Assembly: GCA_003141855.1 (NCBI GenBank)
Contig: PLNS01000012.1
Coordinates: 17,135 to 81,134, forward strand
Source of the DNA: Candidatus Bathyarchaeota archaeon
GTDB taxonomy: Archaea; Thermoproteota; Bathyarchaeia; Bathyarchaeales; Bathycorpusculaceae
Direction: 5' to 3'
Length of the DNA: 64,000 nucleotides
Of this stretch, positions 1 to 64,000 are shown piece after piece (the stretch's first letter is position 1; every line of letters begins with the position of its first letter). The position numbers and the translations under genes are program-made. The notes below the pieces were generated by a model. It was not told where the DNA came from. It saw only the letters and a program-made list of their open reading frames with translations, and did not search any database.

Positions 1-2073
1 CAACTGCAAGCAAGAGTGATAAGAGATGGATTATGGTCAACAATTAGTTCAGTAGAGTTGGTTCCTGGCGACATTATTCGGATAAGGTCAGGCGATCTTG
101 TACCCTCAGATCTTAAAATCATTGACGCCGAGATCACTGCAGATCAGTCAGCAATCACTGGAGAATCTATGTCTCTTGAAAAGAAAAAAAATGATCTTGT
201 CTTCTCTGGTTCAATGATACGGAAAGGTGAAGCCACTGGTGTTGTGACTTCTACGGGCGTCCATACATATTTTGGCAAAACAACCCAATTGGTTCAGCTA
301 GCCAAACCAAAATTGCATATGGAAACAGTAATCTCTGGATTAATGAAGTGGCTTCTAATTTTAGTTGTTGGTTTGCTTGCTGTTGCCTTTGCAGTGTCAT
401 GGATACGTGGCATAAACCTGTTGGTTATGTTATCTTTGGCGTTAATTTTGTTAGTATCAGCAATACCAGTTGCCCTGCCTACCATGTTCACCATTACAAT
501 GGCGCTTGGATCGCAAGAACTCGCAAAGAAAGGAGTCTTAGTTACACGCCTCAGCGCATCTGAAGACGCTGCTCTCATGGATGTTTTATGCGTGGACAAA
601 ACAGGAACACTAACTGTGAATATGCTAAAGATAGCTGATGTCATAGAAATTAATAACTACACAAAAGATGACGTTGTGTTATTTGGCGCTTTAGCGTCTC
701 AAAAAGCAAACCAAGACCCTATAGACATGGCTTTTCTGGCAGCAGCCCAAGAAAAAAATCTGCCCTTAAATGATTATACGCAAAAAATATTTATGCCGTT
801 TGATCCAACGACCAGAAGAACGGAGGCAGAACTAGAGAAAAATGGACATGAACTACGTGTCACCAAAGGTGCGGTGGCAGTACTAGCGCCGATGTCTGGA
901 ATCAACGGGAAAGAACTTGCCGATTTAGAAACAAAAATGGAAGCCTTCGCAAGCAAAGGATACCGAATTATTGCAGTCGCCGTAAGTCATCAAGAAACGA
1001 AAATGCAACTCGCTGGTTTAGTAGCGCTCTATGATCAACCTAGACCTGATTCTGCAAGCATCATAGCTAAACTTCGAGCGTTGGGAATATCCGTTAAAAT
1101 GCTTACTGGGGACTCGTTACCGATTGCAAAACAGGTTGCCGAAGAGGTACATTTGGGTAACAAAATAGCACGGGCTCCTGAAATCAAAGAGACGGCAAAC
1201 AAAGATGCGATTGTTGCGGCAGAGATAGTTGAAAAAAGCGATGGCTTCGCTGAAATTTACCCTGAAGGTAAATACCAAATAGTAAAAGCCCTGCAGACTG
1301 AAAGACATGTAGTTGGGATGACAGGAGACGGCATAAATGATGCCCCAGCCCTAAAGCAAGCTGAAGTTGGAATCGCGGTAAGTAATGCAACCGATGTGGC
1401 AAAGGGTGCGGCAAGTGTAGTTCTTACATCGCCAGGATTAACAAACATTCTAAGTCTTGTGGTATCTGGAAGAATGATTTACCAAAGAATTCTAACTTGG
1501 ATATTTAACAAAATTGTAAAGACATTCCAGATAGTAGTATTTGTCGTCCTAGCCTTTCTTTTTACTGGACTATTCGTTGTCAACGCCTTTCAGGTTGTAT
1601 TATTACTATTTTTAGTTGATTTTGTCACTATTTCACTTGCTACAGATAACACTAGACCTTCAGAAAAGCCTGAAACATGGAATATAGCGTCGCTTCTTAA
1701 GGCATCGATTATCTTAGGCGTCTTTATTGTTGTTGAATCCTTTGCGCTGCTGTACTTAGGGTTGACATACTTGAATCTTTCAAATACTTCTCAGTTAAAC
1801 ACGTTTGTCTTTGATATTCTGCTATTTGGCGGCTTATTCACAATTTTTGTGGTACGAGAGAGAGGTAACTTCTGGAAATCAAAACCTAGTAAGCCCCTCT
1901 TGATTGCAATTGTTGTTGATATAATCGTCTCTTCGCTGTTATCAGTTATCGGTATACCAGGATTGGCCCCAATACCACTACTTTACGTAGTCATAGTGTT
2001 AGGTTGGTTCTTTGTTTTTGGAATTGTGTTAAATGACCAAATAAAGAAGAGATTGATTCATCAGCAAACGTAA
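1..2073 (+). CDS. P-type ATPase, plasma-membrane H+-ATPase type, 5'-partial
   Basis: ATP-driven cation (probably proton) pump in the cell membrane. The reading frame is open from base 1, so the true start and first membrane segments lie outside the window. Seen in order: the actuator loop with TGES (about bases 157-168), a membrane pair, the phosphorylation motif DKTGTLT (about 595-615), MLTGD, the hinge motif GDGINDAP (about 1324-1350), and then a hydrophobic C-terminal half with several membrane helices. The sequence after the hinge (KGAASVVLTSPGL) is typical of P-IIIA proton pumps of archaea and fungi. No heavy-metal CPC motif is visible. Family call is firm; ion specificity is inferred from the subfamily. 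Confidence 0.93.
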   Translation, partial: QLQARVIRDGLWSTISSVELVPGDIIRIRSGDLVPSDLKIIDAEITADQSAITGESMSLEKKKNDLVFSGSMIRKGEATGVVTSTGVHTYFGKTTQLVQLAKPKLHMETVISGLMKWLLILVVGLLAVAFAVSWIRGINLLVMLSLALILLVSAIPVALPTMFTITMALGSQELAKKGVLVTRLSASEDAALMDVLCVDKTGTLTVNMLKIADVIEINNYTKDDVVLFGALASQKANQDPIDMAFLAAAQEKNLPLNDYTQKIFMPFDPTTRRTEAELEKNGHELRVTKGAVAVLAPMSGINGKELADLETKMEAFASKGYRIIAVAVSHQETKMQLAGLVALYDQPRPDSASIIAKLRALGISVKMLTGDSLPIAKQVAEEVHLGNKIARAPEIKETANKDAIVAAEIVEKSDGFAEIYPEGKYQIVKALQTERHVVGMTGDGINDAPALKQAEVGIAVSNATDVAKGAASVVLTSPGLTNILSLVVSGRMIYQRILTWIFNKIVKTFQIVVFVVLAFLFTGLFVVNAFQVVLLLFLVDFVTISLATDNTRPSEKPETWNIASLLKASIILGVFIVVESFALLYLGLTYLNLSNTSQLNTFVFDILLFGGLFTIFVVRERGNFWKSKPSKPLLIAIVVDIIVSSLLSVIGIPGLAPIPLLYVVIVLGWFFVFGIVLNDQIKKRLIHQQT

Positions 2074-2124
2074 AGCCAATCAATTGATGGAGCAAAATTT
2101 CAAAGGTTGGCGGTTGCCCTAAAC

Positions 2125-2319
2125 TCAACTAATTTTTAATTTAATTGCGTTGGCGCGGCATTTTGTTATGCAATCGCCGCATCCGTGACAAAATTTTGGC
2201 TCTACAAAATTTGGGTCGTTGCTATCAATGCGAAAAATGGCTTTGACGGGACATGCCTTTGCTGCCTGGCACTCAAAACATCGTAGACATTCATATGGGT
2301 CAATGAAGGCCTTATGCAT
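2125..2319 (-). CDS. small 2x[4Fe-4S] ferredoxin
   Basis: A 64-residue electron carrier. Two cysteine clusters are visible: CLRCFECQAAKACP near residue 16, where the last cysteine sits after five residues, and CHGCGDCITKC near residue 44. Together these can ligate two 4Fe-4S clusters. It is the last gene of a minus-strand set: 7 bp upstream is a small membrane protein with its own CxxC pairs, and before that a thioredoxin. The set suggests a membrane-linked thiol/iron-sulfur electron relay. Redox partner unknown. Confidence 0.85.
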   Translation of the reverse strand: MHKAFIDPYECLRCFECQAAKACPVKAIFRIDSNDPNFVEPKFCHGCGDCITKCRANAIKLKIS

Positions 2320-2325
2320 TTGTCG

Positions 2326-2805
2326 TCACTTCGCAACTTCAAGCTTCCATAAGGTACGATTGCCATTTTTTAGTTTGCTTATTATGGCGTACAAAGTAAT
2401 GGCAACAAGGCAAGATAGCGCTATGAACTTGAGTAAGGTAAATTCCTGCAATACAGAGTTAGTAAGTAATGAGCCGGGAAGAACCGTAAGGATTACGTAG
2501 ACAGTAGCAGTCATGCCCAGTATTGAGCCCTTACTTAAGCCTGGAATACGATTAGCGCCAAGAAAGAGGATTGATAGTTTGGCGAATCCTTTGGTGCATG
2601 ATTTGCAGTAATAGCATGAATTACAAAGAAGCCGTCGTATAATGATTAAGATGGAGAACGATGAAAACCCTAGGAAAAGCCATCCGAATAAAGGGGTGAC
2701 TAGCCAGCAGCCCACTGTTCCTACAATAATCCATATAGCAACAAGGAGGTTGCCAGATAGAAGCCGAGATTTGGTTGTTTCGATCTTTTCTTCTACAGTT
2801 GACAC
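2326..2805 (-). CDS. small membrane protein with cysteine-rich loop
   Basis: 159 residues, family not recognised. Four hydrophobic segments are apparent (about residues 20-37, 40-58, 95-112, 120-142). Between the second and third lies a loop with CNSCYYCKSC near residue 62, which could bind a metal or an Fe-S cluster or exchange disulfides. It sits 12 bp downstream of thioredoxin and 6 bp upstream of ferredoxin on the same strand, so it is very probably co-transcribed. A role passing electrons across the membrane between the two is an inference from order only. Confidence 0.7.
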   Translation of the reverse strand: MSTVEEKIETTKSRLLSGNLLVAIWIIVGTVGCWLVTPLFGWLFLGFSSFSILIIIRRLLCNSCYYCKSCTKGFAKLSILFLGANRIPGLSKGSILGMTATVYVILTVLPGSLLTNSVLQEFTLLKFIALSCLVAITLYAIISKLKNGNRTLWKLEVAK

Positions 2806-2817
2806 GTCTTACACCTT

Positions 2818-3240
2818 TTAAGTTTGGTTATCGTTCTCAACGTAACGTTTGAATACCGATTCGATATGCGCCTTTGGATAAGCACCGATTATTCGCTCAA
2901 CCGCTTCGCCTTTATTAAAAATGACTATCGTTGGTATACTCATGATTCCAAAAGTGCTTGGGACCATTTGGTTCTCGTCAACGTTCATCTTTCCAAATGC
3001 TACTTTCCCGGAATATTCAACGGCAAGCTGCTCTACTATAGGGCCAACCATTCGACAAGGACCACACCATGGCGCCCAAAAGTCAACTACCAACAGCTTG
3101 TGCGCTGAGACCGTTGCTGAAAAGTTGCCATCAGTTAAAATAATTGGTTCCTTAGCAATCTGTGCCTGCGCTTTTGAGCCATTCAGCATCTGTTGAATTT
3201 TCTTAGCGCGTATTTTTGTCAGCTCATTTTCCTCAAACAT
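2818..3240 (-). CDS. thioredoxin
   Basis: Thiol-disulfide oxidoreductase of 140 residues. The classic active site WCGPC is at about residues 58-62, followed by the FGIMSIPT segment with the cis-proline near residue 103. An N-terminal extension of about 30 residues precedes the thioredoxin fold, so this is longer than the usual 105-110. First gene of the minus-strand set ending in the ferredoxin at 2125. Transcribed divergently from the winged-helix gene at 3496; a palindrome at 3440-3454 lies between them. Confidence 0.92.
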   Translation of the reverse strand: MFEENELTKIRAKKIQQMLNGSKAQAQIAKEPIILTDGNFSATVSAHKLLVVDFWAPWCGPCRMVGPIVEQLAVEYSGKVAFGKMNVDENQMVPSTFGIMSIPTIVIFNKGEAVERIIGAYPKAHIESVFKRYVENDNQT

Positions 3241-3439
3241 ACAACTTGTCCTCTATATGATTCCTTTATGGTTGGTTATGTTGCTCTTTTCGGGCATTTA
3301 ATCTGGCTATCCATGTTTTACAGGTGGATGACCTGCAACATTGATCTTCAGGTATGCCATGAGGGCATTCAAGATTTTTCTGCATTGCTACACTTCCAAT
3401 ATGCTCTAATACTCCCTTGTCGCCTCAAATATATTTTGC

Positions 3440-3454
3440 GGTATTGTCAATACC
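3440..3454. promoter_or_regulatory. palindrome between divergent thioredoxin and regulator genes
   Basis: GGTATT-GTC-AATACC is a perfect 6-bp inverted repeat, with a further half-site AATACC 6 bp to the right. It lies 42 bp upstream of the winged-helix regulator at 3496 in the only shared upstream region, so it may be that protein's operator. Inference from position. Confidence 0.45.
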
Positions 3455-3495
3455 AAACAATACCCTTTTATGCAACATAACACACTTAATGCATC

Positions 3496-3879
3496 ATGGA
3501 CAGCATACAATTGTTAACAAAAAAGAGCGCCTCATGCACGGACCTCCTCAGTTGCCTATACAACTTAAAACCGACAGACCTCGAAGTGCTCCTTCAGGTT
3601 GCAAGAAACGAAAACGCCACCCTAGACGAAATAGCCAAATTAGTACAACGAGATAGAAGCTCCGTACATCGCTGTCTTTCAAAACTTGTGAGCGCAAATC
3701 TAGTAACCAAGCAGTCTAAATCTCTCAAAGTCGGCGGATACTACCATGCTTACGCCATGGTTGAGCCCATCAAGATTAAAAAAGATGCAAGAGAGAGGGT
3801 AAAAGAAATTACCGAAAGCCTTGAAGCTCTCATTGATAGCTTTGAGTCAGACCTCAAAAAACACTTAGAAATGAATTAA
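3496..3879 (+). CDS. winged helix-turn-helix regulator (TrmB/MarR-like)
   Basis: 127 residues. The first 75 form a wHTH: the stretch from LKPTDLEVLLQVAR through LDEIAKLVQRDRSSVHRCLS has the recognition-helix pattern of archaeal TrmB/MarR-type proteins. The wing is followed by a C-terminal helix rich in K/E (ARERVKEITESLEALIDSFE), likely for dimerisation. No ligand domain is present. It is divergent from the thioredoxin operon, so it may control it. The ATG start is directly in front of the conserved part. Family assignment is general. Confidence 0.75.
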   Translation: MDSIQLLTKKSASCTDLLSCLYNLKPTDLEVLLQVARNENATLDEIAKLVQRDRSSVHRCLSKLVSANLVTKQSKSLKVGGYYHAYAMVEPIKIKKDARERVKEITESLEALIDSFESDLKKHLEMN

Positions 3880-3962
3880 CAATTGATTTGTCAATAATAA
3901 CAAGCATATCAAAACAAAAGTTAAGCAAATAAGAAAAAACAATTAAAGTGATCGTGGAAAAA

Positions 3963-4328
3963 ATGGATTGCCAACGCTGCAAATCAACTCTAAAAGAAGG
4001 AGAAACCTATGACATCCATGGAAAAGTCTTGTGTGAAGACTGCTACATGTACGAGACTAACCCTCCAAAAGCATGCGACCCCATGGCTGTATCATCAGCC
4101 CTGTCTGTTCGAAAACAGTTAGGTCAATCAGGCAGTTCAGGCTTATCAGAGTTACAGCAAAAGATTTACCGCATAATAGAGGAACACGGCAAAATCACTA
4201 AAGAGGAACTGCTTAAAATCCTAAATATCAAACCAGAGCAACTAGAGCAGGAGTTTGCTTTTTTTAGACACTGTGAACTAATTCGTGCCTTCAGAGAAGA
4301 CGGCAAAGTCTACTTTACAAAATGGTAA
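3963..4328 (+). CDS. zinc-finger plus winged-helix protein
   Basis: 121 residues when started at the ATG at 3963; a GTG at 3948 would add five residues. The start is supported by alignment with the decayed paralogue at 7815, whose homology begins at the matching ATG. The N-terminal 40 residues carry CQRC, then CEDC and a further cysteine (LIM-like or rubredoxin-like knuckles). The C-terminal 60 residues form a winged helix (ITKEELLKILNIKPEQL). Probably a redox- or metal-sensing DNA-binding protein; function not known. Confidence 0.7.
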   Translation: MDCQRCKSTLKEGETYDIHGKVLCEDCYMYETNPPKACDPMAVSSALSVRKQLGQSGSSGLSELQQKIYRIIEEHGKITKEELLKILNIKPEQLEQEFAFFRHCELIRAFREDGKVYFTKW

Positions 4329-4347
4329 GAGAATAAAAAATAGACGG

Positions 4348-4884
4348 TTAAAGCGTGTTGCCTATGCGCTTTGAGTCATCTTTGATGACTTGCAATTGTT
4401 CGGCAGTGGGTTTTCCCCTAATATCCCCTAATCTGCCTAGTGTGCTGTGATCCAGGGAACCGTGGAATTCGCTTAAAACGTACCATTCATCGATAACATT
4501 GAAACCTATATGCTCAAAGTATTGCCGTATATCTTTGCCAACTGGGGTTGCCTCATCAATTCCTGTATGTGTTCCAGAATAAGTCACAAACACTATGGCA
4601 TTTTTGCCTTGAACTTTTGGAGCCGAAGGCTTGATTTTGCCGTTTTGCCGATATTCAGCAAACTTTTTCTTTAGATAGTTTGTCATCGGTTCAGGAGGAT
4701 GCCAAGAGTACGATGGACAACCTACGCATACTAAATCATAGACAAAATAATCTAGCGCTTCTGCTTCCTCAGGCTTCTTAATAGTTACTTGAATGCTTGC
4801 TTCTTCTAACCCCTGCTTTATTGATTTAGCCACTTTCTCGGTGTTTCCAGTTTTAGACCAGTAGATTATCAGTGCAGTTTTCAT
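4348..4884 (-). CDS. flavodoxin family protein
   Basis: 178 residues with the FMN phosphate-binding loop at the N terminus (WSKTGNTEKVA, residues 9-19), then the GCPSYSWHPPEP loop near residue 55 and a TYSGTHTG loop near residue 102. These are typical positions for the FMN-contacting loops of long-chain flavodoxins or flavodoxin-like quinone reductases. It is followed upstream by OsmC and NifX-like genes on the same strand, so a thiol/redox role is plausible. Substrate unknown. Confidence 0.85.
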   Translation of the reverse strand: MKTALIIYWSKTGNTEKVAKSIKQGLEEASIQVTIKKPEEAEALDYFVYDLVCVGCPSYSWHPPEPMTNYLKKKFAEYRQNGKIKPSAPKVQGKNAIVFVTYSGTHTGIDEATPVGKDIRQYFEHIGFNVIDEWYVLSEFHGSLDHSTLGRLGDIRGKPTAEQLQVIKDDSKRIGNTL

Positions 4885-4903
4885 TTCTTAAGCTCTTAAG
4901 CAG

Positions 4904-5320
4904 TTATTCTGTTTTCCCTTCAAATTCAACCTTTACGGCGGTTGGCTCTTTGAAGATGAACAAGACGGGGCAGTTTGCTTCGGTTCTTCTCCATGCCGCC
5001 TCCAGCAGTTCTTTTCTAGCATTAGAAGAAGCGTTGACCTTCATAGTGACGCCACTTATCATCGGTGAATCTGGAGATTTCTCGGCTTCAGCGGTTACTT
5101 CAACCTTGTTGAGTTTTATGTTGCTTTTTTTGCATACATCAGCGAAAATTGTTACGCCACAGTCGGCTAGCGCCATCAGGCTTAGTTCAAGCGCTGTAGG
5201 ACCGCAATCTGTTCCGCCTGCAGCAGTTGAGAGGTCACATTCTACGCTGTGGTTTCTTTGATTATCAACCTTTGAATGTACGTTTTCGACCCATGTTGCT
5301 TTGGCTTTTATTTTTGGCAT
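4904..5320 (-). CDS. OsmC/Ohr family protein
   Basis: 138 residues, the normal OsmC length. The two redox cysteines expected of the family are seen in ADCGVTIF (near residue 53) and NCPVLFIF (near residue 117), and the AGGTDCGPTALELSL segment precedes the first. OsmC proteins are dimeric thiol peroxidases acting on organic hydroperoxides. Lies 44 bp downstream of the NifX-like gene and 19 bp upstream of the flavodoxin, all on the minus strand, consistent with one redox-stress operon. Confidence 0.88.
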   Translation of the reverse strand: MPKIKAKATWVENVHSKVDNQRNHSVECDLSTAAGGTDCGPTALELSLMALADCGVTIFADVCKKSNIKLNKVEVTAEAEKSPDSPMISGVTMKVNASSNARKELLEAAWRRTEANCPVLFIFKEPTAVKVEFEGKTE

Positions 5321-5364
5321 TTAATTTCACCAAAATATCTTTGTTTTAGCGTCTATATCTGCTT

Positions 5365-5751
5365 TTAATGAGTATGGTGATGCTCATGTGCATGTTCACA
5401 GCCACCAGTTAGTTCTTTTAGTTTGCCCTCGTTGAAACTTATCATTACTTCTTTGACGGTGTTTCCTTCAGCTTTCAGTACCGTGATTCCCGCGTTTTGG
5501 AAGCTCTGTAATCCGCCTGGCCCCATGGCGTAGGTTATTATGACATCTGGTTTTAGAGCTAACAGGTTTTCATGCGGATGTCCTGTACCGCCCATGTGTT
5601 CGCCTGTGTTTGCTACTGTTTTGTTGTTGGCAATTTGTCCGTTTTGGTTTAATTCCACAACTGCGAAGTAGGGTGCTCTACCAAAATGTTGGGCGAGGGT
5701 GGCATCTAAACCGCCTTCATTATTTACGGGTATAACGATTTTTTTTGTCAT
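5365..5751 (-). CDS. NifX/NifB-C-terminal-like protein (dinitrogenase FeMo-cofactor domain)
   Basis: 128 residues with the whole NifX/NafY-type fold: IPVNNEGGLDATLAQHFGRAP at the start, TGEHMGGTGHPHENL in the middle and a GPGG loop. The histidine-rich tail (CEHAHEHHHTH) suggests metal binding. No nif genes are visible nearby, so nitrogen fixation is not implied; stand-alone members of this family are common in anaerobic archaea next to MRP/ParA-type Fe-S genes. Divergent from the Lrp gene at 5847, with a double palindrome between. Confidence 0.85.
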   Translation of the reverse strand: MTKKIVIPVNNEGGLDATLAQHFGRAPYFAVVELNQNGQIANNKTVANTGEHMGGTGHPHENLLALKPDVIITYAMGPGGLQSFQNAGITVLKAEGNTVKEVMISFNEGKLKELTGGCEHAHEHHHTH

Positions 5752-5783
5752 AGTACTTGCGCCTTTTTAGAATTGAATATGTT

Positions 5784-5830
5784 GGTTTAATGAGTAAACC
5801 ATATTAATAGTTTATGTTTAGAAAGTAAAC
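5784..5830. promoter_or_regulatory. paired palindromes, candidate Lrp operator
   Basis: Two dyads of the same design: GGTTTA-ATGAG-TAAACC at 5784-5800 and GTTTA-GAAAG-TAAAC at 5816-5830. Their centres are 31 bp apart, about three helical turns, so both face the same side of DNA. They sit between the divergent NifX-like and Lrp-like genes, and the right copy is 16 bp from the Lrp start. The layout fits cooperative binding of a dimeric or octameric regulator. Confidence 0.65.
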
Positions 5831-5846
5831 ACTGAAGTGTGAATAT

Positions 5847-6416
5847 ATGGATGAGGTTGACCGAAAAATCATCTCCCAACTTCAAGTTGACGCAAGAACC
5901 ACGCTTGAAGAAATAGCACAAATTACGGGATTCACAAGCATGGGCGTCAAAAAAAGACTGAAAAAACTAGTCGAACAAGGCGCAATAAAAAATCAAGCCT
6001 TACTAAACCCATCAGCTTTTGGGCTCATTCCCGCAATGATATTGCTAGAGATGAAAGATGCAGAGGCAATGCAAGACATCATGAACCGATTCAAAGATTG
6101 CCCCCGAGTCGTCCACATGTTCAAAACTATTGGCGGATACAATCTCATCGCTTTAGTAATTGCAGAAAACCAAGACACACTAGACAGCATATCCATCGAA
6201 AAGTGCTCGCTGAGAAGCAGCCCAGGCATCCGCAGATCAGAATTCTACCCAATCAGCGACAACGACTTTTCGCAATTTCTTCAAATCAGAGAATACCTGA
6301 CACATAAGGGAAAGGATAAAGCACCGTGTGACGTCGATTGCTGCACATGCACAAGATATGAAACCAAAAAATGCGTCGGCTGCCCCACAACCATACATTA
6401 TCGAGGCACTCTATAG
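5847..6416 (+). CDS. Lrp/AsnC-type regulator with C-terminal cysteine cluster
   Basis: 189 residues. Residues 1-60 are an AsnC-type helix-turn-helix (DEVDRKIISQLQVDARTTLE, then MGVKKRLKKL). Residues 65-150 resemble the RAM ligand domain. The last 30 residues add C-x3-CC-x-C-x7-C-x2-C, which ordinary Lrp proteins lack and which could hold Zn or an Fe-S cluster. With redox genes on the divergent side (NifX-like, OsmC, flavodoxin), a redox- or metal-responsive regulator is inferred. It probably acts at the dyads at 5784-5830. Confidence 0.85.
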   Translation: MDEVDRKIISQLQVDARTTLEEIAQITGFTSMGVKKRLKKLVEQGAIKNQALLNPSAFGLIPAMILLEMKDAEAMQDIMNRFKDCPRVVHMFKTIGGYNLIALVIAENQDTLDSISIEKCSLRSSPGIRRSEFYPISDNDFSQFLQIREYLTHKGKDKAPCDVDCCTCTRYETKKCVGCPTTIHYRGTL

Positions 6417-6429
6417 CTGGGATTAAGGT

Positions 6430-7380
6430 TTGGCAGTTAGAACTGTTGAGTTAAAAGAGGCATCTAAATTAGAAATTGTTTCTTTAATGGATAACACAGC
6501 TGATTTTCTATCAAGCAATACTAGAAACGAAGTGCAATCATTTCGACACTGGAATCAAACGCACACGGAACTACCGTTTGCAGAACATGGTTTTTCCCTG
6601 CTTGTTAGAGTTTTTAGTAGTGAAAATATGTGCACTATTCTTTTTGATACAGGTGTTAGTTCTAACGGGGTTATTATGAATGCTAAGCGTATGGGCATAG
6701 ACTTAAGCGAAGTTTCTTATGTTGTCCTTTCCCATGGCCATTATGATCATTTTGGCGGATTACAGGCAATAGTTGAAGCTGTTAACAAAATCGACTTACC
6801 AATAATAGCTCACAAAGACATGGTTAAACGCAGAGGAACCGCCAGTCTTAAAGGAGATATAAGGGAGTATCCACCTTTTCCAAATTTAAAACAGATAACT
6901 CCAGCAAAAATCGTAAACACAAAAAAGCCGCATTTAATCGCCAATGATTTCGCATGCATCACTGGAGAAATTCCAAGAAAAGTCGATTTTGAAAAGGGCT
7001 TCATGCAAAATAGAATTTACAGTGAAAACTCTTGGCAGCCCGACCCATTTGTCCTAGATGAACGTGCCTTAGTCGTTAATATCAAAGGCAAGGGCTTAGT
7101 TATCATTTCTGGGTGTGCGCACGCTGGTATAATAAACACCATACAGTATGCCCAACAGATTACCGGCACAGCAAAGGTTTGCGCGGTTATGGGAGGTTTC
7201 CATTTAGCTGGAAAAGAATTTGAAAAAAGAATTGGGCCTACTATTGAAGAATTTAAGCAAATTAACCCCAAGTTAATTGTACCGTCTCATTGCACTGGAT
7301 GGCGAGCGTTATACGCTATAGCTGAAGCCTTGCCAGACGCTTTCATATTTAATGGCGTTGGAAACTTTTACCGGCTATAA
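6430..7380 (+). CDS. metallo-beta-lactamase fold hydrolase (MptA/DHPPS-like group)
   Basis: 316 residues, TTG start 13 bp after the Lrp gene. The metal motif SHGHYDHFGG is at about residues 100-109; further histidines occur in SGCAHAG (about 235), GGFHLAG and PSHCTGW (about 284), giving the full two-metal site of the fold. The domain order matches the archaeal proteins usually annotated as 7,8-dihydropterin-6-methyl-4-(ribofuranosyl)-aminobenzene-phosphate synthase, a methanopterin-related name that is weakly supported for most members. Substrate not known. Confidence 0.82.
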   Translation: MAVRTVELKEASKLEIVSLMDNTADFLSSNTRNEVQSFRHWNQTHTELPFAEHGFSLLVRVFSSENMCTILFDTGVSSNGVIMNAKRMGIDLSEVSYVVLSHGHYDHFGGLQAIVEAVNKIDLPIIAHKDMVKRRGTASLKGDIREYPPFPNLKQITPAKIVNTKKPHLIANDFACITGEIPRKVDFEKGFMQNRIYSENSWQPDPFVLDERALVVNIKGKGLVIISGCAHAGIINTIQYAQQITGTAKVCAVMGGFHLAGKEFEKRIGPTIEEFKQINPKLIVPSHCTGWRALYAIAEALPDAFIFNGVGNFYRL

Positions 7381-7418
7381 GTTTAGCAGTTTAGACTATT
7401 GATCCATTATAATTAGAG

Positions 7419-7628
7419 TTAAAGTTGACCGAACATTGCTAATGGTAGAGTTTTATGGGTTACTGAATTTTTTAGCTCTTCCATGTTGTCACCTTTTATT
7501 TTTATGATTAAATCATACACGCCATAAGAAACATAGGCTTCCTCTGCGACCCCAATTTGCTTGAGCTGTTTTAACACATTGTATTCTGAGCCAGTTTCTA
7601 CGTTAAGCAAGACAAACGCTCGCGGCAT
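7419..7628 (-). CDS. stand-alone RAM (Lrp ligand-binding) domain protein
   Basis: 69 residues covering just the RAM/AsnC ligand domain: FVLLNVETGSEYNVLKQL at the start and AYVSYGVYDLIIKIKG in the middle, with no DNA-binding domain. Stand-alone RAM proteins form the same ring or dimer as Lrp and may bind amino acids or modulate full-length Lrp proteins. Convergent with the MBL gene, 38 bp apart. Ligand unknown. Confidence 0.8.
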   Translation of the reverse strand: MPRAFVLLNVETGSEYNVLKQLKQIGVAEEAYVSYGVYDLIIKIKGDNMEELKNSVTHKTLPLAMFGQL

Positions 7629-7814
7629 AAAATTCTCCGTATAAAGACTTAAGATAATTAAACTATTTGTCGTAAGTAGAATGGCGAAGAGTATCTAAGA
7701 AGAGAACGGGATTGGAGGGGTTTTATTGTGAAAAACTCGGAGGTCTGTTAACAACCACCTGAATGGTGCAAGAAAAATAAGTAAGTGAAAGTATTTTTAG
7801 ATGGTTTGTTCGGT

Positions 7815-8179
7815 ATGAAGTGTGAGTGTTGTGGGTCGTTTCTCAAAGAAGGCGAGAGTTACGATTTGCATGGAAAAATCTTGTGTGAAGATTGTTACAT
7901 GTATGAAACAAATCCGCCAAAAGCTTGTGACCCATGGCTGTTTCGGCTGCATTGTCTATTCGGAAACAGTTGGGGCAGTCGGGTATTGCTGGGCTTAACG
8001 GAGTTGCAGAAACGGATTTACAGTGAAAATTGAGAAAAAAGGAAAGATCACAAGGGAAGAATTACTAGTGACAGTTAATATTAAGCCTGAAGAGTTAGAT
8101 CAAGAGTTTGCCATTCTTCGTCATTGTGAATTGCCGTGCATTTAAGGAAGATAACAAGGTTTACTTTACAAAATGGTGA
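7815..8179 (+). pseudogene. decayed paralogue of the zinc-finger/winged-helix gene at 3963
   Basis: From the ATG at 7815 the DNA encodes a near copy of the 3963 protein, but the frame is broken several times. One C is missing in the codons for ACDP (about 7930), so the frame shifts. An extra base near 8000 restores it through TELQKRIY. A shift at about 8028 puts KGKITREELL in another frame. A last one near 8137 precedes the conserved ending KVYFTKW and TGA at 8177-8179. The intact copy has the same residues in one frame. Clear recent pseudogene; sequencing error cannot explain four separate indels easily. Confidence 0.88.
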
Positions 8180-8377
8180 AACAGGAAATCTGAGGTAACA
8201 GCTGCAGTATATTTCGTAATGTTATGGCTCAAAAAGGGAATTGTGAAACGATTATCGCGGTCTCATATAGGTTTTTGGTGATTGGGAGCTGCAACTCCAA
8301 AATTAAAAGTAATAAAAAACATTTTTGTCAATTTTCGGAACAGTTTACACGTCAAAATTGGCGGTCAAAAAATCTGT

Positions 8378-8887
8378 CTACTTTTTCTGTTTCTTATTCT
8401 TTCGTTTGAGCTTGTCAACAATGTCAGCTTGTTCGGTAGGAAAGTAGTAAGGCACCGTACCATAGGAACTTGGAGAGACTCCCTTAGATTTCCTTTTTAG
8501 CTTTCTTTTAACTCGCCTCTTCGCAATATCTTCCTTGATTTTCACATCCAAGGCGTTCGAAGTCAACTCATTCAGTTTTTCCACGAGTTTCTCAGCATCT
8601 TCTTTGCGTTTAAGCGGAATGACAATACTGCGATGATGCGGGAGGCTTACAGTGATTTTTCCGGTCTCGTCTAAATGCACCGAATCTATGGCGCTTAAGC
8701 GAATGTGCAACGGAACAAATATTCCAAGCATCCTACCGATCGTTTCTTTGAGAACTGGTTTATTCTCTAGTGATTCTTCGATTTCATTCTTGAAACTTCC
8801 TTTCAAGTCAATTTTGAGTAAATCCTCGTAGAGCCTAATTGTGAAATGGGGATCCTCAACTTCCAAAACTATGATTGTTCTAGGCAT
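8378..8887 (-). CDS. conserved hypothetical protein with basic tail
   Basis: 169 residues, not recognised. The N-terminal 110 residues are an alpha/beta region (MPRTIIVLEVEDPHFTIRLY) with no membrane segment or cysteine. The C-terminal part from about residue 120 is strongly basic (KRRVKRKLKRKSKG, ending KRKNKKQKK), suggesting nucleic-acid or ribosome contact. It stands alone, between the decayed regulator and the transporter remnants. The well-formed length and even codon use suggest a real gene. Confidence 0.6.
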   Translation of the reverse strand: MPRTIIVLEVEDPHFTIRLYEDLLKIDLKGSFKNEIEESLENKPVLKETIGRMLGIFVPLHIRLSAIDSVHLDETGKITVSLPHHRSIVIPLKRKEDAEKLVEKLNELTSNALDVKIKEDIAKRRVKRKLKRKSKGVSPSSYGTVPYYFPTEQADIVDKLKRKNKKQKK

Positions 8888-8940
8888 TCTATATCCTCCC
8901 TATTGAGCATGCTAACAGAAGATCGTTGAACATTTTATAC

Positions 8941-9110
8941 TTAGCGCGTTAGGCTCTTGCTTTTTGTAGCCAACGGCATTCCTGTAGTGACTTTGCCGAT
9001 GAGCTATATGGTTGCCAATGACAGCGCAAAAACGAGTATCATCACTACCGCTATACCGAAAGCGTCTATTCTCAACAGCTTAATCGCGGCTGATCCTAAC
9101 GCACGATAAT
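8941..9110 (-). pseudogene. remnant of a membrane protein, perhaps a transporter permease
   Basis: Read on the minus strand from about 9110, one frame gives a coding-like stretch with a long hydrophobic segment (FGIAVVMILVFALSLATI), then an in-frame TAG near 9004 and a further 18 codons to TAA at 8941-8943. There is no plausible start. It abuts other transporter debris. Could be chance hydrophobicity, so the call is tentative. Confidence 0.35.
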
Positions 9111-9125
9111 AGGTCAAATTTTTTT

Positions 9126-9598
9126 TATTCTGTTGCTTTGGTTGCTGGGAACCTTTTTATTAGAACCTTAGAGCAGGGAGAACGTACCTTCGTTGCCATG
9201 AACGCAAAAGGATACGACGGAAACATCCGAGTCCTTGAAGACCTCCCCCGACCCAAAAAAGCCGCGATATTTGGCATAGTGCTCTTTGATTCACAGAAAA
9301 ACCGCCGCATTTCCTGAGTTTAGGACAGAAGAAGCGGGTTGCGCTTGCGGGTGTTCTTGCTATGCAGCCTGAAGTCATCATCATGGACGAACCCACTGCA
9401 AATCTTGACCCTCGTGCTATCAGCGAAATTCTGCATTTGCTCCTTCATCTCAGCAAAGAAAACGGCATTACATTGCTGTTAGCTACGCATGACGTTGATA
9501 TGGTGCCGATGTTCGCGAACAAAATTTTCATTCTAGACAAAGGCAAAGTTGCCTCTGAAGGAACACCAAAAGAAAGCTTCTCAAACACAGAAAATTAA
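9126..9598 (+). pseudogene. CbiQ (EcfT) and CbiO (EcfA) remnants of an ECF transporter, joined by deletion
   Basis: Up to about 9290 one frame reads like the C-terminal part of the energy-coupling membrane subunit CbiQ, with LVAGNLFIRTLEQGERTF and AMNAKGYDG. From about 9293 another frame reads like the second half of the ATPase CbiO: KPPHFLSLGQKKR (signature motif, LSLGQ instead of LSGGQ), then VIIMDEPTANLD (Walker B, D-loop) and ATHDVD (switch histidine), ending at TAA 9596-9598. The CbiO N-terminal half with Walker A and the CbiQ end are missing. Cobalt/nickel or vitamin uptake function is lost here. Confidence 0.82.
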
Positions 9599-9801
9599 GG
9601 TTCAACGAGGTTATGGAACATTTAAACAAGATAAGCCCTAAGTCGTTAACGGACAGACTTAAAGAACTGGAAACAGAGGGCTTAGTAAAAAGAGAAGCAT
9701 TCGCAGAGATCCCACCAAGAGTCGAGTACTCTCTCACACAGGATGGCGTGGAGCTTCGAAGGTTGATTATGCCAATAATGAAGTGGGCTAGTTCACGATG
9801 A
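9595..9801 (+). pseudogene. truncated HxlR-type regulator
   Basis: From about 9598 the frame reads RFNEVMEHLNKISPKSLTDR, then LKELETEGLVKREAF and PPRVEYSLTQDGVEL, which match the second half of HxlR-family winged helices. The first half (the helix with the GGKW-type motif) is absent, and the homology starts right at the stop codon of the CbiO remnant, so a deletion joined the two. A start at ATG 9613 would give 62 residues lacking part of the DNA-binding fold. Probably non-functional. Confidence 0.72.
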
Positions 9802-9865
9802 AATGCAAAACAAAATAGCATAAATTAAAGTAATGTCTAGAAATACGTAACGGGAAACATCGAAA

Positions 9866-10852
9866 ATGAGCTCCATAATAAAAATTCAAGGCCTAACAAA
9901 GCAATACGGCAACACTTTGGCAGTTGACCACTTGGACCTTGAAGTATTTGAAGGCGAGATTTTTGGCTTGCTGGGTCCTAACGGCGCAGGAAAAACAAGC
10001 ACCATACGCATGCTTACCGGACAGACAACACCCACCTCCGGAACTGCCAGAGTTGCCAACCATGACATCATCCATGAGTCTACTAAGGCAAAACAACAAA
10101 TCGGAGTTATTCCCGACATATCAAACATCTACGAAGAAATGAGCGCGTGGGACAACCTTATTTTTGCCGCCCAACTTTACAGCGTACCCAAAATTGAGCG
10201 AGAAAAAAGTGCGAAAGAACTTCTGGAACTTTTCGGACTCTATGAACGACGCAAAGACCGTGCTGCAGGTTTCTCAAGAGGAATGAAGAGACGTCTAACT
10301 ATAGCTGCAGCCTTAATCCATAAACCCAAGCTGCTGTTTTTAGACGAGCCAACCAGCGGCCTTGACGTTCAAAGCTTACGAATGATTCGAAACCTCATAA
10401 AAGAACTCAATGATGATGGCGTAACAGTTTTTCTCACCACACACTACATCGAGGAGGCAGACCAACTCTGCCAACGCGTCGCCATAATTAACAAAGGAAA
10501 AATAGTCACCGTAGATACTCCTGAAAAACTCAAGGCGTCAATGGAAAAACGCCAAGTAATCGAAGTTTCCTTCACAGCGTCTAGTGGCTTAGAGGACAAA
10601 CTTAGAAGCTTAAGCTGTGTGAACGATGTTTCAATGCTCGGCGACAAGTGTAGGCTTCAGGTCGATGAAGCTTCCGAAGCGGTCCCTTCCCTAGTTGATT
10701 TCGCTCGAAAAAACAGTCTAAAAATTATATCGATTAACACTTTAAACCCAAGTTTGGAAGAAGCTTTTGTTAAACTTACTGGTCTAAGTCCAGAAGTCAT
10801 GAAGACAGAGAAAGAGCCAGTTAAAAGAAAGAGGATTGAGAACCTTGATTGA
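9866..10852 (+). CDS. ABC transporter ATP-binding protein (DrrA/CcmA-like)
   Basis: 328 residues. Walker A GPNGAGKTS at about residue 38, signature FSRGMKRRL near 137, Walker B LLFLDEPTSGLD near 157, switch histidine in TTHYIEEAD near 191. The extra C-terminal domain of about 90 residues (after residue 225) is typical of DrrA-type exporters of drugs or lipids. The ABC-2 permease at 10836 overlaps its end by 17 bp, so the two are translated as a pair. Substrate unknown. Confidence 0.93.
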   Translation: MSSIIKIQGLTKQYGNTLAVDHLDLEVFEGEIFGLLGPNGAGKTSTIRMLTGQTTPTSGTARVANHDIIHESTKAKQQIGVIPDISNIYEEMSAWDNLIFAAQLYSVPKIEREKSAKELLELFGLYERRKDRAAGFSRGMKRRLTIAAALIHKPKLLFLDEPTSGLDVQSLRMIRNLIKELNDDGVTVFLTTHYIEEADQLCQRVAIINKGKIVTVDTPEKLKASMEKRQVIEVSFTASSGLEDKLRSLSCVNDVSMLGDKCRLQVDEASEAVPSLVDFARKNSLKIISINTLNPSLEEAFVKLTGLSPEVMKTEKEPVKRKRIENLD

Positions 10853-11591
10853 GGCACTGAGAGAAAACGTGTTGAAGGCAGTTCATATAGCGGAAAAAGA
10901 CGCGAAGATATACTTCTTCAAAGGACCAAACATCACGTTTGGACTCTTATTTCCAGCGATCATTTATTTGGCTTTCTCAGTTGGAAGAACAGCAGAGAGT
11001 CCCTCCTTAATCATACCTGGCCTTGTTGCGATGTCTTCTCTTTTTGGCGCAGGCGCAATTGAGTCTCTGGCATTGCCTTTAGAGCGAGCCAAGGGCACCT
11101 TCGATAGGTTGCTTGCCGCTCCAATCTCGCTGACTACCATAATAGTTGGCAAGGCATTAGGAGGATTCTTCTTTGGTATCTTCCTATCGATTGGATACAT
11201 GGTGATTGCCCTGTTGCTTCCTGGGGCTTCCATCGCAAACCCGCTCTTATTCGCTTTGGGAATTGCACTCTCAGCCTTGGCGTTCTCAGCTTTAGGCGTA
11301 TGCATTTCAACGCCATTTCGAGATGTGCCACAGGCTATGCCTCCAGCAACTCTCATTCGCGTTGCCATGGTTTTCCTCGGCGGAGTATTCATTCCGATCA
11401 ATGCAATGCCGGGTTTCCTTCAGCTCGTAGCCCACTTGCTTCCAATAACATACGCGGTTAACATGTTGCAGCAAGCGACAACTGGACAAACATTTCCTCA
11501 AGCTCTTGTTATCGATGTAGCAGCCTTGATAATATTTTCAATAATCTTTTTTGTGATATCAACAGTAATTCTAAAGAGGACTCTTCGTTAA
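10836..11591 (+). CDS. ABC-2 type permease (DrrB-like)
   Basis: 251 residues with six predicted membrane helices and the ABC-2 layout: short cytoplasmic N terminus (KAVHIAEKDAKIYFFKGPN), re-entrant GLVAMSSLFGAGAIESLAL, and the DVPQAMPPATLIRVAMVFLG segment before a long extracellular loop. The first possible start is TTG at 10836, inside the ATPase gene; TTG at 10845 is an alternative. Forms an exporter with the preceding ATPase. Confidence 0.9.
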   Translation: MRTLIEALRENVLKAVHIAEKDAKIYFFKGPNITFGLLFPAIIYLAFSVGRTAESPSLIIPGLVAMSSLFGAGAIESLALPLERAKGTFDRLLAAPISLTTIIVGKALGGFFFGIFLSIGYMVIALLLPGASIANPLLFALGIALSALAFSALGVCISTPFRDVPQAMPPATLIRVAMVFLGGVFIPINAMPGFLQLVAHLLPITYAVNMLQQATTGQTFPQALVIDVAALIIFSIIFFVISTVILKRTLR

Positions 11592-11748
11592 AGTTGAAAG
11601 CAGGCAAAGACGAGGAATCGACAAGTGGAAAGCAAGTTTATCGACAGCTCTCTTTAGGGCTCCGCTTCACCCCAAGCTTCCAAAGCAAAAGCCTGCAAGA
11701 GCCCAATGCAACCTCTCGGCTCCACAACATACTCACCGTGGCAAAGGG

Positions 11749-12663
11749 TTATTTTCGTTTTCCACAACGATAAAGAACATAAATTCCTAACAGCATAATT
11801 AACCCAGCTATCAACTGAATAGGCGTGAATACTTCTCCTAAGAGAACAAAAGCAAGCGCTGCCCCAAAAAGAGAAGATAATGAAAAGATTACGCCCGTCC
11901 TCATTGACCCTATTTTTCTAAGGGCAAAAAGGAAAAACAGGATTGAGAATGCTATGCTGAATGCTCCTACAAACAGAATGTAAGGTATAGAAATTAACGG
12001 AATGGTGAAACTGAACCCAAGCAAGAAAGATATGCTTAACAAAGCTAAGCCTCCGACAGAACATTTCAAACCAGTTACCAGAACTATGTCTCTTTTTCTG
12101 CTCAAGAATTTGCTCAAGTTGTTATCTATTCCCCAAAAGAAACAGGCTCCAATGATTAAGAGATTACCAAGGAGATTTTCCGACAAAGAAAGTTTCTCAA
12201 AAGCCCCATTTGTCGTTACAAAAATTACCCCAACAAGCAACATTAGAATTCCTAAATACTCTCTTTTTGCACAACGTTCATTTAAGAAAATAAATGCTAT
12301 TGCCACGGTAAACAGCGATTCAGCATTAAGAAGAAGAGACGCATTAATCGCTGTTGTTTGACTGAGGCCATTTAAGAGAAGTAAAGGTGCAATTGTAGAA
12401 CCGCAAAGAATCACGAGGCCAAGAAGTTTAAAGTCTCTTTTCGTTATTTTGGTTTCTGTTTCTGATGAATTGAGCCTAGCTAGAATCTTTTTACACAGTG
12501 GTGAGAGGTGAACTGCGAAAAGGAAAATGCCCGCAACAAAGTAAATCATTCCAGCGACAACTGTTGGGTTAACATTTTCCAATGCAATCTTGTTTAGAGT
12601 AGAACTTACACCAAATAGAACTGCCGAAACGACTGCTGCAACGTAACCCCAATGATGAGACAT
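11749..12663 (-). CDS. EamA/DMT superfamily transporter
   Basis: 304 residues with ten membrane helices in two repeated EamA halves (first about residues 8-135, second about 160-300). The glycine- and proline-rich helix pattern (LLGEVFTPIQLIAGLIMLLG at the end) is typical. Family members export amino acids or other metabolites; substrate cannot be told from sequence. Convergent with the ABC exporter. A 13-bp tandem repeat lies about 180 bp upstream of its start. Confidence 0.88.
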   Translation of the reverse strand: MSHHWGYVAAVVSAVLFGVSSTLNKIALENVNPTVVAGMIYFVAGIFLFAVHLSPLCKKILARLNSSETETKITKRDFKLLGLVILCGSTIAPLLLLNGLSQTTAINASLLLNAESLFTVAIAFIFLNERCAKREYLGILMLLVGVIFVTTNGAFEKLSLSENLLGNLLIIGACFFWGIDNNLSKFLSRKRDIVLVTGLKCSVGGLALLSISFLLGFSFTIPLISIPYILFVGAFSIAFSILFFLFALRKIGSMRTGVIFSLSSLFGAALAFVLLGEVFTPIQLIAGLIMLLGIYVLYRCGKRK

Positions 12664-12952
12664 TATGTACCCTTAATCAATTTTGATACTTTTAGGTTCT
12701 TTCCTATGATTCATAAACGAGTTTCGTAGTTGCTGGTTACCTCGAGCAATCTTTTTGGTTCCTAAATGGCGAAAGCCCAATATCTATTGGGTTTGTAAGT
12801 TAATTCTCTAAACTAATCCCAGAATGGCATACGACATACCTGTATAAACAAATTGTATAAGCAAACTGTATAAACAACGACTAAACAGAAGTCAAGCCTA
12901 CACACACAGACAAAAAGCGTTAAAAAGTAGTTATTTGATGAATCAAAGCGTT
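12664..12952. other. intergenic region with tandem repeat
   Basis: 289 bp between the cooC end and the EamA gene start, both on the minus strand. Apart from the three 13-bp repeats at 12841-12879 no gene, tRNA or strong hairpin is seen. Confidence 0.6.
12841..12879. repeat. three tandem 13-bp repeats
   Basis: TGTATAAACAAAT, TGTATAAGCAAAC and TGTATAAACAACG follow one another without gap. They lie about 180 bp upstream of the EamA transporter start. Such iterons may bind a regulator; the TATAA core also resembles TATA boxes. Confidence 0.7.
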
Positions 12953-13741
12953 TTACGCTGTTTTCTTTAGCAAAAGCTCGCATATATTGTCTATGGTCTT
13001 AACTGCTGCTATTTCCTTGTTTTTAAGCGGGGTTTCGCCCAGCATGTCAGCCTCGATTATCTTCTGGTCAAAGGGCACAAAAGCAAGCAGAGATAAGCCG
13101 TTTTTGTCTGCAAAAGTTTGGATTGCTTCTTTTTGGGCGTCGTTCATTACTCTGTTTCCGACAAGGTAGAGTTGTTTCATTCCAGCCGCCGAAGCCATGT
13201 CATGGATGTGTTTGGCGATTTCAAGGGATTTCAGGTTGGAGTCGGCAACGATTACCAAAGCATCAACTTGTCGTGCTGTGCCTCGGCCGATGTGTTCTAC
13301 GCCTGCCTCCAAATCCAAAACAACCGCCTCATCGCGTTCCACAACCAAATGCCTTAGGAGGGCACGGATGACAGCGTTGGGCGCGCACATGCAGCCTGCA
13401 CCCATCGACTGAACTGTACCCATAACAATCAAGTTTACGCCCAGAGGGGTGGCGACTGAATATTGTTTGACGATGTCGTCGACACTGAAATTTAGATTGT
13501 AGACGCCTGAGTAACCCGTGCTCGTTTTTGATTCAACCAACTGCTTATTTTCGGAAATGGGCACTATTTTGCGGTTTTCCTCAGCCGACAAACCCAAAGT
13601 CAAACCGAGGTTTGGAGAGGAATCGGCGTCAATCGCCATAGTTTTAAGCCCGCGCTCGACAAAGCCACATGCTAAACCGCCAGCAATCAAGGTCTTGCCA
13701 ACGCCGCCTTTACCAGAAACAGCAACCTTCATACAAACCAC
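12953..13741 (-). CDS. cooC: CooC-like nickel-insertion ATPase (CO dehydrogenase maturation)
   Basis: 262 residues, MinD/NifH-type. The deviant Walker A GKGGVGKT is at about residues 10-17, DADSSPNLG near 39. CMCAPNA near residue 117 holds the CxC pair that binds Ni/Zn in CooC dimers and separates it from ordinary MinD proteins. An ATG three codons in (MKVAVSG) is an equally good start. CooC loads nickel into the C-cluster of CO dehydrogenase; no CODH gene is in the window. Divergent from the FrhB-like gene, fitting a C1-metabolism block. Confidence 0.85.
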   Translation of the reverse strand: MVCMKVAVSGKGGVGKTLIAGGLACGFVERGLKTMAIDADSSPNLGLTLGLSAEENRKIVPISENKQLVESKTSTGYSGVYNLNFSVDDIVKQYSVATPLGVNLIVMGTVQSMGAGCMCAPNAVIRALLRHLVVERDEAVVLDLEAGVEHIGRGTARQVDALVIVADSNLKSLEIAKHIHDMASAAGMKQLYLVGNRVMNDAQKEAIQTFADKNGLSLLAFVPFDQKIIEADMLGETPLKNKEIAAVKTIDNICELLLKKTA

Positions 13742-14100
13742 AAACTATGAATAATTTCCTTGCCAAACTAATTTACGTTTCCTTGAAAATCCACAAACAA
13801 ACATGCCGAGAAAATTGCTGAGTAGGAACATATTTGGAGCCTAATAGAAATAGCATGCAGAAACCTAAGAGGGGTAGGTCGATATTGGCAACTTTGGAGC
13901 TATTATCATGTTAAAATTCATTCTCTTAAGTCGCAGAGCAGGCGTTATAGGGTTTTTTACTTGTTTTAGCAATTGGTTTTCTTGAAAAAACCTAACAAGG
14001 CGTAAACTGAAAGTCCGCAATAGCTTAATCAAAGTTGATGGTAAATTCTTTAAAGCTTTATTTGGGCGAAAACACCCTCTAAGTTTACCAAAAGTTTCGG
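13742..14100. other. divergent intergenic region with dispersed repeat
   Basis: 359 bp between cooC (minus) and the FrhB-like gene (plus). It contains dispersed element copy A at 13829-13894. Elsewhere it is AT-rich with possible TATA boxes near 14055 (TTTAAAGC) for the plus gene. No further gene seen. Confidence 0.6.
13829..13894 (+). repeat. dispersed intergenic element, copy A (subtype I)
   Basis: Begins CATATTTGGAGCCTAATAG and contains TGCAGAAACCTAAGAGGGG, then TAGGTC and a short T-run. ACCTA and TAGGT flank a G-rich heptamer as a 5-bp inverted repeat. It shares most positions with copies at 23597, 37464 and 47511. Confidence 0.85.
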
Positions 14101-14970
14101 TTGACTTCTAAAATGCCTGATATCCACACAGAAAAGTACCAAACCTACAAAGCAGACGACGAAGCAAAAATCGAGCAGGAATTTTTGAAGGGAACAAAAG
14201 ACCAAGACCTCGGCGTTTACTGTGACCTTTTTTCCGCCAAAAGCATCATCGAGGGGCAGGACGGTGGAGTAGTTACTACGCTGTTGGTTAAGGGTTTTGA
14301 GGAGGGCACTTTTGACGCGGCTATAGTTGTTCGACGCATGGAAGGTTACAGCGCGGAAGCCGTCGTAGCAGAAAACATCAACGAAGTTTTGGCTGCAAAA
14401 GGGACCAAATACCTCAAAGTTAATGTAACAAAAAAACTGCGGGAACTAATCAGCCAAGGCAAAAAGCGAATAGCCATCGTTTGCACACCCTGCGAGGCTA
14501 AAACCGCAAGAAAAATACAGCAAACCCTCAAAACCGACTGCCAAATCACCATCATCGGCTTATTCTGCTTTGAAGCCTTCGACGCCGCCAAACTGAAAGA
14601 AGAAATAACCATGCGCTTAGGCGTCGATTTGGACAAAGTCGAGAAAGCTCAGGTGCGGCAGGGCAAATTTATGGTGCACGTTGATGGGAAAGAGTATGGT
14701 TGCAGGATAAAAGACCTTGATGGCGCCGCCGAGAAGGCTTGTGGTTTTTGTGGTGACTTCACTTCGCAGTTTGCTGATGTCTCGGTGGGTTCAGTTGGCT
14801 GTAAACAGGGTTACTCAACTGTCATTGTCAGGTCAAAAGCAGGAGAAAAACTCGTAGAAAACCTGGATGCCGCCAAGGAAACGGTTGATAAGCAAGAAGT
14901 AGCCAGATTAGCCAAGTTCAAGAAAGAGCGCGCCAAAAAAAGCTTCCTTGCCCTAAATAGTCCACGGTAA
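14101..14970 (+). CDS. FrhB/FdhB-like F420-linked oxidoreductase subunit
   Basis: 289 residues in the coenzyme F420 hydrogenase/dehydrogenase beta family. Seen: YCDLFSAKSIIEGQDGGVVT near residue 40 (the family's N-terminal motif), VCTPCEAKTARKIQ near 136, and CGFCGDFTSQFADVSVGSVG near 217, which binds Fe-S/FAD. Such subunits carry FAD and one or two Fe-S clusters and exchange electrons between F420H2 and an iron-sulfur partner. TTG start at 14101, or ATG at 14113. It is followed by a MetF-like gene and cofE, suggesting an F420-linked C1 pathway. Confidence 0.85.
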   Translation: MTSKMPDIHTEKYQTYKADDEAKIEQEFLKGTKDQDLGVYCDLFSAKSIIEGQDGGVVTTLLVKGFEEGTFDAAIVVRRMEGYSAEAVVAENINEVLAAKGTKYLKVNVTKKLRELISQGKKRIAIVCTPCEAKTARKIQQTLKTDCQITIIGLFCFEAFDAAKLKEEITMRLGVDLDKVEKAQVRQGKFMVHVDGKEYGCRIKDLDGAAEKACGFCGDFTSQFADVSVGSVGCKQGYSTVIVRSKAGEKLVENLDAAKETVDKQEVARLAKFKKERAKKSFLALNSPR

Positions 14971-15084
14971 ACCTTTTTTAGCCTTCCGCCATGGAAAACC
15001 CCCAAAATAGACAGCCCTTCGTTGCATATGCAAAAGACTTTTTAACCCAAACATCTCATCCCTTTAACCTGAGATGAAATCTCC

Positions 15085-15810
15085 ATGAAAATACTAAATG
15101 AGTTTGTGCCAACACGTAAATTTCTAAAGCTTGCCGACGAAATCAAGGACCTGGTTGATGGATGGAACGTTACTGACAGCGCCGCCGGCTTCCCAGCCGC
15201 AAGCGGCACAGTTGTATCCTGCGTGCTTAAAACTAAATACCCTGAAAAAATAATCGTACCCATATTCATACTGCACTACAAGGGACCAGTCGAAGTTGGA
15301 GGCTTAGCATTAGCCGCCGACATCATAGGCCTCGACGGCTTGGCAGTAACTATGGGTGATAAACCCAAGTATGGTGAACCCATAAAGATGCTACCAACAT
15401 CTGAGGCTGCCAGAGACTTCATACGTACCACGGTGAAAACCAAGAACCTCAAACTCGGCTGCTTACTAACCGCAAGACGCTCCTTAGATGAAACTCTTGC
15501 CCGTGTGAGAGAGCCATGGGACTTCATATACTTCATGAGGCTCGAAGAGAAATCCTTCCCAACCCTTGAGGCAGTCGCTAAAGAATGCAAGAAACTAAAC
15601 AAGCCAATCTATGCGTACTTCCTAGTTGGAACAGCCAAAAACGTAGAAACCGTAAAAATGATCGGTTGGCCAACCGCCGCAACCATGGAAACGGTTGAAG
15701 AAAAAGCAGCACAACTCAACGGTCTAGTCGACGGCATAATCGCAACATGCGCAGGCGATGCTGAAGGCGACAAACTGATGTTGCAGAAACTGCAAAAGTT
15801 CAGAAGCTAA
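15085..15810 (+). CDS. methylenetetrahydrofolate reductase (MetF)-like protein
   Basis: 241 residues, shorter than the usual 290. A TIM-barrel pattern is visible: NVTDSAAGFPAASGTVVSC, IVPIFILHYKGP, the GLAVTMGDKPKYGEP loop that corresponds to the FAD-near GDPP loop of MetF, and a late FYFMRLEEKSFP-like strand. In acetogens and methanogens this reaction reduces methylene- to methyl-pterin. Its position after an FrhB-like subunit and before cofE suggests F420-linked electron supply. Family call moderate, cofactor inferred. Confidence 0.7.
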   Translation: MKILNEFVPTRKFLKLADEIKDLVDGWNVTDSAAGFPAASGTVVSCVLKTKYPEKIIVPIFILHYKGPVEVGGLALAADIIGLDGLAVTMGDKPKYGEPIKMLPTSEAARDFIRTTVKTKNLKLGCLLTARRSLDETLARVREPWDFIYFMRLEEKSFPTLEAVAKECKKLNKPIYAYFLVGTAKNVETVKMIGWPTAATMETVEEKAAQLNGLVDGIIATCAGDAEGDKLMLQKLQKFRS

Positions 15811-15957
15811 ACAACACTACCGACAAAAACAATTGAGACCGTTACGGTCTCTCCCAAAATTTCCAACTAACCTTTTTTATTTTCTCTTTTCCAAACTTTT
15901 GCCGAGATAAACTTAAGTTCTATCGCTTAATTAGCAACCTTAGATGAGGCAAATAGC

Positions 15958-16716
15958 GTGAACCCTGTTCAAGTATTCGCTGTTGAAAATTTACCGTTAA
16001 TAAAAAAAGGAGACAACTTAGGTAAGCTTATCGTTGAAGCGGCAAAAAAACAGAGCACCCCAATCCAAGAAAAAGACGTTATTGTGGTTACGCATGTTGT
16101 GGTTTCGAAGGCTGAAGGAAACGTAATAGACCTGGACAAAGTCACGCCCTCGGAAAGGGCAAAAGAAATTGCGCAAAAAACCAACAAAGATCCCGCATTG
16201 GTCGAAGTTGTTCTTCAAGAAACCAGAGACATCGTTCGAATCGGCCAAAACAGCATCATAACAGAAACCGTCAGTGGCATCATTTGCGCCAACGCTGGAG
16301 TTGACCGCTCTAATGTTTCAGGGGATAGAAATGTTGTGCCCTTGCCAAAAAACCCGAGCGCTTCGGCAGAGCGTATTAGGAAAGAAATAAAACTTTTAAC
16401 TGGCGCTGACGTCGCGGTTATTGTTTCTGACACGCATGGCAGACCGTTTAGGATAGGCGAGATTAACGTGGCAGTTGGCGTGGCAGGATTCAAACCCATA
16501 AGGGACAGGCGAGGCGAAAAAGACCTCTTTGGTTATGTTCTAAAAATAAAGCAAACCGCCATCGCTGACGAACTCTCCTCAGCAGCAGAGCTGGTGATTG
16601 GCCAAGCAAATGAGGGTATCCCAGCCGCTATCATCCGAGGATACAGCTACCAAACAGACGAAAACGCGTCAGCAACATCACTAACCAGACCCAAAGAAAG
16701 AGACCTCTTCAGATAA
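15958..16716 (+). CDS. cofE: coenzyme F420-0:L-glutamate ligase
   Basis: 252 residues, GTG start. GTP-dependent enzyme adding glutamate residues to F420-0. Family signatures seen: VVTHVVVSKAEGN near 45, IICANAGVDRSNV near 107, VSDTHGRPFRIGEINVAVG near 156 (active site), and QANEGIPAAIIRG near 219. Normal full length for archaeal CofE. It supports F420 use in this organism, as does the FrhB-like gene just upstream. Confidence 0.95.
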   Translation: MNPVQVFAVENLPLIKKGDNLGKLIVEAAKKQSTPIQEKDVIVVTHVVVSKAEGNVIDLDKVTPSERAKEIAQKTNKDPALVEVVLQETRDIVRIGQNSIITETVSGIICANAGVDRSNVSGDRNVVPLPKNPSASAERIRKEIKLLTGADVAVIVSDTHGRPFRIGEINVAVGVAGFKPIRDRRGEKDLFGYVLKIKQTAIADELSSAAELVIGQANEGIPAAIIRGYSYQTDENASATSLTRPKERDLFR

Positions 16717-16776
16717 GCGGTAACCAAAAGTTCAATAACCCAACTGCGTAAAATAGCTGAAAATTAACGGGTTGAA

Positions 16777-17109
16777 ATGATGGAGACACAAACACCCAAA
16801 GATTTCTTCGAAAAAGCCTTACCCGCGAGGTTTAAACCAGAAAAATCGGCAGGCATTGATGTTGTAGCTCAAATAAACGTAACTGGACTTGAGGGGGGCA
16901 ATTGGACAGTTACCATAAAAGACCAGAAGCTCCAGGTAACGGAAGGAACCCATCCATCGCCTTCTTTAACTTTGAAGATGAATGAGAACGATTTCATGGA
17001 CATGGTGAATGGAAAATTGAGTGCAGAAAAAGCCTTCTTCACTGGAAGAGTCCAGTTTAAAGGCAACCTAAGCGTGGCACTTAAACTAAGGGACGCTGGC
17101 TTTCTATAA
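16777..17109 (+). CDS. SCP2 sterol-carrier-like domain protein
   Basis: 110 residues forming a single SCP2 domain: start with FFEKALPARFKPEKSAGIDV, then the GGNWTVTIKDQKLQVTEG strand pair, LTLKMNENDFMDMVNGKL and FTGRVQFKGNLSVALKL at the end. SCP2 domains bind hydrophobic ligands such as lipids or acyl chains. Its end overlaps the convergent YkgJ gene by 6 bp. Ligand unknown. Confidence 0.9.
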   Translation: MMETQTPKDFFEKALPARFKPEKSAGIDVVAQINVTGLEGGNWTVTIKDQKLQVTEGTHPSPSLTLKMNENDFMDMVNGKLSAEKAFFTGRVQFKGNLSVALKLRDAGFL

Positions 17110-17646
17110 GCCGAGTTTCCTAACTACTTCAACGGGCAAATCGTCTTCGCCGACCTTGAATGTTTGCGGCTCCTCAATTTTCATAAGCACCCGCAACTCG
17201 TCCGCATCCAACTCTCTGATAAGCCTCATTATCTCTTTTTTGGCTACTTCAAAATGGTCGTCGAAAGCAGCTTTGTTCTTGTACAATTCGCCCGCGTAAG
17301 CGCATATTTCCGATTTTTTGAGGAACCACTCAACCTTTTTAGTTTTAAAGTTGATGTCGAAAGTTATTGGTCCTGCTCGGCACGTTTCAGGCTTAACTGA
17401 ATGCACCATGCATTTTTTGGTTTCTTTGCTGTTAAACTTGCAGAGAAGCGTTTCATCTACCGAGGGGTAAGAATAGGTTTCTTTTGTAAAGGGCTTACCA
17501 ATGTTAATCTTTTGCTTTTCCATGTATTCTTTTATTATTTTTTTGCGGCTCTCACTCACTGGTGGTTTTGCGTCTCGGCAGCAAATAATTTTGCATTTGC
17601 CACAGACATCATACGAGTATGTTGTTCCTTTGTTGTCTTCAGGCAT
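17104..17646 (-). CDS. YkgJ-family cysteine cluster protein
   Basis: 180 residues. Cysteine positions CGKCKIICC near residue 15, then a cysteine in LLCKF near 68, CMVHSVKPETCRAGP near 80 and a late IC near 113 follow the YkgJ (UPF0153) pattern that chelates Zn or Fe. Function of the family is not established. It lies 17 bp downstream of the GCS2-like gene on the same strand and may share its transcript. A second member is at 32007. Confidence 0.85.
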   Translation of the reverse strand: MPEDNKGTTYSYDVCGKCKIICCRDAKPPVSESRKKIIKEYMEKQKINIGKPFTKETYSYPSVDETLLCKFNSKETKKCMVHSVKPETCRAGPITFDINFKTKKVEWFLKKSEICAYAGELYKNKAAFDDHFEVAKKEIMRLIRELDADELRVLMKIEEPQTFKVGEDDLPVEVVRKLGL

Positions 17647-17663
17647 GTGGTTTCACCTGTTTT

Positions 17664-18785
17664 TTAGGAGTAGGGTTGATTATCGGAGAGGCACTTAATA
17701 AGCGTTGAATAAACATCAACTATTGCTTGATGAAAATCGGTTTTTTGGGCGCGCCTCAAAACCCTTGCCCTTATGATTTCTGAGAGGCTGCCTTCTTCAA
17801 TCCGCTTCTTTACAAGCCACAGGTACTTTTTCTCGTCTTCGGTCGCATGCTCTATGGCTAGGTTGAGATAGTATTGGCAAACTTGCCTTGCCGTTTTCCC
17901 ATGTGGACTTGAGACTTTAGCGTTCAATCCATCCTTAATAACGGCATTGAAGTCTTTGACTAAAAGGTCGTGAGGCAGAAGCTCGGCGTTTGACTCAATT
18001 AAGCCTCTGAGGGCAGCACGTACAAAACATGCCAGCGCCACGTCCGACTTTATGCATTCCTGCTCATCCATAACCCTGACTTCGAGGGCTGAACGGTCAA
18101 ACCTGAAAATTACGCCTCTTGAGTTAACCCATTCTCGGTGCAGCAGTGTTTTGTCTGCGCCTGCGTTGGCTAAATCCCTTGAGTACCGCTCAATAACGTC
18201 TCGTTTGTACTGATTGAGTGAGGATGCGTATTCGGGGATGACGTCGCCCGTTACTGATGGCACTTCTCGCTGGTTGATTTTGTAGAATTGCAGTCGGTTG
18301 TCGATGTCTTGGCCGTTTATGCCTTCGTAGATTGGTGAGGAAGCAGAGATTGCTGGGAGATAAGCGCACATGTTAGCAAGGTGATTGTGGATTTGGATGG
18401 CGTCGGCTTCTTTAAGAAAGGGCAAGTTCAGGTGGAAGCTTTGAATGTTGAGCCATCCGTGCTGGTTTAGGTTGAAGATTTTGCCGTATTGTTGGTAGAT
18501 TTTTTTGTGGTAGTGAGGCCAGATGGCAGTGTCTTGCAGTTTTAGCAGCGGGTGCATGCCTGTTCCAAGCAGGTTGGCGCCATGTTTTTTGACAATTTGG
18601 CTGAGTGTTGAAACGGCGGTTTGCATGGTTTCTTCAAATTCTGTTGGCGATTTGAAGGGTTGGTTGGCTTTGATTTCCATTACGTGCAGTTGCATTTCTT
18701 TGCCAAAAGTGAAGTTGGGCAGTTCGATGAAGTTGATTATTTTTCCGCAGTATTCTTTTATGATTTTGTCGGCGATTGGCAGCAC
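17664..18785 (-). CDS. GCS2-family carboxylate-amine (glutamate-cysteine) ligase, start unclear
   Basis: 373 residues from the GTG at 18785. Similar to the YbdK/GCS2 ATP-dependent ligases: MHPLLKLQDTAIWPHYHKKI near 77, QSFHLNLP near 114, HREWVNSRGVIFRFDRSALE near 215 (active-site arginines). The same frame stays open for 29 codons further upstream, to about 18872, and encodes LGPEHEYSLVNKDL, the family's conserved metal-binding GxExE region. That stretch has no ATG, GTG or TTG. Either an unusual start codon is used or the 5' end is damaged. Divergent from the ATP-grasp pair at 18964-20530. Confidence 0.8.
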   Translation of the reverse strand: MLPIADKIIKEYCGKIINFIELPNFTFGKEMQLHVMEIKANQPFKSPTEFEETMQTAVSTLSQIVKKHGANLLGTGMHPLLKLQDTAIWPHYHKKIYQQYGKIFNLNQHGWLNIQSFHLNLPFLKEADAIQIHNHLANMCAYLPAISASSPIYEGINGQDIDNRLQFYKINQREVPSVTGDVIPEYASSLNQYKRDVIERYSRDLANAGADKTLLHREWVNSRGVIFRFDRSALEVRVMDEQECIKSDVALACFVRAALRGLIESNAELLPHDLLVKDFNAVIKDGLNAKVSSPHGKTARQVCQYYLNLAIEHATEDEKKYLWLVKKRIEEGSLSEIIRARVLRRAQKTDFHQAIVDVYSTLIKCLSDNQPYS

Positions 18786-18963
18786 TTTCAGGTCTTTGTT
18801 TACCAGTGAGTATTCGTGTTCTGGGCCTAAGACTTCGAGCGGTTTGTACGTGGATTTTTCCTCTTGTTTTGTTTAGCGTTATCTTAAGATGCTGTTATTA
18901 TGTATAGTTAATTTTAAATATAACTGCACGAATAACGCCTTTCAATTACCTGGTGTCACATGA

Positions 18964-19659
18964 GTGTTGGTCGTCTCTAACATCGACCTTACAGATGATT
19001 TAAACGCGCTAAAACCTTCACAGTTTCTCGAATCATCAATAAAAGACACCACCATCAACATCAACAATGACTACCGCTACCTAAAAACAGGCTATTACGT
19101 GTCTTTACATGCGGAAGTTTTAGGCAACAACGTTATTCCGTCTTGCGAGAACATTATTGATTCAAGCCGAACACCAATTCTTTTGTTGCGTGCGACGAGA
19201 GCAAAAATCCCCACCCTGCCGTTTCTCGTTACTGATTCAGTGAAGAAAATCATGGCTGAAATCAAGTTGCCCGTGGTGGTTTTTGCGGTTAACCCGTTCA
19301 TTTATGAGGGTTACCAAGTTGCTAAAAACAAGAGCGCATTGTATCGGGCGATGAAGAGTTTAGGAATGAACTACAAGTTTACGGTTTGCGCCCAGCCGCT
19401 CATGGGTGAAATATTCACTGTCAAGTCGTTTTTTGGAAAATGCCAAATGGCAGATGAGCAAATTAGCGCTATCACAGAAAAGGTTTATGAACTCTTCAAG
19501 ATTCCAATCTGTAAATTACATGTTCAAAAAGCAGAGGGAAAAGCGTTCCTGTGTGGTCTTGAACCTTTGAAAGAAAACGAGTTGTCAAAGAGTGATTTAG
19601 AGTTAATCTCCAAGGAGATTATGCTGATTTCTCAGCAGGGTGAACACGTTAGTGTCTAA
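18964..19659 (+). CDS. RimK-like ATP-grasp N-terminal (RLAN) domain protein
   Basis: 231 residues, GTG start. It resembles the RLAN domain usually fused in front of RimK-type ATP-grasp ligases: VVSNIDLTDDLNALKPSQFL, the DYRYLKTGYYVSLHAEVLGN motif near 38, and a late GKAFLCGLEPL. Here it is separate, and the ATP-grasp gene starts 20 bp inside its end. With the divergent GCS2 gene this matches the amidoligase neighbourhoods described by comparative genomics for peptide-like metabolite synthesis. Substrate unknown. Confidence 0.75.
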   Translation: MLVVSNIDLTDDLNALKPSQFLESSIKDTTININNDYRYLKTGYYVSLHAEVLGNNVIPSCENIIDSSRTPILLLRATRAKIPTLPFLVTDSVKKIMAEIKLPVVVFAVNPFIYEGYQVAKNKSALYRAMKSLGMNYKFTVCAQPLMGEIFTVKSFFGKCQMADEQISAITEKVYELFKIPICKLHVQKAEGKAFLCGLEPLKENELSKSDLELISKEIMLISQQGEHVSV

Positions 19660-20530
19660 AATCGCATGTTTTGTTGAAAAATACAATTTCACTGACCACA
19701 GAGAAGAAGCCGCCCTTCAAAACTTCAAGCTGGCTGCAGAACGGTCTGGGCAAGAATTTAGTTTTCTTTTCCGTGAAAACATCGAAGACATACCCAACTA
19801 TAGCGCTGTTTTCATCAGGGCAACTACGGATCCGCTTTTCACATCTTACATTGTCTCCAAAACCGCATGGGAACTGGGCTTAAAAGTCATTGATGACCCA
19901 GAATCCATCAAAATATGCGGAAACAAAATCCACCAGTACGCACTCTTCGAAAAATACAATGTACCCCGCATCCCAACAGTTTTCCTAAGCAAAGACGACT
20001 TGCACCACAAAAAAATCACAGAAATCTTCGACGAACTAGGCAAACCCGTCGTAATTAAAGCGCCTTACACGAGTTTTTCGCGTTATGTGGAGAAGGCTGC
20101 GTGCGAAACCAGTTTCCGAGACGTTGCAAAACGGTACTTCAAGAAATCCGACGTTTTGGCGATTCAGAAGTTTACTCCGACAGCTTTCGATTGGAGAGTC
20201 GGCGTGCTAAACAACGATGTCTTGTACGTTTGCAAATACATGATTCCGAAGGGAAAATGGAAGCATGGCGCCAAACTCCGAGGCAAACCGACGGTGGTTT
20301 GGGGCAGAACCGTAAGTTCACAGAAGCGGGACATGCCTGCTAGGCTCAGGGAAGTGGCACTTAAGGCGTGCAGCGTAGCCGGGAAAGGGCTCTATGGCGT
20401 TGACATCAAAGAAGTCGACGGCGACTACGTGGTTGTGGAAATCAACGATAATCCAAGCATCTACGCTGGCTACGAAGACTCCATGGACAAGGACATTTAC
20501 CAGCGAATCATCGCTTACCTATCAGAATAG
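19640..20530 (+). CDS. ATP-grasp ligase, RimK-like
   Basis: 296 residues. ATP-grasp hallmarks: an N-terminal pre-ATP domain ending IDDPESIKICGNKIHQYALF, GKPVVIKAPYTSFSRYV near 135 (ATP-binding strand and loop), DVLAIQKFTPTAFDWRVGVL near 170, and VVVEINDNPSIYAGYE near 265 with the Mg-binding E-x-N. RimK-type enzymes add amino acids to a carboxylate. Start GTG 19640; GTG 19652 is possible. Acts presumably with the overlapping RLAN protein and the divergent GCS2 ligase. Confidence 0.88.
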   Translation: MNTLVSKIACFVEKYNFTDHREEAALQNFKLAAERSGQEFSFLFRENIEDIPNYSAVFIRATTDPLFTSYIVSKTAWELGLKVIDDPESIKICGNKIHQYALFEKYNVPRIPTVFLSKDDLHHKKITEIFDELGKPVVIKAPYTSFSRYVEKAACETSFRDVAKRYFKKSDVLAIQKFTPTAFDWRVGVLNNDVLYVCKYMIPKGKWKHGAKLRGKPTVVWGRTVSSQKRDMPARLREVALKACSVAGKGLYGVDIKEVDGDYVVVEINDNPSIYAGYEDSMDKDIYQRIIAYLSE

Positions 20531-20595
20531 CGTCGCGTTTTCGACACCTATTTATTCCCATTTTTCGTTAACAAGGTGTACTAGGAGAAATCGGG

Positions 20596-21555
20596 ATGCA
20601 TAAAGAAGCAGCACACAAGGTACCAGTGAAAGATTACGAATTTACAAAAGACCTATCCGTTGACGAGCTTGTTTTGCAGATGGACGGCGCTTGGGGTTTC
20701 ACCGCGGGCAAACTCGCCACAAGCGTAAACATAATGGAAAGCATGATCAACGCTAAGGGTTGCGTAAAGTTCTTCTCGTTCACCGGCAACCTGGTGGCAA
20801 CGGGCACGCGCGGAGTAATTCGGGAACTTGTTAAACGCAAACTCGTCGACGTCGTAATTACCACATGCGGCACGTTAGACCATGATTTAGCACGGTGCTG
20901 GAGAGACTACTACAAGGGCAGCTTTGTAATGAACGATTCCAAACTCCACCAGGAAGGCGTAAACCGCCTGGGAAACGTGCTCGTGCCAAATGACAGTTAC
21001 GGCACGATTATAGAGAAAAAAATCCAAGGATTACTGCAGGAATTGTATAACGAAGGCAAACGGGAAGTTTCCGCTAGCCAACTGGTCCGCGAAATTGGGT
21101 TGCGCTGCTGCAACGAAAGCTCAATTCAGTATTGGGCAGCCAAAAACAACATTCCAATCTTTGTGCCCGGCATAGTCGATGGCGCAGTAGGCTACCAAAT
21201 GTGGCTCTTCAGCCAAGACCACGACTTAAAACTCAACCTGCTCAAAGACGAGGGTGAACTAAACAACATAGTTTTTGACGCCAAAAAATCTGGTGCCCTC
21301 ATCGTCGGCGGAGGAATCAGTAAGCACCACACGATTTGGTGGAACCAGTTCAAAGATGGCTTAGACTTCGTCGTCTACGTGTCCACGGCGGATGAGTGGG
21401 ATGGCAGCCTCAGCGGTGCACGCCCGCGCGAAGCGGTTTCGTGGGGGAAAATCAGCGAAAAAGCAAGGCGAATAATGGTTGAGGGCGATGCTTCGGTTAT
21501 TTTGCCGGTGATGGCGGGTTCGCTTTTCAGTAGATTAAACAAGAAGAAAAAATAA
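20596..21555 (+). CDS. dys: deoxyhypusine synthase
   Basis: 319 residues. Transfers the aminobutyl group of spermidine to a lysine of aIF5A, using NAD. Visible: FSFTGNLVATGTRGVIRELV near 56, TTCGTLDHDLARCW near 96, GGGISKHHTIWWN near 238 and the active-site SGARPREAVSWGKI near 276 with the catalytic lysine of WGKI. Standard archaeal length. Convergent (11 bp) with a divergent second family member at 21567. Confidence 0.93.
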   Translation: MHKEAAHKVPVKDYEFTKDLSVDELVLQMDGAWGFTAGKLATSVNIMESMINAKGCVKFFSFTGNLVATGTRGVIRELVKRKLVDVVITTCGTLDHDLARCWRDYYKGSFVMNDSKLHQEGVNRLGNVLVPNDSYGTIIEKKIQGLLQELYNEGKREVSASQLVREIGLRCCNESSIQYWAAKNNIPIFVPGIVDGAVGYQMWLFSQDHDLKLNLLKDEGELNNIVFDAKKSGALIVGGGISKHHTIWWNQFKDGLDFVVYVSTADEWDGSLSGARPREAVSWGKISEKARRIMVEGDASVILPVMAGSLFSRLNKKKK

Positions 21556-21566
21556 AGTTTGGGCGT

Positions 21567-22634
21567 TTAAGTTACGCCTTTGAATAGCCAGCTCATGTCT
21601 GGCCCTTTCCGCTTTTCTGGAACGCGCTCGCATAGTGCATGGGCTATGAGTGGCAGCGCGATTGTGGCGTCGCAGTAGCAAACCGCTCTTTTGCCTGAGT
21701 CGCTGTTGATTTTGCCCCAGCTAATCGCCTCTTCCAACGTGCAGCCAGATAAGCCGCCCCATTGCGGTGAATCTGTGGTGATTTGTATGGCGTATTTGTG
21801 GGGGTAGTAGTATTCTTGTAGGCTTTTGCGTAAGCCGCCTTTTCTGCCTTTTACGCCTTGGTCGCAGGTGAGGGGTGAAACGGATATGGCGATGAGTTGG
21901 GTTAGGTCTTTGGGGACTCCGCCGCCGATGTAGACTACGCCGACGTCCTTGGTTCTTGTGCCAATGCTTACGAACTGGTCGAATTCTTTGACGCTGTCTA
22001 TCACGACGTTGTGTCCTTGGTTTTTAGCCATGAGAAAGGTTTCGCCGTAGGCGCTGTCAACCATGGCTGGGCTGAAGATTGGCACGCCGTTGGCTGCTGC
22101 AACCGCGGAGATTGCTGGAATCTTTTTCTTGCCAAGATATTTGCCGAGTAAGTAGAGGAATTCTGCTGAGGTGTAATTGTAGTCGGTTTTTAGGGTCATG
22201 ACAAAGTCGGTGACTACTTCTTCCATCTTTCGGTAGTCGGTTTCTTTGCCGAAAACGTCGTAGTACCTGTTCACGTCCGCTTTGAGGAGCGCTTCGTCGT
22301 CCACCATGTGGCTTCCCTGCCAGTAACCCAAACCCATAGCGTCAACAATGTCCTCGGAAACGTTCGCGCCGGTCGAAACCAGCACGTCTATGAAACGGTT
22401 TTCCATAAGCCAATTAACAATAGTCCACTGCCCCGCCGTGCTCATGGAACCTGCAAAGCCCATGGCGATGGTGAGGTCTTTTTCTTTAAGCATGTTTTCC
22501 CAAACATCAACAGCTTCGCCGAGCTTTCTTCCTTGGTAAGCGGTTCTGCTCATTTCTGCTAAAAGTTGTGAAATGCTTTTTTGTTTAACTTGGATTGGTT
22601 CGAGTTTCTTTTTGAAGTATGAATCGTTACTCAT
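21567..22634 (-). CDS. second deoxyhypusine-synthase-family protein
   Basis: 355 residues of the same fold as the neighbour but only distantly alike. It keeps MGFAGSMSTAGQWTIVNWLM near 58, STGANVSEDIVDAMG near 88, GGGVPKDLTQL near 239 and SGCTLEEAISWGKI near 296 with the equivalent lysine. It has a longer insertion before the catalytic loop (GVKGRKGGLRKSLQEYYYP). Such divergent paralogues may act on free polyamines (homospermidine-type reactions) instead of aIF5A; the substrate is inference. Confidence 0.85.
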   Translation of the reverse strand: MSNDSYFKKKLEPIQVKQKSISQLLAEMSRTAYQGRKLGEAVDVWENMLKEKDLTIAMGFAGSMSTAGQWTIVNWLMENRFIDVLVSTGANVSEDIVDAMGLGYWQGSHMVDDEALLKADVNRYYDVFGKETDYRKMEEVVTDFVMTLKTDYNYTSAEFLYLLGKYLGKKKIPAISAVAAANGVPIFSPAMVDSAYGETFLMAKNQGHNVVIDSVKEFDQFVSIGTRTKDVGVVYIGGGVPKDLTQLIAISVSPLTCDQGVKGRKGGLRKSLQEYYYPHKYAIQITTDSPQWGGLSGCTLEEAISWGKINSDSGKRAVCYCDATIALPLIAHALCERVPEKRKGPDMSWLFKGVT

Positions 22635-22728
22635 TAGGGTGCACCTCGTTGTAAGTTATTTGCCTAATATTTGAAATTTGTTATTGCTAATCAGCTTTGC
22701 AAGTATGTGAGAGTATTGGATTTACCGC

Positions 22729-23439
22729 TTAATCATAGATGTTTAGCCATATCTTCCGTTTCACAGATACAAACGAAGTGATGCTTGTTGCTAACACAGT
22801 GCAAATTAGGATGAAATTAGCCAAAGTAACCCACTGGGGATTCTGAGTTAAAGAAACGCAGATGGCAAAAAAGAGATACAGCGAAACTGAGCCAGTCACC
22901 AATTGAGCGACAAGAACAATTTTTCCTCCCTTATGGGCTTTAGCCTTTATCCAGTTTAGGGCAGACTCAACTTTTTTAGAAACGTCTGGAAGGTCGTCTA
23001 AAACCAAAGTTAAACCGCCCAGAATGAAGAATCGTCCAGTGTTAACTGCAACGCTTGCGTTATTTATCAAAAAGATGCTGAACAAAGATACAGGCGTGAA
23101 AACTATAACGTAAACTGCTGAGCAAAATAAAACCAGAAAACCATAGAAATAATGATGAAACAGAAACCTGCCTGTATGTAGGGCTCGTCCTAGGCTGGCG
23201 CTTGGAAAAAGGTTAATCGCTGCTGCAGCAATTGCAACCCAAAAAACGTTGCCGTCAACAAGATAGGGATAGAACGGGCGCCAATTAGGGAACACCCAGT
23301 TAAAACCCGCTATAATTCCGATTGCACAAGCTATGGTTAGGAGCGCGTTGAAGAGTAAGGATACGCTAAATATTTTTTTACAAAGCACATGCAACTGTCC
23401 CATGTTTTGCTCCTCACTATTGGAAGTTTTCACGTTCAA
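22729..23439 (-). CDS. integral membrane protein, unknown
   Basis: 236 residues with six or seven hydrophobic helices (for example SLLFNALLTIACAIGIIAG and the VLVAQLVTGSVSLYLFFAI region) and no recognisable motif. An internal ATG at codon 13 (MGQLHV) is an alternative start. A cytoplasmic loop rich in lysine (WIKAKAHKGGK) lies near residue 165. Same strand as the DHS-like gene, 94 bp upstream of it. Function unknown. Confidence 0.65.
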   Translation of the reverse strand: MNVKTSNSEEQNMGQLHVLCKKIFSVSLLFNALLTIACAIGIIAGFNWVFPNWRPFYPYLVDGNVFWVAIAAAAINLFPSASLGRALHTGRFLFHHYFYGFLVLFCSAVYVIVFTPVSLFSIFLINNASVAVNTGRFFILGGLTLVLDDLPDVSKKVESALNWIKAKAHKGGKIVLVAQLVTGSVSLYLFFAICVSLTQNPQWVTLANFILICTVLATSITSFVSVKRKIWLNIYD

Positions 23440-23596
23440 CCAAATTTGAAAAATTACTCAGGATAGAGATGGATAGTTTTTTAAACGTTATGGCAAAGAA
23501 TCTACCGATTATTGTTGGAAACCGCGTTATTATAACGTATGTGATTTCACGAAGAAATAACTAGAACATTGTTACTTCGAAAAGAATTGACGCCAT

Positions 23597-23663
23597 CATA
23601 TTTGGAGCCTAATAGTAATACGTTGCAGAAACCTATAGGGGGTAGGTCAGTAATGGCGTTTTT
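23597..23663 (+). repeat. dispersed intergenic element, copy B (subtype I)
   Basis: CATATTTGGAGCCTAATAG, then TGCAGAAACCTATAGGGGG, TAGGTC and GGCGTTTTT. CCTATAGG is a perfect 8-bp palindrome inside it. It is on the strand opposite to both neighbouring genes. Confidence 0.88.
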
Positions 23664-23711
23664 CCATTGCAATAGCTTACGGAAATTGTGGGAAATAGAA
23701 AGCCAGTTACC

Positions 23712-25661
23712 TTACATTTTTTCTGGGGCAACCACGCCGATGAGGTTTAGGGCGTTGTGCATTACGGTTTGTATGGCTTGGGTCAGGGTTATGCGTGCGT
23801 CGCTGAGTTCTTGCGACTCGGCTTTTATGACTGGGTAGGCGTTGTAGAAGGTGTTGAATTTGTCTGCTAACGAGTTTGTGTAGTCTGCTATCATGTTGGG
23901 TTTATGGTATTCTGTGGCTTCGATGAACATGTCAGGGAACCCAGCCAAAGCCAAGATGAGTTCGCGCTCCAGCTTCTCAGTTAGCAGTCCAAACGCTGGT
24001 TTCTCTGGTTCTCTTGCGGCTTTGCGCAGGATGCTGCAGGCTCTTGCATGAGTGTACTGAACGTACGGTGCACTGTTAGTCTCAAAATTCAGCACGCGCT
24101 CCCAAGTGAACACCACTGGCTTGGAAGGATCAACATCCACAAGCGCATAACGCACCGCACCTAAACCCACGAAGTCGGCGATTTTGCGTTTCTCCTCCTC
24201 CGAAAGCAATGGGGAACGCTTCGAAACCTCTTCGTAAGCCCGTTGGACCGCTTCGCTCAAAACATCGTCGAACGTGATGTAGTGGCCTCTTCTGCTGCTC
24301 ATCTTGTAGCCCGGCAACGTAACCAAGTTGTAGGCGAAGTGCACCAGATTCTCGGCATATTCACTGTAACCCATTGCGTAGAGCGCAATTTTTAGTTGCA
24401 ACTGCGCTAGCGACTGTTCCATGCCGATTACGTTTATGACTTTTTGTGCTTGCTTGAACTTCCATAGGGTATAGGCGATGTCGCGGGTGGTGTAGAGTGA
24501 GGTGCCGTCAGCGCGCCCAAGCGTCAACGGAGGAACCTCGTTGTTTTCGCTTAAACCCAACTTTGCCTTCAAGCTTAGAACCTGCACAACTTTTTCTGCA
24601 TCAAACTCCAGCACGCCCTTTTCGCTGAAGACAAACGGCGTCGCCTTGAGCTTCTGCAAAACATCACTAACCTGCGTACTCCAAACAAAGTCGCTCTCCC
24701 AATCCCACGAGTCATAAGTGACTCCAACGCGCTTCATGGTTTCTCTAAAACCATCAAGGCACAAATCGCTGACTTGGCGGATGAGTTGTTTTGCGTTGGG
24801 TTCGCCATCTTCGTAAGCGCGGTTTAACCGATTGATTTCTTCTTCAGGGTTTTCATCTTCACCGATTTTCATCATCAACGCTTCAAAGAGCACTGGATAT
24901 TTTTCTTTGAGCTCGGCTGCAATGGACATCCACTCGTCGATTTCCTTGTTTGCCTTCACCAAGTCATCAGCCGAATGGACGGCGATGGCGAGTTCGCGGG
25001 CTTTCTTGAGGCGGTTAATCTCGACTAGGCAACTGGTTACTGTGTAGATTTTGCCCACGAAAAGGTCTGCTTTCTCGGTGGGTTTTGGTCTGCCCAACTT
25101 CGCGTAACCATAAGCCACAACAGACGATTGCCGCCCAACATCGTCAATGTAGTAATGGCGTGAAACCTCGTGCCCCCTGTACTGGAGGATGCGGGCTAAT
25201 GCGTCGCCCAACAGGGGGTTTCTGGCCTGACCAATATGAATGGGATGCAACGGGTTAACACTGGTGTGCTCAACGATGATTTTTTTAGGCTCAGCGGTTT
25301 TGACAAAGCCGTATTCAAACCCTAACTTTTTAACCGACTCCAAAGTTAAAGCCGAGAATTTAGCGAAGTTAACATGAAAATTTATGTATCCTGCACCAGC
25401 TGGCGCAACCTTCTCGATAAGGTTAAAGCTCGATTTGTCTATGGCGCCAACGAGTTGTTCGGCTAAAGAGAGTGGTTTCTGGTGGAGTTTCTTTGCCAAC
25501 TCAAAGCATAACGATGATGCTAATTGGCCGTATTCGATGTTTGGCGTTTTGTTTAGCGTGATGGCTTGGTGTTTGATTTCGGGCAGGGTCTTGTTTAGGG
25601 CGTTTGCTAGTGCGGTTTGGCATTCTTGGCGGAATTGGTCGAATGGATTCTGTGAAATCAT
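23712..25661 (-). CDS. argS: arginyl-tRNA synthetase
   Basis: 649 residues, class I synthetase. HIGH-type motif HPIHIGQARNPLLGDALA near residue 136, the KMSKS equivalent KMSSRRG near 464, and the C-terminal all-helical anticodon domain with YVQYTHARACSILRKAA near 546. The N-terminal additional domain (residues 1-110) typical of ArgRS is complete. Divergent from the histone-deacetylase-fold gene. Housekeeping call is secure. Confidence 0.97.
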   Translation of the reverse strand: MISQNPFDQFRQECQTALANALNKTLPEIKHQAITLNKTPNIEYGQLASSLCFELAKKLHQKPLSLAEQLVGAIDKSSFNLIEKVAPAGAGYINFHVNFAKFSALTLESVKKLGFEYGFVKTAEPKKIIVEHTSVNPLHPIHIGQARNPLLGDALARILQYRGHEVSRHYYIDDVGRQSSVVAYGYAKLGRPKPTEKADLFVGKIYTVTSCLVEINRLKKARELAIAVHSADDLVKANKEIDEWMSIAAELKEKYPVLFEALMMKIGEDENPEEEINRLNRAYEDGEPNAKQLIRQVSDLCLDGFRETMKRVGVTYDSWDWESDFVWSTQVSDVLQKLKATPFVFSEKGVLEFDAEKVVQVLSLKAKLGLSENNEVPPLTLGRADGTSLYTTRDIAYTLWKFKQAQKVINVIGMEQSLAQLQLKIALYAMGYSEYAENLVHFAYNLVTLPGYKMSSRRGHYITFDDVLSEAVQRAYEEVSKRSPLLSEEEKRKIADFVGLGAVRYALVDVDPSKPVVFTWERVLNFETNSAPYVQYTHARACSILRKAAREPEKPAFGLLTEKLERELILALAGFPDMFIEATEYHKPNMIADYTNSLADKFNTFYNAYPVIKAESQELSDARITLTQAIQTVMHNALNLIGVVAPEKM

Positions 25662-25748
25662 GAACTTTTTTCTCCGATTGGGGATGTTAATGCTAACTTT
25701 GGCTAGTTATGTTTTTTAAATGTGAAAGCGTACTTATGTGTCTAATGG

Positions 25749-26609
25749 ATGCAGTTAGCGATGAAAACAAAGATAGTCTATTCAGAAAAATGTTTAGGCT
25801 ATGGCACATGGCACGTGGAAGGACCCCAACGAGTAAAAGCTGCACATGAAGTTTTGCAAGCGAAGGGTTACGAGTTCATGGAGCCAACGCCAGCAAACGA
25901 CGAGGAGCTTTTGACCATTCATGACGCTGATTACCTTTTTAACGTAAAAAAAGGGTTAGTTGAAGATTCAGACACACCCGCATACGACAACATCTACCAG
26001 TTCGCAAGACTCTCGGTCGGCGGTGCACTTTTAGCTAGCAAGATTAATGGTTTTTCACTCATGCGCCCACCTGGACACCATGTTGGAAGAAATGGTGCTG
26101 CTTTGGGTGTTTACACGCGTGGATTCTGCTACCTAAACAACATCGCCATAGCCGTTAAAGAGTCAGGGAAACACACATTGATCTTGGACATCGATGGCCA
26201 CCACGGGAATGGAACGCAGGAGATTTTTCAAGGGGACGAAAAAGTCGTTTATGTTTCGCTGCACCAATCGCCCAATTACCCAGGAACGGGCAATTTCACC
26301 GAGGGCAACTGCATTAACTTCGCGTTGCCAGCGAATTATGGTGGAAAACGGTACTTAGAAACCCTCGACAAAGCATTAGGCATGGTTGATTTGGCAAAGT
26401 TTGAGGCGGTTGCAGTTTCCGCGGGTTTTGACACGCATCAGGGTGATTTAGCAACTTTAGGCTTGGTTGAGCAGGATTACTTTGAGATCGGCAAAAGAGT
26501 CGCGTTACTAAAAAAGCCCGCGTTCTTTGTTCTGGAAGGCGGTTACGTTGGCGAGAAAGTTGGATTGGATATTGACAGTTTTCTGCGGGGTTATGAAGAA
26601 AACTTGTAG
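25749..26609 (+). CDS. histone deacetylase-fold protein (acetylpolyamine/acetoin type)
   Basis: 286 residues of the arginase/deacetylase zinc fold. Visible: MRPPGHHVGRNGAALG near 104 (the HH catalytic pair), FCYLNNIAIAV near 125, ILDIDGHHGNGTQEIF near 144 (zinc-binding D and H), and a late LEGGYVGEKVG near 266. ATG 25749, or ATG 25761 as in most relatives. In archaea these enzymes may deacetylate polyamines or proteins. Two DHS-family genes nearby make a polyamine substrate appealing but unproven. Confidence 0.9.
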   Translation: MQLAMKTKIVYSEKCLGYGTWHVEGPQRVKAAHEVLQAKGYEFMEPTPANDEELLTIHDADYLFNVKKGLVEDSDTPAYDNIYQFARLSVGGALLASKINGFSLMRPPGHHVGRNGAALGVYTRGFCYLNNIAIAVKESGKHTLILDIDGHHGNGTQEIFQGDEKVVYVSLHQSPNYPGTGNFTEGNCINFALPANYGGKRYLETLDKALGMVDLAKFEAVAVSAGFDTHQGDLATLGLVEQDYFEIGKRVALLKKPAFFVLEGGYVGEKVGLDIDSFLRGYEENL

Positions 26610-26625
26610 TAAATGGCGAAAAAGG

Positions 26626-27240
26626 TTATTTTTGTTTTTTAGTCTTTTCCTTCTTGTTTAGGGCTTGTAGTTTCTCTGTGATTTTTTCAGATCGTTTTTC
26701 TGCGGTGGCTAAGAGTGGTTTCCAGTCTTTGTTCTTGATAGTCGCCGTTAATTTTTCTGTTTGTGCGTACAGGTTTGCTAGGGCGTCGTTGAAGCGTTTT
26801 TCTGCTGCTTCGTCTGACTCAACTATTTCTAAGGCTTCTTCGGGGCATGATTCGACGCATTTTGGTTCGCCTTCACAGAGGTCGCATGCGATGGCTTTTC
26901 CGGTGTCGGAGTGGATGGTGATTCCTCCGTGTTCGCAGGCTTGTACGCACCAGTCGCAGCCTTTGCATTTATCCTCATCGATGATTAGTAAGCCTGTGCT
27001 CGCTGATTGCGAGAGTGCACGTTCGGGGCATGCTTTTACGCACCTTGCGTTTTGGCATCCTCGGCAAGTTAAAGCAAAATTGAAGACAGGCGCCATGCGG
27101 ACAACTCTGATTCTGGACCTGAGGGGATTCCAGATGCCTTCACCCTTCTCCACTGTGCAAGCGTACTCGCAGATTCCGCAGCCAATGCATTTGCCTGGGT
27201 CAACTGAAACGAATTTTCTTTGTTGAGTTTTAGCAGACAT
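26626..27240 (-). CDS. polyferredoxin, HycB/CooF-like 4Fe-4S subunit with C-terminal tail
   Basis: 204 residues from the ATG at 27240 (MSAKTQ); an upstream start would add 11 odd residues. Four cysteine motifs: CIGCGICEYAC near 19, CRGCQNARCVKACP near 58, CKGCDWCVQAC near 88, and CDLCEGEPKCVESCP near 113, enough for four 4Fe-4S clusters as in electron-transfer subunits of hydrogenases and CODH. The tail after residue 135 is charged and helical, with a lysine-rich end. No catalytic partner is adjacent. Confidence 0.87.
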   Translation of the reverse strand: MSAKTQQRKFVSVDPGKCIGCGICEYACTVEKGEGIWNPLRSRIRVVRMAPVFNFALTCRGCQNARCVKACPERALSQSASTGLLIIDEDKCKGCDWCVQACEHGGITIHSDTGKAIACDLCEGEPKCVESCPEEALEIVESDEAAEKRFNDALANLYAQTEKLTATIKNKDWKPLLATAEKRSEKITEKLQALNKKEKTKKQK

Positions 27241-27410
27241 TAATACCAAACCTTCTGGTGGGTAGAGTATCACTGTGCATAATTGGCTTTTAACCGTTAC
27301 CCAAGAAAAACGCTTTTTTCATGGAAAAGACGTTGAAAACACAAATTAACAACAATATGGTACGTAATGTGACTTTTAGTTATCGTTTGCTGTATTTTTG
27401 CCTTGGATGC

Positions 27411-27611
27411 TCAGTGCCCTCGGTTTGCAAACGTTTCTGAATGGAGTTTTCCGCCTGAAGCCCAGTTCTCCCTAGGTATTTCAGATATTACAATTGTAGT
27501 GGCTTGACTGGGAATACCTATGTCCACAAAAACCTTTGTTATTCCCTCAACTACCTTTTTCTTGTTCTCTAAACTAATTCCAGACCAAACAGAAACTTGC
27601 ACAACAGGCAC
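27411..27611 (-). CDS. 4-oxalocrotonate tautomerase family protein
   Basis: 66 residues when started at the GTG at 27609-27611. That start puts proline directly after the initiator (PVVQVSVWSGISLENKKKVV), and proline-1 is the catalytic base of this family after Met removal, so it is preferred over the longer frame up to 27638. The rest (VEGITKVFVDIGIPSQATTI, VISEIPRENW) matches the small tautomerase fold. Substrate unknown. Confidence 0.85.
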   Translation of the reverse strand: MPVVQVSVWSGISLENKKKVVEGITKVFVDIGIPSQATTIVISEIPRENWASGGKLHSETFANRGH

Positions 27612-28078
27612 ATAAATCACCAATCTGCTAAAAGACACAGTGGCAAATTAATTTTTCCTAAAAGGCATGGTTTGTGCGATGACTGGTTCGTTAATGCGCT
27701 TATGGTTTTTTCTTTTGTGTGGTTGTGGGTTTTTTCTGTTGCACGTCTTTTGGGTTGGGGGGTTTGCTGGTTTTTTGGTCAGGGTTGTTTTTTGCTTGCT
27801 GTTTGGTTGTGGTATAGGAGGTTTTGGCTTCACAAGTATGTTGGTTTGGTTGGTTGTGGATGTGAGCTATGTTGGGGTGAGCGGGTTGTGGAGAAACTAG
27901 AAACCCAAAATCTCCGCCCTACCCGAAAGCGCCGTCCCAGAATCCACCAGGACAACTAATGCAAACTAGAACTTTATGAGCGTGCTTTGCCACGCAGTAG
28001 CGAAAAGATTGCCAAGGAGTGATTTGAACCAGGAATAGGGGACTATACACCCAACCGTGGGAAAAGGTTACAAGTCTT
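27612..28078. other. intergenic region with strong G/T strand bias
   Basis: 467 bp between the tautomerase gene and the first island gene. Bases about 27690-27880 are almost all G and T on the plus strand, so several long but low-complexity frames appear in both directions. None has a convincing start, domain or codon pattern. It adjoins the left end of the tRNA-linked island. Confidence 0.55.
28041..28070 (-). repeat. island motif, copy 1
   Basis: ACACCCAACCGTGGGAAAAG with GTTA following. It lies just downstream of the frameshifted gene at 28079-28637. It matches copy 4 best. Confidence 0.6.
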
Positions 28079-28637
28079 TTATGGCAAATTTGTCCACACT
28101 GGTGTTACAGTCCAGTTGGTAACAACGCCTTCATGGTAGATGTCTAAGTCAATAATCACTGCCTGACCGCTAGTTAAATTTCCAAGTTGAGCTGGACCAA
28201 GTTGAATTAACAGAAGTAATTGACGAATCCGTCCCGTAATTGTATCCACTTACAAATGGCACGGTCATGTTTATCTCTAATACGCCTGTGCCAGAATAAG
28301 CTTCGACTTTTAATCCAGCGTTGTATGCTGTGCTGTTCCCCATGTTATAAGCGGACCCTTGAATGAAAAGCCGCCAAGACGGACCCCAATCGGTTTCCAG
28401 TTCAGTGACTCCTAAGTCTGTTATGACGTGAGGTTTGGATAAATCTGGCTGAACTGCGATTTGGTTTGTCAAATTGGCTATTTCTTTATTTTGATTTGAA
28501 ATTTGAGATTCTAACGAAGCTATTTTTGAATTACTATTATTTAATGTAGTGTTGTAATAAATTGCCGTTCCAGCAATTGCACTTACAAAGAGCATAGCAA
28601 CAATCAAAGCTGTTATTACGGTTCTTATCTTGCTCAT
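28079..28637 (-). pseudogene. secreted/membrane-anchored protein gene with 3' frameshift
   Basis: Read from ATG at 28637: an N-terminal membrane helix (ALIVAMLFVSAIAGTAIYY), a coiled coil (IASLESQISNQNKEIANLTN) and a beta-rich extracellular domain. The uninterrupted frame stops at 28170 after STWKFN, but the next frame continues the domain (GNLTSGQAVIIDLDIYHEG, then a VTPVWTN ending) to TAA at 28079-28081. A single-base indel near 28176-28195, in a short TCAACTTGG duplication, explains this. Either a fresh pseudogene, a programmed shift or an assembly error. Confidence 0.7.
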
Positions 28638-28685
28638 AATTTCAATTGGAAACAGTTTACAATAAAAGGTTATCCGTAAAAGTTC

Positions 28686-28705
28686 CTTGACTGTGGCTAG
28701 TCAAG
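28686..28705. promoter_or_regulatory. inverted repeat upstream of the 28637 gene
   Basis: CTTGACT and AGTCAAG, 7-bp perfect arms separated by 6 bp, 49 bp upstream of the start. The homologous leader at 31421-31452 has a 9-bp version. Confidence 0.6.
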
Positions 28706-28730
28706 GTTTCTGGACTTAAAAGATAGAGAG

Positions 28731-28761
28731 GGTGGGTACACCATATCGCTGGAAAAGGTCA
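28731..28761 (-). repeat. island motif, copy 2 (leader type)
   Basis: GGTGGGTACACCATATCGCT then GGAAAAGGTCA. GGTG and CACC form a small dyad. It lies between the tRNA fragment at 28783 and the inverted repeat at 28686. Confidence 0.75.
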
Positions 28762-28782
28762 AGGGGATAGGTTGTTGGTTGG

Positions 28783-28804
28783 TGCGGAGGGTGGGATTTG
28801 AACC
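28783..28804 (-). other. tRNA-Leu 3'-end fragment
   Basis: TGCGGAGGGTGGGATTTGAA and the next two bases are identical to the last 22 nt of the tRNA-Leu(GAG) gene at 32792. The copy then breaks off. Interpreted as an attachment-site scar. Confidence 0.75.
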
Positions 28805-28845
28805 TCAATAAGGTTTTTTTCCCGAAAGATACTTTGGCAAAGAAA

Positions 28846-28876
28846 GGGTAGGCAGATACTTGTGTAGGAAAAGGTC
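28846..28876 (-). repeat. island motif, copy 3, with vestigial coding tail
   Basis: Most diverged copy; ends GTAGGAAAAGGTCT. On the minus strand the DNA just before it encodes HRKTTNLSK and a TAG that forms part of the motif. This resembles the C-terminal tails of the genes at 29590 and 30334, but lies beyond the stop of the gene at 28916. Confidence 0.55.
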
Positions 28877-28915
28877 TACTTGCTCAGGTTTGTTGTTTTT
28901 CGATGCGTTCTACAT

Positions 28916-29458
28916 CTAAAGTCCACTGCTTGTGTAGATTAAATAGCTGTTGCCTATTGCGGTGACAACATAAACTGTTCCGCCATTATGAAACGGGTTT
29001 GGTGAATTGTTACCCTGTACCTGTATTGTTATTGTAACGCTTTGAGTAGGAGGTAACGCATATCCATTTTCTATCGCGGGAATAATTACAGGCACAGGGT
29101 TCATACTCCTATAAGGCGTCCCATCTATGATTATGTTCGTAATTGTGGCAGTATTAGCACCAGAGTTTTGAAGAGTAAACGTCATGTTCCAACCACCCGG
29201 ACCAGACCCGCCGTGAACATCAGTAGATGCCAGATTTTCATTTGCCACTATTATGCTTGTTGGGAAGGGAATAATAGATGGAGTGGGCAAAAGAGTTGGT
29301 GACGTGGTCGGAGTTGGAGCGGTAATTGTTGGAGTTGGTGTGGCAGTTGGAGAACTTTTACTGCTTAGACTGTTAATGAAAACTATAGCACCAACAGTAA
29401 CAAATAAAAGAGCAACCACAATGACAACAATTAACGAATAACTTAACCTACTCATCAC
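28916..29458 (-). CDS. secreted, membrane-anchored protein with Thr/Pro linker
   Basis: 180 residues. An N-terminal hydrophobic helix (LIVVIVVALLFVTVGAIVF) is followed by a linker of T, P and S repeats (about residues 33-65) and a beta-sandwich-like domain with conserved WNMTFTLQNSGANTATITNI, as in archaeal surface and pilin-like proteins. No catalytic motif. The linker is probably glycosylated outside the cell. Third of the island genes; its former C-terminal tail seems to persist downstream (see copy 3). Confidence 0.75.
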   Translation of the reverse strand: MMSRLSYSLIVVIVVALLFVTVGAIVFINSLSSKSSPTATPTPTITAPTPTTSPTLLPTPSIIPFPTSIIVANENLASTDVHGGSGPGGWNMTFTLQNSGANTATITNIIIDGTPYRSMNPVPVIIPAIENGYALPPTQSVTITIQVQGNNSPNPFHNGGTVYVVTAIGNSYLIYTSSGL

Positions 29459-29562
29459 TTCTCTCTCTTGCGTGAACTGATATGTATAACCCTCTTTTTA
29501 GTTCTATTCATGGAACATACTGTTCCCATCTTGGAACAACAAGTTGTAACTTTGCTTATTTA

Positions 29563-29592
29563 GGTGGGGCACCCAAGCGTGGGAAAAGGTCA
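29563..29592 (-). repeat. island motif, copy 4
   Basis: GGTGGGGCACCCAAGCGTGG then GAAAAGGTCA. The stop codon TGA of the gene at 29590 forms the first three bases of the motif on the minus strand. Confidence 0.75.
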
Positions 29593-30207
29593 TTGCTTCA
29601 GGTAAGCGGGTTTTCGATGCTTTCTATAAAGCATTATACCCACACTTATTCCGAAAACTACTGAGATGATAGAAACAACAGCTATGACGGAAAAAGACGA
29701 AGAAGGCTGTGGTTTTTCTATGAACCTTTCGGTTGGAAATGTAACTGTGGCATTGCTATGGGAGTTATCATGGGTATTAGCATAAACGGTCAATGTATGA
29801 TTACCGAAAGGAATCTGTTGAAACGTTGCGACAATTGAGGCGTTTAATGAGTTTACATAATTAGTCTGAATACCAAAAAGCTGGTGAATACCGTCTTGCC
29901 AATCCGCTTGGTAATAAACACTATCAATTATCCAAAAATACGAAGCCACATCTACTGTTAATGTAAAGTTGCTTGCTTGAATTATGGTTTGGTTTTCTGG
30001 CGATATAATCTCAACGATTGGCGGAATATGTGCTTCACGGATTGCAGGCGGTTGAATAATTGGTGAATTTGTATGCCATTGAGTAAACGAAACAATCGGT
30101 TCTATTTGGCTCTTAGCTATTGAAAACGAAGCCATGCTTGAAAGGCAAAGAATAAGAATCAAAGTAATTAGTTGCTTGGAAGACTTTGTTCTTGGCATGT
30201 TTATCAT
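29590..30207 (-). CDS. secreted protein with C-terminal membrane anchor
   Basis: 205 residues from ATG 30207, where a normal signal peptide begins (ITLILILCLSSMASFSIA); the frame is open to an ATG at 30252. The middle part contains a domain with VEIISPENQTIIQASNFTLT and PFGNHTLTVYANTHDNSHSN, typical of archaeal extracellular Ig-like repeats. A C-terminal helix (VIAVVSIISVVFGISVGIML) is followed by YRKHRKPAYLKQ, the same basic tail as the gene at 30334. Surface protein of unknown role. Confidence 0.75.
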   Translation of the reverse strand: MINMPRTKSSKQLITLILILCLSSMASFSIAKSQIEPIVSFTQWHTNSPIIQPPAIREAHIPPIVEIISPENQTIIQASNFTLTVDVASYFWIIDSVYYQADWQDGIHQLFGIQTNYVNSLNASIVATFQQIPFGNHTLTVYANTHDNSHSNATVTFPTERFIEKPQPSSSFSVIAVVSIISVVFGISVGIMLYRKHRKPAYLKQ

Positions 30208-30308
30208 TGAAGCAATAAGAAAAGGTTGCTTATAATTCTCCGCAGAGAACAACCTGTTCCTCTAAAAGAACGGTGAATAAGCCTTATGCTTTAACATAAA
30301 CATGAGTT

Positions 30309-30336
30309 AGGTATACAAAGGCATGGGAAAAGGTCA
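30309..30336 (-). repeat. island motif, copy 5
   Basis: GGCATGGGAAAAGGTCA part is conserved, the left arm is diverged. The stop codon TGA of the gene at 30334 overlaps its first bases on the minus strand. Confidence 0.65.
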
Positions 30337-31371
30337 ATCACTTAAGTTAGCGGGTTTTCGATGCCTAAAATTGATAGCTACAAAGAGAATAACCATCACC
30401 AAAGGTAAAAGTGCCAACAATGAAAACTCTGGAATTGTTGGAGAGGAAGTTGGTCCAAAATTGGGTGGAGAAGGTGTAGGAGTTGATATTGCAATGGATG
30501 TCGGCAACTCAACTATTTCGCTTTTGATATTAAACTGGCTGTTAAGAGGATAATTATCCTTATTGTTTGCATTTATTACGTAAGGGCCATCACCCATGCC
30601 ATCATTGTTAGTATTTGCACCGTTATAATCACTCCAATAATTGCCAACCGAGCCATTATCCCAAGTATTGATTGATTGAGGAACTACAAATGGATAGTTG
30701 GACTCTCTAATATCTAAAACTTGCAAACGATTATTTACAAAGTTGTTATGATAAAAAGTGTTGTTTGAACTATCGTAAAGAAGACAAGCAACTCCTGAAC
30801 TGTCTATAATGTTATTTGCAACAATGATGTTTTTAGTTGTCGAAATGAAATATGTGGCGTTGACATTGTTTACTAAGTTGTTTTTTGCTATAATGTTTGA
30901 AGAACCAGCTTCAATATAAATTGCAGCAGTATGCTGAAGCCAAGAAACACCTGATTTCACAGTATTATTAATTACAATACAATTTTCGGAATAGGTTAAT
31001 CGAATGCCTGACTGAAGGTTGCTAATTACAAAATTTTCTAAAATTACGTTTCTAACTAAGAATAGGTCAATTCCACCAAAGCCGTTACCCCAACCTGAAA
31101 CCATAAACCCATTCCCATCAATGATAGTGTTGTTTCTTTTTATCTCAATTGCACCTGTTATGCTGTCAGTCAAGGTGTAACTATTTCCAGTTTGTTTGAT
31201 TGGTGCTGTTGAGGGACTAACGCTGCCATCGGAGTTTATGATTATTGGCGGGTGTGTGTTTATCGTTGATGTCGGGGAAGGAGTTGTCAGTTGGGATTCA
31301 GCTATAACTGGAATCTCTGCAATGAACATACTTAGAAGCAAGATAACAATAAACGAATGTATCTTCTTCAT
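30334..31371 (-). CDS. parallel beta-helix (NosD-like) surface protein with PEF-CTERM-like anchor
   Basis: 345 residues from ATG 31371 (signal peptide HSFIVILLLSMFIAEIPVIA). The body has right-handed beta-helix repeats (NNTIIDGNGFMVSG, NIIAKNNLVNNVNA, NIIVANNIIDSSG) and the NosD-type ending NYWSDYNGANTNNDGMGDGP. The C terminus reads TIPEFSLLALLPLVMVILF then RHRK, a PEF-CTERM-like sorting signal followed by basic residues. Predicted to be exported and processed or anchored at the surface; ligand unknown. Confidence 0.85.
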   Translation of the reverse strand: MKKIHSFIVILLLSMFIAEIPVIAESQLTTPSPTSTINTHPPIIINSDGSVSPSTAPIKQTGNSYTLTDSITGAIEIKRNNTIIDGNGFMVSGWGNGFGGIDLFLVRNVILENFVISNLQSGIRLTYSENCIVINNTVKSGVSWLQHTAAIYIEAGSSNIIAKNNLVNNVNATYFISTTKNIIVANNIIDSSGVACLLYDSSNNTFYHNNFVNNRLQVLDIRESNYPFVVPQSINTWDNGSVGNYWSDYNGANTNNDGMGDGPYVINANNKDNYPLNSQFNIKSEIVELPTSIAISTPTPSPPNFGPTSSPTIPEFSLLALLPLVMVILFVAINFRHRKPANLSD

Positions 31372-31420
31372 ATAAGATGCGTATTGATTTGGTATCATAA
31401 GAGCCTTTTCGTCAAACTTT

Positions 31421-31452
31421 CTTGACTAAGCTTGAACTACTGGTTAGTCAAG
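31421..31452. promoter_or_regulatory. inverted repeat upstream of the beta-helix gene
   Basis: CTTGACTAA and TTAGTCAAG are perfect 9-bp arms around a 14-bp loop. Same place as the 28686 repeat in the other leader. Candidate operator or hairpin. Confidence 0.65.
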
Positions 31453-31476
31453 GTTTCTTGACAAACAAAAACAGAG

Positions 31477-31507
31477 GGTGGGTACACCACATCGCTGGAA
31501 AAGGTCA
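31477..31507 (-). repeat. island motif, copy 6 (leader type)
   Basis: GGTGGGTACACCACATCGCT then GGAAAAGGTCA; differs from copy 2 at a single base over the shared 31. Confidence 0.8.
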
Positions 31508-31546
31508 AGGCTTTGTATCTTAGGATTTCCACAGGTTTTTGGTTGG

Positions 31547-31591
31547 TGCGGAGGATGGGATTTGAACCCACGAACCCCTGCGGGATAGGAG
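31547..31591 (-). other. tRNA-Leu 3'-half fragment
   Basis: 45 bp matching the 3' half of the tRNA-Leu(GAG) gene at 32792 with one mismatch (A for G at 31554), from the discriminator base through the T-arm and variable arm up to the anticodon stem, where the match stops. It cannot fold as a tRNA. Probable attachment-site duplicate. Confidence 0.85.
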
Positions 31592-31732
31592 GGTACTACG
31601 TGTCCTTAACCACGATTTGCAACAATACATCTCGCGAGCAACAAGGAATTCTGAGACGCTTTTGCAATTTGCCAGTAAGAAAAAGTGTTAAAAGCTAAGT
31701 GCTGTATATAGCAAGCGAGAGAGAGATTTGAG

Positions 31733-31927
31733 ATGACCAATTTCACACAAAAAGACGCAAAAAGTATTCGCAAAAAACTTCAAACAATCGTTGATGATGC
31801 AATGGCTACTGACGATTGTGATCATAATTGCAGAGAATGTGCTTTGCTTTCAAGCATACGAGCAGGAAAAGGAACACAGTGCACTCTTAACATATTAGAA
31901 TTATGCCTTAAGGGAGAACTCGGATAA
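31733..31927 (+). CDS. small cysteine-containing hypothetical protein
   Basis: 64 residues, ATG preceded by GAGAGAGAG-type purines that could act as a ribosome site. Four cysteines in CDHNCRECALLSSIRAGKGT and the following QC suggest a zinc or cluster site. The N-terminal half is helical and charged. Not recognised. The only plus-strand gene in the tRNA-linked region. Confidence 0.55.
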   Translation: MTNFTQKDAKSIRKKLQTIVDDAMATDDCDHNCRECALLSSIRAGKGTQCTLNILELCLKGELG

Positions 31928-32006
31928 ATCAAGAACACAAAATTCAGTAGACCGTTTAGTAGCGATTCGAATATTACAAGTTACATTAAATAGCGTAAGA
32001 GAAATG

Positions 32007-32519
32007 CTAACTTAAGGAAGAGCGGACTATCCATTCATTGCTTGATAAATCGTAGTTCCATTCCCTATAACCTGTCTTCATATATTTCTCTACACGATTC
32101 GTGAAGTATGAGCGAATTTTATTGAGCGCCTCCTTACTCTCAAGAGGAGGGTCAAAGAATTTATGCTCATTGGGTTTCAAGACCTTTCTAATCTCCGTGC
32201 AGTCGGTGTCTATATCGTTGCTTAGAGATATCTGAAATGGGTATGCCTTACATGTAAGGGGTCTTTTTTCATATATTTTACAAACGTTGCCTTCTAAATG
32301 GGGACATGGGGAAACACTAAGCTGGTAAGAAATCACCTTTTCAGGCTTTTTTCTGCCTAATGCGCGTGACGGCTTAACCACGTCATAATTGAACAAATCT
32401 CTCTCTTTTTCAGTAAGAAAGAGCCCCTTGGATATGCCATCCTTGGTTTTAATAAGAGATGAACAGCAAACCCCGCATCTATTGCAAGAAATCGGAATGG
32501 GTTTTAGCAATGCAGACAC
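32007..32519 (-). CDS. YkgJ-family cysteine cluster protein
   Basis: 170 residues. CNRCGVCCSSL near residue 13, CPHLEGNVCKIYEKRPLTC near 73 and KAYPFQ follow the YkgJ (CxxCx2CC, then CxxL..C..Y..RP..C) pattern for metal chelation. An RRKPE-like basic insertion lies in the middle. It sits between the intact tRNA-Leu and the first tRNA fragment, so it would be cargo of the outer unit. Function unknown; relative at 17104. Confidence 0.85.
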   Translation of the reverse strand: MSALLKPIPISCNRCGVCCSSLIKTKDGISKGLFLTEKERDLFNYDVVKPSRALGRKKPEKVISYQLSVSPCPHLEGNVCKIYEKRPLTCKAYPFQISLSNDIDTDCTEIRKVLKPNEHKFFDPPLESKEALNKIRSYFTNRVEKYMKTGYREWNYDLSSNEWIVRSSLS

Positions 32520-32791
32520 CGCTTAAAAAATATTATGAAGATAGCATTTAAGACTTGTTGGCGGTCGTATTTCTTAGAATCCAGTAGACTGCTATCAACG
32601 TTCTGTGCGTTTAACGTGATACTTCTGAGTGGTGCTTGTTGAGTCATACGAAAAGCCTTTAAGCCGATTGCATCAAACAAGCGAAGAGAGGATGCATTCT
32701 TTCTCAATTGAATTGGTAAGACTGGTGAACAATGGTAATCAATCGCTGGTAAACAATAAGGCTGACTTGAGCCCCTTTAGGGCGAAAGAAG
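32520..32791. other. intergenic region next to tRNA-Leu
   Basis: 272 bp between the YkgJ gene and the tRNA 3' end. No gene or copy of the island motif is seen. A GCCCCTTTAGGGC hairpin near 32771-32783 directly beyond the tRNA end could help termination. Confidence 0.5.
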
Positions 32792-32876
32792 TGCGGAGGG
32801 TGGGATTTGAACCCACGAACCCCTGCGGGATAGGAGCCTCAGTCCTACGCCTTTGGCCATGCTGGGCGACCTCCGC
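32792..32876 (-). tRNA. tRNA-Leu, anticodon GAG
   Basis: 85 nt. The acceptor stem GCGGAGG pairs with CCTCCGC, followed by discriminator A. Anticodon stem TAGGA/TCCTA with loop CTGAGGC gives anticodon GAG (leucine CUC/CUU). A long variable arm (TCCCGCAGGGG) confirms class II. The T-arm is GTGGG-TTCAAAT-CCCAC. No intron. Reading its other strand gives the spurious peptide GFEPTNPCGIG. Confidence 0.95.
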
Positions 32877-33016
32877 GCTGTGTTGCGGAAATATAGAAAC
32901 AGGGCACATTTAAAGGCTTTACTTTGTGTTTGGGCGCAATTGTTTTAGGTTTGGTTTGTATTATTGTTTTTATGGAGTTGTGTTTGGGGGTTGTGGTAAG
33001 GTTTATATCACGCCTC

Positions 33017-33031
33017 TATAACACTGTTATA
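33017..33031. promoter_or_regulatory. palindrome at the cysK promoter
   Basis: TATAACA-C-TGTTATA, a perfect 7-bp inverted repeat ending 17 bp before the cysK ATG. A TATA-like box (TTTATATC) is at about 33002-33009, so the palindrome would cover the transcription start. Candidate repressor operator. Confidence 0.6.
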
Positions 33032-33048
33032 ATGTTTAGGTGTTAAAA

Positions 33049-33999
33049 ATGAAAATCTACAAAAACGTTTTAGAAACAATCGGAAAAACACCCCTAGTCC
33101 AAATAAACAAACTAACCCAAGACACCAACGCCACCATATTAGCAAAAATGGAATCCAGAAACCCAGGCGGAAGCGTCAAAGACCGCATCTGCGATAGCAT
33201 GATAGCGGAAGCCGAAAAACAAGGCATAATCAAACCCGGTGCAACCCTCATCGAACCCACAAGCGGCAACACAGGCATCGGCTTAGCCATGGTCGCAGCC
33301 GTAAAAGGCTACAAACTAATCCTCACCATGCCCGAAACCATGAGCATCGAACGCCGCAACCTCCTCAAAGCCTACGGCGCACAACTCGTCCTCACACCAG
33401 GACCAGAAGGCATGGGCGGAGCCATCAAAAAAGCCGAAGAACTCACCGCAAACACACCCAACAGCTTCATGCCCCAACAATTCAAAAACCTAGCCAACCC
33501 CAAAGTGCACAGAGAAATCACGGGACCAGAAATCTGGGAAGACACAGACGGCAAAGTAGACATCCTAGTCTCAGGTGTCGGCACGGGCGGAACCATAACA
33601 GGCATAGCCCAATACATCAAACCGCAAAAACCAAGCTTCAAATCTGTCGCCGTAGAACCAGCAGCCTCACCAGTCTTAAGCGGCGGCCAGAAAGGACCCC
33701 ACAAAATCCAAGGAATAGGCGCAGGCTTCAAACCCGACGTACTAAAACTCGACTTAGTGGATGAGATATTCAAAGTAACAGACGACCAAGCATTGCAAAC
33801 GGCGAGGCAACTTGCACAAAGGGAAGGTTTACTCGTCGGCATATCCTCTGGAGCAGCAGCCTATGCAGCTATAGAAATCGCGAAACGACCAGAAAACAAG
33901 GGCAAACTCATCGTTGTCATTCTTCCAGACACGGGCGAACGCTACCTAAGCACAGTGCTATTCCAAGAGCCGTCCACAAACGCAGCCCCCACCATCTAA
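33049..33999 (+). CDS. cysK: cysteine synthase (O-acetylserine sulfhydrylase)
   Basis: 316 residues from ATG 33049; a GTG nine bases earlier is possible. PLP enzyme: NPGGSVKDR near 42 with the Schiff-base lysine, [15 protein letters not shown] near 73, [10 protein letters not shown] near 177 (phosphate loop), and SGAAAYAA near 265. It uses O-acetylserine and sulfide. The serine acetyltransferase gene follows 67 bp downstream, giving the complete two-step cysteine pathway. Confidence 0.95.
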
Positions 34000-34066
34000 T
34001 TTTCGTCTAAAAGACGCTTTTCTTATATTCCCCCTTTCCACATAGTTGAGAGAAAGGGAAGCAAAA

Positions 34067-35128
34067 ATGTCCACAAAACCCAACCAGCCCCGACCTAAAG
34101 AGTGCCAAGAATGCAAAGACAAAAACTTGGAAAATGACTGCTGGAACCCAGACAGAATGCTAGACGCCCTCATGCGCAACCACGATAAAGTGGAGCAGGA
34201 CTGGGTTGAAAAAGGTTTACCGAAACTAGTCGACGAAATCATGACTAACTACCAAAAGTTCGGCGGCATGGACCACCTTGAAGGCAAAGACCTTCCAGCC
34301 AAAAAAGTAGTCATCGAAGTTTTAGAAGACTTGTTCACGATTCTTTTTCCAGGCTACTTGGGCGATTCAGAAATCACCAAAGCCAACGTGAAATACCATC
34401 TTGGCACAAAACTCACATCGGTTTATACGCGGCTAACTGAAGAGGTTGAAAAAAGCCTCAAGTACATCTGCCGAAAAATCAGCGAGTGCCCACAGGACGT
34501 ATGCCAAAAAAGAGCCAACGTCGTGGTTAAAGAACTCCTCGAAAAACTGCCTGAAATCCGCTCGATGCTTAGCGGAGACATTGAAGCCGCGTACGGCGGT
34601 GACCCAGCGGCGGTGAGCACGGAAGAAGTAATTTTAAGCTACCCCTGCGTGCTGGCAATAACCACGTACAGGATGGCGCATGAACTCTACCTCAGCGGCG
34701 TCCCCTTAATTCCAAGAATAATGAGCGAACACATCCATTCACAAACAGGCATAGACATCCACCCAGGCGCAAAAATCGGCAAAAACTTCTTCATCGACCA
34801 CGGCACCGGCGTCGTCATCGGAGAAACCGCAGAAATCGGCGACAACGTCAAACTCTACCAAGGCGTAACCCTTGGCGCACTCAGCTTTCCAAAAGACGAG
34901 AAAGGAAACATCATCAAAGGCCGCAAAAGGCACCCAACCATAGGAAACAACGTTGTAATTTACTCGGGCGCAACACTTCTAGGAGCAGAAGCAGAAATAG
35001 GCGACAACGTAGTCATAGGCGGAAACGTCTGGATAACCTCACCCGTCGCTTCGGGAACAAAAATAACCATCGCAGTGCCAGAATTAAAATACAAAATGGA
35101 AAACCATTCTCAAAAAACTGAGCCTTAA
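34067..35128 (+). CDS. cysE: serine O-acetyltransferase (long EpsC/CysE type)
   Basis: 353 residues from ATG 34067, preceded by GAGAGAAAGGGAAG as ribosome site; the longer TTG start at 34046 is less likely. The first 180 residues are helical with a cysteine-rich beginning (CQECKDKNLENDC). The left-handed beta-helix follows: HSQTGIDIHPGAKIGKNFFI, DHGTGVVIGETAEIGDNV and KRHPTIGNNVVIYSGATLLG. Makes O-acetylserine for the preceding cysteine synthase. Confidence 0.93.
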   Translation: MSTKPNQPRPKECQECKDKNLENDCWNPDRMLDALMRNHDKVEQDWVEKGLPKLVDEIMTNYQKFGGMDHLEGKDLPAKKVVIEVLEDLFTILFPGYLGDSEITKANVKYHLGTKLTSVYTRLTEEVEKSLKYICRKISECPQDVCQKRANVVVKELLEKLPEIRSMLSGDIEAAYGGDPAAVSTEEVILSYPCVLAITTYRMAHELYLSGVPLIPRIMSEHIHSQTGIDIHPGAKIGKNFFIDHGTGVVIGETAEIGDNVKLYQGVTLGALSFPKDEKGNIIKGRKRHPTIGNNVVIYSGATLLGAEAEIGDNVVIGGNVWITSPVASGTKITIAVPELKYKMENHSQKTEP

Positions 35129-35145
35129 TTTTTTGGCTTTTGCTT

Positions 35146-35607
35146 TTAGAGTAGGCGGAAGTTTTCTTTCACTGTAGTTAAGACTACGTGGGTGTTTGTG
35201 CGTTCGATGTACGGCAGTGAAAGTAGTTTTTTGGTGAACACCCCTAGGTCCTCTCGACTCTTGAACTTCGCAACAATGATAGCATCCGTTAAGCCAGTGA
35301 CATCGTAAACTCCGCACACGTTGGGGATTTTGGCTATTTCATTCTCTGTTTCCACAAGCCTGCCCTTAGAAACCGTAATTTCGGTAACTACCGTAAGTTG
35401 ATAACCGAGCTTTTCATGATCCAAAATAACCGAGTAACCTTTGATTAACCCGTCTTCTTCCATCTTTTTGGTCCTGGATAAAACGGTGCCGACTGAAACG
35501 CCAACGTTCTTGGCTATTTGTCTGCTTGAGAACCTTGCGTCCTCTAAGAGTCCTTTGAGAATTTTTACGTCAGTTTCATTTAATTCCATAACCATCGTAT
35601 CCTGCAC
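35146..35607 (-). CDS. Lrp/AsnC family regulator
   Basis: 153 residues. HTH in residues 8-65 (NETDVKILKGLLEDARFSSR, then VGVSVGTVLSRTKKMEEDGL) and a RAM ligand domain in 70-150 (VVTEITVSKGRLVETENEIA, TGLTDAIIVAKFKSREDL). Full-length Lrp. Convergent with the serine acetyltransferase and divergent from guaA; a palindrome 42 bp upstream may be its own operator. Any of three ATGs could be the start. Confidence 0.92.
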   Translation of the reverse strand: MQDTMVMELNETDVKILKGLLEDARFSSRQIAKNVGVSVGTVLSRTKKMEEDGLIKGYSVILDHEKLGYQLTVVTEITVSKGRLVETENEIAKIPNVCGVYDVTGLTDAIIVAKFKSREDLGVFTKKLLSLPYIERTNTHVVLTTVKENFRLL

Positions 35608-35648
35608 GTTCTTTCAGCCAAACAGGCTTTTTTGGAACATCCTTTTGA

Positions 35649-35662
35649 TAATCAGATGATTA
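35649..35662. promoter_or_regulatory. palindrome upstream of the Lrp gene
   Basis: TAATCA-GA-TGATTA, perfect 6-bp arms, about 42 bp upstream of the Lrp start. Possible autoregulatory site. Confidence 0.45.
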
Positions 35663-35803
35663 AGTTAATAAAAGTTTAGTTTTCCCCGCCACCCAATGGA
35701 TACCAATTAAGGCAACAAAGAGAGGAAATTGCTTGCCTTTAACAGAAAATAGATAGTAATCTTAAATTAGACCCTAAACTCCAATAGTTCTGAGCCACCT
35801 ATA

Positions 35804-37354
35804 ATGCAAGCAAAATACGACACGATACTGGTACTTGACTTTGGCGGACAATACTGCCACCTCATCGGCAGAAGAATCAGAGAACACGGCGTCTACTCAG
35901 AAATCGTTCCCCACGACATTTCACCCGAAGAAATAGCGGCTCTAAACCAAAAATTCAACGTTAAAGGCTTAATCTTTTCAGGTGGACCCTCAAGCGTCTA
36001 CGAGCCAAACGCGCCTAAACTCCACCCGCGCATCTTAGAAGTAAACTTGCCGATTCTGGGTTTATGCTATGGGCACCAGCTGTTAGCTCAATTAACGGGT
36101 AGCAAAGTTGAACCTGCAACCTGCAAAGAATACGGCATCGCCCAAGTCGCCATCGACAAGCCAGTGGGCGTTCTGGAAGGGTTAAGTGAGAAAGAGCAGG
36201 TTTGGATGAGCCACGGCGACACCGTCTTCACTCCACCACCAGAGTTTGAAGCATTAGCTCACACCGAAAACTGCCCCGTCGCAGCGTTTAGGCACAAGAC
36301 AAAACCAATCTACGGCCTACAATGGCACCCAGAAGTCATCCACACCGAAAACGGCATGCGCATGCTTCAAAACTTCATCTTCCAAGTCTGCAAATGCCAA
36401 GCCAACTGGCAAATGGAAGACCTAATTGGAAAAATGGTCAAAGAACTGCAAACCGAAACTGCTGGAAGCAGAGCTATAATCGGTTTAAGCGGAGGCATAG
36501 ACTCCAGCGTCGCCACCGCACTCGCAGCCCAAGCGCTCGGCGACAAGTTAACGGCGGTTTTTGTTGACCACGGGTTCATGCGTGAAGGCGAACCTGAACA
36601 AATCCGAGAAACCTTCCAAAAGTACCCAATAAACTTTGTAGTGGCAAATGCGCAAGAACGGTTCATGCAGAAACTCAAAGGCGTCGTTGAACCCGAAACC
36701 AAGCGGAAAGTTATCGGGGAAGAGTTTATCAGGGTTTTCGAAGAAATCGCCAATGAATCAGGCGCAGAATACCTAATCCAAGGCACCATCTACCCAGACA
36801 GAATCGAATCAGGCTTCAGAAAAAACTCTGACAAAATAAAAAGCCACCACAACGTGGCTGGGTTGCCTGAGAAGATTAAGTTCAAAAAAATCCTCGAGCC
36901 CCTCCGCGACTTATACAAAGACGAAGTGCGCAAGGTTGCCAGAATGCTTGATTTACCCAAAGAAATCGTTAACAGGCAGCCGTTTCCTGGACCCGGGTTG
37001 GCAGTTCGAATAATCGGCGAATTAACTGAAGAAAAGGTTACGATCGGCAAGAAAGCCGACAAAATCGTCCGTGAAGAAATCGAGAGGAATGGTTTGGCTG
37101 AGAACCTTTGGCAGTACTTCGCGGTGGTAACGGACACCAAAGCCACTGGCGTCAAGGGAGATGCGCGAGCGTACGGTTACGTTGTTGCGGTCCGAGCTAT
37201 GGAGAGCCGCGAAGCCATGACAGCTAGCTTCGCCAAGATTCCCTACCCAGTGCTGGAGAAGATATCTACCAGAATAACAAACGAGATTCCACAGGTCACC
37301 CGCGTGGTCTATGACGTTACTCATAAGCCGCCTGCAACCATCGAATGGGAATAA
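35804..37354 (+). CDS. guaA: GMP synthase, fused glutaminase and synthetase
   Basis: 516 residues. Converts XMP to GMP with glutamine and ATP. The N-terminal class I amidotransferase has LGLCYGHQL (catalytic Cys near residue 87) and QWHPEV (His near 175). The ATP-pyrophosphatase has the PP-loop GLSGGIDSSV near 227 and the dimer domain ends in THKPPATIEWE. Many archaea split these as GuaAa and GuaAb; here both are one chain, as in bacteria. TATA-like region just upstream. Confidence 0.97.
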   Translation: MQAKYDTILVLDFGGQYCHLIGRRIREHGVYSEIVPHDISPEEIAALNQKFNVKGLIFSGGPSSVYEPNAPKLHPRILEVNLPILGLCYGHQLLAQLTGSKVEPATCKEYGIAQVAIDKPVGVLEGLSEKEQVWMSHGDTVFTPPPEFEALAHTENCPVAAFRHKTKPIYGLQWHPEVIHTENGMRMLQNFIFQVCKCQANWQMEDLIGKMVKELQTETAGSRAIIGLSGGIDSSVATALAAQALGDKLTAVFVDHGFMREGEPEQIRETFQKYPINFVVANAQERFMQKLKGVVEPETKRKVIGEEFIRVFEEIANESGAEYLIQGTIYPDRIESGFRKNSDKIKSHHNVAGLPEKIKFKKILEPLRDLYKDEVRKVARMLDLPKEIVNRQPFPGPGLAVRIIGELTEEKVTIGKKADKIVREEIERNGLAENLWQYFAVVTDTKATGVKGDARAYGYVVAVRAMESREAMTASFAKIPYPVLEKISTRITNEIPQVTRVVYDVTHKPPATIEWE

Positions 37355-37400
37355 ACGCTAAGCTTGCCGCCTAATTGGTTGTTTTCTTGTTTAGCCGTTT

Positions 37401-37446
37401 AATGGCTTGTAAAAGCACCATTACCGACCTACCCTCTTAGGGATTC
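37401..37446 (-). repeat. dispersed intergenic element, copy C1 (subtype II)
   Basis: On the minus strand: GGAATCCCTAAGAGGGTAGG, then TCGGTAATGG and a T-run, followed by AAGCCATT. CCCT-AAG-AGGG is a small hairpin. It lies 18 bp from copy C2 in the same orientation. Confidence 0.75.
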
Positions 37447-37463
37447 CAACAGGCTTTGGCTTG

Positions 37464-37530
37464 AAAAACGCCGTTAGCGAACTACCCCCTATAGGTTTCT
37501 GCATGCTATTTCTATTAGGATCCAAATATG
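37464..37530 (-). repeat. dispersed intergenic element, copy C2 (subtype I)
   Basis: On the minus strand it starts CATATTTGGATCCTAATAG and contains TGCAGAAACCTATAGGGGG, TAGTTC and GGCGTTTTT. Nearly identical to copy B. Confidence 0.87.
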
Positions 37531-37603
37531 CCTCAAAATTCAGAGCCCACTGCTCCATAATTGTTTATATAAAAACGAGTCAATAGGTTACTACATACTC
37601 AAG

Positions 37604-38701
37604 GTGACACCTCTGAAAGCTTTGATCTTAGCAGGCGGCTTCGCCACAAGACTACGACCCCTAAGCTGCACTAGACCCAAAACCCTCTTCCCCATAGTTA
37701 ACAAGCCACTTTTGCAGTGGATTTTTGAACGATTAGCCAACAACGGCGTCGACGAAGCCATACTGGCAGTAAACGCACTCACACAGTTCTACATAAGGCA
37801 GTATCGCCCACCAAAATGCGGTTTAAAGGTCAGGTTTTCTATTGACCCGCCCAAGATGCCCTTGGGAACCGCTGGACCAATAAAAAAAGCGGAAAAACTC
37901 ATCGGCCATGAAGAGCCATTCATTGTTTTGAACGGGGACATTTTTGCTGACATAAGTTACCGAGAACTTCTTGATACGCACAGGAAATCGGGTGCTTTGG
38001 CCACGATTGCACTTTGCAAAGTTGAGGAACCATCCTGTTTTGGCGTTGCCGAACTGGTAAACGGCAACCGCATTAAGAGGTTCATTGAGAAACCAGCCAA
38101 AGGTGAAGCGCCAAGCAACCTCATAAACGCTGGAGCCTACGTTCTAAGCCCAGAAGTCTTCGATTACATTCCAGAAGGGAGAGCGGTTTCTATAGAGCGA
38201 GAAGTTTTTCCCAAATTAGCTGAGGAAGGCAAACTTTTCGGTTTATGTGTTAATGGTTTATGGATGGATATTGGTAAGCCTCAAGAGTACTTGGACACAA
38301 ACAAGATAATCCTTGATTCGCTTGCAAACCGCGTTAAGCTGGAAAAACCAAAAAATTTCGAGCTAAAAAAACCAGTCGCCCTCGACAACGGCGTTTCTGT
38401 GGACGACAAATCAATCATCGGTCCATACGCCATTTTAGGCAAAAACGTAAAAGTCGGCAAAAACGTACAAATTTGTAATTCAGTGATTTTTCCAGACGCA
38501 GAAATCGATGACTTCGCAATCATAAACGGGGCAATCGTCGGCGAAGGTGCACGAATAGGCAAACACGTCAAACTAGGCAAAGGCTGCATTGTTGGAGACC
38601 AAGCCAAAATCAAAGACGGAATTCACCTGCATGACGGGTTCGCTGTATGTCCAGCCAAGGAAGTCACTGAAAACATTTTAAAACCCAAGATAGACTGTTA
38701 G
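37604..38701 (+). CDS. NDP-sugar pyrophosphorylase with left-handed beta-helix
   Basis: 365 residues, GTG start. Nucleotidyltransferase signature LAGGFATRLRPLSCTRPKTL at residue 10, FIVLNGDIFADI near 106, and a C-terminal hexapeptide-repeat helix (IIGPYAILGKNVKVGKNVQI). Makes an activated sugar from NTP and a sugar-1-phosphate. The next gene is GlmM, so UDP-GlcNAc formation is likely, though mannose-1-phosphate guanylyltransferases look similar. It heads a four-gene plus-strand operon. Confidence 0.85.
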   Translation: MTPLKALILAGGFATRLRPLSCTRPKTLFPIVNKPLLQWIFERLANNGVDEAILAVNALTQFYIRQYRPPKCGLKVRFSIDPPKMPLGTAGPIKKAEKLIGHEEPFIVLNGDIFADISYRELLDTHRKSGALATIALCKVEEPSCFGVAELVNGNRIKRFIEKPAKGEAPSNLINAGAYVLSPEVFDYIPEGRAVSIEREVFPKLAEEGKLFGLCVNGLWMDIGKPQEYLDTNKIILDSLANRVKLEKPKNFELKKPVALDNGVSVDDKSIIGPYAILGKNVKVGKNVQICNSVIFPDAEIDDFAIINGAIVGEGARIGKHVKLGKGCIVGDQAKIKDGIHLHDGFAVCPAKEVTENILKPKIDC

Positions 38702-38724
38702 ATAGGTACTGAGTTGAAAATTAC

Positions 38725-40095
38725 ATGAGCGCACGAAAACTTTTTGGAACAAATGGCATCCGAGGCCTCGTCAACGTAGAATTGACGCCTGAAATGGCCA
38801 TAAAAGTCGGATCTTCAATTGGAACTTTTTTCGGAAAAGAAAAAAATTTACTCTTAGGATATGATGCTAGAACCAGCGGTCCAATGTTTGCTAAAGCAGT
38901 GATTGCTGGACTGACAGCGACTGGATGCAACGTTTTCTTCGCTGGAATGGCACCCACACCCTCCTTGCAATTCGCAGTTAAAAACCACAAGATGGACGGC
39001 GGAGTAATAATCACCGCTTCCCACAACCCGCCAGAATACAATGGTATTAAGGTTATTTGGAGCGACGGCATCGAAACCTCGCACGAGCAAGAAGTTGAAA
39101 TAGAGAACATTTACTTTGACAACAAAATCGTCTTTGCTCCATGGGATAAACTGGGTACAAAGCGTGAATTGGCTGGAATTAACGATGAATACATCCAAGC
39201 CATAAAAAAACACGTTAACAAAACAAAAATAGCCAACGCACACTTCCACGTGGTCGTTGACGCCGCTAACAGCGTAGGGGGACTCACTGCACCGTCATTG
39301 CTAAGGGAACTGGGCTGCAAAATAACCAGCATCAACGCCAACATCGATGGCACTTTTCCAGGCAGAATGCCTGAGCCCAGACCTGAAAACTTGGGCGTTT
39401 TAGCTTCCACTGTGAAAGCCATCGGAGCACATATGGGGGTGGCTTTTGACGGTGACGCTGATCGCTCAATATTTGTTGACGCAAATGGCGTGATTTACTG
39501 GGGAGACAAAACCTTTGCCGTAATCATAAAACAGTATTTACTCAAGAATCCCGGCGCAAAAATAATCACGCCAGTAAGCTCATCTACCCTAATCAAGGAC
39601 ACTGTTGAGGCGTACAAGGGCGATTTAGTTTGGACTAAAGTTGGAAGCGTAACGGTTTCCCAAAAAATGAAAGAATTAAACGCCAATTTGGGCGGGGAAG
39701 AGAACGGCGGAGTATTCTATGGTCCCCACCAAGCCGTCCGCGACGGGGCGATGACGACTGTGCTGTTGCTTAATATCATGGCTGAAACTGGACAGTCACT
39801 TGCTGAACTCATTGCTGAACAACCGCAATACTTTATTGAAAAAGCAAAAATCGACTGCGCAGACGACAAAAAAGAAACTCTCCTACAAAAGCTTTCTGAA
39901 CAGGTAAAGGGCGAAAACATCAGCACCATCGACGGAGTAAAAATCTGGTTTAACGACGCCAGCGCCATCCTGATTCGGCCAAGCGGCACCGAACCAGTTT
40001 TCCGGTTATATGCTGAGGCGAAAAATCAAGAAAAAGCATTAAAGCTAGTGGAAGACTACAGTTCAAGGCTTAAAAAAATATTAGAAATCATATAG
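38725..40095 (+). CDS. glmM: phosphoglucosamine mutase
   Basis: 456 residues of the alpha-D-phosphohexomutase family. Phosphoserine loop TASHNPPEYNGIKV near residue 94, metal-binding DGDADRS near 246, sugar-binding GEENGGVF near 331 and phosphate-binding RPSGTEPVFRLYAEA near 416. The start LFGTNGIRGLVNVELTP is typical of archaeal GlmM. Supplies GlcN-1-P to the pyrophosphorylase encoded 23 bp upstream. Confidence 0.92.
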   Translation: MSARKLFGTNGIRGLVNVELTPEMAIKVGSSIGTFFGKEKNLLLGYDARTSGPMFAKAVIAGLTATGCNVFFAGMAPTPSLQFAVKNHKMDGGVIITASHNPPEYNGIKVIWSDGIETSHEQEVEIENIYFDNKIVFAPWDKLGTKRELAGINDEYIQAIKKHVNKTKIANAHFHVVVDAANSVGGLTAPSLLRELGCKITSINANIDGTFPGRMPEPRPENLGVLASTVKAIGAHMGVAFDGDADRSIFVDANGVIYWGDKTFAVIIKQYLLKNPGAKIITPVSSSTLIKDTVEAYKGDLVWTKVGSVTVSQKMKELNANLGGEENGGVFYGPHQAVRDGAMTTVLLLNIMAETGQSLAELIAEQPQYFIEKAKIDCADDKKETLLQKLSEQVKGENISTIDGVKIWFNDASAILIRPSGTEPVFRLYAEAKNQEKALKLVEDYSSRLKKILEII

Positions 40096-40131
40096 TAAGC
40101 CTAAAAGCCTTGCTCTGGAGAAATTCAGCCG

Positions 40132-41460
40132 ATGCCCACAGTCCTAAACCTAAAACCCGAAGAGGTAGATACTAATGAGAAACGCTCAAAATACACTGTG
40201 AGCGTTATCGGATGCGGGCAAAAAGGAATTCTCTATGCCAACGCTTTCGCGGAAGCAGGCTTTAGCGTTATCTGCACGGACGCTGACCCGACGGTTATAA
40301 AAAAAGTGGCTAAGGGAAAAACTTCCAGCTCACAACTGCAAGTTGAAGCTGACCTCAAAAGCCACCTCAACTCTGGACAAATAAGCGTCAGCAGCGAACG
40401 AAAAAAAGCTGTTTCCCAAAGCGATGTCATCGTCATAGCTATTGGAGCAAAAGTTGACGAACAGAAAAAAACGGATTACTCACAGATAGTAAGCGCATGT
40501 AAACAGATCGGAGCAGCACTCCATCAAGGCATGCTAGTTATTTATGGCGGTATTGCAGGCATCGGTTTTACTGAGGGCGCCGTGAAAGAAACGTTGGAGA
40601 ACACGTCGGGGCTCAAGACAGGGAAGGATTTTGGTTTAGCCTACAACCCAATCCTTTCGGCAGACGCCTCAATTGCTAACTTGGAGTTGACGGTTGCAGC
40701 CGCCGACCAAGCAAGCCTAAACGCAGCTTCAACCCTTCTCAAAACCATTACAAAAAAAGTAAAAGAAATCAGCGACGTAAAAATGGCGGAAACAGCCACA
40801 CTCTTCACCGTAGCAAAACAAGATGCAAACAGGGCATTAGCTAACGAGTTGTCGGTTTTCTGCGAAAACGCAAACACCGACTACTTTAAAGTCTTAAAGC
40901 TACTAGACCTCAACGACCCGAGCTTTTGGCCGACAATCGTGGAAGAAGAAAACAGGAACGAAGCGTATTTGTTGCTTGATAGCGCTGAGAACTTGAATGC
41001 TAAGCTTAGGCTTCCAGCGTTGGCTAGGCAGATTAACGAGGACATGGTTAAACACGCGGTTAATTTAACGCAAGATGCTCTGCGAAGCGGCGGTAAACCT
41101 TTGAGGAGAGCAAAAATTGCAGTTTTAGGCACTGCTAACCCGACGACGGCTACAGGCGTTTTTGTTAAAATGATAGAGCAGAAAGGCGCCAAACCTACGC
41201 TCTACGACCCCGTATCAAAGATGGGACCACAGGATTGGAGTGTTGTGAAGACTAGCTTGAATGAGGCAGTTGAAGGCACAGACTGCATAGTAATATTGAC
41301 GGGGCAGGAACAGTTTAAAAACTTAAACCTAAAGAAACTAAAAGCCTTAATGAAAACACCCTCGGTTATCGTTGATTTAATAGGTATTTTTGAACCAAAA
41401 AAAGTTGAAGCAGAAGGCTTCATATACCGTGGCTTAGGTAGAGGAACTGATAAGAATTGA
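40132..41460 (+). CDS. UDP-sugar 6-dehydrogenase-like protein without the catalytic cysteine motif
   Basis: 442 residues of the UDP-glucose/UDP-ManNAc dehydrogenase family. Rossmann start VSVIGCGQKGILYANAFAEA near 24, central AETATLFTVAKQDANRALAN near 220, and C-terminal domain with AVLGTANPTTATGVFVKMI near 335 and a DCIVILTGQEQF strand. The expected GGxCxP loop with the catalytic cysteine, normally about 30-40 residues after the NELS segment, is replaced by DLNDPSFWPTIVEEENRNEA. It may bind a nucleotide sugar without oxidising it to the acid, or use a different chemistry. Confidence 0.8.
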   Translation: MPTVLNLKPEEVDTNEKRSKYTVSVIGCGQKGILYANAFAEAGFSVICTDADPTVIKKVAKGKTSSSQLQVEADLKSHLNSGQISVSSERKKAVSQSDVIVIAIGAKVDEQKKTDYSQIVSACKQIGAALHQGMLVIYGGIAGIGFTEGAVKETLENTSGLKTGKDFGLAYNPILSADASIANLELTVAAADQASLNAASTLLKTITKKVKEISDVKMAETATLFTVAKQDANRALANELSVFCENANTDYFKVLKLLDLNDPSFWPTIVEEENRNEAYLLLDSAENLNAKLRLPALARQINEDMVKHAVNLTQDALRSGGKPLRRAKIAVLGTANPTTATGVFVKMIEQKGAKPTLYDPVSKMGPQDWSVVKTSLNEAVEGTDCIVILTGQEQFKNLNLKKLKALMKTPSVIVDLIGIFEPKKVEAEGFIYRGLGRGTDKN

Positions 41461-42407
41461 AGAAACTCGGTGTCGCAGTAATCGGAACAGGCCAGTGGGG
41501 AAAAAACCATGCAAGAGTCTACAAAGAACTTCCCTCAGCTGAACTCATCGCCATATGCGATGTTAATCCCGAAAGAGCTAAAGCTATGGCTAACCAATAC
41601 GGCGTAAAAGCATACTCTGACAGCACACAAATGCTAAAGGACAAGTCTATTGAAGCGGTAAACGTGTGCACTTGGTCAACGATTCTGGCTAAAGAAGCAC
41701 TCAAAGCGCTGAAGGCTGGAAAACACGTTTTGGTAGAAAAGCCCATGGCAACTAACACCCAGCAAGCCCAGAAACTGGTGCAAACAGCACAAGAAAACGG
41801 TCTGCACTTGACAGTTGGCTTTCTAATGCGATTCATACCTGGCTTGCAAAGCATCCGCCAGTCGGTTGAGAATAAAAAAATCGGAGAATTAGTCTGCGCT
41901 ACGGCTAAGCGTGTTTCGCAGTGGCCGGAGCGAATCGGCGACGTCGGCGTCGTCAAGGATACCGCTATTCATGATATTGACGTTATGCGCTTCATTTCCA
42001 ATGAGGACCCGATTTCTGTTTATGCAAAGATGGGCAGTATGAGAACCAAAAAGTTCGAAGACTACGCCCACATAATGCTCACATACAAAGATGGCAAAAG
42101 CGCCTTCATAGAATCCAACTGGCTCACGCCCTACAAGACCCGCTCCTTAACGGTTACGGGAAGCGACGCCATAATGCGACTAGACTATATCACGCAGGAT
42201 TTATGGATTGAACAGCAAACCGAATCCGTGCAACCCAGGTGCCCGTTCCAAGAACCCTTGAAACAAGAACTGCAACACTTCATCGACTGCATCGTGGACA
42301 AAAAGAAGCCCCTCGTAACTGGCGAGGACGGCGTGAGAGCACTAGAAGTCGCTACCGCCGCGATGCAATCCTCGGCAAAAAACAGGGCAATACAACTAAG
42401 AAAATAA
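41457..42407 (+). CDS. Gfo/Idh/MocA family oxidoreductase
   Basis: 316 residues. NAD(P)-binding VAVIGTGQWGKNHARVYKEL at the N terminus, the catalytic-lysine motif VLVEKPMATN near 95, and the C-terminal beta-sheet domain with DTAIHDIDVMRFI near 163. Its TTG start overlaps the previous stop codon by four bases, so the two are coupled. Probably oxidises or reduces a nucleotide sugar made by this operon, such as a UDP-HexNAc; exact substrate unknown. Confidence 0.9.
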   Translation: MKKLGVAVIGTGQWGKNHARVYKELPSAELIAICDVNPERAKAMANQYGVKAYSDSTQMLKDKSIEAVNVCTWSTILAKEALKALKAGKHVLVEKPMATNTQQAQKLVQTAQENGLHLTVGFLMRFIPGLQSIRQSVENKKIGELVCATAKRVSQWPERIGDVGVVKDTAIHDIDVMRFISNEDPISVYAKMGSMRTKKFEDYAHIMLTYKDGKSAFIESNWLTPYKTRSLTVTGSDAIMRLDYITQDLWIEQQTESVQPRCPFQEPLKQELQHFIDCIVDKKKPLVTGEDGVRALEVATAAMQSSAKNRAIQLRK

Positions 42408-42411
42408 AAAA

Positions 42412-42681
42412 TTATTTTAGGTTGAAGGGCTTGCCTTCAGAAACGATTTTCTGGGGCGCTTTTTCCTTCCATTTCTTTAGAAACGGCAAATCATCAGCCT
42501 CTTTCCGCAGCTCGTCGGGCAGCATTTCGGGGATTTCGTCGCGGATCGGGTACCAACGTAGGCATTTGGGACAAACGATTAATCCTTCCACTATTTCGTC
42601 TTTTTCTTCGAAAACGTGAAGTTCAAGAGGATGATACTTATCGATTGGACAAGCGAGGATTTCCATTAATTTTCGTTTCAT
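42412..42681 (-). CDS. Trm112-like zinc-binding protein
   Basis: 89 residues. MEILACPIDKYHPLELHVF near the start and LIVCPKCLRWYPIRDEIPEM near 33 are the Trm112 family pattern. It has a single cysteine in the first pair (CP-x-D-x-Y-HP) and a CPKC pair, so zinc binding may be partial. Trm112 activates several tRNA and protein methyltransferases. Trm5 is encoded 36 bp upstream on the same strand. Confidence 0.85.
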   Translation of the reverse strand: MKRKLMEILACPIDKYHPLELHVFEEKDEIVEGLIVCPKCLRWYPIRDEIPEMLPDELRKEADDLPFLKKWKEKAPQKIVSEGKPFNLK

Positions 42682-42717
42682 TGGATTCCACGAATAGAAT
42701 AGTTACCAGTTGAGTTA

Positions 42718-43578
42718 TTAAAACTTGCTCGGCAACGCAACTACCTTTATGTCTAGGACGGTTTGGTACCAGTTTGGACCTGTGGAACGCATCACACGCG
42801 AATTAGCAAAAACATACCTTGCACCCATGCTGTCGAGTTTTTCAGCAACCTTGAGCTTGGTTTTCTCCACTGGATTTTCCTTTCCAGGCGCATGTTGAAA
42901 ATCGTAGTAGTGGATCCAGCCACCTGTTTGTTTGAGCGCCGACAGTGCATATGGCAGGTATTCGAGGGCTTTTTCGGGCAGGGGCATCAGAACGCGGTCA
43001 GCTACGCCTTGCAATTGAGTTTGAATTATTTCTTTTGAGTCGCCAAGTATGGGAATGACGCGGTCGTAAACTTGGTTGATTTTAACGTTTTCTTCCATGT
43101 ACTGAACAGCGGTTGGGTTAACATCAATCGAATAAACTTTGCTTTGGCTTGCGGTTTTGGCGATGATAATACTAAAGCACCCGACCCCTGCAAACATGTT
43201 AACAACTGTCTCGCCAGACTGAACAAGCTTTGCAATGCGTAAGTGTTCATGTGACAGTCTGGGTGAAAAATAGCATTTCTTAACGTCAAGCTTGAAGGTG
43301 CATCCCGATTCCTTGTGGCTTGTGCTTGTTTTGTTTTCCCCCGCCAACAACCTTAACTCTCTAACTCTAAAATCACCCGTGATGCGGGAAACTGGGGTGA
43401 GAACAGTTTTTATGTTTCCGTGGATAGCCATTATTTGTTTTGCAACGGCTTCTGCGTTTTGCACCTCATTGAGTTTGATTATGGCTATGTCGCCTATTAT
43501 ATCGAAAGAATTGTAAATTTTCCTCAATTGTTCTGACGGAAGAGCCTCTGAAAGCGTATCTCGAAGCCGTTTTCTCAT
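42718..43578 (-). CDS. trm5: tRNA (guanine37-N1)-methyltransferase Trm5 type
   Basis: 286 residues. SAM-binding core with FSPRLSHEHLRIAKLVQSGE near 105, NMFAGVGCFSIIIAK near 127 (motif I), IDVNPTAVQYMEENVKIN near 149, and RVLMPLPEKALEYLPYAL near 196, where relatives have NLP. Methylates G37, the first step towards wyosine. Taw1 of the same pathway is at 46531. Shorter than many Trm5 proteins because the N-terminal extra domain is small. Tyw2 is less likely. Confidence 0.83.
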   Translation of the reverse strand: MRKRLRDTLSEALPSEQLRKIYNSFDIIGDIAIIKLNEVQNAEAVAKQIMAIHGNIKTVLTPVSRITGDFRVRELRLLAGENKTSTSHKESGCTFKLDVKKCYFSPRLSHEHLRIAKLVQSGETVVNMFAGVGCFSIIIAKTASQSKVYSIDVNPTAVQYMEENVKINQVYDRVIPILGDSKEIIQTQLQGVADRVLMPLPEKALEYLPYALSALKQTGGWIHYYDFQHAPGKENPVEKTKLKVAEKLDSMGARYVFANSRVMRSTGPNWYQTVLDIKVVALPSKF

Positions 43579-43655
43579 CTAACCATCCTCATTATCGGCA
43601 AGTATTGGAAATGTTTAAAAGCAAAATACTTTTCTTTGTAGGACAGGCGTTCCCA

Positions 43656-43817
43656 ATGGAAAAATCTGGAATTGTTTATGAATGCATGAGATGCGGCTCA
43701 AAAGTACCGTCTGAAGAATTAGAGTTACGTGGCGGAGAAACCAAATGCATCATCTGTGGCTACAGAATTCTAAAGAAGATTAAGCCGCCAGTAGTTAAAC
43801 GGGTTAAATCGAAATAA
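43656..43817 (+). CDS. rpoP: RNA polymerase subunit P (Rpo12)
   Basis: 53 residues from ATG 43656 (MEKSGIVYECMRCG); a frame continues upstream to 43605 but the conserved part begins here. Zinc ribbon CMRCG near 10 and CIICGYRILKKIKPP near 32, the usual RpoP/Rpb12 pattern. Divergent from trm5. Core subunit of archaeal RNA polymerase. Confidence 0.9.
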   Translation: MEKSGIVYECMRCGSKVPSEELELRGGETKCIICGYRILKKIKPPVVKRVKSK

Positions 43818-43873
43818 GAAAGGGAAAACTCGTGTGTTTACACGAGTAAATTTTGTTTTAATTTTTGTTTTTT

Positions 43874-44182
43874 TTAAAAGAGTTCTTTGTCTCCGAGTTT
43901 GCGCAGTGCCTTTCCTTTAATTTTCACTGAATCGTCGAAGAAATCGTCAACGTCTTTCTCAACGGTCTGGCGTTTAACCGTTTCGCCGCAAATTCCTTCA
44001 GGGAGCATGCGTCTTTTCATGCACATTGAATAGGTGCATTTTGCGACGTTGCATTGTTCTTCGGTCTCTCTACACCAAACGGAGTCTCGTCTGAAGAACA
44101 CGGAGTTTTTTGCGCATTTAAAAGATTGACATGCTGGAGAACAAGCTTTTGATTGAGCCAACAGATACACCTCAATTGTCAA
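43874..44182 (-). CDS. small cysteine-rich hypothetical protein
   Basis: 102 residues with eight cysteines in the first 65 (C-x3-C-x4-C, then C-x6-C-x4-C-x4-C and another in GICGE), suggesting two metal or cluster sites. The tail is acidic then basic (DVDDFFDDSVKIKGKALRKL). Family not recognised. It stands alone between rpoP and the surface protein. Well-formed frame and start, so probably real. Confidence 0.65.
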   Translation of the reverse strand: MTIEVYLLAQSKACSPACQSFKCAKNSVFFRRDSVWCRETEEQCNVAKCTYSMCMKRRMLPEGICGETVKRQTVEKDVDDFFDDSVKIKGKALRKLGDKELF

Positions 44183-44269
44183 TTCAAAATGTTGTGTTTT
44201 GTACTGGTCCTTAGTTTTCTTTATGTGATTTGGAAACCATATAAACTTTTTTCTACTAAAGGGTGAAAT

Positions 44270-46366
44270 TTAGGTTGCAGTTGCGGGTTTAGCTCTTTTC
44301 CGTCTATAGACTTCTACCAGAGCAAACAAAATTATGGCAACCAAGATTATCAGTATAGTAATTAGTGCGCTTGCTGGTATCAACAACGACCCTATAGCGA
44401 CGTATTTGTCGATTTTTATCTGCACCGAAGTTGGCTGATTAACGGTCAACGTCATCGCTTGGTAAGCGTCCTTTGTTCCTGAAGCTTGAGCTATTATCTG
44501 TATGCTGCCGCCGATGATGTTGTTGAAGGTGGCTTTTCCGTCACTCTGAGTGACTCCAGAGAGTTTTTCAGGACCATTCAAGGTGACGTTGGCGTTTGAG
44601 ATTGGATTGCCGAAGAAATCAACAACCGCCACTGAAAGTTGAATGCCAAATAGTGTGCATCGGATTTGTTGCTGGCTGTCGCTGAAGACTTGCACGTTTG
44701 TTTCATTAATCAAAGTATTATCCTTGTAGACTCTCGCTCGGTACATTCCGAAGGTAGCTTGGGTTGCGGCTGAACCAGTGCTGTCGGTTGTGGCAGAATA
44801 GAACAAGCCGTTTGACAACTCTACTAGTTCTATGCGCGCATTTGAAATTGGTTCTTGGTTATAACCGACAACATTGAGTGATATGGTCTTGCTTGGACAA
44901 ATTATGAATACTTGTACGGTTGCCTGAGCCGGAAGATTGCTTACGGTGTTGTTGCCTGAATTGAAGATTTGATTGTAGATTGAAGCGTCTATGGTGTAAC
45001 TTGCGCCCGCCAACGCTGAATGTAAAATGAAGTTTCCTGAAGAATCTGTTTGGCCTGAAGCGCCTACGGCATTTGATTGGTATACTATGTTTAGGTCGAC
45101 GAAGGGCATTGTAATTCCGTTAGTGTTTTTAACTGTGATTTTAAGGTTAGTTAACTGGCAGGGTAAGGTAAAGGTTGCGTCTCCGCTGACGGTAATGTTT
45201 GTTGCTCCAGCGTTAACACTGTTCCAGAGGGCTGTTAAAACGTAGGTTCCTTGGTCAAGCTTAAAGTTTGCAATCCCATCTGAACCACTAATAGCGTTAT
45301 ACGTGGTGCCTGTTGATGCATCAAGGGCTTGAATTGATATTTCAGGGACAATTTCACCCGCTAAGTTAGTGGTTTGAACTTTAATGTTGTATCCGGTAAC
45401 TGTGAAGGTTTCTGAATCCGGTATTGATTTCGGATTATTCTGAGGAGAAATTTTGATTGTGTAGTCACCAATGTCCGCCTTAGAAGGAACTATCCAGCTT
45501 GTGGTGATTATGCCGTCAGCTGAAGCCGTCGCGGAAGCGGTGTCAAGGGGTGAGCCAGATTTAACGCTCGTTATGATGAGGGTTGCAGGTTCGTTAGGTT
45601 GGTAACCTGTCGCTCGCACGGTTACTGTTTGACCTCTATGGTAAGTGGTTGAATCGATGAAGTTTACTAAGAACTGGCTTTGCGCTATAGATCCAGATTG
45701 GTTAAAGTAGGCAGTGTAAGTTCCAGCATAATCGGTAAGTGAACCACTGGGCTGGAAACTGCTGTCGGGAAAAGTGAGCTGTGCACTTGCAGTTCCCTTT
45801 TCGTTGGGAGTTCCTAACGTAACTGTTTTTGAGTATGTAGTGCTAAGCGGGCTTGGAAGGACAACAGCAACGTTTGCGCTGTATGACGTGCCTGGTTGAC
45901 CGCCCGTGACACTGACATCCAATGTGACACTATTTCCTTCCTGCACCGATGAAGGAACCGCATTTACCAAGTAGCCTGTTGAAACCGTAAAAGTCTGAGA
46001 ATAGTTAACGTTGATGGCAACATCTCTAAGTATCAACGCGTAAGCGCCACTTGGCAGTTCTGGCACTGTAAAGTTTCTATTAACATAGTAACCTTCAGAA
46101 GCACTACTGGCAACAACAGTTTTACCCAATATGATTTGGTAAGAACCGTTTTTGGTGTATATGGTTCCCTGAATGAGTACGCTTGTTCCTACTGGTCCAG
46201 TTGCTGTACTGGGGGTTATTTGGAGGATGGTTACGCCAAGGTTTGTGTTCTGTGCATAAACTTCAAGAGGCGTAAACACAGCGGCAAACGCTATAATGAA
46301 TAGGATGGAAACTGCAATAATTTTCTTGTTCAAACCACTCTGCTCTCCTAAATAGATAGCCATCAT
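44270..46366 (-). CDS. large surface protein with repeated Ig/carboxypeptidase-regulatory-like domains
   Basis: 698 residues. Signal segment IIAVSILFIIAFAAVFTPL, then several beta-sandwich domains: an IPT/TIG-like start (ITPSTATGPVGTSVLIQGTI), repeats with YQPNEPATLIITS and TVTGYNI, and three CarboxypepD-reg-like units (VVDFFGNPISNANVTLNGPE is the clearest). A C-terminal helix (IPASALITILIILVAIILFA) ends in RRKRAKPATAT. Probably anchored in the membrane with a long extracellular rod. Ligand unknown. Confidence 0.85.
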   Translation of the reverse strand: MMAIYLGEQSGLNKKIIAVSILFIIAFAAVFTPLEVYAQNTNLGVTILQITPSTATGPVGTSVLIQGTIYTKNGSYQIILGKTVVASSASEGYYVNRNFTVPELPSGAYALILRDVAINVNYSQTFTVSTGYLVNAVPSSVQEGNSVTLDVSVTGGQPGTSYSANVAVVLPSPLSTTYSKTVTLGTPNEKGTASAQLTFPDSSFQPSGSLTDYAGTYTAYFNQSGSIAQSQFLVNFIDSTTYHRGQTVTVRATGYQPNEPATLIITSVKSGSPLDTASATASADGIITTSWIVPSKADIGDYTIKISPQNNPKSIPDSETFTVTGYNIKVQTTNLAGEIVPEISIQALDASTGTTYNAISGSDGIANFKLDQGTYVLTALWNSVNAGATNITVSGDATFTLPCQLTNLKITVKNTNGITMPFVDLNIVYQSNAVGASGQTDSSGNFILHSALAGASYTIDASIYNQIFNSGNNTVSNLPAQATVQVFIICPSKTISLNVVGYNQEPISNARIELVELSNGLFYSATTDSTGSAATQATFGMYRARVYKDNTLINETNVQVFSDSQQQIRCTLFGIQLSVAVVDFFGNPISNANVTLNGPEKLSGVTQSDGKATFNNIIGGSIQIIAQASGTKDAYQAMTLTVNQPTSVQIKIDKYVAIGSLLIPASALITILIILVAIILFALVEVYRRKRAKPATAT

Positions 46367-46530
46367 TACTTGATGCTCATGATTTAACTAAGAGATGATT
46401 TTAAACTTTACCTTTTAAACGCCTCACAACGCCTGAACGCATAAAAACAGCTTAAAAGGGATTCCATGCAGAAAACTGCTTGTGGGCATAGGATTTTTAA
46501 AAGACGTTTTTCTAATGTTACAGAAACTCG

Positions 46531-47502
46531 GTGTGTACCTTGGAAAATCACTCTGCATCTCCGCTTTTAGCTGCTTTGAAGAAGCAAAAATACCATTTAA
46601 TCGGAAGTCACTCTGCGGTTAAAAGGTGCAAGTGGCTATACGAATCCATAGTTAACGGTAGATCTTGTTATAAGCAGAAGTTTTACGGCATTCAATCCCA
46701 CCGATGCATCCAGATGACGCCTTCGCTCTATTCCTGCACGCAGCAGTGCCTGTTTTGTTGGAGAGCGCAGAGCGGTGACTTGCAAGTTACGTGGGATGAG
46801 ATGAAAAATCCAAACAAAGATACACCCGAAGAGATTGTTGAGGGTTGTTTTAGGGCGCAGGAAAAGATTTTGAGCGGGTATAAGGGTAATGAGAAGACGG
46901 ATTGGCGCAAATTCCAGGAAGCCCAAAGGCCCAAGCAAGTTGCCATAAGTTTGACAGGTGAACCAACACTCTATGAGCCGCTGGGCGAGCTTATCCGCAC
47001 GTTCCACCAGAAAGGCTTAACCACGTTTCTGGTTTCGAACGGTACTTTGCCGTCTAAACTCTCAAAGCTAAGCCAAGAACCTACCCAACTCTACATTTCA
47101 GTATGCGCGCCCAACGAGCAGGTTTACAAACGGGTTTGCCGCCCCCTATTCCCTGGCGCCTGGACAAAGGTGAACGAAACACTCGGTTTGCTGCAGAGCT
47201 TTCATTGTCCAACGGTTATTCGCATGACTTTGGTTAAGGAGCATAACATGAGCTTGGTTGATGAATACGCTAAGCTTGTTGAGAAGGCTAATCCCACCTA
47301 CATTGAAGCGAAAGCGTACATGCATATTGGCTTTTCAAATCTGCGCTTGGGCTTCGACCGCATGCCCATGCATGGAGAAGTCAAGGATTTCGCAGCCCAA
47401 TTAGCCGAAAAAACGGGTTACAAGGTCATTAATGAGGCGCCAGAGAACCGCGTGGTGCTATTGAGCAGGCTGGAGAAACCGATTCAGGTTGGAGCCCACT
47501 AG
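46531..47502 (+). CDS. taw1: 4-demethylwyosine synthase (Taw1)
   Basis: 323 residues, GTG start. Radical-SAM enzyme adding a pyruvate-derived unit to m1G37 of tRNA-Phe. Radical-SAM motif CTQQCLFCWR near residue 70, a second cluster region with cysteines earlier (KFYGIQSHRCIQMTPSLYSC), and ISLTGEPTLY near 138. The conserved KAYMHIGFSNLRLGFDRMP near 258 is diagnostic for TYW1. Works downstream of Trm5 (42718). Confidence 0.95.
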   Translation: MCTLENHSASPLLAALKKQKYHLIGSHSAVKRCKWLYESIVNGRSCYKQKFYGIQSHRCIQMTPSLYSCTQQCLFCWRAQSGDLQVTWDEMKNPNKDTPEEIVEGCFRAQEKILSGYKGNEKTDWRKFQEAQRPKQVAISLTGEPTLYEPLGELIRTFHQKGLTTFLVSNGTLPSKLSKLSQEPTQLYISVCAPNEQVYKRVCRPLFPGAWTKVNETLGLLQSFHCPTVIRMTLVKEHNMSLVDEYAKLVEKANPTYIEAKAYMHIGFSNLRLGFDRMPMHGEVKDFAAQLAEKTGYKVINEAPENRVVLLSRLEKPIQVGAH

Positions 47503-47510
47503 CACCTTAA

Positions 47511-47585
47511 TGGCTATAAAAATCGCCAATAGTGACCTACCCCCTATAGGTTTCTGCAACGTATTACTATTAGGCTCCAAATATG
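47511..47585 (-). repeat. dispersed intergenic element, copy D (subtype I)
   Basis: On the minus strand: CATATTTGGAGCCTAATAG, TGCAGAAACCTATAGGGGG, TAGGTC, TATTGGCGATTTTTATAG. Like C1 it is followed by GCCATTAA. It lies between the Taw1 and AbrB-like genes, both on the plus strand. Confidence 0.88.
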
Positions 47586-47653
47586 AAGGTCTTCGAGTTG
47601 GATAAATTTAAATACTTAATTTCTGCCCTTGTTCAATCAAGCGGTTACTAGCT

Positions 47654-47845
47654 ATGGTAAGCGAAGGAAGAGGACGGATATTTCGAAGAAAAGACGGCAA
47701 ATACCTTGTCTACTTGCCTAAAGACTTGGCAGAAGACAGCATGTTCCCGTTTAAAGGCGGAGACACAATTTTTGTTAAAGTAAGCTTCGCTTTGGGCGAC
47801 AGTAAGCTGCTGGTTGAGAAATGGGCAGGCTCCCAACATCCATAA
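47654..47845 (+). CDS. AbrB/SpoVT-like small DNA-binding protein
   Basis: 63 residues. GRGRIFRRKDGKYLVYLPKD, then FPFKGGDTIFVKVSF and KLLVEKW fit a swapped-hairpin AbrB fold, the kind of small regulator common in archaea. The ATG at 47654 has no strong ribosome site. Stands before the translin gene. Target unknown. Confidence 0.65.
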   Translation: MVSEGRGRIFRRKDGKYLVYLPKDLAEDSMFPFKGGDTIFVKVSFALGDSKLLVEKWAGSQHP

Positions 47846-47922
47846 GCAAAAAAATCGGGTCTAAAGTTTTAAGCAATTGAAATAAACAACCAAACCAATC
47901 ACTCTACTAGTAGGGTGCAGTT

Positions 47923-48585
47923 TTGTCCTCTTTAGAAACAGTCATACAAGAAGTAAAGAGCGAGCTTATGCAGAAAAACCAGATTCGCGAGGATACGCAT
48001 GAGAGCATGCGCAAAGCCACAAGCCTCTCCAAACAAGCCATTCTGCTCATTCACCAAAAAAGATTCGACGACGCCGAAAAAATGGTTGCAAACGCCAAAG
48101 AGAAAATCGTAAGCCTACAAGACCAAGCTAAACAGTATCCCGAGATTATTTATGGCGGCATGCTCAGCGCGGCATTTCAAGAGTATTCTGAAGCCAACAT
48201 TTTCTTGATGTTAGTTAAGGAAGAGCGGTTTGTGACGCCAGCGGAGATTAATGTGCCCTCGGTTGATTACGTGCTGGGTTTAGCGGATGTCATAGGCGAA
48301 TACAGAAGATTGGCACTCGACAATCTGCGCGAAGGCGAAGTTGAAAAAGGCGAAAAATGCCTCGCAATCATGGACCAAATCTTCATTCAGCTGTTGGCGT
48401 TGGATGAGGCTTACATGCTTGTTCCAGGACTCAGGCACAAATCAGACATTGCAAGAAGAATAATCGAGAGCACACGCGGGGATATAACATTGGAAGTGCG
48501 CAGAAAGTCGCTTGAGGACCAGCTAAAAAGGTTTGACCCAGTGAAACGCGCAGCCAAACGTAAGCCCAGAAAGGTCAACCCTTAA
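47923..48585 (+). CDS. archaeal translin family protein
   Basis: 220 residues, TTG start. All-helical; REDTHESMRKATSLSKQAIL, EYSEANIFLMLVKEERFVTP and DVIGEYRRLALDNLREGEVE match translin/TRAX. A tail of basic residues (KRAAKRKPRKV) follows. Translins form octameric RNA-binding rings; TRAX-type members cleave RNA. It ends two bases before the endonuclease V gene, so it is co-transcribed with it. Confidence 0.88.
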   Translation: MSSLETVIQEVKSELMQKNQIREDTHESMRKATSLSKQAILLIHQKRFDDAEKMVANAKEKIVSLQDQAKQYPEIIYGGMLSAAFQEYSEANIFLMLVKEERFVTPAEINVPSVDYVLGLADVIGEYRRLALDNLREGEVEKGEKCLAIMDQIFIQLLALDEAYMLVPGLRHKSDIARRIIESTRGDITLEVRRKSLEDQLKRFDPVKRAAKRKPRKVNP

Positions 48586-48587
48586 AA

Positions 48588-49259
48588 TTGCCCAAGCTTT
48601 CAAAGAATTTCTCAGTAAAAAAAGCCCACAACACACAGGTTTGCTTATCAAAAAAGCTAATTTTGGAAGATAGGTTGCCTCAAAAAATCAGAACCGTCGG
48701 CGGCGTGGACGTTTCATACGTTGGCAGCATCGGCATCGGTGCAATAACCGTTTTAGATTACGAATCATTGGAGCTTTTGGAAACTCAAGTCGCAACTTGC
48801 GATGTAAAAATGCCCTACATTCCGACTCTGCTGTCATTTAGAGAAATCCCTCCTGCAATTGCCGCCATCAAAAGATTGAAGGTTCTACCTGACGTTTTTC
48901 TTGTTGATGCACAGGGACTGGCGCATCCTTACAGGTGTGGGTTCGCCAGCCACCTCGGTCTAGCATTGGGGAAACCGACTGTTGGCGCAGCAAAGAGCAG
49001 GTTGATTGGCACGCCAGCCGAGAAGAATGGCAGAACCTTTTTGGTTGACAAGGGCGAGGTTATCGGTGAAGTAGTCACCACAAAACCAGGCGCCAAACCC
49101 ATCTACGTTAGCATCGGCCACATGGTTTCCCTTGACACAGCGGTAAAAATAGTTAAGCACTGCTCGAAAGGCAGAATCCCCGAGCCACTGCTGCAAGCCC
49201 ACAATTTAGCAACCAAAGAGAGAATCAAACTTGCTAGCGAAAGCAAAGTAAATATCTAA
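48588..49259 (+). CDS. nfi: endonuclease V
   Basis: 223 residues, TTG start. Cuts 3' of deaminated bases, especially inosine, in DNA or RNA. Motifs: GGVDVSY near 37 (catalytic Asp), PYIPTLLSFREIPPAIAAI near 76 (PYIPxxLxFRE), DVFLVDAQGLAHPYRCG near 102 (second Asp), and GAAKSRLIG near 134. Length normal for archaea. Directly downstream of translin. Confidence 0.95.
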   Translation: MPKLSKNFSVKKAHNTQVCLSKKLILEDRLPQKIRTVGGVDVSYVGSIGIGAITVLDYESLELLETQVATCDVKMPYIPTLLSFREIPPAIAAIKRLKVLPDVFLVDAQGLAHPYRCGFASHLGLALGKPTVGAAKSRLIGTPAEKNGRTFLVDKGEVIGEVVTTKPGAKPIYVSIGHMVSLDTAVKIVKHCSKGRIPEPLLQAHNLATKERIKLASESKVNI

Positions 49260-49293
49260 ACGCGCCATAAACTATCGCTTGAGCGTGAATTGC

Positions 49294-49626
49294 ATGGCTG
49301 AAGAAATATCGTTCGCAGACTTCGAAAAAATTGATTTGCGCATAGGAAAGATAATCGAAGCAACACAGGTTCCGGACTCAAAAAAGTTGATTAAAATTTT
49401 GGTCGATTTTGGGTCAGAGAAGAGGCAGGCGGTTGCGGGTCTGCTAAAGTTCTATAAGCCTGAAGAGTTGGTTGGCAAAAAATGCGTCTTCCTCCTAAAC
49501 CTGCAGAGGCGCATGTTGGCTGGTATAGAATCGCAGTGCATGGTTTTAGCGGCTGAAGATGAAGCGGGCAACGTTACCGTGTTGCAGCCGGAGAAGGATA
49601 TTGTTGAAGGCAGCAAAATCGGTTAA
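49294..49626 (+). CDS. tRNA-binding domain protein (MetRS C-terminal/CsaA type)
   Basis: 110 residues from ATG 49294; a longer start at 49279 adds five. OB-fold: FADFEKIDLRIGKIIEATQV, then VDFGSEKRQAVAGLLKFYKP and FLLNLQRRMLAGIESQCMVL. This is the free-standing Trbp111/MetRS-beta unit that binds tRNA elbow regions and dimerises. Fits the RNA-related genes upstream. Confidence 0.9.
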   Translation: MAEEISFADFEKIDLRIGKIIEATQVPDSKKLIKILVDFGSEKRQAVAGLLKFYKPEELVGKKCVFLLNLQRRMLAGIESQCMVLAAEDEAGNVTVLQPEKDIVEGSKIG

Positions 49627-49716
49627 TCTTGCGCCAGACTCTTCTTTTATTTATAGAGAAAGACAAATTAGTTATTAGAACAAGTTATTGTATAATTTAT
49701 TGTGGAAGGTTAACTT

Positions 49717-50718
49717 ATGGCAGTTAATGAAGAAGCACTTATGTGGGTCGAGAAGTACCGACCCAAAACCCTTGATGAAGTCGTGGGTTTACGTGACATC
49801 GTGGAGAGCCTCAAAGCATTCATGAAAAAACCAAAAACCATGCCGCACCTCATGCTTGCGGGGATTCCTGGCACGGGAAAAACCACCATCGCCCTCGCCA
49901 TTGCCCACGAATTGTATGGTCCAAACTGGAGAAGCTTCACATTGGAACTTAACGCGTCTGACGAGAGAGGCATCGACACCGTGCGCGACCGAATTAAGGA
50001 TTTCTCGCGTTATAGCCGCTCTGGCTTTGGCGACATACCGTTTGCCCTGATTATTCTAGATGAATGCGACCAGATGACTGGGCCAGCCCAGACAGCGCTA
50101 AGACGCATCATGGAGACCAGCTCCCGCACATCCAGGTTCATCCTGATATGTAACCAATCGAGCAAAATCATCGAGCCAATCCAAAGCCGCTGCGCCATAT
50201 TCCGCTTCTCACGACTAGACAAGCAAGCCATGAAAGAACAACTGCAATGTATTGCTAAGAAAGAAAACGTTACCCTGCAGCCTGAAGCCGCAGAGAGAAT
50301 CGTGGATTACTCAGAAGGCGACCTAAGACACGCCATAAACGCGCTGCAAACCGCGTCAGCCTACAAGGAAGGCTGTGTAGATGAGAAGACCGTTTCACTG
50401 GTCATCGGCGAAGCCAGCCCCATGCAAGTCCAAAAAATGATACGCAAAGCCTTGTACGGCGACTTCATCGAAGCCAGAAAAACCATGTATGAAATAATGG
50501 GCTCTTACGGGTTTTCAGGCAACGAAATCATCCGCCAAGTGCTACGGGAAATCTTCAAAATGTCCGACCTAACGCCCGAACAGAAAGCGGACCTATCAAA
50601 CATCATCGGCGAATACGATTACCGTTTAACGCAAGGCGCAAACAGCGACATCCAACTAAGCGCGCTTCTGGCGCAGTTTGCAAAGTTTGGGAAAGCGATA
50701 GGGGAAACGGGAACTTAA
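49717..50718 (+). CDS. rfcS: replication factor C small subunit
   Basis: 333 residues, AAA+ clamp loader. EKYRPKTLDEVVGLRDIVES at the start, Walker A GIPGTGKTT near 49, Walker B ALIILDECDQMT near 110, arginine-finger SRC box IQSRCAIFRFSRLDKQ near 157, and C-terminal collar domain. Four copies plus one large subunit load PCNA. The large subunit gene begins at the very next base after its stop. Confidence 0.96.
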   Translation: MAVNEEALMWVEKYRPKTLDEVVGLRDIVESLKAFMKKPKTMPHLMLAGIPGTGKTTIALAIAHELYGPNWRSFTLELNASDERGIDTVRDRIKDFSRYSRSGFGDIPFALIILDECDQMTGPAQTALRRIMETSSRTSRFILICNQSSKIIEPIQSRCAIFRFSRLDKQAMKEQLQCIAKKENVTLQPEAAERIVDYSEGDLRHAINALQTASAYKEGCVDEKTVSLVIGEASPMQVQKMIRKALYGDFIEARKTMYEIMGSYGFSGNEIIRQVLREIFKMSDLTPEQKADLSNIIGEYDYRLTQGANSDIQLSALLAQFAKFGKAIGETGT

Positions 50719-51948
50719 TTGGGAAATGATCTTTTATGGGTTGAAAAGTACCGCCCAAAAAAGATAGAAGACATCATTGGCAACGAAGAAGCTAAAGCTA
50801 CCTTCGTGGAGTGGCTCAAGAATAAGCGTCGAAGCAAGAAGGCAGTTTTGCTTTATGGACCGCCGGGCGTTGGCAAAACAGCGCTGGCTAATGCTGCCGC
50901 AAAAGAGTTTGGCTTCACAATTATCGAGATGAACGCCAGCGACACAAGGTCGGAGAAGGCGATTAATGCGGTTGCTAAACCAGCCACCTCCTATGTTGCC
51001 TTAGACAACTTCTCAACTCAAAGTAAGGGGAACCTTCTTTTTCTCGACGAGGTTGACGGCATCGCAGGCAACGAAGACCGAGGCGGCGTTGGCGCAATCA
51101 TCAAAATCGTCGAGGAATCGCGTGTGCCAGTCATAATGGCCGCCAACGACCCCGACATAGACAAACTGCGACCGCTAAAGAAAGTGTGCTTGCTTGTGCG
51201 TTTCCAGCAAATTCGGATTCCACTCGTAATTGCTTTGTTGCAGAAAATCTGTCTGCTTGAGCATGTTAAGGCAGAGTTTGAAGCGCTTGAGAGAATTGCC
51301 CAGAACAGCCGAGGCGACGTGCGTTCAGCCATAAACGACTTGCAGAGCCTCAGCGAAGGAAACCATGCGTTAACACTCCAAGACACGGCGATGTTGACTT
51401 CAAGAAACAAGGACATCAGTATGGACGAAACACTCAGAGGCTTCTTCACGGCAAAATCAATCGCCGAAGTATCAAGTCTGCTTAGCCGTTCAAACGTTGA
51501 CTACGACGATTTTCTACTTTCGGTAAGCGACAATCTCCCAAGACGATACACTAACCCAGCGGAACTCGCCACCGCATACGATTTTGTTTCCCAAGCCGAT
51601 GTTTTCCGAGGCAGGATTGGAACAGAGCACTGGCATCTTTTGAAGTACTTCTTCAACTGCCTATCCAAAGCTGCCGCAGTAAATCCCCAATCCTACAAGC
51701 CTTTCGAGTTCATTTCGCCCCCGATTAGGATTATCACTTTGTTCTGGACCAAAGGCAAAAGAACCATGCTGGACGCCATTTGCGGCAAAATCGGTGCCCA
51801 ATGCCACGTTTCCCACGCAACCGCTAAACATGATTTTGTTCCCTTCGTCAAGGAGATTTTGCAAAAACAAAAGGCAAGTCCTCTGGTGGCTTGGTTTAAG
51901 TTTACTCCTGAAGAGGTTGATTTCTTAATTAAAATGAACAGGTTCTGA
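50719..51948 (+). CDS. rfcL: replication factor C large subunit
   Basis: 409 residues, TTG start right after rfcS. EKYRPKKIEDIIGNEEAKAT, Walker A GPPGVGKTAL near 46, Walker B LLFLDEVDGIAG near 110, and a long C-terminal collar typical of RFC-L. The basic, PIP-box-containing tail found in many archaeal RFC-L proteins is absent; the chain ends EEVDFLIKMNRF. Acts with RfcS to load PCNA. Confidence 0.95.
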   Translation: MGNDLLWVEKYRPKKIEDIIGNEEAKATFVEWLKNKRRSKKAVLLYGPPGVGKTALANAAAKEFGFTIIEMNASDTRSEKAINAVAKPATSYVALDNFSTQSKGNLLFLDEVDGIAGNEDRGGVGAIIKIVEESRVPVIMAANDPDIDKLRPLKKVCLLVRFQQIRIPLVIALLQKICLLEHVKAEFEALERIAQNSRGDVRSAINDLQSLSEGNHALTLQDTAMLTSRNKDISMDETLRGFFTAKSIAEVSSLLSRSNVDYDDFLLSVSDNLPRRYTNPAELATAYDFVSQADVFRGRIGTEHWHLLKYFFNCLSKAAAVNPQSYKPFEFISPPIRIITLFWTKGKRTMLDAICGKIGAQCHVSHATAKHDFVPFVKEILQKQKASPLVAWFKFTPEEVDFLIKMNRF

Positions 51949-51955
51949 CGCAAGA

Positions 51956-52294
51956 ATGGGCACGGTTTTGAATAAGAAAGCGTTCAAGCTTCCACGGGTT
52001 GAAAAAGAAAAGTTCATTCTCCTTTTGCACTTGGGCTGTGAGTATAACCGAGAGCTGGGCGTCTTTTCCATCAAAAGTTACAACAACATCGAGAAGCTCA
52101 TGGATACGATCGGGGGCATCCTTAACAGTGAAGTGGTTTTTCTTCAAAGCTGCATCCGCTGCGGAAAAGATTTTGCATGCGGTGACTGCAAATACGACGA
52201 GTTGTGCACTACCAAGAACCTTCCGTTTGGATGTGTTTGTCCCCAGTGCTTGAGAGATAGGAAGCAGTTTGAACAGTATCTTGAAGGGTTTTAG
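51956..52294 (+). CDS. small cysteine-rich protein in the RFC operon
   Basis: 112 residues, unrecognised family. The N-terminal 65 residues are mixed alpha/beta without cysteine clusters. The second half has CIRCGKDFACGDCKYDELC and CVCPQC, enough for two zinc sites. It starts 7 bp after rfcL and is transcribed with it, so a replication or repair link is possible. Nothing more can be said from sequence. Confidence 0.7.
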   Translation: MGTVLNKKAFKLPRVEKEKFILLLHLGCEYNRELGVFSIKSYNNIEKLMDTIGGILNSEVVFLQSCIRCGKDFACGDCKYDELCTTKNLPFGCVCPQCLRDRKQFEQYLEGF

Positions 52295-52412
52295 ACAACT
52301 GTCCAAGCATTTTTGCGTCTAAATTGTTTTTTAAGTCACGTATGATGTTGAACGGCTGTTACATTTATTTCGTATAAACGCCGTTTTTTTCATATATTTG
52401 CTGTTACATAGT

Positions 52413-52450
52413 GTTAAATACTGAACAAACGCACTGGTGTTCAATTTAAC
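52413..52450. promoter_or_regulatory. imperfect inverted repeat upstream of the glutamate synthase-like gene
   Basis: GTTAAATACTGAACA and TGTTCAATTTAAC face each other around a 10-bp spacer, ending 27 bp before the ATG at 52478. GCTGTTACAT occurs twice just before it (about 52353 and 52401). Candidate operator of a nitrogen-related regulator. Confidence 0.55.
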
Positions 52451-52477
52451 GTTAGTGTAACTCGGAGAAATGAACAA

Positions 52478-54088
52478 ATGAGTGAAAAAGTACACAGAAA
52501 TAGTTCATACCTAAATGGAAAATCAACAGTTGGAACAAACACAAGAGTCAAAGACACAAGCACAATCAGCGGCATGTGCCCCATATGCATCCACGATTGC
52601 CCAGTCCTATGCGAAATCAGCCTCTCAGCCTTCAGAGGACGAGAAGCACTCTACCCTGAACCAGCACAATTCGGAACCAGCACCGCAGGAGCACTCAAAA
52701 ACTTCGGCTTAGACTGGTCACACTTCAGCATACAAGCAGGATTATTCGATGCGCAAGGCATACCTGAAACTTCAGAAGCAGCCATATTCCCAAACGCAAA
52801 CCTAGAAACAGTCGTAGGCGGAATGCCACTTAAACTCCCAATATTAACAGGCGCTTTCGGCTCGACAGAAGTTGCACGCGTAAACTGGGATGCCCTCGCC
52901 ATCGGTGCAGCACTCTCAGGCGTATCTGTAACGATTGGTGAAAACATTGCTGGCATGGACGTTCAAGCTGAATTATCAAACGGAAAAGTAACACATTCAC
53001 CAGAGCTAAAACGAAGAGTTGATTCTTTCAGGAAGTTTTGGGATGGAAAATACGGCGACGTCATCATTCAAACAAACGTTGAAGACCAAAGACTCGGCAT
53101 AGACGCCTACGCCCTATCCAAACTAGAAGTAAACATAATCGAACGCAAATGGGGGCAAGGCGCTAAAGCCATCGGCGGCGAAGTACGCCTCAAAGACCTG
53201 CAAAAAGCAATTTTGCTAAAGAACCGCGGCTACATCGTTATCCCAGACCCAGAAGACCCAGTGGTACAACAAGCCTTCAAAGACGGCGTCTTCAAAACTT
53301 TCGAGCGCCACAGCAGAGTAGGCATACCCAAAGAGAAACCGTTCATCGAAGACATCGAATGGCTACGCAAACAAGGCGCCAAAAAAGTATTCCTCAAAAC
53401 AGGCGCATACAGACCATCAGCAGTCGCTTACACAATGAAGTTTGCCTCAGAAGCAAAAATTGACGCGCTCAGCTTTGACGGTGCAGGCGGTGGAACAGGT
53501 ATGAGTCCAGTGCCAATGATGGATGAAATGAGCATCCCAACCTTATACCTGCAAGCTTTAGTGTTGCAGTGCGCTCAGATTCTAAAGAAGAAGGGCAAGT
53601 ACGTTCCAGACCTAGTAATGGCAGGCGGATTCATCGAAGAAACATCAATATTCAAAACAATCGCGCTAAGCAACTTCGGTCAAGGACCAATGGTTAAAGC
53701 AGTCCTCATGGGACGCTCACCTATCACTGCAGCCATGAAAGCAAACTACTTCAAACAACTAGCCCAAGAAGGCAAACTGCCTAAGAACTTTGTTGAAAAG
53801 TTCGGTGCCACACCCGACAAATTCTTCATAGCAACACCTGAACTAAAAGCGAAATACGGCAAACGCTTCGGCGAAATCCCACTGGAAAGCATCGGAGTCT
53901 ACACATACCTCACTGACAGAGTCGGCGTTGGATTGAAACAGATGATGGCAGGCAACCGCAAATGGAAGCTTGACTTGCTCACAAGAGGCGACTTAATGAG
54001 CCTTAGCACGATAGCAACGCAAGTCACGGGCATTCCGTTAGCCCACGAAGTGGAAAACGACGCAGTCAAGAAAATCCTTGACTACTAA
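52478..54088 (+). CDS. FMN-binding glutamate synthase family protein
   Basis: 536 residues resembling the synthase (GltB central) domain as a stand-alone archaeal protein. N-terminal CPICIHDCPVLCE cysteines near residue 31, then AFGSTEVARVNWDALAIGAA near 128, the KTGAYRPSAVAYTMKFA region near 306, DGAGGGTGMSP near 332 (FMN loop) and MAGGFIEETSIFKTIAL near 384. Probably transfers ammonia or amino groups with an FMN and Fe-S partner to make glutamate. Followed by glutamate dehydrogenase, so nitrogen metabolism fits. Confidence 0.88.
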   Translation: MSEKVHRNSSYLNGKSTVGTNTRVKDTSTISGMCPICIHDCPVLCEISLSAFRGREALYPEPAQFGTSTAGALKNFGLDWSHFSIQAGLFDAQGIPETSEAAIFPNANLETVVGGMPLKLPILTGAFGSTEVARVNWDALAIGAALSGVSVTIGENIAGMDVQAELSNGKVTHSPELKRRVDSFRKFWDGKYGDVIIQTNVEDQRLGIDAYALSKLEVNIIERKWGQGAKAIGGEVRLKDLQKAILLKNRGYIVIPDPEDPVVQQAFKDGVFKTFERHSRVGIPKEKPFIEDIEWLRKQGAKKVFLKTGAYRPSAVAYTMKFASEAKIDALSFDGAGGGTGMSPVPMMDEMSIPTLYLQALVLQCAQILKKKGKYVPDLVMAGGFIEETSIFKTIALSNFGQGPMVKAVLMGRSPITAAMKANYFKQLAQEGKLPKNFVEKFGATPDKFFIATPELKAKYGKRFGEIPLESIGVYTYLTDRVGVGLKQMMAGNRKWKLDLLTRGDLMSLSTIATQVTGIPLAHEVENDAVKKILDY

Positions 54089-54391
54089 ACCATCTTTTTC
54101 TTTTTTTCTTTTTATTTCAGCCATTATTTGTTAATACTTAACGTACTTCAACTTTTTTGTGAAGAAATTTAGAATCTGATGCAAGACAAAACTGCTTTTT
54201 CACCCACATTAGGCAAAAAGTTGAGCACCTTGAAGCCCTAAGAGGGTAGGTTGCTATTGCCATTTTCGGCAATCAAAAACATGTGGATTGCTGAGGCCGT
54301 ATACGAAAGCATCAACCAAACACACAAAAACAGGCAAAGGCAATTCTTATCTAGCCAATTCGCTTAACAATTGTTTATAGAAGGCTTGCTT
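54089..54391. other. intergenic region with dispersed element E
   Basis: 303 bp between the glutamate synthase-like gene and gdhA. Holds a T-rich stretch at 54090-54118 (possible terminator) and element copy E at 54230-54268. No gene seen. Confidence 0.6.
54230..54268 (+). repeat. dispersed intergenic element, copy E (subtype II)
   Basis: TTGAAGCCCTAAGAGGGTAG, then GTTGCTATTGCCATTTT. Shares the CCCTAAGAGGGTAGG core with copy C1; the subtype I leading part is absent. Confidence 0.75.
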
Positions 54392-55642
54392 ATGGCGGAA
54401 GAACACACACCACTAACCGTTGCTCTAACTCAACTTAAATTAGCATCCAAAAAGCTGGGGCTGGATTCTGGGATGCATAAGATGCTCAGCCAACCCAAAC
54501 GCTCCATCATTGTCAGTATTGACATCCGCATGGACAACGGCTCAGTCGGGGTTTACAACGGCATGAGAGTCCAACATTGGGATGCTCGTGGACCCTTCAA
54601 GGGCGGAATCCGCTACTACCCAAACATAACCCTTGACGAAGTCACCGCACTCGCCATGCTTATGACGTGGAAATGCGCCATCGCCAACATACCCTTCGGC
54701 GGAGCCAAAGGCGGCGTATGCGTTGACTCAAAAAAACTTAGCAAACACGAACTCGAACGCTTAACACGAAGGTATGTCAGCTTAATCGTCGATTACCTTG
54801 GACCCCACCGCGACATTCCAGCGCCAGACATGTACACTGACGCACAAACCATGGCGTGGATAATGGACACATACAGCCAACTCAAAGGCTACAGCATACC
54901 TGAAAGCGTCACGGGTAAACCGGTTGAGATTGGCGGCTCTTGGGGCAGAACGGAAGCAACGGGCAGGGGCGTTATCCACTGCGTAAAACAAGCAGCCGAA
55001 AACAACGGCTTAAAACTAAAAAACGCAGCAGTCGCCATTCAGGGCTTTGGCAACGTCGGCTACCACGCCGCGGTGGCAGCGCAGGAAATCGGCTGCATAG
55101 TAGTAGCAGTAAGCGATTCAACGGGCGGAATCTATTGCCCAGACGGCTTAACCCCAAAGGATGTTTTAGCGCATAAAGAAAAAACCCTCTCAGTCCAAAA
55201 CTACAAGGGCTGCAGGAACGTAACCAACGAAGAACTGCTTGAATTGCAGTGCGATGTGCTTATTCCCGCAGCGCTCGAGAACCAGATTACCTGCAAGAAC
55301 GCGGACAAAATCAAAGCCAAGATGGTCGCTGAAGCGGCTAATGGGCCAACCACGCCCGAAGCCGACAAGGTCCTCTTCGAAAAAGAAATCTGCCTCATCC
55401 CAGACATACTCGCCAACAGCGGCGGCGTTACAGTGAGCTACTTCGAATGGGTCCAAAACCTAACCCGCGAACAGTGGCCTCTGGAGAAAGTCAACAGAAA
55501 ACTGGAAAACAAAATGACCACAGCCTTTAACGATGTCGTCGCGCTTGCGGAGAAGGAGGAGAGCGACATGCGCACAGGCGCCCTAATGCTGGGCGTGGGA
55601 AGAGTGGCAAACGCTATAAAAGTCCTAGGACTATGGCCATAA
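54392..55642 (+). CDS. gdhA: glutamate dehydrogenase
   Basis: 416 residues from ATG 54392; the longer TTG start at 54371 is unlikely. Motifs: GGIRYYPNITLDEVTALAML near 70, MTWKCAIANIPFGGAKGG with the catalytic lysine near 96, PAPDMYTDAQTMAWIMDTYS near 141, and the nucleotide loop AIQGFGNVGYHAA near 212. Interconverts glutamate with 2-oxoglutarate and ammonia. Follows a glutamate synthase-like gene. Confidence 0.96.
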   Translation: MAEEHTPLTVALTQLKLASKKLGLDSGMHKMLSQPKRSIIVSIDIRMDNGSVGVYNGMRVQHWDARGPFKGGIRYYPNITLDEVTALAMLMTWKCAIANIPFGGAKGGVCVDSKKLSKHELERLTRRYVSLIVDYLGPHRDIPAPDMYTDAQTMAWIMDTYSQLKGYSIPESVTGKPVEIGGSWGRTEATGRGVIHCVKQAAENNGLKLKNAAVAIQGFGNVGYHAAVAAQEIGCIVVAVSDSTGGIYCPDGLTPKDVLAHKEKTLSVQNYKGCRNVTNEELLELQCDVLIPAALENQITCKNADKIKAKMVAEAANGPTTPEADKVLFEKEICLIPDILANSGGVTVSYFEWVQNLTREQWPLEKVNRKLENKMTTAFNDVVALAEKEESDMRTGALMLGVGRVANAIKVLGLWP

Positions 55643-55699
55643 TTCATTGGCTACTAGTTTTGTTTTAAAAGCTCTTAAGATAAGCAGTAAGATATAGAA

Positions 55700-55996
55700 T
55701 TGATTGTTCATCAGGATGACAAACAATTGAGCGATGAAACTGGGAAAGATAAGTCAATCGAACTATCTCCACATGCGAAAGAGAAAATCAAGAGGTTGAT
55801 AGTAACCGGGATCACCGAAGAGAAAGCGGTCAAGACAGTAAGAAACCCTGAAAGCTTAACTTTAGGGTATTTCGGTCGAAAAATCGCTCAATCAACCCTT
55901 ACAGATGAACTTTTGCTTCGTGTTATCTATGAAGAAACTGATAATAACATCTTGGTAGTAACGTTATATCCAGCTAAGAGGAAGCGATATGAATAA
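55700..55996 (+). CDS. DUF4258 domain protein, putative toxin
   Basis: 98 residues, TTG start. SPHAKEKIKRLIVTGITEEK near 24, the VKTVRNPESLTLGYFGRKIA segment and RVIYEETDNNILVVTLYPAK near 74 match DUF4258 (RelE/BrnT-like) folds. Its end overlaps the DUF2283 gene by 8 bp. Such pairs are widespread in archaea and cyanobacteria and are regarded as toxin-antitoxin-like. No activity is proven. Confidence 0.8.
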   Translation: MIVHQDDKQLSDETGKDKSIELSPHAKEKIKRLIVTGITEEKAVKTVRNPESLTLGYFGRKIAQSTLTDELLLRVIYEETDNNILVVTLYPAKRKRYE

Positions 55997-56213
55997 AGTA
56001 ACTTATGACGGCGTGGGAGACACCCTAAGCATACTCCTAAGCAAGAAACAAATTGCCTACGCAGAGGAGCATGGAGCAGTCATAGTTAACTACGATGCCA
56101 AAGGAAAACCAGCAGAAATCGAAATACTAAACGCCAGCAAATTCATGGGCGACCTATTATCAACCATTATTAAGGCAAAAGCTGGCGAAAAACAACTGGA
56201 AATAACCGCATAA
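55989..56213 (+). CDS. DUF2283 domain protein, putative antitoxin
   Basis: 74 residues. VTYDGVGDTLSILLSKKQIA then GAVIVNYDAKGKPAEIEILN is the DUF2283 pattern. ATG lies inside the end of the preceding DUF4258 gene, giving translational coupling. Predicted partner or antitoxin of that protein. Confidence 0.82.
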   Translation: MNKVTYDGVGDTLSILLSKKQIAYAEEHGAVIVNYDAKGKPAEIEILNASKFMGDLLSTIIKAKAGEKQLEITA

Positions 56214-56280
56214 TTAATTCGTAGAAGTTTTCGCCAACTAAAGCATTCCCACAACAAACATTTATTCTATTAATAAAATG

Positions 56281-56296
56281 CTCAACAAGCGTTGAG
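56281..56296. other. short perfect hairpin
   Basis: CTCAACAAGCGTTGAG: 6-bp stem and 4-base loop. About 70 bp after the DUF2283 stop codon. Confidence 0.5.
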
Positions 56297-56341
56297 CCTA
56301 TAAATAAGGGGAGTATTGTCGCCAAGAGCATTAGCACCTCA

Positions 56342-56388
56342 ATAGCGTAAAAAAGAAGAAAAAGGATTAAAAAACGCTTTTTTGCTAT
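56342..56388. terminator. possible terminator hairpin
   Basis: ATAGC followed by AAAAAAG pairs with CTTTTTT followed by GCTAT, with a 21-base loop rich in A. The T-run falls in the second arm. It is about 130 bp beyond the DUF2283 gene. Confidence 0.35.
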
Positions 56389-56517
56389 AAAAAAAACCTA
56401 AATTCCATTTCCAATAGTTTCAACAAGCCCAACGTTCTAGCGCAAACCCTTAAAACCCCTCTCGCTATATGTGTTGAATCCCGTTAAGGGCAAACAGATT
56501 GAGAGGGAATAGGGGAT

Positions 56518-57072
56518 TTGGCAGCCAAAATATGCACCTTGGACTTTTGCTATGAGAATTCACTGGTTAAAATCATAGCGAACCGCAACTGCCCAGAAAT
56601 CAAGCTTGCCGGGTTAACTGTCGGTCCCTTTGACGAAGGAAACGAGTATGAAATTTATTTTTGGGTAGCAAAAGAACTCGCGACTTCAGGAATGGTGCAT
56701 TTTCGAGAAGACGACGTCCTCGATGCTACCAAGCTGTTTAAGGTACAGTGGAAGGAAGGCGTGCAAATTCCAGGGCAAATCTCGGAGCTTCCAGGCGACT
56801 TTTACCCTAAACTCCGCAGATTCATCGCCGACCTAAAAGACCAAGCCACAAAACAATCCGAGAAATACCAAGAATACGACCGCGCAAAACAGTTAGCACG
56901 CGACATCGTAAATTCAAGGTTAAAAAAAATAGTCGCCATATCCGCTGCTCCAGCCCAAAGCGACCAGGTGTTAAAAAAATTCACAAGCGAAGAAAGGCTT
57001 GTTTACGAGCAACTAGTCAAAATAATCTCTGAATGGAAAACTAAGATTTTAGAAAACGCGGGAGAGAAATAG
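56518..57072 (+). CDS. gins23: GINS complex subunit, GINS23 type
   Basis: 184 residues, TTG start. The B-domain comes first (LAGLTVGPFDEGNEYEIYFW then VAKELATSGMVHF, as in Psf2/Psf3), the helical A-domain after residue 85. This B-A order defines archaeal GINS23. GINS joins MCM and the RecJ-like Cdc45 homologue in the replicative helicase. The MCM gene starts immediately after its stop codon. Confidence 0.85.
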   Translation: MAAKICTLDFCYENSLVKIIANRNCPEIKLAGLTVGPFDEGNEYEIYFWVAKELATSGMVHFREDDVLDATKLFKVQWKEGVQIPGQISELPGDFYPKLRRFIADLKDQATKQSEKYQEYDRAKQLARDIVNSRLKKIVAISAAPAQSDQVLKKFTSEERLVYEQLVKIISEWKTKILENAGEK

Positions 57073-59106
57073 ATGGCTAAGCTTGAAACAATTGATCCGC
57101 AGCAGCGTTTTCAAGAATTCTTCAAGAAAGAAAAGTACCGCCAGAGAATCGCGCAGTTAGCCATCACGGGAAAAGGCTCATTAAGAATCGATTTTGAGGA
57201 ACTCTACGGATTCGACCAAGCACTCGCAGAACATTTACTAAACAAACCAGAAGAATACCTCCAGCACGCAGGCAAAGGAGCATACGAACAACTCAGAATA
57301 GAAGATGCAGAATACTCTGAAAAAATAGAGAAGGTCATAGTCAGAATCGTAAAGCTTCTAGGCAAAGAGGTACTTCGAAAGCTCGGCTCAAGGCAAATGA
57401 GCAAACTAGTCATGATTGAAGGCATCGTGGTGCGAGCCACGCCTGTGCGACCGATGGTTCAGCTAGGAGCCTTCAAATGCAAACGCTGCGGCACCATGAA
57501 CCAAGTCGAGCAAACGGGACAGTTTTTGAAGGCGCCAGCCGTTTGCGTTGCTCCAGATTGCGGTAGAGATGGCCCCTTCGAGTTTAGCCAAGAAGAATCC
57601 ACATTCATAGACTCACAAGACCTAAGACTACAAGAAAAACCCGAAGACCTACCACCCGGACAACTTCCAAGAGTTTTAGCCGTGAAACTTGTCGGCGACG
57701 AAATAGTCGACGTAGCAAGACCAGGAGACCACGTTTCCGTAGTCGGCACAGTGCGTGCTTTTGCACCTTCGCTGATGGGCATGGGAAAACTCCGCACATT
57801 CATACTCCAACTAGACGCCAACTCCATAGAAGTCTTAGGCAAAGAACCCGAAACCTCACCGCCCACGCCTGAAGAAGAAGCAAAAATGATCGCGCTATCC
57901 AAGGATCCATTGGTACACCACAAAATCATGAGCTCCATTGCGCCATCAATCTTCGGCTTAGAACACGTCAAAGAAGCAATAATGTACCTGCTCTTCGGCG
58001 GAGTCTCAAAGAGCCTGCCAGACGTAAACGTGAGGGGCGAAATGAATGCGCTCCTAATCGGTGACCCAGGCACAGCCAAATCACAGTTGCTCCAGTACGT
58101 TGCAAGAATAGCGCCGCGTGGACTTTACACTTCAGGCAGAGGAACCACCGCTGCAGGCTTAACCGCTGCCGTAGTCCGAGAGAAGGGCGGAAGCATGAGC
58201 CTTGAAGCAGGCGCACTCGTCCTCGCAGACAAAGGCATCGCATGCATCGACGAAATGGACAAAATGCGCCCAGAAGACAGAGTTGCCATCCACGAAGCCA
58301 TGGAACAGCACACCGTCTCAGTCGCCAAAGGAGGCATTGTTGCCACTTTAAACGCTCGAACTGCGGTTCTTGCAGCGGCGAACCCATCATTGGGCAGGTA
58401 TGAACCCAACAGAACCGTAGCAGAAAACATCTCATTGCCAGTCACTATTCTTTCACGTTTCGACTTAATCTTCGTCCTTCGAGATGTGCCCAATAAGGAA
58501 GCTGATACTAAGATGTCTCAGCACATCTTGGAAATCCACAGAAGAGGAGTAAGCCCCGTAGAAGCACAGGTCGGTGCAGAACTGCTACGGAAATACGTGA
58601 GTTTTGCTAAAAGCATCAAACCAGCGCTTAGCATTGATGCGTCAAATCGGCTTAGGGACTTTTACTTAGCTATGCGTTCTGCAAGCGAAACCGAAGGCTC
58701 ACCGGTAGCTATAACTGCACGTCAGCTGGAATCGCTGGTTCGTATTTCTGAAGCCAGAGCTCGCGTTGCCCTGCGCAAGGAAGTCACCGCGGAAGATGCG
58801 GAAGCCGCCATTGCGATTATGAAGCGGTCGCTGGAGGAAGTTGGAATCGACATGTCCTCATACAAAGTGGACATTGACTTGATTATGACTGGAAGACCAA
58901 AGAGCATCCGAGACAGGTTACACGTTGTGCTGTCAACGCTCATGGACATGGAGAAGATAACGGGTATCGTGGAGAAAGGCGCGCTTGTGAACGAGTTGGA
59001 AACTAAGCAAAAGATTCCAAGGGGCGAAATCGAACGCATGATAGGGCAACTGTTGCGGGAAGGAACGATTTATGAGCCGCGGGAAGGATGCCTAAAGAAA
59101 ACATAA
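57073..59106 (+). CDS. mcm: MCM replicative helicase
   Basis: 677 residues, hexameric 3'-5' helicase. N-terminal DNA-binding part with a zinc knuckle (CKRCGTM near 137, CVAPDCG near 161). AAA+ core: Walker A GDPGTAKSQ near 330, Walker B CIDEMDKMRPEDR near 394, arginine finger LSRFDLIFVLRD near 461. C-terminal winged helix after residue 600. No intein or insertion. Operon with GINS23. Confidence 0.97.
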   Translation: MAKLETIDPQQRFQEFFKKEKYRQRIAQLAITGKGSLRIDFEELYGFDQALAEHLLNKPEEYLQHAGKGAYEQLRIEDAEYSEKIEKVIVRIVKLLGKEVLRKLGSRQMSKLVMIEGIVVRATPVRPMVQLGAFKCKRCGTMNQVEQTGQFLKAPAVCVAPDCGRDGPFEFSQEESTFIDSQDLRLQEKPEDLPPGQLPRVLAVKLVGDEIVDVARPGDHVSVVGTVRAFAPSLMGMGKLRTFILQLDANSIEVLGKEPETSPPTPEEEAKMIALSKDPLVHHKIMSSIAPSIFGLEHVKEAIMYLLFGGVSKSLPDVNVRGEMNALLIGDPGTAKSQLLQYVARIAPRGLYTSGRGTTAAGLTAAVVREKGGSMSLEAGALVLADKGIACIDEMDKMRPEDRVAIHEAMEQHTVSVAKGGIVATLNARTAVLAAANPSLGRYEPNRTVAENISLPVTILSRFDLIFVLRDVPNKEADTKMSQHILEIHRRGVSPVEAQVGAELLRKYVSFAKSIKPALSIDASNRLRDFYLAMRSASETEGSPVAITARQLESLVRISEARARVALRKEVTAEDAEAAIAIMKRSLEEVGIDMSSYKVDIDLIMTGRPKSIRDRLHVVLSTLMDMEKITGIVEKGALVNELETKQKIPRGEIERMIGQLLREGTIYEPREGCLKKT

Positions 59107-59119
59107 GCGAGGATAAATC

Positions 59120-60211
59120 GTGTTGAAGCCGGTAGTTGTGGTTGCAGGAACAAGACCTGAAATAATCAAGATGGCGCCGATAATAAGAGCCCTAAACAAA
59201 GAAAAACTGCCCTTCTTGTTTGTTCATTGCGGTCAACACTACGACTATAACATGTCCCAGCAATTCATCGAAAACCTCGAGCTGGCAGCACCCGACTACT
59301 CACTGAAAATCGAAAGCTCTTCGCCTGGAGCGCAGACCGCAGAGATAATGATGAAGATGGATCAGTTGCTTGAGAAGATTGAGCCATCCATCGTTCTAGT
59401 TGAAGGCGACACAAACACCGTGTTATCAGCGGCTTTAGCGGCAAACAAACGGGCAATACCCATTGGACACGTGGAAGCTGGCCTGAGGAGCTTTGACCTT
59501 CGCATGCCCGAAGAACACAACCGACGCTTAACCGACCACATTTCTGACTACTTGTTCACGCCAACAGAAAACGCAAAAGCTAACCTCATAAAAGAGAATG
59601 TTTGGGGCAAAATCTACCTCACAGGAAACACAGCCATAGACGCAGTAATCCAGCACTTACCCATTGCCGAAAAGAAATCAACCATAATGGAAAAGATTCC
59701 GTTCAAAACCTTCGCTTTAGCAACGGCTCACCGAGCGGAGAACGTTGATGATGTTGCGTTTCTTGAGTCGTTTATGGAGGTTTTCTCGAAATCGCCCCTT
59801 CCGATTGTTTACCCTATGCATCCGCGAACAAAAAAGCGGCTGCAAGAAAACAACATGCTATCTCAAATGGAAAAAATGAAGAACGTTTTGATTCTTCCGC
59901 CGTTGGGGTACTTGGATTTCTTGGTTCTGATGAAGAACTGCAGTTTAATAATCACTGATTCGGGCGGTATACAGGAGGAAGCAACGGCTCCAGGCATAAG
60001 GAAGAGGGTGCTGGTTATTCGTTTGTCTACTGAGAGGCAGGAAGCAGTTGATGCGGGCTTTGCCAAAATAGTTGGAACCGACAAAAACAACATTTTAGTC
60101 GCTATGCACCAAGCACTTGAGAAAGAACAGAAATTGCCTTCTGCGTCGCCTTTCGGGGATGGCACAGCAGCCGTGAAGACTGTTGATGTAATAAAGAAAG
60201 ATTTTGCTTAA
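59120..60211 (+). CDS. wecB: UDP-N-acetylglucosamine 2-epimerase
   Basis: 363 residues, GTG start 13 bp after mcm. GTRPEIIKMAPIIRAL at the N terminus, EGDTNTVLSAALAANKRAIP near 96, GHVEAGLRSFDLRMPEEHNR near 112 and TDSGGIQEEA near 279 are diagnostic. Converts UDP-GlcNAc to UDP-ManNAc. It would take the product of the GlmM operon at 37604, whose dehydrogenase-like gene is a candidate next step. Ends overlap the convergent PAC2 gene by 4 bp. Confidence 0.94.
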   Translation: MLKPVVVVAGTRPEIIKMAPIIRALNKEKLPFLFVHCGQHYDYNMSQQFIENLELAAPDYSLKIESSSPGAQTAEIMMKMDQLLEKIEPSIVLVEGDTNTVLSAALAANKRAIPIGHVEAGLRSFDLRMPEEHNRRLTDHISDYLFTPTENAKANLIKENVWGKIYLTGNTAIDAVIQHLPIAEKKSTIMEKIPFKTFALATAHRAENVDDVAFLESFMEVFSKSPLPIVYPMHPRTKKRLQENNMLSQMEKMKNVLILPPLGYLDFLVLMKNCSLIITDSGGIQEEATAPGIRKRVLVIRLSTERQEAVDAGFAKIVGTDKNNILVAMHQALEKEQKLPSASPFGDGTAAVKTVDVIKKDFA

Positions 60212-60978
60212 GAAATATACGTGGTTTTCTTATCTTCTTGTTTTCTGGTTTCTTCTGCTTGTACGGCGCGTTTTTCTTCTATTTGCTGTAGGCGTGTAAC
60301 CATTGTTTCTGCCTTGGCAATCTCCTCGTTTAAGCCAGTGAGGTCTAGGTCGAAGTTGAAGGTTGATTTTAACACTTCTAGAACGCTTTTGGCTGCAAGA
60401 GGATCAGGCAAATAACCGCGTGTCTCGCCGAGTAGGCATAGTGCGTCTATTTTTTTGAATTTTGCCAGACCGAGAATTAGTCCTGCTGTGCCCACGATTG
60501 GGCTTCCCGAAGCGCTCAGGGTTGCGCCTGCTTGCAGTGCCTTGTTTAGGACAGCTTGGGAGGTTGCGGCTATGAAGACTTTAGGTTTTTCTTTAGGTTC
60601 CATGCGGTAGCCGCCGATGGTTGCGATTGTTTTTACGCCATGTTTTTCTGAGAAATCCAGCATTCTATCAGCTATTTCGTATTGACCTTCGATTGTTTGG
60701 GACTGGCTATCGCCCGTGAAGAGGATGATGTCGTTTCCTTTGGGGTTTTGGTAATAGTAGAATGCTCCCCTTAGCAGTCGAACATCGCCTTTTTTGTTAA
60801 CTAAAACAAAGTATGGGAAGTGCGGTGAATATAGGTAGGCGATTTTTTTGGCTTTTAACTGTTTGATTAAGTAGCGAAGCGCGATTTTGCCTACGAGCCC
60901 TAAACCGGGAAGACCCTCGATGAGGATTGGGTTGTTGGGATGGATTTCGATAAATTCTTTGATGTAGGTTTCTTTCAT
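60208..60978 (-). CDS. PAC2-family proteasome assembly chaperone-like protein
   Basis: 256 residues. PNNPILIEGLPGLGLVGKIA near 14, LFTGDSQSQTIEGQYEIADR near 91, the TIGGYRMEP loop near 120, SGSPIVGTAGLIL near 156 and LLGETRGYLPDPLAAKSVLE near 182. The C-terminal 60 residues form a coiled coil. PAC2/PbaB proteins assist 20S proteasome assembly or related tasks. Its ATG overlaps the Nop10 stop codon (ATGA). Confidence 0.88.
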   Translation of the reverse strand: MKETYIKEFIEIHPNNPILIEGLPGLGLVGKIALRYLIKQLKAKKIAYLYSPHFPYFVLVNKKGDVRLLRGAFYYYQNPKGNDIILFTGDSQSQTIEGQYEIADRMLDFSEKHGVKTIATIGGYRMEPKEKPKVFIAATSQAVLNKALQAGATLSASGSPIVGTAGLILGLAKFKKIDALCLLGETRGYLPDPLAAKSVLEVLKSTFNFDLDLTGLNEEIAKAETMVTRLQQIEEKRAVQAEETRKQEDKKTTYIS

Positions 60979-61145
60979 TGGGTTGTGGCGCTCCTTTTCA
61001 TTGCCATTCGGTATTTTAGGTATTTATCGTCTGGGGAGAACTTGGCTGGATGCGGAATCCTGACTGGTCCACCGCAGTAGGGGCAACTAGTTTTGTTTAA
61101 CGTGTATTTTTCACAGTTTACGCATTTGCGTAATTGCCAAACCAA
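60975..61145 (-). CDS. nop10: H/ACA ribonucleoprotein subunit Nop10
   Basis: 56 residues, TTG start, which is the codon directly after an in-frame TAA. Sequence landmarks: LRKCVNCEKYTLNKTSCPYC (zinc-like ribbon) and PAKFSPDDKYLKYR, unmistakable for Nop10. It scaffolds Cbf5 in RNA-guided pseudouridylation. It sits between the aIF2-alpha remnant and PAC2 in the classical archaeal order. Start overlaps nothing; stop overlaps the PAC2 start. Confidence 0.95.
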   Translation of the reverse strand: MVWQLRKCVNCEKYTLNKTSCPYCGGPVRIPHPAKFSPDDKYLKYRMAMKRSATTQ

Positions 61146-61283
61146 TTATTTGTCCCTTCTAAAAGCGCCTTCTCCGCCCATTTTAGCGTAAGCACCAAAA
61201 TCAGTGACCGCATCGATAGTGGCGATTACTAAGTCGCCAGCTTCTGGCCATTCGCGCTTACGCTCAGCCATTTGGTTGCTCAT
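61146..61283 (-). pseudogene. translation initiation factor aIF2-alpha, internally deleted
   Basis: Only 45 codons from ATG 61283 to TAA 61146. The start REWPEAGDLVIATIDAVTDF then GAYAKM is the beginning of the aIF2-alpha S1 domain. Where about 230 further residues should follow, the frame ends at once with GGEGAFRRDK, which resembles the factor's C-terminal tail. The neighbours on both sides (S27e and Nop10) are intact and in the usual order. Either a true in-frame deletion with a full copy elsewhere, or an assembly collapse. Confidence 0.85.
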
Positions 61284-61286
61284 CTC

Positions 61287-61484
61287 TTACTCGAGAACTG
61301 CTTGGACGTCACCGTTGATTTTTGCTCTTCCACCCGATGGTTCAGCTAATAATTCTCCGCATACGTTGCAAGTTATCTTGTTGACTACGTTGCTGAAGAT
61401 GAGTTGTTCGTTGCCGCATTTTTGGCATTTAACTCTAAGGAAGACGCTTCTCGGTTTCGGAATAAGTTTGTTCCATTCAGACAT
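61287..61484 (-). CDS. rps27e: ribosomal protein S27e
   Basis: 65 residues from ATG 61484. Zinc ribbon VKCQKCGNEQLIFSNVV near 19 and CNVCGELLAEPSGGRAKI near 39. The frame continues upstream without a sensible start, but the conserved region begins at this ATG. 14 bp after L44e and 3 bp before the aIF2-alpha remnant. Confidence 0.95.
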   Translation of the reverse strand: MSEWNKLIPKPRSVFLRVKCQKCGNEQLIFSNVVNKITCNVCGELLAEPSGGRAKINGDVQAVLE

Positions 61485-61498
61485 ATTTTCTACTCCAA

Positions 61499-61774
61499 TT
61501 ATTGGATAACTAGTTTTCTTAGGCGGATACCGTCTTTGTGGCGCATGTAATTGCAAACTTTGCATTTTAGGCGCAGAGTTTGTTTTTTGGTTGTTTTAGC
61601 GAATTCTCTTTGAAGAGGATATTTTTGTCCGCCGTAACCCTTCTTTTCTCGCGCATGGTGGCGTTCGCCTTTTGCTAATGCTCTTCGCTTTCCAGCCTTG
61701 TAGAGGCTTACACTGTGAATCTGATGAGTTTTACATTTTGGACAGTAAGTCTTTACTTCTTTTGGAACGTTCAC
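61499..61774 (-). CDS. rpl44e: ribosomal protein L44e
   Basis: 91 residues. MNVPKEVKTYCPKCKTHQIH, AKGERHHAREKKGYGGQKYP and LRLKCKVCNYMRHKDGIRLR cover the whole protein with two CxxC pairs. First gene of the minus-strand operon L44e-S27e-aIF2alpha-Nop10-PAC2. A TATA-like TTTAAAAG lies about 55 bp upstream. Confidence 0.96.
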   Translation of the reverse strand: MNVPKEVKTYCPKCKTHQIHSVSLYKAGKRRALAKGERHHAREKKGYGGQKYPLQREFAKTTKKQTLRLKCKVCNYMRHKDGIRLRKLVIQ

Positions 61775-62095
61775 GGTATCGACCAGCTTTGCATAAAAGA
61801 AACATACGCATTCTTATACTTTATGACTTTTAAAGCAAAAACCAACAGCTTCTAACACGCTGGCTACGTTCTTTTCTATAGTAGTTGTTGCCGAAAACCC
61901 CCTATACACAACAACAACCAACAGAATGCACTGCCAATTGTGTTTTGTGTTCAGCGCTAACAATGGGTTGCAGGCTGGTTGTGAAAGCTGCCACAAGCAG
62001 CAACAAAATCCCCAACGTTAATTCGGCAGCAGATTGAAAATTTTCGAGAACTTATTCGCCGTAACTTGAACAAACAATGTTAAAGACTATCCAAT
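61775..62095. other. intergenic region upstream of rpl44e
   Basis: 321 bp. It contains the rpl44e promoter (TTTAAAAG near 61830 on the minus strand) and a TTGTTG...CAACAA inverted repeat around 61883-61914. No gene recognised. Confidence 0.55.
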
Positions 62096-62773
62096 TTAAG
62101 GCTGTCCGCGTAACGTGACTCTATATCTTTTTATTTGCCCTTCAGTAAGGTCCACGATCCAACTGACAATCTTTGCAGTGCTGCCAGTTATAGTCAAGAT
62201 TGTTAGATCTTCTTTAGGAATCTGTATGCGTTCGCCCAAATTCTGTACAATTCTTAAGTTGTCACAATTATCATCGGCCACTCTTATCTGAGCTTTGAAT
62301 CCAAAAACGCAAAAATCCCTCCTATTGATGATCTCGACATCACATGCATAATTGTTATGGGATAATTCCGGTGGATTACAATTTTGAACTACGAAATCAG
62401 TTGTATTTACTCTTGCCTCTGTGTCAACAAAAACAAGTATGGTTTGACCCCTAGGGATATTGTCTAACTCCAGTCTTAACCTATTTTTATCATCGATCTT
62501 ACCATACTTTGAGTCGCTTACTTTCCATTTGGGGTCAACTTTGAAATAGTCCAGGAAGGGAATTGAATACTTATCGTGATAACGAGCATACCTTTTATTG
62601 AATACCTGAAAGGCAAAGGTGCCATAAGCAACTCCATTAATCACACGGATAGGTACACTTTGACTAGGAAACCATTTTACTTCAGCAACTGCAAATCTGG
62701 ACGCTTTACGAGCGATGAATGGAACATACTTCACAATTACGGGAGTAAGGGTAGTGATGGTCGCTAAAGCCAA
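62096..62773 (-). CDS. unknown protein paired with a P-loop ATPase
   Basis: 225 residues, family not recognised. The start (ATITTLTPVIVKYVPFIARK) could be a weak membrane helix. The rest is beta-rich and resembles an immunoglobulin-like or beta-sandwich fold (VPIRVINGVAYGTFAFQVF, RLELDNIPRGQTILVFVDTE, CDVEIINRRDFCVFGFKAQI). The gene begins two bases after the ATPase stop codon, so both are co-translated. Pairing with an ATPase of unknown class hints at a defence or regulatory complex, without proof. Confidence 0.6.
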   Translation of the reverse strand: MALATITTLTPVIVKYVPFIARKASRFAVAEVKWFPSQSVPIRVINGVAYGTFAFQVFNKRYARYHDKYSIPFLDYFKVDPKWKVSDSKYGKIDDKNRLRLELDNIPRGQTILVFVDTEARVNTTDFVVQNCNPPELSHNNYACDVEIINRRDFCVFGFKAQIRVADDNCDNLRIVQNLGERIQIPKEDLTILTITGSTAKIVSWIVDLTEGQIKRYRVTLRGQP

Positions 62774-62775
62774 TT

Positions 62776-64000
62776 TTACTTACCGTACCATGTTTTTAAT
62801 ACTTTGTCGTCAATTACTTTTGCATCCATTTGTAAGCCGTAATTCAGTATTTTATGGCAAGCTTCTAGTATATACCTTGGTGAACCATTTTCATTTTCAG
62901 CGATTGTCATCAACGCTGAATCAGAGAAAGGATGACAAGGTAATCCATTGAAATTAGGCGTTCGTCTGTCTGAAAGATAAACTTGGACTAGGTTCTTTAC
63001 ATCGTTAATAGATTTAATTCTAGGCAGATCAATTACATCCCTATTCCTATCTGAAAATGCTGGTGATGTTCCTCTAATTGTTTCGTAAGCTTCTGTAGAG
63101 CAACCAAGAACAAGGGAGAATTGACTTAAGTTGTAGTCAATCAAACTTCGGAGGTCTTCCAGAAAATCAAATCTTTTTGCACCTTTTAGGCCCAAGACAA
63201 TTTTTTCAAATTCATCAACGAAAACAAAAACCATGTTGAATTGCTCGCCATAGGTGTGTAATATTTTTAGAATATCAGGGAAGACTCTCTTGGAAATATC
63301 TGTTGGTGATAATTCAGTAAGTGTTAGGTTTAAGATTTTATTTTCACTTGCTGAGAGCTTATCGCCAAGAATAAACTTGGTTGCAATTTTCCGTTTTTCA
63401 ATATTCCTTGAAAAAAGTAATATTGAAAAACAGTATGAATAATCTTCAAGCGCAAATACTTGTTCATTTTTCAAAACGGCAAAAATTTGTCTAATAAAAT
63501 CTGATGAGGCTGAGTTGCTATAATGTGAATAAAGAGTAATCGCGTCATCTATTGCCAACCTCAAGACTTCAAGGTCGCATTCGCCTTTTTTTATTTCTTC
63601 ACATTTTTGTTTAAGTTTAGCGAGGGTTTCCTTGTCCGCGTAACCTCTATAGGGCATTGCTAATTGCGCTTCTACTCTTTTAATTACATCCTCAGAAAAC
63701 TTGATGACTTCAGAATTTATTACATCCTGTTTTCCCTGGTAAATTGTCTGAATAATAGTCTCGATGGTGATTTCTTGTATAAAATTCGACAGGAAATCGT
63801 TAAGGCTAACTCCACAAGAGCTTAGATAAATTGCCATTGATTTAACTTCTTGCCTTTTACCGAGTTGTTTGTTAATTAAATCAGAGAAATAGTAAAGTGT
63901 GTAAGTCTTTCCTAAACCAAAATCTCCAAGAATAACCATTCCCCTGTATCTTCCAGTCCTTGCAGTATGAACAATTTTTCTTGCAATATCCTCGAAAGTC
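62776..64000 (-). CDS. P-loop ATPase (AAA+/STAND-like), 5'-partial
   Basis: The frame is open to the right edge, so the start lies beyond 64000; the in-frame codons before ATG 63939 read FEDIARKIVHTARTGRYRG. Walker A GDFGLGKT is clear, Walker B VFVFVDEFEKI lies near residue 238 of the ATG-started part, and a sensor-like LVLGCSTEAYE follows. The last 120 residues (IDLPRIKSINDVKNLVQVYL) resemble the lid and winged-helix of ORC/Cdc6-type AAA+ or phage-defence ATPases (BREX BrxC/BrxD-like). Function unknown. Confidence 0.7.
   Translation of the reverse strand, partial: TFEDIARKIVHTARTGRYRGMVILGDFGLGKTYTLYYFSDLINKQLGKRQEVKSMAIYLSSCGVSLNDFLSNFIQEITIETIIQTIYQGKQDVINSEVIKFSEDVIKRVEAQLAMPYRGYADKETLAKLKQKCEEIKKGECDLEVLRLAIDDAITLYSHYSNSASSDFIRQIFAVLKNEQVFALEDYSYCFSILLFSRNIEKRKIATKFILGDKLSASENKILNLTLTELSPTDISKRVFPDILKILHTYGEQFNMVFVFVDEFEKIVLGLKGAKRFDFLEDLRSLIDYNLSQFSLVLGCSTEAYETIRGTSPAFSDRNRDVIDLPRIKSINDVKNLVQVYLSDRRTPNFNGLPCHPFSDSALMTIAENENGSPRYILEACHKILNYGLQMDAKVIDDKVLKTWYGK

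Follow-up and report, generated by a model that had tools for sequence, protein, structure and literature searches.

The window, a stretch of 64 kb from a genome of 2.39 Mb in 30 contigs, carries a single tRNA gene found by ARAGORN, tRNA-Leu(GAG), on the minus strand (Table 1). The arginyl-tRNA synthetase of this genome is at most 90% identical to those of Candidatus Bathyarchaeota MAGs (palsa, bog); Candidatus Bathycorpusculum was among the relatives found in this comparison. Next to the tRNA lies a region with GC content of 36-41% vs 45-50% on both sides. Repeat search found in it a 46-nt copy of the 3′ half of the tRNA (98% identity), 1.2 kb from the gene in the tRNA direction, and a 23-nt copy of its 3′ end ∼2.8 kb further on, thus confirming the two fragments reported by the first-pass annotation. 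The copies share a 36-nt block (28769-28804 and 31533-31568, 94% identity). Against a set of 26 loci the fragments had BLAST E-values of 2.2e-18 (46 nt) and 4.8e-7 (23 nt), which excludes a chance origin of both. Besides the intact gene, the window contains only 3′ parts of the tRNA, no full-length copies or 5′ parts; the direct repeat of a tRNA 3′-end that marks the distal boundary of a tRNA-integrated island is present twice. A third copy, shorter and degraded, reached a score (≥22) that has about one other match per strand in the window, the tRNA and scars 1 and 2 aside; its identification as a weaker scar is suggestive.

Table 1. Features of the tRNA-Leu(GAG) locus and its flanks in window coordinates
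Feature	Position	Strand	Basis
Ferredoxin-type 4Fe-4S protein gene, host flank; next gene at the empty site	26626..27273	-	
Candidate scar 3, degraded tRNA-like remnant GGTTCAAATCACTCC	28016..28030	-	repeat family D8, score scan
E3 remnant (presumed oldest), between scar 2 and candidate scar 3	28031..28779	.	
Motif M6	28034..28078	-	26.4 bits
Secreted coiled-coil protein, 155 aa	28170..28637	-	
Operator-like repeats upstream of 155-aa gene	28673..28718	.	repeat family D4
Motif M5	28722..28772	-	34.4 bits
Shorter leader stub after scar 2, homologous to scar 1 leader	28761..28779	-	
Scar 2: tRNA-Leu 3′ end (28782-28804) and encoded CCA (28780-28782)	28780..28804	-	repeats, BLAST
Possible int(N) remnant, weak likeness to DNA upstream of G021 scar	28805..28846	-	shuffles 1.2%, background 2.4%
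E2 remnant, between scar 1 and scar 2	28805..31543	.	scars; GC 36-40% vs 45-50% in flanks
Motif M4	28839..28888	-	26.4 bits
Secreted protein, 180 aa	28916..29458	-	
Motif M3	29562..29603	-	33.6 bits
Secreted protein, 220 aa, weak Big_7 match, tail RKHRKPAYLKQ	29590..30252	-	
Motif M2, overlaps stop of NosD-like gene	30297..30348	-	33 bits
NosD/beta-helix surface protein, 354 aa, tail FRHRKPANLSD	30334..31398	-	PF05048, 5e-17
Paired palindromic operator-like repeats (GTCAAG-N4-CTTGAC type) upstream of NosD-like gene	31408..31465	.	
Motif M1 (TTGACCTTTTCCAGCGATGTGGTGTACCCACCC)	31468..31516	-	model R1, 35 bits
Putative int(C) stub after scar 1, GSNPILRT followed by NQKPVEILRYKA	31507..31543	-	alignment to G021 int(C) codons
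Scar 1: tRNA-Leu 3′ half (31546-31591) and encoded CCA (31544-31546)	31544..31591	-	repeats, BLAST
E1 (presumed newest), 1.2 kb between tRNA and scar 1	31592..32790	.	bounded by tRNA and 46-nt copy
E1 cargo: small Cys-rich ORF, 64 aa, no family	31733..31927	+	ORF list, family search
E1 cargo: CxxCxxCC zinc/iron-chelating domain protein, 170 aa	32007..32519	-	PF03692, E=1.3e-10
Intact tRNA-Leu(GAG), integration target, no encoded CCA	32791..32876	-	ARAGORN, sequence
Cysteine synthase gene, host flank on the other side of the tRNA	33040..33999	+	

The leaders of the scars contain GGTTGGTGCGG, the reverse complement of the acceptor stem, the discriminator A, CCA and ACC; therefore both scars encode CCA. 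The intact gene reads CCTCCGC-A-CTTC and has no CCA, an exception in a genome where most tRNA genes seen encode it. Since the scars have CCA and the present gene does not, the newest insertion probably replaced the 3′-end of the tRNA. In the simplest reading, the latest insertion brought a CCA-less end and displaced the older one, now scar 1; the 3′ flank ACTTC was presumably brought by the att site of E1. We rejected the idea that the scars owe their CCA to a SINE-like or reverse-transcribed source, as most tRNA genes seen in the genome encode CCA.

Behind scars 1 and 2 we observed the same order of elements: CCA, ACCAACCAAMAACCT, a motif (M below), an inverted repeat and the start of a gene for a secreted protein. 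The leaders, whose likeness had been noticed in the first pass, are homologous over ∼140 nt. By its sequence, the inverted repeat is an operator-like palindrome, TAGTCAAG-AAAC-CTTGAC, which occurs genus-wide and had zero control matches.

The same site in relatives

The cysteine synthase gene adjoins tRNA-Leu(GAG) in many relatives of the same genus. We compared the distance from the tRNA to the ferredoxin-type gene in same-genus and more distant relatives, not counting those with rearranged gene order. Empty sites, with gaps of 164 bp (L284/G029), 194 bp (L331/G002) and 142 bp (L323), are seen in close as well as distant relatives. In other relatives the gaps (691, 1460, 1773, 2320 and 5890 bp; 5518 bp in the window) hold different DNA. 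In G005 a 3′-end tRNA scar lies directly before the ferredoxin gene. Same-genus genome G021 has a complete element of 6.3 kb between tRNA-Leu(GAG) and a matching 3′-tRNA scar: directly after the tRNA there is a decayed tyrosine integrase gene, and the element contains a weak match to a primase-polymerase (Prim-Pol), a winged-helix-type regulator and a secreted-protein gene with the operator-like repeat and the motif of the window. The series of gaps, the G005 scar and the G021 element thus demonstrate variable occupancy of the site and mobile-element-like content; unvarying synteny, named in the first pass as an outcome that would speak against integration, was not seen.

Tandem integration of related elements at tRNA-Leu(GAG), with pieces of the tRNA end left behind, is well supported. 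The first-pass annotation had counted two elements; we count probably three, located between the tRNA and scar 1 (E1), scars 1 and 2 (E2) and scars 2 and 3 (E3).

Surface genes and their 3′ module

E2 has three cargo genes, one for a NosD-type beta-helix protein, of which homologues exist in L124 and L206, and two for further secreted proteins. The cargo of E3 is one gene for a secreted coiled-coil protein, and E1 carries a gene for a CxxCxxCC protein. The weak match of the coiled-coil protein to an Rz-like spanin PHROG (2e-4) is probably due to the coiled coil.

Six copies of motif M were found in the window, one after each of the four secreted-protein genes and one after each of the two leaders; a sequence model of the motif has 12 sites in this genome, these six included. 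The motif had first been taken as specific to the island, a claim that did not hold: M is a 3′ module restricted to the genus (matches outside it are weak), and it occurs in viruses as well as in chromosomal arrays (G003, G009, G016 and G017). Many surface-protein genes of the genus end in RRHRKTANLKQ-stop-CCTTTTCCCACG; among them, tail codons similar to RRHRKTANLKQ are followed by a stop codon that overlaps GACCTTTTCCCACG. In the 180-aa gene of E2, codons of such a tail, HRKTTNLSK, survive out of frame past the stop (28883-28915). Outside the genes with the tail the motif has a sharp left edge, and no consensus RNA fold was found for it. Most likely, M serves as a 3′-end or termination module of surface-protein genes. 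A search of IMG/VR with the exact pattern gave 12 matches; only the one in virus contig L272 has the context of a gene tail, the others look like chance matches.

One could speculate that exchangeable surface-gene cassettes have their 3′ border at M and that, in Bathyarchaeia, a dedicated recombination process shuffles them among viruses, integrated elements and chromosomal arrays, much as in integrons though with no structured attC. A left edge that falls sharply at the stop codon, and a right edge at the virus backbone in L272, would agree with such a role, which we consider quite improbable. A partner site similar to M, picked by eye at the left edge of virus cassettes, was not supported by model R1.

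Genes of the same kind are carried by viruses. In provirus L125 they lie between the terminase and portal genes. Three close virus contigs, L199, L200 and L272, have different secreted-protein genes at the same position among head genes, with flanking genes 89-95% identical at the amino acid level; the gene in L272 ends with the tail and motif M, after which the backbone shared with L199 resumes, while the Kelch genes of viruses at this site have no M. An accessory gene that sits amid conserved genes of a virus and varies from one close virus to the next is characteristic of morons; this was observed for the type of gene, not for the genes of the window themselves, and by this resemblance the cargo of the window appears to be moron-like.

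The missing integrase

No integrase ORF is present between 28041 and 32876, in agreement with the first-pass annotation; the region has a putative stub where an autonomous element would have an integrase gene. We saw no sign of any integrase in E1. The first pass had called the absence unusual for an autonomous element; a decayed suicidal integrase explains it better than an unusual, non-autonomous element would, because a part of the leader resembles the first codons of int(C), the C-part of an integrase gene.

In G021 the reading frame of int(C) is already open within the tRNA (VGSNPTLRTIKEP, VGSNPTLRTIKEPAKSKD) and matches PF00589 (1.5e-5); this int(C) is itself broken, so that joining of the N- and C-parts in frame is putative. 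The scar 1 leader aligns with the G021 codons over ∼26 nt, in the codon register expected after the tRNA; a score as high was reached by 0.15% of shuffles and at 0.075% of window positions. The stub in the scar 2 leader is short and its likeness to G021 int(C) is not significant on its own. On the other side of the E2 remnant, the stretch next to scar 2 is a suggestive candidate for a remnant of int(N).

Genes with the same layout exist elsewhere. G039 has an intact int(C) with the catalytic motifs reading out of tRNA-Leu(CAG) (PF00589, 1.9e-15; locus L146), and decayed int(C) genes are joined to a tRNA in G021 and, at tRNA-Phe, in G046 (L141/L143). For the elements of G039 and G046 the contigs stop short of any distal scar. 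In G015 a tRNA-like scar is followed by ∼70 codons of an integrase, interrupted by stops, and these by the operator and a secreted-protein gene; the arrangement is that of the window at an apparently earlier stage of decay. Virus contig L266, with terminase and portal genes, contains an uncut integrase gene in which the codons of a Zn ribbon are followed by EGSRVQIPPGT, a coding stretch that includes 23 of 23 nt of tRNA-Ala(CGC) of the window's genome; this is the one case with the att core inside an integrase ORF, the genomes compared being draft MAGs. A search for int(N) with Zn ribbon beside scars gave complete integrases as well as short ORFs with a Zn ribbon; in no case was there a fusion with the end of a tRNA.

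In the Zn-ribbon integrases Pfam detected PF00589 and weak zinc-ribbon matches but not PF16795, which is reported for the SSV, pTN3 and pT26-2 integrase families (PMC8371274); therefore we did not file them in these families. A tree of 25 rows put the proteins of G039 and L266 within the type II Zn-ribbon integrases, where their grouping is weak (85/59); no position could be assigned to the G021 fragment. Taken together, these genes suggest SSV-like (‘suicidal’) integrases built from Zn-ribbon/PF00589 proteins rather than from the described PF16795 family.

Conventional type II integrases, deleted later, could also have produced the tandem integrations; the similarity of the leader to int(C) would then be incidental or due to recombination between elements. 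Most other integrases seen in the genus have this intact layout, many of them with a Zn ribbon and located at tRNA 3′-ends, including one at tRNA-Cys of the window's own genome, and thus E2 and E3 could have used, and then lost, a type II integrase; E1, known by its boundaries, has no int-like flank. We hold this to be unlikely: the likeness of the scar 1 leader to int(C) codons keeps the register expected after the tRNA, G015 preserves an intermediate, and in G021 an int(C) lies directly after the same tRNA. The blocks of scar and leader could also have arisen by local duplication of one element end, via recombination between surface-gene cassettes, in place of two integrations. The leaders can be aligned throughout the ∼140 nt, and recombination could act on the tails and motifs that the genes have in common; on the other hand, several substitutions and a deletion of 18 nt set the leaders apart, the pieces of tRNA differ in length (46 and 23 nt), and the genes behind them are unrelated, which leaves duplication very improbable. 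It is hardly credible that the fragments are pseudogenes of an ancient tandem tRNA-Leu array with surface genes inserted in between (a possibility raised in the first pass): tRNA pseudogenes do occur at this type of locus, as seen in G018 and G011, where fragments from within tRNA-Leu(GAG) (positions 14-75 and 41-74) lie 0.7 kb downstream of the gene, but all pieces in the window, as well as those of G021 and G005, reach the exact 3′-end and differ at the 5′ start, as att cores do, and relatives have empty sites.

Proposed history and comparison with known systems

The split-integrase reading is, we infer, the best available account of the missing recombinase in the window. We read the region as what is left, after decay, of two or three viruses or plasmids inserted one after another, of which almost only surface-protein genes survive. 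Integrative elements, be they tailed viruses or plasmid-like, would repeatedly have used the 3′-end of tRNA-Leu(GAG) as their attB; each insertion would restore an intact tRNA and leave the displaced 3′-end as a scar. The older elements, E2 and E3, most likely had a suicidal tyrosine integrase with a tRNA-like att core inside its gene, so that insertion would have left int(C) starting at the tRNA. Because the insertion would split the integrase gene, these elements could not excise unless an intact integrase came from elsewhere. Both halves of the gene would then have decayed to a few codons, with replication and virion genes lost, while moron-like surface genes were kept along with the 3′ module M and, in some cases, the upstream operator-like palindrome. 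E1 would have been inserted last, with the 46-nt core, removing the encoded CCA. We consider this explanation as a whole, repeated integration with suicidal integrases in E2 and E3, decay and retention of surface genes, to be fairly probable. As viruses, decayed insertions and chromosomal arrays all contain surface-protein genes of this one kind, decay of integrated viruses may be one route of cell-surface change in these archaea.

The moron-like genes resemble genes of lysogenic conversion and prophage morons in that accessory genes with their own upstream signal lie between conserved head genes (L199, L200, L272); they differ in being archaeal, with surface-protein cargo and a common C-terminal tail and module M, and their role is a predicted one. 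Arrays of integron cassettes differ in having a structured attC-like site, where M has no consensus fold. Tailed viruses and proviruses of Bathyarchaeia, some with integrases, have been described (PMC10848311, PMC11705971); neither decayed stacks at tRNA-Leu(GAG) nor motif M appear in the portions of these two reports that we drew on.

With type II (pNOB8-like) elements the locus shares the target at a tRNA 3′-end, the direct repeat and the restored intact tRNA; unlike in the window, which has none, their integrase gene stays whole. Islands with tRNA scars and no recombinase are a common puzzle, which integrases destroying their own gene would explain. Closest are the suicidal SSV-type (type I) archaeal integrases of SSV1, pTN3 and pT26-2 (PMC8371274), in which the att core lies within the integrase ORF (as in L266), integration joins int(C) in frame to the tRNA (as in L146 and L141) and elements are stacked at one tRNA. 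The genes discussed here differ from those of SSV, pTN3 and pT26-2 by PF00589 with an N-terminal zinc ribbon, not PF16795, and by their hosts, Bathyarchaeia, with one carrier being a tailed-virus contig. Thus, suicidal integration outside the PF16795 family is suggested in Bathyarchaeia and on a tailed-virus contig, and an independent origin of it becomes testable.

The palindrome and its distribution

The palindrome TAGTCAAG-AAAC-CTTGAC, which lies in the repeats upstream of both the NosD-like gene and the 155-aa secreted gene, has >100 copies, spread over 19 of 37 genomes and frequently paired in tandem with a spacing of 24-33 bp. It is a genus-wide, operator-like site that occurred also in one genome of the same order and in virus contigs.

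Secreted genes

In three IMG/VR contigs of close tailed viruses (L199, L200 and L272) we saw differing secreted genes at one shared position, near the major head protein: a Kelch gene, a 330-aa gene and a gene with both motif M (the genus-restricted 3' module of surface-protein genes) and the RRHRKTANLKQ-like tail. The window's genome has motif-M units with secreted genes also outside the window. Behind the stop of the 180-aa secreted gene its conserved HRK-NLSK tail persists in a different frame, a sign of decay.

Features and their locations
Feature	Location	Context
Palindrome	window 31408-31465	upstream of NosD-like gene
Palindrome	window 28673-28718	upstream of 155-aa gene
Out-of-frame tail	window 28883-28915	180-aa gene
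Three motif-M units, head-to-tail	L241 (G000:C6, about 59.8-62.4 kb)	secreted genes
Full-length Zn-ribbon tyrosine integrases	L144, L151, L152, L156, L158, L161, L163, L165, L166	tRNA 3' ends
3'-tRNA fragment	L133:5123-5142	near tRNA-Ala(GGC)
3'-tRNA fragment	L135:9815-9843	near tRNA-Leu(CAG)
3'-tRNA fragment	L131:7119-7154	near tRNA-Trp

tRNA genes, integrases and islands

Across the genus and the order, the 3' ends of tRNAs for Leu, Pro, Cys, Phe and Ser repeatedly meet those of full-length Zn-ribbon tyrosine integrases. The further 3'-tRNA fragments probably represent additional small tRNA islands. Downstream of tRNA-Leu(GAG), the relatives G011 and G018 carry tRNA-Leu pseudogene fragments; unlike the att scars, these are internal and have no 3' end.
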